From the NCBI RefSeq assembly GCF_022759005.1, contig NZ_JAEMQA010000062.1:1-32526 (forward strand): a DNA stretch of 32,526 nucleotides. The letters run 5' to 3'. A program made the position numbers and the translations under genes. The DNA is from Sulfuricurvum sp. Its GTDB lineage: Bacteria; Campylobacterota; Campylobacteria; Campylobacterales; Sulfurimonadaceae. Shown here one piece after another: positions 1 through 32,526 of this stretch; within the stretch, counting starts at the first letter, position 1, and each line of letters starts with the position of its first letter. Under the pieces are notes generated by a model. That model was not told the origin of the DNA. It did not search any database and saw only the letters and a program-made list of their open reading frames with translations.

Positions 1-25
1 TATCCTTAATATATATTTTACATAT

Positions 26-670
26 TTATTTTATATTTAATATCGTACTTACTTCACCAAACAGATCGTCCATCTCCTGATCCGCTTTACTGAAAATACG
101 ATACTCTTTGATACTTTTTCCTTCGCCTACGGAGTGGGCAATATCGACACGTTGTCGCAGAATCGATACCATCAGTTCAAAATGATCCGACATACAGATA
201 AAATCAACCAAATCCCCGAACCGCTTCATTGCCGGATTGATATTGTTGAACAAAACATGCGTTTTAATCACTTCACCCTGAATATTCGATAGACTCTTGA
301 GTATCTCTTCGTATTTTTGCAGCCCCATCAGATCAAACGGTTTATCGCTTATGGGGGTGATGAGCAAATCCGAAGCGATCATCGCAACACGATTGTAAGC
401 ACTGTCAAATCCTCCGGAATCTATAATTGTGAGCGAATCGGGCGTATCAGATGCGGCATACTCCGCCAACTCTTCGGCACTGTTGAAATGGAGCATTTGT
501 ATCGGGGTGAGATCATTCTCCTGACGCAATGCATTGGTTACACTCAAAGAGCGCTGTGTGTCCAAATCAATCACCCGTGTATCGAGAATAGAGGAAAAAT
601 GAACAGCAAGATTCCACGCAACAGTTGATTTTCCGACTCCCCCTTTTTGATGAGACAATGTTACGATCAT
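26..670 (-). CDS. ParA/Soj-family ATPase (small, MinD/ParA-like)
   Basis: Deviant Walker A MIVTLSHQKGGVGKSTVAWNLA, 'RVIDLDTQRS', 'LTIIDSGG'. The ATG at 670 is preferred over the TTG at 673. Confidence 0.9.
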   Translation of the reverse strand: MIVTLSHQKGGVGKSTVAWNLAVHFSSILDTRVIDLDTQRSLSVTNALRQENDLTPIQMLHFNSAEELAEYAASDTPDSLTIIDSGGFDSAYNRVAMIASDLLITPISDKPFDLMGLQKYEEILKSLSNIQGEVIKTHVLFNNINPAMKRFGDLVDFICMSDHFELMVSILRQRVDIAHSVGEGKSIKEYRIFSKADQEMDDLFGEVSTILNIK

Positions 671-777
671 CAATATGCCTTTTATATTATTTTGATATTT
701 AAAGTATATATTTTTTAGACTTAAAATATATATTTAATCCTTTTACAACTAAAATCTTTTTTTTCACAAATTCGGTG

Positions 778-783
778 TATAAT
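778..783 (+). promoter_or_regulatory. Candidate -10 box (TATAAT) for the small membrane protein operon
   Basis: GGTGTATAATAGCG about 25 bp upstream of an AGGAG ribosome-binding site and ATG at 809. Confidence 0.55.
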
Positions 784-808
784 AGCGTATTCTATGCAGG
801 AGAATCGG

Positions 809-1210
809 ATGGGAGAAACCCAATTGCTCACGCTGTTTGTCGGTATCATTGCTGTATGTATGGTAATCATTGTCGTGGTGGTTATTTTTATCGGGATGCA
901 GTCGTTTAAAACGATGCGGAAAGTTCAAGACCTTATTACGCACGTAGAAAATGAGCTGAGTTTCCTCTCGACCAAAGGGGCAATGACGCTACATCAAATC
1001 AATGAATTGTTAATTCATCTCAAAGAGGAAACCAAAGAGCTGAGCGATAAATCCAAACTCTCCTTGCATGAATTGCACAATTTGCTTTCCTTTGTCCATG
1101 ACGAAACCAAATCCCTCGCCCTCAAAGCGTCCAACGGAATCGCAAAAGTGACGATCGGTTCCCTCGCCATCGGAGCACTGTCTCAATTTCTTAAGAAAAA
1201 AAAGGAGTAA
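809..1210 (+). CDS. Small membrane-anchored protein, one N-terminal TM helix plus coiled coil (DUF948-like)
   Basis: ORF with TM segment LLTLFVGIIAVCMVIIVVVVIFIGM and heptad-rich helix. AGGAG lies upstream of the internal ATG at 809. Confidence 0.7.
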   Translation: MGETQLLTLFVGIIAVCMVIIVVVVIFIGMQSFKTMRKVQDLITHVENELSFLSTKGAMTLHQINELLIHLKEETKELSDKSKLSLHELHNLLSFVHDETKSLALKASNGIAKVTIGSLAIGALSQFLKKKKE

Positions 1211-1213
1211 ACC

Positions 1214-1528
1214 ATGAATCAAAATAATACCCTCAGTTTTGTCCTCGGAGCAGCTATCGGTGCAGTTGCCGGCTATTATCTTTTCAAACATCAAGATAAG
1301 ATCGTTGATAAGATCCATGAACTCGAAGAGAATCTAAACATCGATCATCATCAATTGATCGACAAAGCAAAAAACAAACTTGATTCACTCACCCAAAGTG
1401 TCCAATCTACGATTGAACGCTATACCCATAGTGAAGAACCCGATCGTGACGAGTTACAATCGATTATGACAGAATTGGCAAAATTGCGTGATGAAGTGCA
1501 ATCACTCAAAACAGCCTCAGCTGAGTAA
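1214..1528 (+). CDS. YtxH-like small membrane protein
   Basis: N-terminal glycine-rich TM segment 'FVLGAAIGAVAGYYLFKHQDK' followed by a coiled coil; 3 nt after the previous gene. Confidence 0.7.
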   Translation: MNQNNTLSFVLGAAIGAVAGYYLFKHQDKIVDKIHELEENLNIDHHQLIDKAKNKLDSLTQSVQSTIERYTHSEEPDRDELQSIMTELAKLRDEVQSLKTASAE

Positions 1529-1529
1529 T

Positions 1530-1547
1530 GCAGCACTTCAGTGCTGC
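1530..1547. terminator. Hairpin between convergent genes (candidate bidirectional terminator)
   Basis: GCAGCAC-TTCA-GTGCTGC, perfect 7-bp stem with 4-nt loop. No strong T-tract. Confidence 0.45.
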
Positions 1548-3298
1548 TTGTTCACAAAACGGTTAAAACGTCCGTCCAATTTTTCCAACTCTTCTCGAGT
1601 CCCTTCTTCAAGGATAAGACCGTTTTCGAGCACGTAAATATAATCTGCACGAGTCACCGTGCTTAACCGATGTGCGATGATGATGACTGTTTTATCGTGT
1701 AAAAAACTTTCTAAGGCTTCAAACAAAGCACTCTCCGTATGAACATCAAGTGCCGATGTTGATTCATCGAAAATAACTACCTTTGGATTGGCCAATACCA
1801 TACGCGCAATACTAAGCCGCTGACGCTGGCCTCCAGAGAGTCGAATACCGAACTTGCCGACCTGCGTTTCCAGTCCCTCAGGTAAAGTAGATACAAATTC
1901 CGAGAGCTGTGCGATATTCAAGGCTTGCACTATCTTCTCATCATCAAGAGCATCCCCCATCGTTAAATTAAACCGAAGGGTGTCATTGAACATCAACGGC
2001 TGCTGCAAGACAACAAAGACCTCATCACGTACGCGGGAAAAACCGATCTCATTGACACTAACACCGTTATAAAGGATATCTCCCGAACTTGGAGGATAAA
2101 AACCAACAAGTAGCTGCGATAGGGTGCTTTTACCGCTACCGCTCGCACCGATGATCGCGACGGTGCCACCCGCACGGATGTTAAGATTTATCCCTTTTAA
2201 TACCGGCTCTTTTTCATCGTATCCAAACACCAAATCACGCGTTTGTATTGAGAGGGATTTTGCACCATCCAAAGTTTTCGTAGTACTGAGCACCGGCTCG
2301 GTAGGAAGAGACAACAGCTCATTCAAACGGGCAAGGGCATTTTTTGCGTTCGCAAAGCTGTACTGGAGCGACAACAAATCCTGTACAGGAGTCATCATAA
2401 ACCATAGATAGCCGAAAATTCCGAACATAACTCCGATCGATAAGTCCGAATACAAAACCATCACCAGTCCAAGGGCACGAAAAATCTCAAAACCGCTCAG
2501 AAAAAGGGTATACGAGTACCTCTCACCCATCAACGCTTTGATTCCATATTCGCTCGCACTATGACGCAATCTTTTCGATTGATCGATGGCATTGGCGATG
2601 AAATGCTCCTCTTTGTTGCTGGCACGAATCTGTCCGAAGAGGTCACACATCTGCGTTAGCGTATCCGATAATTCTCCAATGGTGCGGTTTTGCTCTTTTT
2701 TCAGTACTCCTACCCGAGTCGAAATTTTTCGGGTGACGATCATAATCAGAGGTTGAAAAATAAGGATCAAAATTCCAAAAAGAGGATTGATAAAAATGAG
2801 CACGACAGCAACACCGATCAAAGTGGCTATCGAAACAATAAGTTTTGAGAGAGCACCCCCTAAGAACTGCTCGATCGTATCAATATCGGTAATGAGATGG
2901 GTAATTACTTTCCCGCTGCCCAAACGTTCATATGCAGACATCGAAACATGTTTCAGATGTTCTAATGCACGAACACGAATTGCAAAACCCAACTCCTGAG
3001 AAAGCGTAATAAAAAACTTTTGAGAAACCACACTCAGAAGGAAAAAAATAAATCGCAATGCGATCGTGACAACCAACACAATACCGATGTAAAGAAGAGG
3101 TTCCTGAAGAGAGGTAATAGAGTCTATCGCTTCGGTGATTTTCCCCCCTTTTTTGAGGAGTACCTCATCCACCATTAAAGGGATAAGCAAAGGGATAGGA
3201 ATTGAGATAAGTGTGGCAAGAATTGCTATTACGTTCCCCCAAAGAAGAGAACGTTTATAGCGAAGCATCATCGTAAAAAGGTGTTTAAAAGCAATCAT
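1538..3298 (-). CDS. ABC transporter, fused permease/ATP-binding exporter (MsbA/MdlB-like)
   Basis: Six-TM N-terminus, Walker A GASGSGKST, signature LSGGQRQRLSIARM, Walker B VVIFDESTSALD. ATG at 3298; GTG at 3304 is an alternative start. Confidence 0.93.
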   Translation of the reverse strand: MIAFKHLFTMMLRYKRSLLWGNVIAILATLISIPIPLLIPLMVDEVLLKKGGKITEAIDSITSLQEPLLYIGIVLVVTIALRFIFFLLSVVSQKFFITLSQELGFAIRVRALEHLKHVSMSAYERLGSGKVITHLITDIDTIEQFLGGALSKLIVSIATLIGVAVVLIFINPLFGILILIFQPLIMIVTRKISTRVGVLKKEQNRTIGELSDTLTQMCDLFGQIRASNKEEHFIANAIDQSKRLRHSASEYGIKALMGERYSYTLFLSGFEIFRALGLVMVLYSDLSIGVMFGIFGYLWFMMTPVQDLLSLQYSFANAKNALARLNELLSLPTEPVLSTTKTLDGAKSLSIQTRDLVFGYDEKEPVLKGINLNIRAGGTVAIIGASGSGKSTLSQLLVGFYPPSSGDILYNGVSVNEIGFSRVRDEVFVVLQQPLMFNDTLRFNLTMGDALDDEKIVQALNIAQLSEFVSTLPEGLETQVGKFGIRLSGGQRQRLSIARMVLANPKVVIFDESTSALDVHTESALFEALESFLHDKTVIIIAHRLSTVTRADYIYVLENGLILEEGTREELEKLDGRFNRFVNKQH

Positions 3299-3358
3299 AA
3301 TCACGATTATATCAAAAGGAGTTTATCTCTTTGCAAGAACTATTCTAAATAATAAAAA

Positions 3359-3377
3359 TTTTCTTTTAGAAAGAAAA
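3359..3377. promoter_or_regulatory. Inverted repeat upstream of the peroxiredoxin gene
   Basis: TTTTCTTT-TAG-AAAGAAAA, 8-bp arms, in the divergent intergenic region. Confidence 0.35.
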
Positions 3378-3417
3378 ATTACTTCACATCAGTTTAGTTG
3401 CATTAAAGTTTGTGTGT

Positions 3418-3423
3418 TACAAT
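3418..3423 (+). promoter_or_regulatory. Candidate -10 box (TACAAT) for peroxiredoxin
   Basis: GTGTGTTACAATTTCC about 40 bp upstream of the ATG at 3463. Confidence 0.45.
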
Positions 3424-3462
3424 TTCCATACTTTAACATCAAAAACCACACAAGGAAAACAT

Positions 3463-4059
3463 ATGCTCGTTACTAAAAAAGCTCCTGACTTTACCGCTAC
3501 TGCCGTTCTTGGGAACAACCAAATCGTTGACAACTTCAACTTGTATGAAAATCTCGGTGAAAAAGGTGCCGTCCTTTTCTTCTATCCACTCGATTTTACA
3601 TTCGTTTGTCCGTCTGAATTGATCGCATTCGATCACCGTCTTGACGCGTTTACTGAGCGTGGAATCAACGTTATCGGTGTATCGGTTGACTCACAATTCA
3701 GCCACTTCGCATGGAAAAACACTCCGGTAAACCAAGGCGGTATCGGTCAAGTTCGCTATCCACTCGTAGCCGATTTGAACAAACAAATTTCACGTGATTA
3801 CGATGTACTTTTCGGTGAGTCGGTTGCTCTTCGCGGTTCATTTTTGATCGACAAAGACGGAACTGTCCGTCATGCGGTTATCAACGACCTTCCACTCGGG
3901 CGTAACATCGATGAGATGCTTCGTATGATCGATGCGATGTTGTTCACAAACGAGCACGGTGAAGTGTGCCCTGCAGGTTGGGCAAAAGGTGACGCCGGTA
4001 TGAAAGCAAGCACTGAGGGTGTTGCTGAATATCTTGCTGCGCACGCAGAGACACTGTAA
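3463..4059 (+). CDS. Typical 2-Cys peroxiredoxin (AhpC/TSA, Prx1 type)
   Basis: Peroxidatic Cys in DFTFVCPSE and resolving Cys in 'EVCPAGW'. AAGGAAAA ribosome-binding site before the internal ATG at 3463. Confidence 0.95.
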   Translation: MLVTKKAPDFTATAVLGNNQIVDNFNLYENLGEKGAVLFFYPLDFTFVCPSELIAFDHRLDAFTERGINVIGVSVDSQFSHFAWKNTPVNQGGIGQVRYPLVADLNKQISRDYDVLFGESVALRGSFLIDKDGTVRHAVINDLPLGRNIDEMLRMIDAMLFTNEHGEVCPAGWAKGDAGMKASTEGVAEYLAAHAETL

Positions 4060-4066
4060 TTTGAAC

Positions 4067-4140
4067 GCGACAGGAGCAAAGCCCCTGTTGCTACGCTGGC
4101 CGCTAAGGCACTAAAGCTTGCCTCTTCGAGGCAGATTTTA
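4067..4140 (+). repeat. Structured 3'-UTR repeat element, copy 1
   Basis: 8-bp stem GCGACAGG/CCTGTTGC around loop AGCAAAGCC, then TACGCT, a GCC/GGC hairpin and TGCCTC-TTC-GAGGCA. The 47-nt core from TACGCT matches copy 2 at 44 positions. Confidence 0.8.
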
Positions 4141-4182
4141 CCTCGCTCTTTTTATTAATCAAAAATACTCTATCCTTTTGTC

Positions 4183-4920
4183 ATGCAATACTCTTTTTTA
4201 GCCTCGTATCTACTCATCATCTTTGCCCTGTGGTATTCACGCCGTGAACACTTCGGTCTGGAAAAAACGATCCTCACCAACTCGATACTCGCAATGGTAC
4301 AGCTGGGAGTTCTGGGATACGCACTTGTCTATCTGTTCAAAATGGAGCATCCCGCACTCTTGTTTTTCGTTTTGCTGGGAATGGTAACGTTCGGAGCCTA
4401 TACGGCGCGTAAACGGACACCGCTGGGAGAGCAGAGTTTTAAAATCGCGTTTTATTCGATAGGGGCATCCTCTGCCATCGTTTTTTTATCGATGATGGCG
4501 TTTGGGGTGATTCATATGGTACCCCATGAGATGATCCCTATCGGGGGAATGATCATCGGAAATGCCCTCAACGTCTACACCCAAAGCACCGAACGGTTCC
4601 GCGCCGAGGTGAAAAATACGATCGAGACAATCGAGGGGATGGTGGCACTGGGGGCTCCGCTTAAAGAAGCGTTATCTTTTGCCTCCAAAGCCTCCGTCAA
4701 AGCCTCTATGATCCCCACACTCAACATGCTCCAAACAGTGGGAATCATCCATATCCCCGGCATCACGACGGGGATGCTCCTAGCCGGAGCCGATCCGCTC
4801 AAAGCGATATCCTATCAACTCGCCGTCATGTACATGATGGTCGCCGTCGCACTCCTCTCAGCCGTATTGAGCACCCTATTTTCCTATCGAGTGATTATCG
4901 GAGCGGCGTTTAAAAATTAA
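4183..4920 (+). CDS. fetB: FetB/UPF0014-family ABC permease
   Basis: Family-like sequence RKRTPLGEQSFKIAFY, IGGMIIGNALNVYTQSTERFRAEV, PTLNMLQTVGIIHIPGITTGMLLAGADP; multiple TM segments. Confidence 0.85.
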   Translation: MQYSFLASYLLIIFALWYSRREHFGLEKTILTNSILAMVQLGVLGYALVYLFKMEHPALLFFVLLGMVTFGAYTARKRTPLGEQSFKIAFYSIGASSAIVFLSMMAFGVIHMVPHEMIPIGGMIIGNALNVYTQSTERFRAEVKNTIETIEGMVALGAPLKEALSFASKASVKASMIPTLNMLQTVGIIHIPGITTGMLLAGADPLKAISYQLAVMYMMVAVALLSAVLSTLFSYRVIIGAAFKN

Positions 4921-4936
4921 GCGCACTAGTGCGCTT
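4919..4936. repeat. Perfect 18-bp palindrome AAGCGCACTAGTGCGCTT
   Basis: Self-complementary, starting in the fetB stop codon, between convergent genes. Possible terminator or binding site. Confidence 0.7.
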
Positions 4937-4985
4937 GGGCATTCCGCCGTGGACATTGTGCCCCCAGCGGGTAAAACACAACGTT

Positions 4986-5016
4986 AGCGTAGTCATCGGG
5001 GCTTTGCTTCGATGAC
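4986..5016 (-). repeat. Structured 3'-end hairpin, copy 3 (5' part of the element only)
   Basis: Minus strand GTCATCGA-AGCAAAGCC-CCGATGAC-TACGCT. Same loop as copy 1 and same TACGCT flank, with different but complementary arms. The helicase stop codon lies in the 3' arm. Confidence 0.65.
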
Positions 5017-6261
5017 ATACTCATTACTTCCCTCACTAAACCGTTTTGCCCTAGGGTGGACAAAGCAGAGTTTTTCCCATCCCCGATGCGGGCGGATCAG
5101 TATGACGCGATGCGCCGAAACAGAGCGTGATAATGCGACATAAAACTGTGACGGGGCGAAAATCTCGTTCGTCTCGATGACATAATCAGCCAGAGACATC
5201 CCCTGCGATTTATGGATCGTGATTGCAAATGCCAGTGTCAGGGGGAACTGACTAAGAGTAAGAAGTTTCTCTTCGATAGCAGGGCCCCCTTTTTCCACCC
5301 AACGCGTTTTTACCGTATCGACCCGCTCTACTTTGACATTTACCCCATCGGCTTTTTTCACCCAAATCAGGTCACTCTCAATGGAAGTTATCACTCCCCG
5401 TTCGCCGTTGTAGTAGTTCCAAGCATTGCGGGTAAAGAGAATCGGAGCACCCACTTTGAGGCTCAAAATAGGCTCAATACGGCTCTCGGTCATAAACCTC
5501 TCCACATCACGATCCTGCATTTTTTTATCGTGAATCGTGACATAGGTCTCCACCTCGATCATCTCCCCGTACAAATGCTCCAACTGGGAACGGTTATGAT
5601 TTTGAGCGCTGATATTTTTACCAAACAGCAGCGTCATCGTGCTCATATCTTCGGCCAGCGGTTTAATCAACGCCTCAAGAGCCTCGTGCGCCGCTTCATC
5701 GAGACGTGCATGACGCACTTTCTCCAATAGCTCCAGAAACTTCGCTTCATGGGTACGATATGACCCTTCCAAGTGGAGCGTCTCAAATCCAAGCCGCTCC
5801 CACGAGTGAGATTCAAACGCAAAGCAGATCGGCTCATTCCCGCGGGTTACAGGGGGGAGCTGCAAAAAATCTCCCACCACGATAACACGACCGCTAAATT
5901 CGGCTTGCAGCAATCGAAGCCGTATCATATCAAGCAGCGGCGCACCCACCATTGAAATCTCATCGATGACAATAATCTGCATAGAACGGATCAGTTTGAT
6001 GATTTTTTCGGCGGGCTCAAGCTTGCCATTTCTCTCCAGTTCCTCTTGGGAATTGGCGATCCCTAGATCAAAAAAACTGTGAAGCGTCTGCCCTCCGATC
6101 AGCGTTGCCGCCATCCCCGTCGAGGCGAGACGGGCTACCGATTTTCCCTTTTGTACCGCATCCTCGATCAGGGCACGGGTGAGGGTCGTTTTCCCTGATC
6201 CCGCCCCTCCGGTGATAAAGAGGTTGGAGGTTTCTAAAATAGAAAGTGCTTTTTCAATCAT
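4993..6261 (-). CDS. Pif1-like / RecD-like superfamily 1B helicase
   Basis: Walker A ITGGAGSGKTTL, Walker B IIVIDEISMV, 'VVGDFLQLPPV', and C-terminal 'AFAITIHKSQGMSL' and 'QFYVALSRS'. Confidence 0.92.
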   Translation of the reverse strand: MIEKALSILETSNLFITGGAGSGKTTLTRALIEDAVQKGKSVARLASTGMAATLIGGQTLHSFFDLGIANSQEELERNGKLEPAEKIIKLIRSMQIIVIDEISMVGAPLLDMIRLRLLQAEFSGRVIVVGDFLQLPPVTRGNEPICFAFESHSWERLGFETLHLEGSYRTHEAKFLELLEKVRHARLDEAAHEALEALIKPLAEDMSTMTLLFGKNISAQNHNRSQLEHLYGEMIEVETYVTIHDKKMQDRDVERFMTESRIEPILSLKVGAPILFTRNAWNYYNGERGVITSIESDLIWVKKADGVNVKVERVDTVKTRWVEKGGPAIEEKLLTLSQFPLTLAFAITIHKSQGMSLADYVIETNEIFAPSQFYVALSRSVSAHRVILIRPHRGWEKLCFVHPRAKRFSEGSNEYVIEAKPR

Positions 6262-7330
6262 CCTGATCCTTCAAAACAATTACCCTTCCAAACGGCACCG
6301 ATACACTTTTGGATGCAACCCATACAACCTCATACGAAGGTTCATAGGGGGGAAATTTCCCCTCCAAATCGGTAAAATAGAGGAGCATTTTAGGCTGAAA
6401 AGCAAACGTTTCGACCAGCTCAAACACCGGCGTAAAATCGGTCCCTCCCCCTCCGAGAAGATCATACTCGATTTTATCGCCGTTTTCACAATGGTGAATA
6501 CTGCGAACACGATCATCGCATACGATCACATCGATACTGTACGAACCAAATGCTTCCATGATCGATTCGATTTCACCGATAAACACTGAGAGTAATAACT
6601 CCTCTATCGAACCCGAAGAGTCAATTGCGATAACCAGCTCAAGGCGACGTGAGCGAACTCCCGGTAAATACACCCCGTTATACAGAAGCTTTTTCGAAGG
6701 CGGCATGAGGGTATAATCGCTCACATAATACCCCCCAATCATGTCGCGCAGTTCACTTCTCCAATCAATCCGATTTTTAGATTGAAGTCCAAATTGCCGA
6801 CAAAATGATTCAGCGTACGGATCATCTTTTTCCATCGCTTCATGCACACGTTTCTCTCTTTGTGCACGGGATAACTTTTCCTCTAAGCCCTCGCCGTCTC
6901 TGTGATCGTCCGCATCCCGATCGTTTTGTTCTTGATCCAAAAACTCTTTTGAGAGCTCCGTATAGATCTCCTCCGCACTAAGATTTCCAAAGCGCTTATC
7001 ATAACTGATTTTTGGCGGAGGGGTAAATCCGCTCTCTATGAGAAGGGTATTGATCGCATAATCACAGGCCATATTCCATAGCCACGGGCTTCGATTTCCC
7101 CGACGAAGGGTATGCGACAGAGCTTCATGCAAAGCTCCGTTACACAAAACAAACATTTTTTCTTCGATGCTGAGAGATTCGACATACCCCTCACGATACT
7201 CTATTGTATTGTCTTTAACGCTAAAACTTTCGATATTATCATTGAGAATCATCTCCATCCCTGAAGCTATCATCCCAAAAAACGGGTACTCAAGTAAAAG
7301 TTTGGCTTTGAGAGGAGAGAAATCACTCAT
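6254..7330 (-). CDS. VWA-like domain protein with N-terminal DUF2201-type (putative metallopeptidase) region
   Basis: 'LHEALSHTLRRGNRSPWLWNMACDYAIN' and a C-terminal VWA domain with MIDAS LVIAIDSSGSIEE. Confidence 0.85.
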   Translation of the reverse strand: MSDFSPLKAKLLLEYPFFGMIASGMEMILNDNIESFSVKDNTIEYREGYVESLSIEEKMFVLCNGALHEALSHTLRRGNRSPWLWNMACDYAINTLLIESGFTPPPKISYDKRFGNLSAEEIYTELSKEFLDQEQNDRDADDHRDGEGLEEKLSRAQREKRVHEAMEKDDPYAESFCRQFGLQSKNRIDWRSELRDMIGGYYVSDYTLMPPSKKLLYNGVYLPGVRSRRLELVIAIDSSGSIEELLLSVFIGEIESIMEAFGSYSIDVIVCDDRVRSIHHCENGDKIEYDLLGGGGTDFTPVFELVETFAFQPKMLLYFTDLEGKFPPYEPSYEVVWVASKSVSVPFGRVIVLKDQDD

Positions 7331-8328
7331 AACAAATACTCATACGCCTCAACCCATTCGCCAAACGCATCGAGATGCTCCATTGCCACACCTTGACGCT
7401 GTAAATCTTGAACAATCATCACCGCAAATTCGTTTTTCAGCTTCAGACTATATTGCAAAACATGACTTACCGCTTCATCCGAAGGATCATTGAGGAGTCG
7501 TAAAATCAATGCAGAGGAGAGCGCATAGAGGGTTGAAAGATCTTCGCTTGAGTCCACGTCTTCGCCCCGAATGATCGCTTCGATATCGGGCAATTTATCC
7601 ATGACCTGTACAAATCCCAAAAAATCAACCGCTGCATCGTCCCCCACTGCACCGCTAATCGCTTCAAGCCAGAGGTTTTTAGGTAAAGGGCTCTTCAAGA
7701 TCGAATGTACCGCTTCCCAACTGCGCGGTGTAGGGAAACTGCGTTCGTTTTTTAGCGGATCAAATCCAAAAAGTGCACTGTTTTTATAAGCGATATATCC
7801 GATTACACGAGAATCAATCCCCCGTTTCAGTGCCCAGTCCCGCCAATCCTGTGCGTTAACTTCCATCTCGATATGGACAAAGCGGTTCGCCAACGGAGAG
7901 GGGAGGCGATATACAACACCACGATCCCCCTCACGATTACCCGCAGCTACAATCGCCCAGCCAATCGGTAATTCATACTCTCCGACACGACGATCCAAAA
8001 TCAGCTGATACGCCGATGCTTGAACGGCAGGAGCGGCAGAGTTAAGTTCATCAAGAAACAAAATCCCAGCTCCATCACGCGGTAAAAACGAGGGTGGTGC
8101 CCACAAGGCGGTATGGGACTCCCGCTCGTAAAACGGAATCCCTTTGAGATCGGTCGGATCCATGAGCGAGAGACGTAAATCGATGCACTCTATCCCTTTT
8201 TCACGGGCTAGCTGTTTGATAATCGAAGATTTGCCGATCCCTGGTGCACCCCACAAAAATGTGGGTATTTTGGAATCAATCAAGGAACGCATCGTCTCTA
8301 TCGTATCTTTTGGCTGCATCAATACCAT
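7327..8328 (-). CDS. MoxR-family AAA+ ATPase
   Basis: Walker A LWGAPGIGKSSI, Walker B GILFLDELNSA, 'AAGNREGDRGVVYRLPSPLANRFVHIEM'. Confidence 0.93.
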   Translation of the reverse strand: MVLMQPKDTIETMRSLIDSKIPTFLWGAPGIGKSSIIKQLAREKGIECIDLRLSLMDPTDLKGIPFYERESHTALWAPPSFLPRDGAGILFLDELNSAAPAVQASAYQLILDRRVGEYELPIGWAIVAAGNREGDRGVVYRLPSPLANRFVHIEMEVNAQDWRDWALKRGIDSRVIGYIAYKNSALFGFDPLKNERSFPTPRSWEAVHSILKSPLPKNLWLEAISGAVGDDAAVDFLGFVQVMDKLPDIEAIIRGEDVDSSEDLSTLYALSSALILRLLNDPSDEAVSHVLQYSLKLKNEFAVMIVQDLQRQGVAMEHLDAFGEWVEAYEYLL

Positions 8329-9575
8329 CCTATGTTGTATGTTTGAATATGCTCTCCGAATGCCGGATTTGTCTTGACGCTTCGCTCGTATCGACGATCA
8401 AGAGAGAGCTGATAGAGAATCTCAATCGGCGTAGCTCTATTGGCCGCCAAAGCTCCTAACACAGCACTCTCTCCGCTATCATATAATATTTCGAATTTTT
8501 CCGATGAGAGCGAAGGGTTTGACCCCAATGCAACTCGGTGCTTTCCGCTCGCAAAAATCGCTTCAATGATTTCACCCTCTGTTGTCGGATTGGACGCAAG
8601 CGCTTCGACAACCGTCTCATCTCCTAATCCAAAAAGACGCTCTTGCATGGAGTGAGTACAACTCTCATTTGATGCCAAATGGACTCCATAACCTTCTATT
8701 AGACGTTCAAAACGCTCCTCATCCATACGCATGTTCGCTGCAATTAAATGTGGATATACTCTCTCCAAAGCATCCGCCCCTTGGCTTGATATGCTTTTGT
8801 TTGTTGCGAGAATCGTATTGACTTCCTCATCTTCCAGTGCCAAAAGTTCTCTCTCCAGCGCCAACGGTTCACGATGAGCCAAAAGAGCCCTTTTTCCATC
8901 GATCAACTGCGCTAAAATCATCTCAGAGGTGTCAGCGTGAAGAGCTATCGCATCCAATACCCCAGAGAGCGATGGATTGGATCGGTGTTTCAATTCATCC
9001 TTAATCGGCTCTAATTGAGCTATCGCATCGATCAATTCACCCGTCCCGTAGCGCTCAATCAAATGGGCTAGTCCACTCATGGCGTATTGCACATTATGAT
9101 TTCGATCCAGATCTTTGTAAAATCGCCCGATGATCGATGCAGTCACATTGCGGTTGCTATCGTTATCAAACAATCCCTCTTTTTGCCAATCATAGAGCGC
9201 AAGAAGTTTAAAATAGAGTTCATCCGTAATATAAGGATTTTGCAAAAAATCGACAAGCCGCTCCTGATTGCGGGAGAGTTTTAAACTCATCAGCAATCGA
9301 TTCGGTTCGATACTTCTACACAACCATTTCTCGAAATCCGCAAGCTCGATGATCGGAACATTCTCACCCTCATACAGCCGTTCGGATTCGGATTGTTCAT
9401 ACGGATTCATCATCCGCCCCTCGATGATTACTGCGACCGAATGATCGTAACTTTGGATGCGATCGATTTTATGGAGTTTCAAAAGCGCGTCAAATTCACT
9501 GATGTGCAATGCACGGGTTTTGCCCAACAGTAGGATCGATTTTCCGGATAGTTTATCATAGTTCATAAGGCGCAT
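8319..9575 (-). CDS. Helical-repeat protein (leucine-rich-repeat-variant/LRV-like)
   Basis: Repeating units such as 'VVEALASNPTTEGEIIEAIFASG', 'HRVALGSNPSLSSEKFEILYDSG', 'AVLGALAANRATPIEILYQLSLD', 'SVKTNPAFG'. Overlaps moxR by 10 bp. Confidence 0.7.
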   Translation of the reverse strand: MRLMNYDKLSGKSILLLGKTRALHISEFDALLKLHKIDRIQSYDHSVAVIIEGRMMNPYEQSESERLYEGENVPIIELADFEKWLCRSIEPNRLLMSLKLSRNQERLVDFLQNPYITDELYFKLLALYDWQKEGLFDNDSNRNVTASIIGRFYKDLDRNHNVQYAMSGLAHLIERYGTGELIDAIAQLEPIKDELKHRSNPSLSGVLDAIALHADTSEMILAQLIDGKRALLAHREPLALERELLALEDEEVNTILATNKSISSQGADALERVYPHLIAANMRMDEERFERLIEGYGVHLASNESCTHSMQERLFGLGDETVVEALASNPTTEGEIIEAIFASGKHRVALGSNPSLSSEKFEILYDSGESAVLGALAANRATPIEILYQLSLDRRYERSVKTNPAFGEHIQTYNIGWY

Positions 9576-9644
9576 TATAATCCATCAGCCTAAAAAAATT
9601 CAGCAACGCTATAATGTCATCAATAGTTTAAAAGGATTTTAACG

Positions 9645-9905
9645 ATGGACGAACTTCATGAGGGCATTGCCGCGTATGATGCTGGGGATTATGAAAAAGC
9701 ATACCGAATTCTCTACCCGTTGGCAGCCTACAAACGTAATTCTGAAGCCCAATTTCATATAGGGATGATCTACTTTTACGGAGAAGGGGTAGAAAAAGAC
9801 ATTGATCAAGCAATGGAGTGGTGGAAAAAAGCAATGCGTAACGGTCATGTTGATGCAGCTTATCGCCTCAGCGAAATTGCTACATCGACAAAAACAACGT
9901 TTTAG
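9645..9905 (+). CDS. Sel1-repeat (TPR-like) small protein
   Basis: 'AQFHIGMIYFYGEGVEKDIDQAMEWWKKAMRNGHVDAAYRLSEIA' is a Sel1 repeat signature. Confidence 0.85.
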   Translation: MDELHEGIAAYDAGDYEKAYRILYPLAAYKRNSEAQFHIGMIYFYGEGVEKDIDQAMEWWKKAMRNGHVDAAYRLSEIATSTKTTF

Positions 9906-9922
9906 CCCTATTATTTTTGGAC

Positions 9923-9999
9923 ACCAAAGGAATAAAATCCCTTTGGTTACGCTAGCCGCTATGGCACTAAAGCTTGCCTCTACGAGGCAGATTTATTCC
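9923..9999 (+). repeat. Structured 3'-UTR repeat element, copy 2
   Basis: 8-bp stem ACCAAAGG/CCTTTGGT around loop AATAAAATC, then TACGCT, a GCC/GGC hairpin and TGCCTC-TAC-GAGGCA. GGAATAAA/TTTATTCC also pair across the element. Confidence 0.8.
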
Positions 10000-10733
10000 A
10001 AAACTCGCCCGATACTGTAGCGCATATCCTCATCAAGGGTATCCATATTCGAGAGCATCCAGTTTAAATACCCTTTATCTGCTGCGGCTATTTCAACGAG
10101 AGTTTTACCTTTGTATTTCCCGAATTTGAGAGGTCTCGTGTAAAATACGGGGGTTTGGGTAAGCTCAACCATCTTATCGATCGGATTGGCTCCTTCAAAA
10201 CGCTCTTGCAATCTTTTTCGAAGTTCAGTGAGAAACAGCTTCAACACCAAAACATCTCCGATCGCATCATGCGCTCTCACCTCTATCCCAAGCGTGTCAG
10301 CTTCAGATTGTTCAACCTTGTACAATCCCAAGCGGTAGCGGAAATACTGCAATCGGTGTGAATCTTCATCATCAAAGAGGTGACGGGCACAGCGAAGGGT
10401 ATCGATAAGGCGCATTTGAGAGGTAAAATTCTCTTTGGCAAGCATCCCCAAATCAAATGGAGCATTATGAATAATCAATACATTATCAGGTGTATTGAGT
10501 TGACAAAGGGTTTGAAAAGCAGACGTATCAATACATGCAGGCAGTCCCTCAATCATCTCAGGAGTAATGCCGTGAACCTCCATAGCACCGTAGCTGATCG
10601 GAACAGGAGCACTGCACATCTCATTATAAACATCTACATTTTTCCCATCGAGAACCATGTAGCCTAGCTGAATGACACGATCCTCTTCTCCCGCTCCCGT
10701 CGTCTCCGTATCAAGGAGTATATACTTAGCCAT
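9993..10733 (-). CDS. DEDDh 3'-5' exonuclease (DNA polymerase III epsilon-like) with C-terminal DUF3820-like region
   Basis: ILLDTETTGAGEEDRVIQLG, 'IIHNAPFDLGML', 'RAHDAIGDVLVLKLFL', and C-terminal 'KFGKYKGKTLVEIAAADKGYLNWML'. Confidence 0.9.
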   Translation of the reverse strand: MAKYILLDTETTGAGEEDRVIQLGYMVLDGKNVDVYNEMCSAPVPISYGAMEVHGITPEMIEGLPACIDTSAFQTLCQLNTPDNVLIIHNAPFDLGMLAKENFTSQMRLIDTLRCARHLFDDEDSHRLQYFRYRLGLYKVEQSEADTLGIEVRAHDAIGDVLVLKLFLTELRKRLQERFEGANPIDKMVELTQTPVFYTRPLKFGKYKGKTLVEIAAADKGYLNWMLSNMDTLDEDMRYSIGRVLE

Positions 10734-11083
10734 TAATACTGATCGTCTTCATCGTCGAGATCAAACTCATCGTAGTCGTCCTCGTCTTCTTCCTCTTCAT
10801 CGTCATAGTACAAATCATCCTCTTCATCATCGCCTTCGCGCATTGAGGTAAGCTCTGTATACAGCTGTTCAGCCTCTTCTTCATCGATTTCGCCGCTATT
10901 GAGTTCTCCGAGAAGATCTTTGTATTCATCACGAAGCGCTTGCATATCTTCAAGCTGTGCACGTTCTTGGGGAGATGCATCATTTTGCGATGCAATGGAT
11001 TCAAAAATATCATCGATGTGTTCTTCCACATCTGGGATCAATTCATTTTGTATCAAATGTTTTAGTTGTGTAATATAGGCCAT
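10733..11083 (-). CDS. Hypothetical protein with extremely acidic C-terminal tail
   Basis: ORF with AAGGATATAAC upstream of the ATG at 11083. C-terminus DDEEDDLYYDDEEEEDEDDYDEFDLDDEDDQY. Confidence 0.75.
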   Translation of the reverse strand: MAYITQLKHLIQNELIPDVEEHIDDIFESIASQNDASPQERAQLEDMQALRDEYKDLLGELNSGEIDEEEAEQLYTELTSMREGDDEEDDLYYDDEEEEDEDDYDEFDLDDEDDQY

Positions 11084-11216
11084 GTTATATCCTTGCTGCG
11101 TGTGATTTGCATATCTCATTATACTTCAAAAATGTGACAATACCATACTAACAAAGCAGATGTTTTAAAAGAAGCAATAGAAGTTAAAAGGATGATTGTA
11201 AAAAAGGAAAAGGAAA

Positions 11217-11301
11217 TGGTGCGATCGGCGAGACTCGAACTCGCACACCTGTTGGCACTACCCCCTCAAGATAGCGTGTCTACCAATTCCACCACGATCG
11301 C
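11217..11301 (-). tRNA. tRNA-Leu (anticodon GAG), CCA encoded
   Basis: Minus strand GCGATCGTGGTGGAATTGGTAGACACGCTATCTTGAGGGGGTAGTGCCAACAGGTGTGCGAGTTCGAGTCTCGCCGATCGCACCA. 7-bp acceptor stem, CTTGAGG anticodon loop, variable arm, GTTCGAG T-loop. Confidence 0.96.
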
Positions 11302-11303
11302 AT

Positions 11304-11334
11304 AAAAAGAAAGTTCTCAAGCCGAAGCTTGAGA
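11304..11334 (-). terminator. Intrinsic terminator downstream of atpE (UUCG tetraloop)
   Basis: Minus strand TCTCAAGC-TTCG-GCTTGAGA followed by AACTTTCTTTTT. Confidence 0.75.
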
Positions 11335-11351
11335 GAGGGAAGGTCCGAACC

Positions 11352-11729
11352 TTACGCAGCCAAATATGGGTTTGCGTAAAGAGCGATCAAAGCGATAACA
11401 AGTGTATAGATAACTTGAGCTTCGATCATCGCAAGAGCGATGAACATCGTTGTCATCAATTTACCGCCAAGACCTGGGTTACGAGCTGTACCAGCGATAG
11501 TTGCAGCAGCAGTGCTACCCATACCGATAGCTCCACCAAGAGCTGCAAGACCAAGACCAACACCAGCAGCGATCATAGAATACGCTTTCAATGTTTGGTT
11601 AGCAACGTCTGCAGATGCAGCAGCTGCAGCAGGTGCAGCTTCAGCAGCCGCTTCAACAACTGCTACCGCTTCGTCAGCACCGAATACTGATGCAACGAGA
11701 GCAAGCAAAAGAAAAAATACTTTTTTCAT
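11352..11729 (-). CDS. atpE: F0F1 ATP synthase subunit c, with N-terminal signal-like/Ala-rich extension
   Basis: 'GLGLAALGGAIGMGSTAAATIAGTARNPGLGGKLMTTMFIALAMIEAQVIYTLVIALIALYANP'. GGAG ribosome-binding site before the ATG at 11729. Confidence 0.95.
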   Translation of the reverse strand: MKKVFFLLLALVASVFGADEAVAVVEAAAEAAPAAAAASADVANQTLKAYSMIAAGVGLGLAALGGAIGMGSTAAATIAGTARNPGLGGKLMTTMFIALAMIEAQVIYTLVIALIALYANPYLAA

Positions 11730-11822
11730 GAGTAATCTCCGTATGTAAATCAAAGTCCGTTCGGATACGTTTCCCTACTTATCACTTTGTGGATGAAATT
11801 ATAGTGAGCATGAGCTAAAAAA

Positions 11823-14000
11823 TTACTTAGCTCTGCCTAAGCCGATTTTATTTCCTTTGAACTCAACGATCTCTACCATGAGCTCATCCCCTTCATTCAC
11901 AACATCACCCACACGGGAGATATGTCCATCGGAGAGTTTGGAGATATGGATCAATCCGTCTACGCCGCCCGGAAGTTCGATAAAGGCGCCAAAATCGACA
12001 ATCTTTTTCACTTTTCCTTTGACAACATCACCCACTTTGTATTCTACTTTTTCGACAGGGGTGGCTCCGCTGACAATCCCCTCGATGTGATCGCGCGCAC
12101 CGCGCAACCCGTCTCGATTTTTTCCAGTCAGTTTGACGGACCCTTTTTTCTTGTCAATATCGATGGTGACGTCAAAACGTTCAATAATGTCTCGAATCGT
12201 TTTTCCCGCTTGACCGATAATATCCCCGATAAAACTCGGATCGATGTGGAACAGATCGGTACTCGGCAATGTCCCCTCATTGAGTTCGATGTGATCTTCT
12301 GCACCGATCATAATATCAATGATGTGAGAACGTGCCTCTGCAGCTTGATACAGCGCCTCTTTGAGAACATCTAAACGAATTCCGCCAAGCTTAATGTCCA
12401 TCTGCATCGCGGTAATCCCCTCTTTGGACCCCGCTACTTTGAAATCCAAATCGCCATCATGATCTTCAAGACCCATAATGTCGGTCAGAATTGCATGACG
12501 ATCCCCCTCGGAAACCATCCCCATAGCTACGCCGGCAATCGGATCGGCCATCTCGATATCCCCTGCACGTAATGCCATATAACCGCCACATACGGTAGCC
12601 ATTGAGGATGACCCGTTGGATTCTAATACTTCCGAGACCAAACGGATCGTTTGGCCGTTACGGACGCACGCCCCCTCCAATGCCCGTTTTGCAAGATTAC
12701 CGTGGCCCAATTCACGACGGCGAGGCGCTCCGATCGGAGAAGGCTCACCGACACTGAATCCCGGGAAATTGTAGTGAACCATGAACGATTCATTTTGCGT
12801 TCCGCTATCAGTGAGATTTTCAAACATTTGAGCATCTTTTGCTCCACCCAACGTCAATACAACCAATGCCTGTGTTTGACCGCGTGTGAAAAGAGCCGAG
12901 GCATGTGCATTCGGCAATACGTTTGTCTCGATCGAAATCGGACGTACTTCTTTGAGACCGCGCCCATCGGCACGCACTTTTTCATCCAAAATTTGAGCAC
13001 GCACCATGGAGCGTTTTACCGATTCAATCGCTTTTTTGAGCTCATGTTCGTCCCATTGCGGTTTCTCTTTCATAATATTTTTTCGAATAGTGCGAAGAGC
13101 GGTAGAACGCTCCGTTTTCGCCATTTGGTTGATGCCCGCTTTGAGGTCGCCAGTGTGATGTGCACGGACATACTCAACCATCTCTGTATTGATTTCGCTT
13201 ACAACCCTTTGGAGTTCAAAAGGCTCTTTAGCAAATGGTTTAAAGGCATTTTCATACGCACTGTTGGCTTGATACAATGCATCTTGAGCGGAAGCGAGAA
13301 TGGTGATAAGCTCATCTTCGCTCATCGCATTCGATACACGAACCGGCAATGATGCCATGCTTGTTGCCGAATCGATCATCGGGTCAATTACTACCGGATC
13401 GAGCATCTGAATCTCATCAGTGCCAAGCGTTTGCATTTCGATCATGAGCATGTCGTCTTTGCTTCCCGCCAAGTACAAATCAAGCGTACTGTTTTGCAAT
13501 TGGCTGAGGGTTGGGTTAAATACGATCTCTCCGTCGATTTTACCGACACGTACAGCACTGACGGAATTAAAGATATCAACATCCGAAACATACAAAGCTG
13601 CCGATGCGGCATTGAGCGCTAAAACCTGTAAATCGGCCTCGTGATCAGCGCTAAGAACCATTACGGTAATTTGGATTGGATTGGCAAAACCTTTTGGAAA
13701 CAATGGGCGAAGAGATCGATCTACAATACGTGAAGTCAATGTCTCGAAATCACTCGGTTTCGTCTCACGTTTGATGAACCCGCCCGGAAATTTCCCGGCT
13801 GCATAACTTTTCTCAATGTATTGAACCGTCAAAGGCAAAAAATCTTCATCGACAAAGTCGGTCTCATCGATAACGACAGTAGCCAAAATAACGGTGTTTC
13901 CACACTTCAGCCATGCGGCTCCGTTCGCCTGCGCCGCTACCTGATTAAACGCATACGCTTCCGTTTTGTTTTTTAACGCTAATTCAACATTGTATTTCAT
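11823..14000 (-). CDS. pnp: Polyribonucleotide nucleotidyltransferase (PNPase)
   Basis: Two RNase PH domains ('RSLRPLFPKGF', 'GHGNLAKRALEG'), KH region 'IDPSFIGDIIGQAGKTIRDI', S1 region 'VGDVVKGKVKKIVDFGAFIELPGGVDGLIHISKLS'. Confidence 0.97.
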   Translation of the reverse strand: MKYNVELALKNKTEAYAFNQVAAQANGAAWLKCGNTVILATVVIDETDFVDEDFLPLTVQYIEKSYAAGKFPGGFIKRETKPSDFETLTSRIVDRSLRPLFPKGFANPIQITVMVLSADHEADLQVLALNAASAALYVSDVDIFNSVSAVRVGKIDGEIVFNPTLSQLQNSTLDLYLAGSKDDMLMIEMQTLGTDEIQMLDPVVIDPMIDSATSMASLPVRVSNAMSEDELITILASAQDALYQANSAYENAFKPFAKEPFELQRVVSEINTEMVEYVRAHHTGDLKAGINQMAKTERSTALRTIRKNIMKEKPQWDEHELKKAIESVKRSMVRAQILDEKVRADGRGLKEVRPISIETNVLPNAHASALFTRGQTQALVVLTLGGAKDAQMFENLTDSGTQNESFMVHYNFPGFSVGEPSPIGAPRRRELGHGNLAKRALEGACVRNGQTIRLVSEVLESNGSSSMATVCGGYMALRAGDIEMADPIAGVAMGMVSEGDRHAILTDIMGLEDHDGDLDFKVAGSKEGITAMQMDIKLGGIRLDVLKEALYQAAEARSHIIDIMIGAEDHIELNEGTLPSTDLFHIDPSFIGDIIGQAGKTIRDIIERFDVTIDIDKKKGSVKLTGKNRDGLRGARDHIEGIVSGATPVEKVEYKVGDVVKGKVKKIVDFGAFIELPGGVDGLIHISKLSDGHISRVGDVVNEGDELMVEIVEFKGNKIGLGRAK

Positions 14001-14015
14001 TCATTCTCCATTTTT

Positions 14016-15413
14016 TTATCGCTTCATAGAAGAAGCGCCACCGACGACATATTTCAAATCGCTGTCGATAAATCGCAATCCTAGACCCATGAAAACATTC
14101 TGAGATTCCGGGTTAAGGAAATTGTCCCATCCACCGTACAGTTCGAGATGCTTGAGCATTTGATAGCGCACTTGAGCTTTGAGGTGGGCATGTGTTCCAC
14201 GCACATCGTTCACTGCATTAAAATCAAAGGCGTCCGCACTGAATTTGAGTTTATCATGGTTCATAAAATAATCAACCCCGACTCCGCCGGTCGATTCGAT
14301 TGCCCCAAAGCGGAGCAATGTATCATCGAATCGTTTCCCGTACTGTAACGAGTAATAGTTTTTCCCTTTTTCATGTTTAACCGGAAGAGTCGGTTTTGAA
14401 TAATCGTCCGTACTAATGAGATCAAACATATAGTATGTTTCCGGATTCGGAAGATAGTTTACACCCAAATAGACTTTGCCGTACTGATCGCGCATCATAT
14501 AATCGGTGTGCATTGCCACTTGCAATTCACTTGTGGTCAAACTGCCCAACATCGAATCAAGTTTTCCGAAAGTCTCTTCTCCGCTTTTGAAAAATGACCC
14601 CGCATTCGTAATCGTATCTTTGAGAGAGGATCGATTTTCGGTCAAAATAACGCTGACATTGTCTTCAATCTTGGTAAATTTATCGACCGCTTCAGGAAGT
14701 TTATGCTCTAGCGAACCGCTGATATTATCCATCCGTGTCGTCAATGAATTGATCCGAGCCATAATCTCCGGCAAATCTTTGTTGACGGTATCGGCTGTTT
14801 GCCCAAACCCTGCCGACATCGCTCTAAAATTAGCGATTGCAGCATGTAAATCGTCTCTGTTCTCTACGATTACTCCATCAAGATTCACACCCACATTTCG
14901 GAATGCAATAATGGCATCTTGGATCGCTTTTCGGTGCTCTTCATCCAGCGTCGATCTAAAATCGCGCAAAAGCAATTCAAGCTCTTTAGCCGCAGCATTT
15001 ACTGAATCACTCGTTTGATCGAAGGAAGCATATCGCTTTGATTGTGAGAGGACTCCTCCGTTTTGCATATAAGCATTTGAATCACCGACGACGATATTAA
15101 TCACTTTCGATCCCAATAGCGACTCTTGTGCGACAATGACCGAAGAATCATTCGGGATTTTAACCCCTTTATCGATCATAAGGGTCAGCTTTACCCTTTT
15201 TCCCTCAATGCTCAGATCATTGACATCTCCGATCGTGACACCGTTCATCAGTACATGAGTATGCTTTTCTATCCCCGAAGCATCTTCAATGTAAGCTTCT
15301 ATCAGATACCCCTCTTTGCCCCATTTACCAAGTGATGTCACTTGTGTCGAAAGAAACAGCAGAGCACCCAGTGCCATGACAACAAAAAGACCGATTTTCG
15401 CTTCCAGTTTCAT
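14016..15413 (-). CDS. MCE/MlaD-family protein with C-terminal predicted beta-strand-rich (barrel-like) domain
   Basis: N-terminal TM 'KIGLFVVMALGALLFLSTQ', MCE domain 'GIEKHTHVLMNGVTIGDVNDL...VIVAQESLLGSKVINI', helical middle, then alternating aromatic/polar strands. Confidence 0.85.
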   Translation of the reverse strand: MKLEAKIGLFVVMALGALLFLSTQVTSLGKWGKEGYLIEAYIEDASGIEKHTHVLMNGVTIGDVNDLSIEGKRVKLTLMIDKGVKIPNDSSVIVAQESLLGSKVINIVVGDSNAYMQNGGVLSQSKRYASFDQTSDSVNAAAKELELLLRDFRSTLDEEHRKAIQDAIIAFRNVGVNLDGVIVENRDDLHAAIANFRAMSAGFGQTADTVNKDLPEIMARINSLTTRMDNISGSLEHKLPEAVDKFTKIEDNVSVILTENRSSLKDTITNAGSFFKSGEETFGKLDSMLGSLTTSELQVAMHTDYMMRDQYGKVYLGVNYLPNPETYYMFDLISTDDYSKPTLPVKHEKGKNYYSLQYGKRFDDTLLRFGAIESTGGVGVDYFMNHDKLKFSADAFDFNAVNDVRGTHAHLKAQVRYQMLKHLELYGGWDNFLNPESQNVFMGLGLRFIDSDLKYVVGGASSMKR

Positions 15414-15424
15414 ACGTTTCCTCT

Positions 15425-17566
15425 CTAATTTTTGGTGCGTTTATAATTAAATTCTGAGCCACCAATCGGTTTTAAAATAATGCTAATGAAAATATATGAG
15501 TCATTCACTGAGTCACTAGCATACGTATTCGTTAAAACTGGACGACGATTTTGTACAAATCGAATTCCTAAATCGAAACAACGTTGCGAATACAATAGCC
15601 CAACCTCACCTCGTTTCATCAACGATTCATGATAGTCGTATGCCACATTCATAAAATATCTATAAAAACGATTATACCGATATGCTGCATCTGCTGTCCA
15701 ATATGATGCATAAGTTGGAATATTATTTCTTAGTTGGTCACTGTAATAGTGACCAATGCCGGCTGTGATAATTTCACTATTATAGCGCAATGTATTTTGC
15801 TCTTTTGTAATTCGGTTACGATCATGATTAAAAGCAGTTTGATTATAAATCGAAATAGCTTCACTAATTTTCCACTCTAATTCATTTTGCAGTTCGCCGT
15901 AATAGCTCCCCTGATCGTCGTATCGAAAGTTTTGAGATAAACGGTCCATCAATGCTTGGTGCCCATTTTTAAACAAATAGTTATTAAATCCCATCGATAA
16001 AGTGTCAGAAGGATTAGAAAGGGTATAAAACTCGCATGCTGGATTTGTGTTGCCTGCAACACATTCTCCGTTTGAATGATACGTTTTATAATACCCGCTA
16101 TAATAACGACTCCCCGCTGACGTATAACCTGCAAAAGGATTGAGGATATGTGTCAAATTTTGATCATATGATTTGACTAAAGTCGTACCAATATTAAATG
16201 TATGATCAAGCTGAGCATATTTTCCCTGTTCATATATGCTACCAGTTTCATTTGGTCGTTCATTCGCATAAAATCCGATCACTTTTGCCGAAGCGTTAGA
16301 TGTATAACTTACTTCAATCAAATCATCGAATAATGCTGTTTGCAAGGTTAGCGGAACATTGAAATTCCCTTCTATCGCCCTTTTTCCCGTAGGACGATAG
16401 TAATGTGTTGCGGTTGCATCACCACTCACAAGTAGATAATCATCGAAAAAGCTCTTTAGATAACGATGATAATGGAGTGTTGGAAGGGTTTGTATTGTTT
16501 CTCCGTTACTATTCACATTCAAATATTGATAGTGTTTAAAATAGCTTCCATAATAATCATTTTTATTACTGTAATAAAAGTTAATACGGGATAAGATTTG
16601 ATTTGCCGTTATATTTTTTGTTTCATCACTTTGCTGAAGGTTGAGATAATCGACATCGTTCATCCACTTCCCGTCCACATAGAGTCCCGATTCTCCTTCA
16701 AGATCCAAATCGAACCACTCCCGCAAAGGAGCATTATGCCGATATTTAACATCGTATCCATAGTGCTTGATATGAGCTAAATCATGTTCTAACGCATATG
16801 GACTTTGTTCTTTAAAATACCCAAAGCGAAGTGAACCTTGTGAAGATGCCGTGTCAACAAAGCGAAAATCACCATATATTCCTGAACCGCGAGAAGTGCG
16901 AATTTGAGGACGAAGTTCCAAATCCCACCAGTTTCTAGGTGCGAAATAGATCGGCTGCATGTACCGAAAACCTTCTGTGCTTGATACCCCAAATGTCGGA
17001 ATCAATAATCCGCTTCGACGTGTTTTGTCCGTCGAATAGCCAAAATACGGAAGATAAAAAACCGGAACGTCTTCAATTTCTAAACGGGCATTGTACAAAT
17101 TGACCCACATATTGTCCGTATTATAATCACCACTACTAAAACGGATTTTCCACAGTGGATCCGCCGAATTACACCCAGACACCATTCCGTTTTTTAAATC
17201 AATATCATGTTCACACGATTGTGCCTCAGCACTGCTTATCCATAAGCCACTTTCCTGATCGATCCCGTAATAGGGAGCAGAATATCGGGTATCGTCTACA
17301 AAATTTATTCGAGAATAATGACTGATCGTATGGTACTGTCCCCCTTTGAAGACATTGACTTTTCCGGACGCTTCCATAACGCTGGTATTACGATCATACG
17401 TCAGCTGATCAGCACTGATAATCTGATCTTGATAAAGCGCAACAGGATTCCCTGTCGCAGTAGCAATTGAACCGTTGGCATCAACATTGGTGCCATAAAG
17501 TTCTACACGATCTTCACCCAAAAGCACAGTTGATGCGATCAAGCTGATCCAATATAACTTATCCAT
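15425..17566 (-). CDS. lptD: LPS assembly outer membrane protein LptD (OstA/Imp)
   Basis: OstA-like N-terminus 'ISADQLTYDRNTSVMEASGKVNVFKGG', 'VPVFYLPYFGYSTDKTRRSGLLIPTFG', long beta-barrel. Confidence 0.92.
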   Translation of the reverse strand: MDKLYWISLIASTVLLGEDRVELYGTNVDANGSIATATGNPVALYQDQIISADQLTYDRNTSVMEASGKVNVFKGGQYHTISHYSRINFVDDTRYSAPYYGIDQESGLWISSAEAQSCEHDIDLKNGMVSGCNSADPLWKIRFSSGDYNTDNMWVNLYNARLEIEDVPVFYLPYFGYSTDKTRRSGLLIPTFGVSSTEGFRYMQPIYFAPRNWWDLELRPQIRTSRGSGIYGDFRFVDTASSQGSLRFGYFKEQSPYALEHDLAHIKHYGYDVKYRHNAPLREWFDLDLEGESGLYVDGKWMNDVDYLNLQQSDETKNITANQILSRINFYYSNKNDYYGSYFKHYQYLNVNSNGETIQTLPTLHYHRYLKSFFDDYLLVSGDATATHYYRPTGKRAIEGNFNVPLTLQTALFDDLIEVSYTSNASAKVIGFYANERPNETGSIYEQGKYAQLDHTFNIGTTLVKSYDQNLTHILNPFAGYTSAGSRYYSGYYKTYHSNGECVAGNTNPACEFYTLSNPSDTLSMGFNNYLFKNGHQALMDRLSQNFRYDDQGSYYGELQNELEWKISEAISIYNQTAFNHDRNRITKEQNTLRYNSEIITAGIGHYYSDQLRNNIPTYASYWTADAAYRYNRFYRYFMNVAYDYHESLMKRGEVGLLYSQRCFDLGIRFVQNRRPVLTNTYASDSVNDSYIFISIILKPIGGSEFNYKRTKN

Positions 17567-18008
17567 TAACTACCAACGTCCTTCCGGTTCGATCATGCCA
17601 ACTCCGACGATATGGATCAAGCATAGCCCAAATAAATCCGAGATAAAAAAGGATTTCACTGATAATCCGAAATACACTGCGGTTAAATGCGCTTAAAAAA
17701 CTGGGATTGGAGAGAGTAGCGATTTCAATAACACGAATTTTCATAATGATTTTTCCGATCGTCGCACCGTACTGCATCGTAAAAAATGTTTGATAGACAA
17801 TTTTGATCGCCATATATTCAAGAAGAAAACTATTGGTCACCGCAATCATAGCCTCTAACGTCGTCGCTTTCGAAATCGGCCCCGATAAAATTATGATCAA
17901 AATAATGGACAAAAGAACTTCATCGATTCCAAATGCAGCTGCGCGCTGCCGTATCGAAGCAAGCGTTAAATGCTCACGTTCCAAAAGGGAATCGAGTTTT
18001 TCATCCAT
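17559..18008 (-). CDS. RDD-family membrane protein
   Basis: 'LASIRQRAAAFGIDEVLLSIIL', 'MQYGATIGKIIMKIRVI', 'WHDRTGRTLVV'. Confidence 0.88.
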   Translation of the reverse strand: MDEKLDSLLEREHLTLASIRQRAAAFGIDEVLLSIILIIILSGPISKATTLEAMIAVTNSFLLEYMAIKIVYQTFFTMQYGATIGKIIMKIRVIEIATLSNPSFLSAFNRSVFRIISEILFYLGFIWAMLDPYRRSWHDRTGRTLVVNG

Positions 18009-19276
18009 CAGCGAAGTGCCTGATACGCGATATCGCCACGCAATTTTTTACCCGCAAAATGAACTTGTCCGCAGAGCATGTAGGCACGGTCGCGCGCTTG
18101 CTTAATGCTCTCACCGACTCCGACACACACCAACACGCGTCCACCGGTAGCATAGAGTTTATCGTCTTCTTTGCTCACTCCCGCATAGGAAATATGGGTA
18201 TTTTCGATAATTTCATCATGATGAATCGCATCGACAATAATTTCTGCAGGTTCGGAATTATCATAGGGATAATTGCGGCTTGCCATAACGACACCGACGG
18301 CATATTTGTCATAAAATTCGACGTTGAGGGTATCGAGTTGTTTCGTCGCAGCTTTGTAAAACAACTCACTTGCAGGAGTCTTGAGCAACGGCATCAAAAT
18401 TTCACACTCCGGATCACCGAAACGGACGTTGAATTCCAAAGTAATCGGTTCACCGTTCACAATCATTAATCCGATAAAGAGAACTCCCTCAAACGGTGCC
18501 CCCTCTTGCTGCATCCCTGCAAGTGTAGGACGAACAATCCGATCTTTTACTTTTTCGTAAATCACATCATCAACAAGCGGAGTTGGAGCATACGCACCCA
18601 TCCCTCCGGTATTTGGTCCCTCATCGTTATCCAATAAGCGCTTATGATCTTGTGCCGCAGGAAGGAGGATAAAATCTTTCCCGTCACACAGAGCAAACAT
18701 CGACAGTTCATATCCGTCCAAAAACTCTTCGACGACAACCCTCTTACCGGCATCACCGAACGATTTGCCGCTGAGCATTTCAGAGACGGCAACTTTTGCT
18801 TCATCATGGCTCATCGCAATGATAACGCCCTTTCCTGCACACAAACCGTCCGCTTTGACAACGATCGGTGCACTCAGAGACTCGATAAATTTGAACGCAT
18901 CTCCGATATGATCGGTTTCGATGTAGCGCGCCGTCGGGATAGTGTATTTGGCCAAAAAGTTTTTCATATACACTTTTGACCCCTCTAACTGCGCTGCGGC
19001 TTTGCTTGGACCGAAAATCACCAATCCTTTGGCTTTGAACACATCGACAACACCATCACTGAGAGGTCCCTCTGGTCCTACAATCGTCAAATCGATTTTT
19101 TCTTCCCGTGCAAACTCGGCGAGTGCTTCATAGTCTTTGATGGCAACATTGATTCCCAACATTTCGGTAGCACCGTTACCCGGAGCGAAAAAAAGCTCAC
19201 TTACCGCAGGGTCTTGTTTCAACACCCGCCCGATTGAAAATTCGCGTCCGCCGCTACCGATTACCATTACTCGCAT
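18008..19276 (-). CDS. purD: Phosphoribosylamine-glycine ligase
   Basis: [19 protein letters not shown], '[16 protein letters not shown]', '[30 protein letters not shown]', '[18 protein letters not shown]'. Confidence 0.97.
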
Positions 19277-19384
19277 AGATCACCTTGAAAAAATTTAATT
19301 AGCTTATCCAAACCGTCCAAACACGCTTTGGATCAGATAATAAAGCCCGGGCGGGCGTTTCGCAGTAGCTTCGGTTCTCAAAGC

Positions 19385-19537
19385 CGAAAAAAGCCGCTCG
19401 AGCGTCTTTTCCGGCGACAATCTCTCACGTAAAAAATACATTCAAACGAGACCACCGACACTCAAAGACGACTACGGCTGCGACTCCATGAATATGTAGA
19501 ACCCTCAAAATGCGATTAGTCGCTTCACCCAGAGAAT
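19385..19537 (-). ncRNA. ssrS: Candidate 6S RNA
   Basis: TATAAT at 19541-19546 (minus). Closing stem GCGACtAATC/GATTGTCGC extended by CTGG/CCGG across a bulge, large internal loop, distal stem TACAtaTTCA/TGAATGTA, then hairpin GCCGGAAAAGaCGC-TCGA-GCGgCTTTTTTCGGC. Directly upstream of purD. Confidence 0.6.
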
Positions 19538-19570
19538 ACAATTATATCCTCAAAATGCTTAAAACGCAGA

Positions 19571-20209
19571 TCACTTTTGGGCAATATTTTGTGCCAATTC
19601 TACTGCCGATGCAACACTGGTTTTAGGGCTTACCAAGACCTCTTTAGCATTACTGAAAGCATCTCTTGTCGTTTTACCGATAGCTACAATACTATGGGTC
19701 GGAAGGATTGAATACGATGCGCAAAAACACGCTATAGATGATGGAGATGTAAAAACCAATATCGCATTCGACGCTATCGATATTCCCCGTGCTTCTTTAT
19801 TGCAGGTTGTCTCATACACTATCGCTTCATCGATCCATATCCCCTCAGTGCGCGCTGCCTCAACCCATTCAGTTGCGATCACTTTTGGACGCAGATAGAG
19901 CCACCGCTGAGAGCGACCTTTTGATTTCAGCAGTGCAAGAAGAGAGGTTCCGTATCCATCTCCGACTGCAACATGACTTGCACCCGCCTCCCGTGCGGCA
20001 TCTGCGGTACCTTCAGAGACACATATACACTGAAGACGTCCCCAGTCAATAGTATAATCTTCAAGTGCCAATACAGCTTGTTTAGAGGTCAGAATTATCC
20101 CGTCGTATCGGGTAAAATCAATCACCGGTTTTAAAAAAGAGATAGTGAGAATCGGGATATGAATGACTCCCGGATGGGGAGTTTTTGAGATCAGATAGAT
20201 CGGGCGCAA
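19571..20209 (-). CDS. hemD: Uroporphyrinogen-III synthase
   Basis: 'RPIYLISKTPHPGV', 'YDGIILTSKQAVLAL', 'ILVFTSPSSIACF', 'HSIVAIGKTTRDAF'. Likely TTG start at 20209, just after the guaA stop; the longer ORF overlaps guaA in another frame. Confidence 0.8.
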   Translation of the reverse strand: MRPIYLISKTPHPGVIHIPILTISFLKPVIDFTRYDGIILTSKQAVLALEDYTIDWGRLQCICVSEGTADAAREAGASHVAVGDGYGTSLLALLKSKGRSQRWLYLRPKVIATEWVEAARTEGIWIDEAIVYETTCNKEARGISIASNAILVFTSPSSIACFCASYSILPTHSIVAIGKTTRDAFSNAKEVLVSPKTSVASAVELAQNIAQK

Positions 20210-20219
20210 AGGGTGCGCC

Positions 20220-21764
20220 TCATTCCCACTCAATCGTTGCGGGAGGTTTTGAGCTGATGTCATACACAACGCGATTAATTCCGTCCACTTCGTTGATGAT
20301 ACGACGGCTGATACGCTCCAACAACGTGTGCGGAAGATGGGCAAACGTTGCCGTCATCCCGTCTACCGCTTCGACGACACGAACACATACGGTATTGTCA
20401 TACGTACGGTTATCACCCATAACCCCGACTGATTTGACGTTCAAAAGAACGGCAAACGCTTGCCATGTTTTGGTGTAGTATCCACTCGCTTTGAGTTCGT
20501 CGAGTAAAATAGCATCCGCTTCACGCAGCAAATCCAAATCCGGTTTGTTCACCTCACCCATGATGCGGATACCCAAACCTGGTCCAGGGAACGGATGGCG
20601 ATTCACCAAAGACTCAGGGAGACCGAGTTCGATCCCAAGTTTACGCACTTCGTCTTTGAACAGATCACGCAACGGCTCAATCAGTTCGAAATCCATCCAA
20701 TCAGGCAATCCGCCGACGTTATGATGCGATTTGATCGTGACGGATGGACCATTCACTGAAACCGATTCAATAACGTCGGGATAGAGTGTCCCCTGCGCGA
20801 GGAATTTGATCCCGTCATGTTTTTTCGCTTCGGCTTCAAATACTTCGATAAACGTATGCCCGATGATTTTGCGTTTCTGCTCCGGATCGGTTACACCTGC
20901 AAGTTTTCCGAGGAAATTATCGGCCGCATCCGCCACGATGAGAGGTACTTTGAGGTGTACTTTGAAAATATTTTCAACCGACTCGCGTTCCCCCTTGCGG
21001 AGCAATCCGTTATCAACGAAAACAGGAATCAATTGATCCCCAATCGCTTCGTACAACAATGCCGCAACAACCGAAGAGTCAACACCGCCGCTGAGGGCAC
21101 AGAGAACTTTCCCCTCACCCACTTGGGCACGGATTTTGACGATCTGCTCTTTGAGAAAATGCCCCATATCCCATTTTTCGGTAATGCCGCAGATTTTGCG
21201 GGCAAAGTTGCGGAGCATCAAATACCCCTCTTCGGAGTGGTTGACCTCTGGGTGATATTGCATCGCATAGATTTGGCGTGATTCATCGGCAATCGCCGCA
21301 TACGGAGAGTTCGGAGAATAAGCGATCGGTACGAAACCTTCCGGCAATCTATCTACTTTGTCTGAATGGCTCATCCAAACGACACGCTCATCCTCACACC
21401 CTTCAAACAAAACGGAATGTTGCGTCATATCGATGGTGAGTTCCGCTTTGCCGTATTCATGGTGATCGCTTCGTATAACGCTTCCGCCGAAATCGACGGC
21501 AATACGTTGCATACCGTAACAAATTCCAAGTACCGGAATGCCCAGAGTATACACCCCTTGATCCACTTCATAAGCGTCTTTATTGTACACGGATGAAGGT
21601 CCGCCGCTGAGGATAATCCCTTTTGGATTTTTAGCTTTGATCGCATCGATTTTAGTGTGATACGGAAGTACTTCACAGTACACTTTATCTTCACGGAGTC
21701 GTCGGGCGATCAACTGTGTATACTGTGAACCAAAATCAAGAACGATAATACTGACATCTTTCAC
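20220..21764 (-). CDS. guaA: GMP synthase (glutamine-hydrolyzing)
   Basis: '[20 protein letters not shown]', 'GICYGMQ', '[15 protein letters not shown]', '[17 protein letters not shown]', C-terminal '[11 protein letters not shown]'. Confidence 0.98.
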
Positions 21765-21855
21765 GCTTTAGCCTTTGTGATCATTATTAATGCAAAAGGA
21801 TACTCTAAACTTGTTTAAGATTTGATACAATCACACAAAAAAGAGGCTTTATTTG

Positions 21856-23184
21856 ATGGAAAATAGTACCACACTTGTTTTAATTAACCTTTTGATTATT
21901 ATCATAGCCTCTCTTTGGAGCTCTAAAAAAACGGGGATTGCCGATGTTCTTTTTTACCTCATTGGAGGACTTTTGGCCGTCAATATCCATGTACTCTCAC
22001 CTCATTCTTCGATCATTGAGACCTTTGCTTTTATCGGAACCATTTTTCTCTTTTTCTATCTGGGACTCGAAGAGAACCTAAAAAGTTTTGTCAAAGGGGT
22101 AAAAAGCGGCTGGAAAATTGCTATTGCCGGAATCATCCTCCCTTTTGCCGCTATTTATCTTGTTACCTATTTACTGACTCACGATGTCATCAAATCCCTC
22201 GTCTTCGGAATGGCATTCGCCCCGACTTCCATCGGAATCGCTTTTTTAACCCTTAATACTCTCACTTTCAGTGCGAAATCACGTCTTCAACCGATTATCG
22301 TAGCTGCTGCTCTGACCGACGACGTCCTCTCACTGATTCTGTGGGGAGTACTCGGAGGGATTCTCGTTTCACTACAACAGTCAGCCTCTTTGCAAATTTC
22401 GCTCGATTCGATTGGAGCGTTAATGGTTCATCCCGTCTCCAACTTCCTTTTTTTCAGCATTGTCATGGGGCTTATCGCTTATCTGTTTTTTCTCTTTAAT
22501 CCTACCGCTTCACTCAAAAAAGAGAGCCCCATTTTACTTTGGCTGAATAAAACCAAAAGTACAATTTACCACCATGCCGGTGCCGTCAATTTTTTAGGGC
22601 GTCAAGAGATTAATACTGCCATTGTTATTATGATATTCCTTGCATTTATCGGCTCGTATATTGCAGAATTTTTTGAAACCAGCGTAGCACTCGGAGCGTA
22701 TTTTATGGGATTAATCATCAACAAAGATCATTTTTCGCACAAAGGTGAATCAAACGATGAACTTTTTCATGATGCGATCGAAAAACTACGTTTTTTAACT
22801 CTCTACTTTTTTGCTCCGATTTTTTTCATCAGTATTGGATTGCATATGGAAATAGCCAGTGTTTCACTGCTTCTAAGTGTCCTTAGCAAAGCAGTTTTAT
22901 TAGCGGCCGTTTTATTTGGAGGTCAGTTCTTAGCAGCTTCTTTCACCGCGCACTATATCAATGGTCTCTCTTGGCGCTCATCTTCGTTGATCGGAATCGC
23001 TATGCAAGGGCGTGCTGAAGTAACCTTTCTCGTTGCCATGTCAGCTTTTTCGATGAAGCTGATCGACAGCGGTGATTTGCTTCTGATCTCTGTGAGCGCC
23101 TTTATTCTAAATTTAAGTGTCCCGTTTTTACTCAAAATGGCAGCACATTATCATGAAAAACACGATCAAGCAGAAACAATATAA
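21856..23184 (+). CDS. Cation:proton antiporter (CPA2/KefB-like Na+/H+ exchanger)
   Basis: About 12 TM segments; 'LGLEENLKSF', 'FAPTSIGIAFLTLN', 'AALTDDVLSLILWG', 'LGAYFMGLIINK', 'AMQGRAEVTFLVA'. Confidence 0.87.
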   Translation: MENSTTLVLINLLIIIIASLWSSKKTGIADVLFYLIGGLLAVNIHVLSPHSSIIETFAFIGTIFLFFYLGLEENLKSFVKGVKSGWKIAIAGIILPFAAIYLVTYLLTHDVIKSLVFGMAFAPTSIGIAFLTLNTLTFSAKSRLQPIIVAAALTDDVLSLILWGVLGGILVSLQQSASLQISLDSIGALMVHPVSNFLFFSIVMGLIAYLFFLFNPTASLKKESPILLWLNKTKSTIYHHAGAVNFLGRQEINTAIVIMIFLAFIGSYIAEFFETSVALGAYFMGLIINKDHFSHKGESNDELFHDAIEKLRFLTLYFFAPIFFISIGLHMEIASVSLLLSVLSKAVLLAAVLFGGQFLAASFTAHYINGLSWRSSSLIGIAMQGRAEVTFLVAMSAFSMKLIDSGDLLLISVSAFILNLSVPFLLKMAAHYHEKHDQAETI

Positions 23185-24608
23185 TGGACCCCGATCGACT
23201 CGGTACGCTTAATCGCGGATGTAACAATGCTCTGAGCTGTCAATAACCGCAAACGGAGCAGTCTTCCGATATTTGTCTCCAACATCGTATTAATCGCCTG
23301 CAAAGCGCTATTTAACCCTTTCGGAGTACGTTTGATTGAGACATTTTCCCACATAATCCGTCGCAGTTCATCTTTTTTCTCTTTGTCGCCTTCTATTTCG
23401 AGAGGCTCGTTCCCTATCTCAAAACTTTCGCTGCATCCGTGCGAAGAGTTCTTTAAAATCGATTCCGCCGCTTTTTTAGCAAATACAAGCCCCTCTAACA
23501 ATGAGTTGCTTGCTAAGCGATTTGCTCCGTGCACACCTGTCGATGCCGCTTCACCGGCCGCATACAGCCCTTGGATACTGGGGATACTCCCATCCAGATT
23601 GGTTTTTATCCCCCCAACGGCATAATGGAATGCCGGAGAGATCGGAACCCGTTCTTTTGGGAGATGGAATCCTAAATCATTCAACGATTTATAGATATTC
23701 GGAAACCGTTCTTTGAAGTACTCCCCCTCAAAATGCTCACATGAGAGATAAACCTTTTTTTGGGTACGCTGGCGGTAATCAAAGATTGCACGGCTCACAA
23801 TATCTCGCGGTGCCAATTCTCCGCGAGGATCGTATTCAAACAAGAAACGATAGCCGTTCTCATCGACAACATGCGCTCCCTCTCCCCGCAACGCTTCGGA
23901 TAGAAGCTGTTTACGTGCCCAGTTATTTGCAACAAACACCGTCGGATGAAACTGCATCATCTCCATCGATTCGAGTTCAATCCCCTTTTCAATACAGATG
24001 CCATGCAGCTCTCCGCTGATCGTAAACGCATTCGTGTGATATTCATACAACGATCCGACCCCACCGCTCGCAATGACCACATTATCTGCCAAAATGGTTC
24101 TACGGTTACCTCCAGTAACAACCTCGACACCGCAACACCGATTGTTCTCTATCAACAAATCAATCACCGTCGTATCGCTGAGCATCGGATGAGGGTTTTG
24201 CCCCAGTAAAAAAAAGTGTAGATGACGCCCTGTTGCGTCTCCTCCGGCATGAAGTATCCGACTTCTCGAATGTGCTGCTTCTTTCGTATAAAGAAGATTA
24301 CCCTCTTCATCACAGTCAAACTGAAATCCGCGCGCTATCAAATCACGAATAACCCCTTGGGAATTTTCGCTCATCAACTTCACAGCCGGCAGATTACACA
24401 TCCCAGCACCCGCATCAAGAGTATCTTGCACATGCGAGGGGATATCATCATCATTATAGGCAGTCGTAACACCCCCTTGAGCATAATAAGTATTACATTC
24501 CCACGGATTGGATTTATTGATAATCAGTACTTTCAAATGTTTCGGCAAAGCAATGGCAGCATATAATCCCGCAACTCCCGAGCCGATGATAACAACATCA
24601 TAACGCAA
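23166..24608 (-). CDS. nadB: L-aspartate oxidase
   Basis: 'DVVIIGSGVAGLYAAIAL', 'YYAQGGVTTAY', 'MEMMQFHPTVF', 'LSEALRGEGAHVVDENGYRF', 'GLYAAGEAASTGVHGANRLASNSLLEGLVF'. TTG start. Confidence 0.95.
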   Translation of the reverse strand: MRYDVVIIGSGVAGLYAAIALPKHLKVLIINKSNPWECNTYYAQGGVTTAYNDDDIPSHVQDTLDAGAGMCNLPAVKLMSENSQGVIRDLIARGFQFDCDEEGNLLYTKEAAHSRSRILHAGGDATGRHLHFFLLGQNPHPMLSDTTVIDLLIENNRCCGVEVVTGGNRRTILADNVVIASGGVGSLYEYHTNAFTISGELHGICIEKGIELESMEMMQFHPTVFVANNWARKQLLSEALRGEGAHVVDENGYRFLFEYDPRGELAPRDIVSRAIFDYRQRTQKKVYLSCEHFEGEYFKERFPNIYKSLNDLGFHLPKERVPISPAFHYAVGGIKTNLDGSIPSIQGLYAAGEAASTGVHGANRLASNSLLEGLVFAKKAAESILKNSSHGCSESFEIGNEPLEIEGDKEKKDELRRIMWENVSIKRTPKGLNSALQAINTMLETNIGRLLRLRLLTAQSIVTSAIKRTESIGVHYIVSA

Positions 24609-24723
24609 CGGACGATTCCTTTGCCGCTACAGGTTTCTCATAATATGGTGGAGCTTTGTAACCGCATCCGCTCAAGAGCACAATTACGGCGGTTATAATG
24701 ATACCAGCAACTATCTTCGCCAT
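24598..24723 (-). CDS. Small (41-aa) lipoprotein, LptM/YifL-like
   Basis: Not in the supplied track. Translation MAKIVAGIIITAVIVLLSGCGYKAPPYYEKPVAAKESSVAL: lipobox LLSGC then GYKxPPYYxxP. AAAAAGGGAAAA upstream; overlaps the nadB start by 11 nt. Confidence 0.75.
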   Translation of the reverse strand: MAKIVAGIIITAVIVLLSGCGYKAPPYYEKPVAAKESSVAL

Positions 24724-24756
24724 ATCTATTTTCCCTTTTTCTTTAATGACGGATGT

Positions 24757-24762
24757 TATAAT
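24757..24762 (+). promoter_or_regulatory. Candidate -10 box (TATAAT) for uvrC
   Basis: GGATGTTATAATAGCTACC 35 bp upstream of the uvrC ATG. Confidence 0.5.
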
Positions 24763-24796
24763 AGCTACCATAAATTATTCATTAAGAGTTTTTACG

Positions 24797-26605
24797 ATGA
24801 TCGAACAAATCCGCTCCTTGCCGCACCAAGCGGGAATTTACCAATATTTGGATCATTCAGGAAGAATACTCTACATCGGAAAAGCCAAAAATCTCTCAAA
24901 ACGGGTCAAAAGCTATTTTAATCTAACCCCTAAGCTCTCAGCCAAAACAACGTTATCGTTGCGGATTCAAAAAATGCTTTCAGAAACTGCAAGTCTCCAC
25001 TATATCATCGTTGAGAACGAACACGATGCGCTCATTTTGGAAAACTCTCTCATCAAACAGCTCAAACCCAAATACAATATTCTCCTACGTGATGATAAAA
25101 CCTATCCGTACCTGTACGTCGATATGGACGAAGCCTATCCCCGTTTTGAGCTCACTCGAAAAATCATCAAAGGCAAAGGGGTACGCTATTTTGGCCCCTT
25201 TTCCGTTGGTGCGCGCGATATTCTCGATTCTCTGTATGAGCTGCTAAAACTGGTTCAAAAGAAGAGTTGTCTCAAAGGGAAAAAGAGCTGTCTTTTTTAC
25301 CAGACTCAGCAATGTCTCGCCCCATGCGAATTTTCGATCCCACGAGAAAATTATCTACCTATGGTAATACAGGGGATCGAGTGGATACAAAACAAACGAC
25401 GCCTAATCAAAGAACTCCAAGCTAAAATGGAATTTTATTCCGAATCTCTGCGCTTTGAAGAGGCGATGACATTACGAGACCGTATTGAGCGAATTTCCAA
25501 AAGTGAAATCGCTTCGCAGATTGATATGGCATCGACCGAAAACTACGATGTTTTCGCTATCGCTACCAATGAATCTCGCGGCTGTATCCTCCGTCTTTTT
25601 ATCCGTGAGGGCAAAGTCGCGTCCAGTACCCATGATTTTATTCCGCTTACCCCTTATTTTTCACTCGATGAAGCGTATGAACGGACATTGATCAGTTTCT
25701 ACGGTACTGAAAAACCCCCGATTATTGCACCGATTTTAACCGCATCGGCTTTTGAATCCAGTGATTGGGTGAGCGAACATCTAAGCCAGCTTTTCGGGAA
25801 AAAAGCCTATCTTGAAGTGCCGCAAAGAGGGGGGAAAAAAGAGCTCATCGATTTGGCAATGACGAACGCGTTAGAGCTGCTTCGAACGCCTCAACCGACA
25901 AAAGAGATGCTATTGCATCAGCTCCAAGAGCTGTTTAGCCTCGATACACTCCCCTACCGAATTGAAGTCTTTGATAACTCCCATCACGGAGGAACGGCAA
26001 CCGTAGGGGCAATGATCACCTATGAAAACGGCCATTTTGACAAAAAAGGATACCGCACTTATCATCTCGAAAGCCGTGACGAATACACTCAAATGTCGGA
26101 AATACTTCGTCGTCGCATCGAAGGATTCGAGTCTAATCCCCCTCCCGATTTATGGGTCATCGACGGCGGATCAACACTGCGGACACTGGCCGTCGATTTG
26201 CTTACTTCTCATGGAATTTATCTTGATGTCATCGCCATCAGTAAAGAGAAAATTGATGCCAAATCACACCGCGCAAAAGGGTCTGCTCGCGATATTTTAC
26301 ATACCAAAAATGAGCTGTTGCGACTCGAACCGACCGACAAGCGTCTCCAATTCATCCAAATGTTACGGGATGAAGCCCATCGAAGTGCTATAACCTTCCA
26401 CAAAAAAACCAAACTCAAAAATGACCAAGAATCCAAACTACTCACACTCAAGGGGATCAGTCAAGCAAAAATTCATAAACTGATTGACTATTTCGGTACC
26501 TTCGAAAAAATAGCCCAAAGCGATTTAGAAACACTGACAGAGCTTATCGGACAAAAAGATGCCGAAAATATACAAAAGTATTACGGAGAAGCTCACTCTA
26601 AGTAA
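24797..26605 (+). CDS. uvrC: Excinuclease ABC subunit C
   Basis: GIY-YIG 'AGIYQYLDHSGRILYIGKAKNLSKRVKSYF', UVR motif 'FYSESLRFEEAMTLRDRI', 'EVFDNSHHGGTATVGAMI', C-terminal HhH. ATG 24797 preferred over the upstream start. Confidence 0.96.
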   Translation: MIEQIRSLPHQAGIYQYLDHSGRILYIGKAKNLSKRVKSYFNLTPKLSAKTTLSLRIQKMLSETASLHYIIVENEHDALILENSLIKQLKPKYNILLRDDKTYPYLYVDMDEAYPRFELTRKIIKGKGVRYFGPFSVGARDILDSLYELLKLVQKKSCLKGKKSCLFYQTQQCLAPCEFSIPRENYLPMVIQGIEWIQNKRRLIKELQAKMEFYSESLRFEEAMTLRDRIERISKSEIASQIDMASTENYDVFAIATNESRGCILRLFIREGKVASSTHDFIPLTPYFSLDEAYERTLISFYGTEKPPIIAPILTASAFESSDWVSEHLSQLFGKKAYLEVPQRGGKKELIDLAMTNALELLRTPQPTKEMLLHQLQELFSLDTLPYRIEVFDNSHHGGTATVGAMITYENGHFDKKGYRTYHLESRDEYTQMSEILRRRIEGFESNPPPDLWVIDGGSTLRTLAVDLLTSHGIYLDVIAISKEKIDAKSHRAKGSARDILHTKNELLRLEPTDKRLQFIQMLRDEAHRSAITFHKKTKLKNDQESKLLTLKGISQAKIHKLIDYFGTFEKIAQSDLETLTELIGQKDAENIQKYYGEAHSK

Positions 26606-26676
26606 TCTTTTATGGAGTTTATGCCATATTCCACAGAATATGTTTTCAGCAGTTTTTTTAGCGAAGGGGTCAAAGA

Positions 26677-27090
26677 ATGCAAAAACCTACTCCGGTGGAT
26701 GAAGAATACGAGTTCGAAGGGCGCGCGATTGTTAGCGAAACAGATCTAAAAGGGTTCATTACGTTTGCCAACCGAAAATTTTGTGAAATCTCCGGTTATA
26801 CCGCGGATGAATTAGTGGGAGAACCGCACAATATCATTCGTCATCCCGATATGCCCAAAGCAGCATTCGCACAGATGTGGCAGACCATTCAATCGGGAAC
26901 CCTTTGGCACGGTCTCGTCAAAAACTTACGCAAAGACGGACGCTATTATTGGGTTGATACGGAAGTGACCCCGACATATGACGAAAACGGAAAAGTTAAA
27001 GGGTACATGGCAGCCCGCAAACCGGCTTCTCGCAAAAATATTGAAGAGACGTCCGAGCTCTACCGTAAAATGCTCGAACAAGAAAAATAG
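26677..27090 (+). CDS. Stand-alone PAS domain protein (Aer/CetB-like)
   Basis: 'GFITFANRKFCEISGYTADELVGEPHNIIRHPDMPKAAFAQMWQTIQSGTLWHGLVKNLRKDGRYYWVDTEVTP' resembles the aerotaxis-type PAS. Confidence 0.88.
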   Translation: MQKPTPVDEEYEFEGRAIVSETDLKGFITFANRKFCEISGYTADELVGEPHNIIRHPDMPKAAFAQMWQTIQSGTLWHGLVKNLRKDGRYYWVDTEVTPTYDENGKVKGYMAARKPASRKNIEETSELYRKMLEQEK

Positions 27091-27098
27091 GGGGGAAT

Positions 27099-28739
27099 GT
27101 GCTATTTTACAACCATAAACAAGAATTTATCGGGATTGATGAAGAGGGGTTAAAACTCTTAAATTATCCTACAATAGAGGATCTTTTAAGTGTATGCGGC
27201 GACGTCGCCGATCTCTTCGCCAAAGAACCGGGATACATTCATAACTTCAAAAGTTTCGGCTGGATCGATTTTCTCCTGCATGCCGATTCGGACGCGCGCT
27301 CTGCTATCGTACACGGAAACGGTCGAACTTTTTCCTGTACCTTAGAAGTTAACAGCCTCTTTTTGGTTGATAGCCCTTCACAAAGCGGTTATGTCGTCAA
27401 TATGACCCATATCCAATCGATCAGCGGAGAAGAGTTTAAACCTCGTCACGTTGCCCCGAAAATCGAACATGAGATCAAAGCTTCACCGCAGACATCTCCT
27501 CGTGTCGAACCGGTACCGTCGGTTCTACCAAGTTATAAGCATATCACCCCGACCACGTTGAGCGAACCGGGTGTCCTAGATGTTCCTCCATACACTGAAC
27601 CGGAAAATATTGAGGAACCGATAGACGATTTGTACGCCAAACTTTCTCTTCCTCTCACCGACGAAGAGCTTGAACATGATTTCAACAAAGAAACAGCCCA
27701 TCCGATAGAACAAGCTGCTGCACCTATTTTGGGAGTCAAACCTGAACCGAAAATCGATCTTCCTATGCTCGGTGACGTAAAATACAGCAACGCGGAAAAA
27801 GCATTTATCAATACCCTAAAAGTTGACAAATCCTACCGTTTCGATCCGAATGTAGCCGCAAAAGAGTTAGGTTTGCCGGTCGATTTGATTCAAGAATTTA
27901 TCGGAGACTTCATTCAGCAATCCCATGAATTCAAAGAAGAGTTATTTGAAGCCGTCTTAAAAGGGGACATCAATAATCTCAAAATATTATCTCACAAGCT
28001 CAAAGGGGTAGCAGCCAATCTCCGTATCGAAGATGCATTCGAAACGCTCAGTATTATCAATACCTCATCTGATCCGATAGAAATCGAAGCTAATCTCAAA
28101 TATTTTTATACCATCATTGACAAACTTGAAGGCAAAGAACTTCCAATTGATACGTTTACTTCAGAAACAGCAGCTCCAGGTGATGATCTGCATACATTTT
28201 CTCTGAAAAACTCAAATGATGTGGCTGCAAAACCTACTCCTATCACACAGCCGATACACGATAACGAAGAGATTTATTCTTTCGCGCTAAAAGAGAAGGA
28301 ACCTCTAATCGTTCATGAAGAAGAGATTGCCCCATCTATCCATCTTGATGAAGATTTTTCCATTGAACCGACTAAAGAAGCAATAGAAGAATTCGCTAAA
28401 CCCGAAAAGCCGTTGACAATTGTGCAAGAAGTGATTCAGCCGCTGCACTATAATAAAGCGAAAATTTCGGGTGAACTCGGCATCGAAGAATCTTTTTTCA
28501 ACGAATTGGTTGAAGAGTACAGACACGATGCGCTTCGTGCAGCCAGAGAGATTAGCGCCGCGATCGGAGCATTCGATACACATGCATGGAAAAGAACATC
28601 CGCTCAACTCAAAGGGATCAGCGATAATCTGCGTTTAAACGAAATTTCCGCAGAACTAGCTATATTGTCCCAAACGAACGATGCCCAGGAAGCAAACAAA
28701 GCCTCCAAAAGACTTAATAGTTATCTTGAACAACTATAA
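27099..28739 (+). CDS. PAS-like protein with two Hpt-like domains, the second lacking the phosphoacceptor His
   Basis: GTG start after GGGGGAAT. Hpt motif 'LSHKLKGVAANLRIEDA' and a C-terminal copy 'TSAQLKGISDNLRLNEI'. Confidence 0.8.
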   Translation: MLFYNHKQEFIGIDEEGLKLLNYPTIEDLLSVCGDVADLFAKEPGYIHNFKSFGWIDFLLHADSDARSAIVHGNGRTFSCTLEVNSLFLVDSPSQSGYVVNMTHIQSISGEEFKPRHVAPKIEHEIKASPQTSPRVEPVPSVLPSYKHITPTTLSEPGVLDVPPYTEPENIEEPIDDLYAKLSLPLTDEELEHDFNKETAHPIEQAAAPILGVKPEPKIDLPMLGDVKYSNAEKAFINTLKVDKSYRFDPNVAAKELGLPVDLIQEFIGDFIQQSHEFKEELFEAVLKGDINNLKILSHKLKGVAANLRIEDAFETLSIINTSSDPIEIEANLKYFYTIIDKLEGKELPIDTFTSETAAPGDDLHTFSLKNSNDVAAKPTPITQPIHDNEEIYSFALKEKEPLIVHEEEIAPSIHLDEDFSIEPTKEAIEEFAKPEKPLTIVQEVIQPLHYNKAKISGELGIEESFFNELVEEYRHDALRAAREISAAIGAFDTHAWKRTSAQLKGISDNLRLNEISAELAILSQTNDAQEANKASKRLNSYLEQL

Positions 28740-28765
28740 GAACCTACAACAATAGAGGAGATATT

Positions 28766-31700
28766 ATGCAATTAGGACTTCGAAATCGGCTACGTGTAAT
28801 CAGTCTTTTACCAATTTTGGTACTATTTACCCTAGCCAGCTACTACGTTTATCACTCCTATTTAAGCTACAAAGGGGCTACTCAACTTCAAGTGAGATTG
28901 GAAGGGAACAAACAACTCAACGATTTAATTAACAATCTGTCTCGCGAACGCGGTATGACAGTTATGTACATGGGAAATGCTTCTCCCACTACCCTAAAAT
29001 CACTGCAAGCACAACGTACTATTGTTGATCAAAAAATCGATGAATATCAAAAGTATCTTTCGGCTATCGAGCAAAGCAACTCTGCTGAATCGGCTAAAGC
29101 CGCATCTCTTTCAAAACTCATTGCCGATTTGAAAAAAAACATCCTTATCTCTCGTCCTCTCGTTGACAATAAAACAGCCGATTTCAATCATATTTTCAGT
29201 GATCTTTATGGAAAAACCGAAGACCGCCTGATTAATGAACTCGCAGATCTTGCATTGTTTCGTTTTGATGAAGAGGTCAATTCCCTCTCGTATGCATATC
29301 TCTCTTTAGTACGGGCAAATGAGTTCAGCAGTATCGAACGTGATTACATCACCTATGTTCTCTCACGTGCGACTCCGCTTTCCGAAGAAGAGTTGAACAA
29401 ATGGGTCTCCTTGATCGCAAAAGCCGATACCTTTAACTTGGAAGGGATGAATAACAAAGCGATTCAGACTCAATTGCAATCAACACTCTATAGTGAAGAC
29501 AATACTGAACTATATTTAGATATCACCTCTGAACGTACTGCTATTTTGCAAAAAAGTACAACTGGAGCGTATGAGACCCAATCGGGTGTTTGGTTTGCCA
29601 TGATTTCTGAAAAAGTCGACGCCATCAATGAAGCCGAAAAAATATTGATTAATGCAATGGATGAACGAGCTTCTGAGGTCAAAAACCAAGCCGTACAAAT
29701 TCTTGCCATTGCAATTATTATCTGGATTTTAGGTGTACTTGTTGCTATTTTAGGGTATTTCTTCACTGCCGAGATTACCACCAACATTAAAAACCTAGAA
29801 TCGGTTCTCCGCCGTGTTGCTGAAGATACCCATGATGCAGAAGCCGAAGTTCTTAGTCACACTATCAACCTTGATACCGCAGAAGGTACTGCACAAGCAT
29901 ATACCCTTTTGGAACGCATCATTGAGCAAACGATCAATGATAAACAATTTGCGATGGAAGCATCCGAAGCCAAATCCATGTTCTTGGCAAATATGTCGCA
30001 TGAGATTCGTACACCACTCAACGGTATCGTAGGATTTACGGAACTCCTCAAAGATACCGAACTTCATGATGAACAACGCGAATTTATTGATATTATCGAA
30101 AAAAGCTCTGAAAATCTTCTTGAGATTATTAATAACATTCTTGACCTCTCTAAAATTGAGAGTAACAAACTTGAAATCGAAGAGATCGTCTTTAATCCGA
30201 TGGATGAATTTGAAAGTGCTGTCGAAGTGTATGCCGTACGTGCTTCCGAAAAACATATTGACCTCGCCTGCTACATTGATCCAAGCCTTGAGCGCCCTCT
30301 CAAAGGGGACCCTACCAAAATCAAAGAGGTTGTCATCAATCTCCTCTCCAACGCGGTTAAATTTACCAACAGCGGCGGCGCAATCAGCGTCGATATTCGT
30401 CGCGTAGAGTGCGATACACTCAATCGTGCGCGCGTCCGTTTCCAAGTCAAAGATAACGGTATCGGTGTGACGAGTGAGCAAAAATCACGTATTTTTGAAG
30501 CATTTTCACAAGCCGATACTTCCATTACTCGCAAATACGGCGGTACCGGTCTTGGACTTACCATCTCAAGCCGTTTTGTCGAATTGATGGGATCAAAACT
30601 GGATCTTGAGAGTGAACCAGGCAACGGAACAACGTTCTTCTTTACTCTTGAATTCGAAGAAATTGAAACGCTCAACGAGTCGCTCAAAGGATCGTTCTCT
30701 AACATTAATGCAGTCATTTTAGAGAGCCACTCTAAGAAAAAACTTCAAACTACCTATCTCAAAGAGTATCTTGACTACTTCGGGGTTAGCTACACTACGT
30801 TCCATGAGTTGGATGAACTCAAAATGTTGGAACGTCAAGTCAATTATGACTTGCTCTTTGTCGATAACGATTTTTCCAGCGATGACGATTTGTTAAATTA
30901 CTCATCATCCCAAGAACAATTGGTTTTGATCACCAAATCGTTCTACATGAAAAAAATCGATTCTATGGGAATCGATATTTTCAAAGTCCTTTACGAACCG
31001 CTTAACAGTTCAAAAATCCGCACGACATTGGAAGCATATGATTCCGAAGCGTTTGGCGGTCGTAAAGTCAAACTCTCTCGCCGTAAAAAATTCGATGAGA
31101 AAAATTCTCGCTTTGCAGCAAGCGCACTTGTTGCTGAAGACAATGTAATCAACCAAAAACTGATCCGCAGAACACTTGAAGATTTAGGTCTTGAAATCAC
31201 AATCGCCAATAATGGTCTTGAAGCATTCGAAAAACGTAAAAACGGTAATTTCGACATTATCTTCATGGATATCCAAATGCCGATACTTGACGGCATTGAA
31301 GCAACACATGAGATTTTGGATTTCGAAGAAGACTACGGTCATACCCATATTCCGATCATTGCGCTTACCGCTAATGCGCTCAAAGGGGATCGTGAACGAT
31401 TTATGTCAGCCGGTATGGATGAATATACAACAAAACCGTTAGTACGTTCAGAAATCATTACCCTGTTGAATCACTTCCTTTCTCATAAAATCGTCGAGAT
31501 CAACGCGGTTCCAAAATCAGCTAATGAAATCATTTCAATTGATGATGATCAATCTGCTGAAGATGAGACAACTCCGATCGTGGAAAATGTTATCTCCGAA
31601 GAACCGCAGATCATTGAAGATCCAATGCCGGAAATGACCGCTATTGAAGAAGTCCAAAGCCATGTCGATGGAGAGATCAACTCAACACAAAATGAGCACA

Positions 31701-32059
31701 TATCAGCCTATGATGCCGATATTCTTATCGCGAAACAAAACACGTTGGAATTAAAACTCTTTTCTCGTATCCTTGATGATCTTGGATATTCTTATAAAAC
31801 AGCAACATCTGTCGATCAGTTAACTTCGCAATTGCGTGAGGGTAATTACAAACTTGTATTATTTGATAAAACACTCAACGGGCTTAACCTCAAGGATCTC
31901 TATGATACAATACGCTCAACTAATCGCGATATTTCTTTGGTGATGCTTGTCGACCCAAGCGCTCCGGAAAATGTGGATGATGTCATGTACGTTCATGAAA
32001 TTATCAAAAATATCATCAATAAAGATCTATTGCGTCTTGTTTTTGAAAAATTTATCTAA
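28766..32059 (+). CDS. Hybrid sensor histidine kinase with NIT-type sensor and receiver domains
   Basis: NIT-like 'LSRERGMTVMYMGN', two TM segments, HisKA 'MSHEIRTPLNGIVGFTELL', HATPase 'GGTGLGLTISSRFVELMG', receiver 'VAEDNVINQKLI...DIIFMDIQMPILDGIEAT...KPL'. Confidence 0.93.
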   Translation: MQLGLRNRLRVISLLPILVLFTLASYYVYHSYLSYKGATQLQVRLEGNKQLNDLINNLSRERGMTVMYMGNASPTTLKSLQAQRTIVDQKIDEYQKYLSAIEQSNSAESAKAASLSKLIADLKKNILISRPLVDNKTADFNHIFSDLYGKTEDRLINELADLALFRFDEEVNSLSYAYLSLVRANEFSSIERDYITYVLSRATPLSEEELNKWVSLIAKADTFNLEGMNNKAIQTQLQSTLYSEDNTELYLDITSERTAILQKSTTGAYETQSGVWFAMISEKVDAINEAEKILINAMDERASEVKNQAVQILAIAIIIWILGVLVAILGYFFTAEITTNIKNLESVLRRVAEDTHDAEAEVLSHTINLDTAEGTAQAYTLLERIIEQTINDKQFAMEASEAKSMFLANMSHEIRTPLNGIVGFTELLKDTELHDEQREFIDIIEKSSENLLEIINNILDLSKIESNKLEIEEIVFNPMDEFESAVEVYAVRASEKHIDLACYIDPSLERPLKGDPTKIKEVVINLLSNAVKFTNSGGAISVDIRRVECDTLNRARVRFQVKDNGIGVTSEQKSRIFEAFSQADTSITRKYGGTGLGLTISSRFVELMGSKLDLESEPGNGTTFFFTLEFEEIETLNESLKGSFSNINAVILESHSKKKLQTTYLKEYLDYFGVSYTTFHELDELKMLERQVNYDLLFVDNDFSSDDDLLNYSSSQEQLVLITKSFYMKKIDSMGIDIFKVLYEPLNSSKIRTTLEAYDSEAFGGRKVKLSRRKKFDEKNSRFAASALVAEDNVINQKLIRRTLEDLGLEITIANNGLEAFEKRKNGNFDIIFMDIQMPILDGIEATHEILDFEEDYGHTHIPIIALTANALKGDRERFMSAGMDEYTTKPLVRSEIITLLNHFLSHKIVEINAVPKSANEIISIDDDQSAEDETTPIVENVISEEPQIIEDPMPEMTAIEEVQSHVDGEINSTQNEHISAYDADILIAKQNTLELKLFSRILDDLGYSYKTATSVDQLTSQLREGNYKLVLFDKTLNGLNLKDLYDTIRSTNRDISLVMLVDPSAPENVDDVMYVHEIIKNIINKDLLRLVFEKFI

Positions 32060-32078
32060 GGGGATGGGGAAATTCTAA

Positions 32079-32456
32079 ATGGACACCAAGAAACTCAAAG
32101 TTCTCGCAGTAGACGATGATATGATCAATCTGAAACTGTTGAAGACAATGCTTATGAAAACCCCGAACGTTTCCTCCGTTGTAGAAGCTAAAAACGGCGC
32201 AGATGCAATCGGTGTCTTAAAGTCGCAAAACGATATTGACATTATTTTGCTTGACATTATCATGCCGGTAATGGGTGGAATTGAAATGCTAAAAGTTATC
32301 CGTGCCGATGAATCGCTCCGCCAACTTCCCGTAATCGTTCTAACAACGGATGAGACCAAAAAAGGGGAAGCGTTAGAATGCGGTGCGAACGGTTTTTTAA
32401 TGAAACCTGTCCGCGAAAAAGACGTGGTTGCGAAAATTACACAACTCGCTCTCTAA
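32079..32456 (+). CDS. CheY-like response regulator (single receiver domain)
   Basis: 'VLAVDDDMINLKLLKTML', 'IDIILLDIIMPVMGGIEML', 'VIVLTTDETKK', 'LMKPVREKD'. Confidence 0.94.
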   Translation: MDTKKLKVLAVDDDMINLKLLKTMLMKTPNVSSVVEAKNGADAIGVLKSQNDIDIILLDIIMPVMGGIEMLKVIRADESLRQLPVIVLTTDETKKGEALECGANGFLMKPVREKDVVAKITQLAL

Positions 32457-32469
32457 TTATTTTTTCTTC

Positions 32470-32500
32470 TTTCCCGGTTTTACGGGAAATCTATTTTTTT
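32470..32500 (+). terminator. Intrinsic terminator after the signalling cluster
   Basis: TTTCCCG-GTTTTA-CGGGAAA followed by TCTATTTTTTTC. Confidence 0.75.
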
Positions 32501-32526
32501 CTTTTTTACAGCTTTTGCCACGAACG

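Follow-up and report, generated by a model that had tools for sequence, protein, structure and literature searches.

Among described systems, the repeat analysed here comes closest to the GTAG REP families, whose stems are described as carrying alternative, mutually complementary residues and many G-T pairs (Di Nocera 2013, PMC3733652). The GTAG REP superfamily has been reported in the epsilon division, and Sulfurovum NBC37-1 is reported to contain GTAG repeats (PMC3733652). We consider it about 70% probable that the element described below is a dispersed, mobile, REP-like (GTAG-hairpin) DNA repeat that is widespread in the Campylobacterales. The element is multi-copy and intergenic, and it is missing from orthologous sites in related genomes.

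The window is the whole stretch of DNA that was analysed, 32,526 nucleotides of a Sulfuricurvum sp. contig (NZ_JAEMQA010000062.1). A sequence-only reading of this window had described three hairpins, each with a TACGCT flank, and all three were found where it had placed them, with the arms, loop and flank that it gave. A covariance model, R1, was built from 18 copies of the own genome, the three window copies included, and its E-values apply to the whole genome. At this level, the window contains exactly three copies, with the following features (window coordinates and strand).

4060..4140 (+): copy 1, a class A element of repeat family D2, whose GTAG strand is the minus strand; subject of the empty/filled site comparison
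4064-4097 (-): R1 match of copy 1, E 2.6e-8
4067-4074/4084-4091 (-): arms of the GTAG hairpin of copy 1, with the inner pairs and a 3-nt loop between them
4092-4097 (+): TACGCT of copy 1
4092..4117 (-): conserved core of copy 1 between its two hairpins, reading CTTTAGTGCCTTAGCGGCCAGCGTA on the GTAG strand
4118..4134 (+): distal hairpin of copy 1, TTGCCTC-TTC-GAGGCAG, then ATTTT; terminator-like for the peroxiredoxin gene
4919..5019 (+): copy 3, a class B element, flanked by convergent UPF0014 and PIF1/AAA helicase genes
4919..4936 (-): distal class B hairpin of copy 3, AAGCGCACTAGTGCGCTT, then AATTTTTAAA
4986-5019 (+): R1 match of copy 3, E 1.0e-6
4992..5016 (+): GTAG hairpin of copy 3, with TACGCT in sense on the minus strand
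9916..9994 (+): copy 2, a class A element, whose convergent neighbours are a Sel1-repeat ORF and an exonuclease gene
9920-9953 (-): R1 match of copy 2, E 1.5e-7
9923-9930/9940-9947 (-): arms of the GTAG hairpin of copy 2, with GTAA as tag
9948-9953 (+): TACGCT of copy 2
9974..9990 (+): distal hairpin of copy 2, terminator-like

The element is about 75-115 nt long. Both classes share the hairpin and TACGCT and diverge beyond: class A (copies 1 and 2, which share 82% identity along 79 nt) continues with GCCGCTAnGGCACTAAAGC and terminates in the TTGCCTC/GAGGCAG hairpin, and class B (copy 3) continues with AACGCTGAGTT and contains further hairpins. Additional hairpin modules lie inside the element at loci L284, L290 (genome G199, of another family), L298 (G016) and L037 (own genome), and growth of the element by nested hairpin insertion is suggested. 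The stop codon of the helicase ORF (4993-4995, minus strand) falls inside the copy 3 hairpin, and this element appears to supply the last codons of the helicase gene. Elsewhere in the window, a purD RNA motif (RF01069) lies at 19345-19475 (minus strand; above the Rfam gathering score, E 1.1e-13), and a TCTTCATCG-rich low-complexity repeat (family D1) lies at 10743-10837 within the overlapping minus-strand ORFs 10726-11031 and 10733-11119, where it would encode an acidic stretch.

Read on its reverse strand, the element is AGCGTAG-hairpin-CGTT. The A.C mismatch that had been noted in copy 3 is real on the TACGCT strand; on the opposite strand, this break at the inner end of the stem is a G.T wobble, and most copies have a stem of 11 uninterrupted pairs there. 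Of the 18 own-genome copies, 15 fold better on the reverse strand, two fold equally well on both strands and one folds less well on the reverse strand. In an independent set of 118 distinct sequences, gathered by a pattern that excludes the stem, the GTAG strand is the more stable one in 93/109 copies, with 140 G.T against 9 A.C cells, counts that are not phylogenetically independent, as one wobble is ancestral. The tag, for which the GTAG REP superfamily also admits GYAG or GTRG, is GTAG in 15 of the 18 own-genome copies and GTAA or GCAG in the others. Its final base pairs with the 3' foot in 18/18, including one A-T replacement (in copy 2, the GTAA tag faces a compensating T on the opposite side of the first pair), which is unlike a free GTAG guide.

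Pairing and covariation of the stem are far beyond chance in the own genome: across the 18 copies, 94.9% of the cells pair (74% in shuffles), both sides have changed at 9 of the 11 pairs, and the covariation score is 0.60, against 0.22 when shuffled and at most 0.17 when slid. The independent set gives the same picture, with a stem of at least 9 pairs in 89% of its sequences (4% of shuffles) and 73 different 8-nt arms. Its covariation alignment was fitted to the model, from loci not picked by stem, and has 97.2% of the stem cells paired and a score of 0.74 against at most 0.15 in slid controls; double changes occur in 189 cells, compared with 49 in shuffles. A second hairpin stands across the conserved core, with at least 7 pairs in 66% of the sequences (12% of shuffles); here too, the letters change and the pairing is kept, and a covarying hairpin is found at the position of the copy 1 distal hairpin in this set. 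Both hairpins are maintained by compensatory change. The proposal of selection on structure is therefore borne out, and the covariance-model search that was to check it yielded many further copies. The description as a conserved loop and flank with a free stem holds in that letters vary while pairing is kept; the arms are not entirely free, CCAAAGG being a common arm. The sequence-only reading erred in calling this design the opposite of ordinary REP repeats. Variable complementary stems with G-T pairs are already known from GTAG REPs (PMC3733652), so a freely varying stem does not separate the element from REPs.

The own genome (1.74 Mb) has 32 model matches at E<1, of which 30 reach an E-value of about 0.002 or lower, and BLAST with the copy 1 stretch finds 15 further matches in it (E<=1.5). 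All 37 genomes searched from the same genus carry the element, with 1-64 matches per genome and 7-64 in most congeners. It was found in 5 of the 22 genera of a first set of relatives and, across the order Campylobacterales, in 88/299 genomes and 19/81 genera, including Sulfuricurvum, Sulfurimonas and Sulfurospirillum; the core pattern of copy 1 is contained in at least 117 Campylobacterales contigs. BLAST against plasmids and phages gave no match to the element, and neither the window nor eight copy loci gave an Rfam 15 family match to it above threshold. In IMG/VR, the element is present on three contigs. Two of these are phage by gene content and carry it just upstream of structural genes, and the genes flanking it on the third (L249) look chromosomal. 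Copies at L250 (1291-1316) and L456 (5713-5733) lie within Mu-like and other tailed-phage structural gene clusters, so that phage can carry the element along.

Occupied and empty sites were compared among relatives. Behind the peroxiredoxin gene, the element is present in seven genomes of the genus, the own genome among them (class A in six, class B in one); about 20 congeners show a plain intrinsic terminator there, and one more has the distal half alone. The class A stems at this site vary from species to species and are still paired (GCGACAGG/CCTGTTGC, GCTACAGG/CCTGTAGC, GCTGAAGG/CCTTCGGC and GATTCAGG/CCTGAATC), which suggests, provided that the copies are true orthologues, that pairing is maintained and the element used after insertion as well. 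At the copy 3 site, the own genome and G017 both carry class B, G034 shows just a portion of the hairpin half, and most other congeners have an empty site. In G199, near-identical copies were found at 18 or more of 20 fetched loci, some in tandem, and at the three comparable loci the amplified copies are missing from the orthologous positions of relatives. Amplification has thus been recent in at least one genome, and the empty orthologous sites together with this burst point to dispersal beyond vertical descent alone. Tandem copies also occur at L147 (3337-3460) and L194 (4569-4705), at about 98 and 111 bp, and by eye the L147 array appears to run straight into RNase P RNA-like sequence.

The GTAG foot of the element pointed to a RAYT as candidate mobiliser. 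A classical RAYT-dependent REP family (TnpA-REP, Y1 HUH transposase), with the enzyme lost from many lineages, would account for the GTAG at the foot of an imperfect, short-loop hairpin as in the GTAG superfamily, and for intergenic copies in tail-to-tail or tandem pairs. RAYT-like genes do exist in the genus: about nine genomes (loci L119, L120, L121, L122, L124, L127, L128, L129 and L130) encode one protein family, about 177 aa long (MGRSRYKI..., ENHLHL motif), that scores near the Pfam cut-off. A GTAG-hairpin scan around these genes found no member of the present repeat family, and none of the Y1/RAYT genes examined has the element beside it within the fetched flanks. In the own genome, which is 93% complete, Y1_Tnp gave no match at E<=0.001, and it gave none in the copy-rich genomes G199, G024, G013, G035, G326, G226 and G194, several of them complete or near-complete, with a sensitivity limited by the near-cut-off scores of the genus RAYTs. 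Copy number does not track the presence of Y1, and the last G of the tag is base-paired. On this balance, we regard a RAYT-dependent family as a tentative, less probable account. One sub-threshold Y1 match in the own genome (C38:990-1130, E 0.0087) was rejected, as it belongs to an ORF just upstream of an ABC permease/ATPase pair and the genus RAYT protein gives no match there. The genes between close copy pairs, considered as candidate mobilisers, are housekeeping genes only. Replication-strand bias is weak (73 vs 50, in congeners that are not independent). The missing tie to a mobilising enzyme, the paired last tag base, this weak bias and the compensated stems at apparently orthologous sites also weigh against the reading as a dispersed REP-like repeat.

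Two further forms of the idea can be entertained, with reservation. The element may be an order-wide hairpin element spread by an enzyme other than Y1/RAYT that reads structure plus a short core, or it may be a chromosomal DNA-structure element maintained by the host, with stems kept paired at fixed sites by selection.

The sequence-only reading had seen the copies as elements in sense orientation at mRNA 3' ends, with a role as terminator, stability or sRNA element. A cis-acting 3'-UTR element of this kind, selected at gene 3' ends, would fit several observations. The distal hairpins in the window are GC-rich and directly followed by a T-run in gene sense, those of copies 1 and 2 ending in T-rich tails on the sense strand. 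Where congeners have an intrinsic terminator behind the peroxiredoxin gene, the own genome has the element, a replacement that supports a terminator role there, and stems at orthologous sites change and remain paired. On the TACGCT strand, copies 1-3 may plausibly act as terminators, but this is not a general property: a T-rich tail follows 45% of well-formed distal hairpins, against 28% in shuffles, and no T-run follows the R1 hairpin itself. Gene context was determined with simple ORF calls for 59 copies (30 from the own genome, 29 from relatives). Convergent genes flank 11 of these and apparently divergent genes one; two overlap a predicted ORF and one has an undefined edge. With a divergent context in 1/57 classifiable intergenic copies, two-promoter regions are avoided, which also fits a 3'-UTR element. 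Orientation relative to genes is random, without a rule. The 44 copies that lie between tandem genes comprise 21 in GTAG sense and 23 in TACGCT sense, and the gene ends facing the element divide into 35 TACGCT-sense and 32 GTAG-sense, which is the outcome that the reading had itself set against its claim in advance. Many copies inside tandem gene pairs lie a few bases ahead of the next gene, and the G.T wobbles preserve the GTAG strand, which is antisense for the window copies. The terminator-like distal part of copies 1-3 on the sense strand thus stands, a general sense 3'-end element does not, and we judge selection as an mRNA element improbable as an overall explanation.

It is similarly improbable that the element is a MITE derived from a DNA transposon with terminal inverted repeats. 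The G199 element does fit this description, being about 115 bp long and bounded by CCATTAAGTTAA...TTAACTTAATGG. By eye, neither the copies of the window genus nor class A showed terminal repeats, a transposon bearing such ends was not found, and no target-site duplication was established at the empty sites compared, which are too diverged. Integron attC sites, which AACTCAGCGTT resembles, were considered and provisionally rejected, as the consensus ends do not fit and the copies lie among housekeeping genes.

Returning to the dispersed REP-like repeat, we propose that its active form would be single-stranded DNA of the strand 5'-[variable hairpin(s)]-conserved core-AGCGTA-[variable 11-bp hairpin]-CGTT-3'. 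The hairpins would be recognised by their structure together with the letters of the foot and core, and a trans-acting single-strand nuclease or transposase would copy the element into intergenic gaps at gene ends. After insertion, the host may use it, mainly as a substitute terminator on the TACGCT strand as at the peroxiredoxin gene, so that any role in mRNA would be secondary and orientation-dependent. The Campylobacterales thereby gain an abundant, measurable REP-like system across many genera, without an evident transposase, in which REP dispersal and the maintenance of stem pairing become testable outside the Gammaproteobacteria and in which one repeat insertion stands in for a host transcription terminator.

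Compared with known systems, the element resembles bacterial MITEs and ERIC-type palindromes in being a non-coding, folded, intergenic and non-autonomous sequence of about 100 bp. It has terminal inverted repeats, as MITEs do, in one lineage (G199), and it differs from MITEs in that these repeats are not general and a parental transposon was not found. With RAYT/TnpA-REP and the hairpin ends of IS200/IS605 (PMC6006769), it shares a single-strand hairpin with a short guide at the 5' foot; unlike in those systems, no Y1 transposase was detected in several copy-rich genomes and none is flanked by the element. Its copy number (7-64 in most congeners) is below the >100 of classical REPs. The element is REP-like and not a proven RAYT-REP, since the last G of its tag is the first base pair, its build is composite (the tag comes after a conserved core, about 26 nt long, and a second free-varying hairpin in class A or several hairpins in class B), and one family spans an order without a RAYT link. 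Like the GTAG-tagged REPs and the E. coli REP/BIME, it has a short hairpin whose 5' foot bears GTAG and whose stem shows G.T pairs and alternative complementary residues, and it is intergenic and multi-copy, occurring as singles and dimers.
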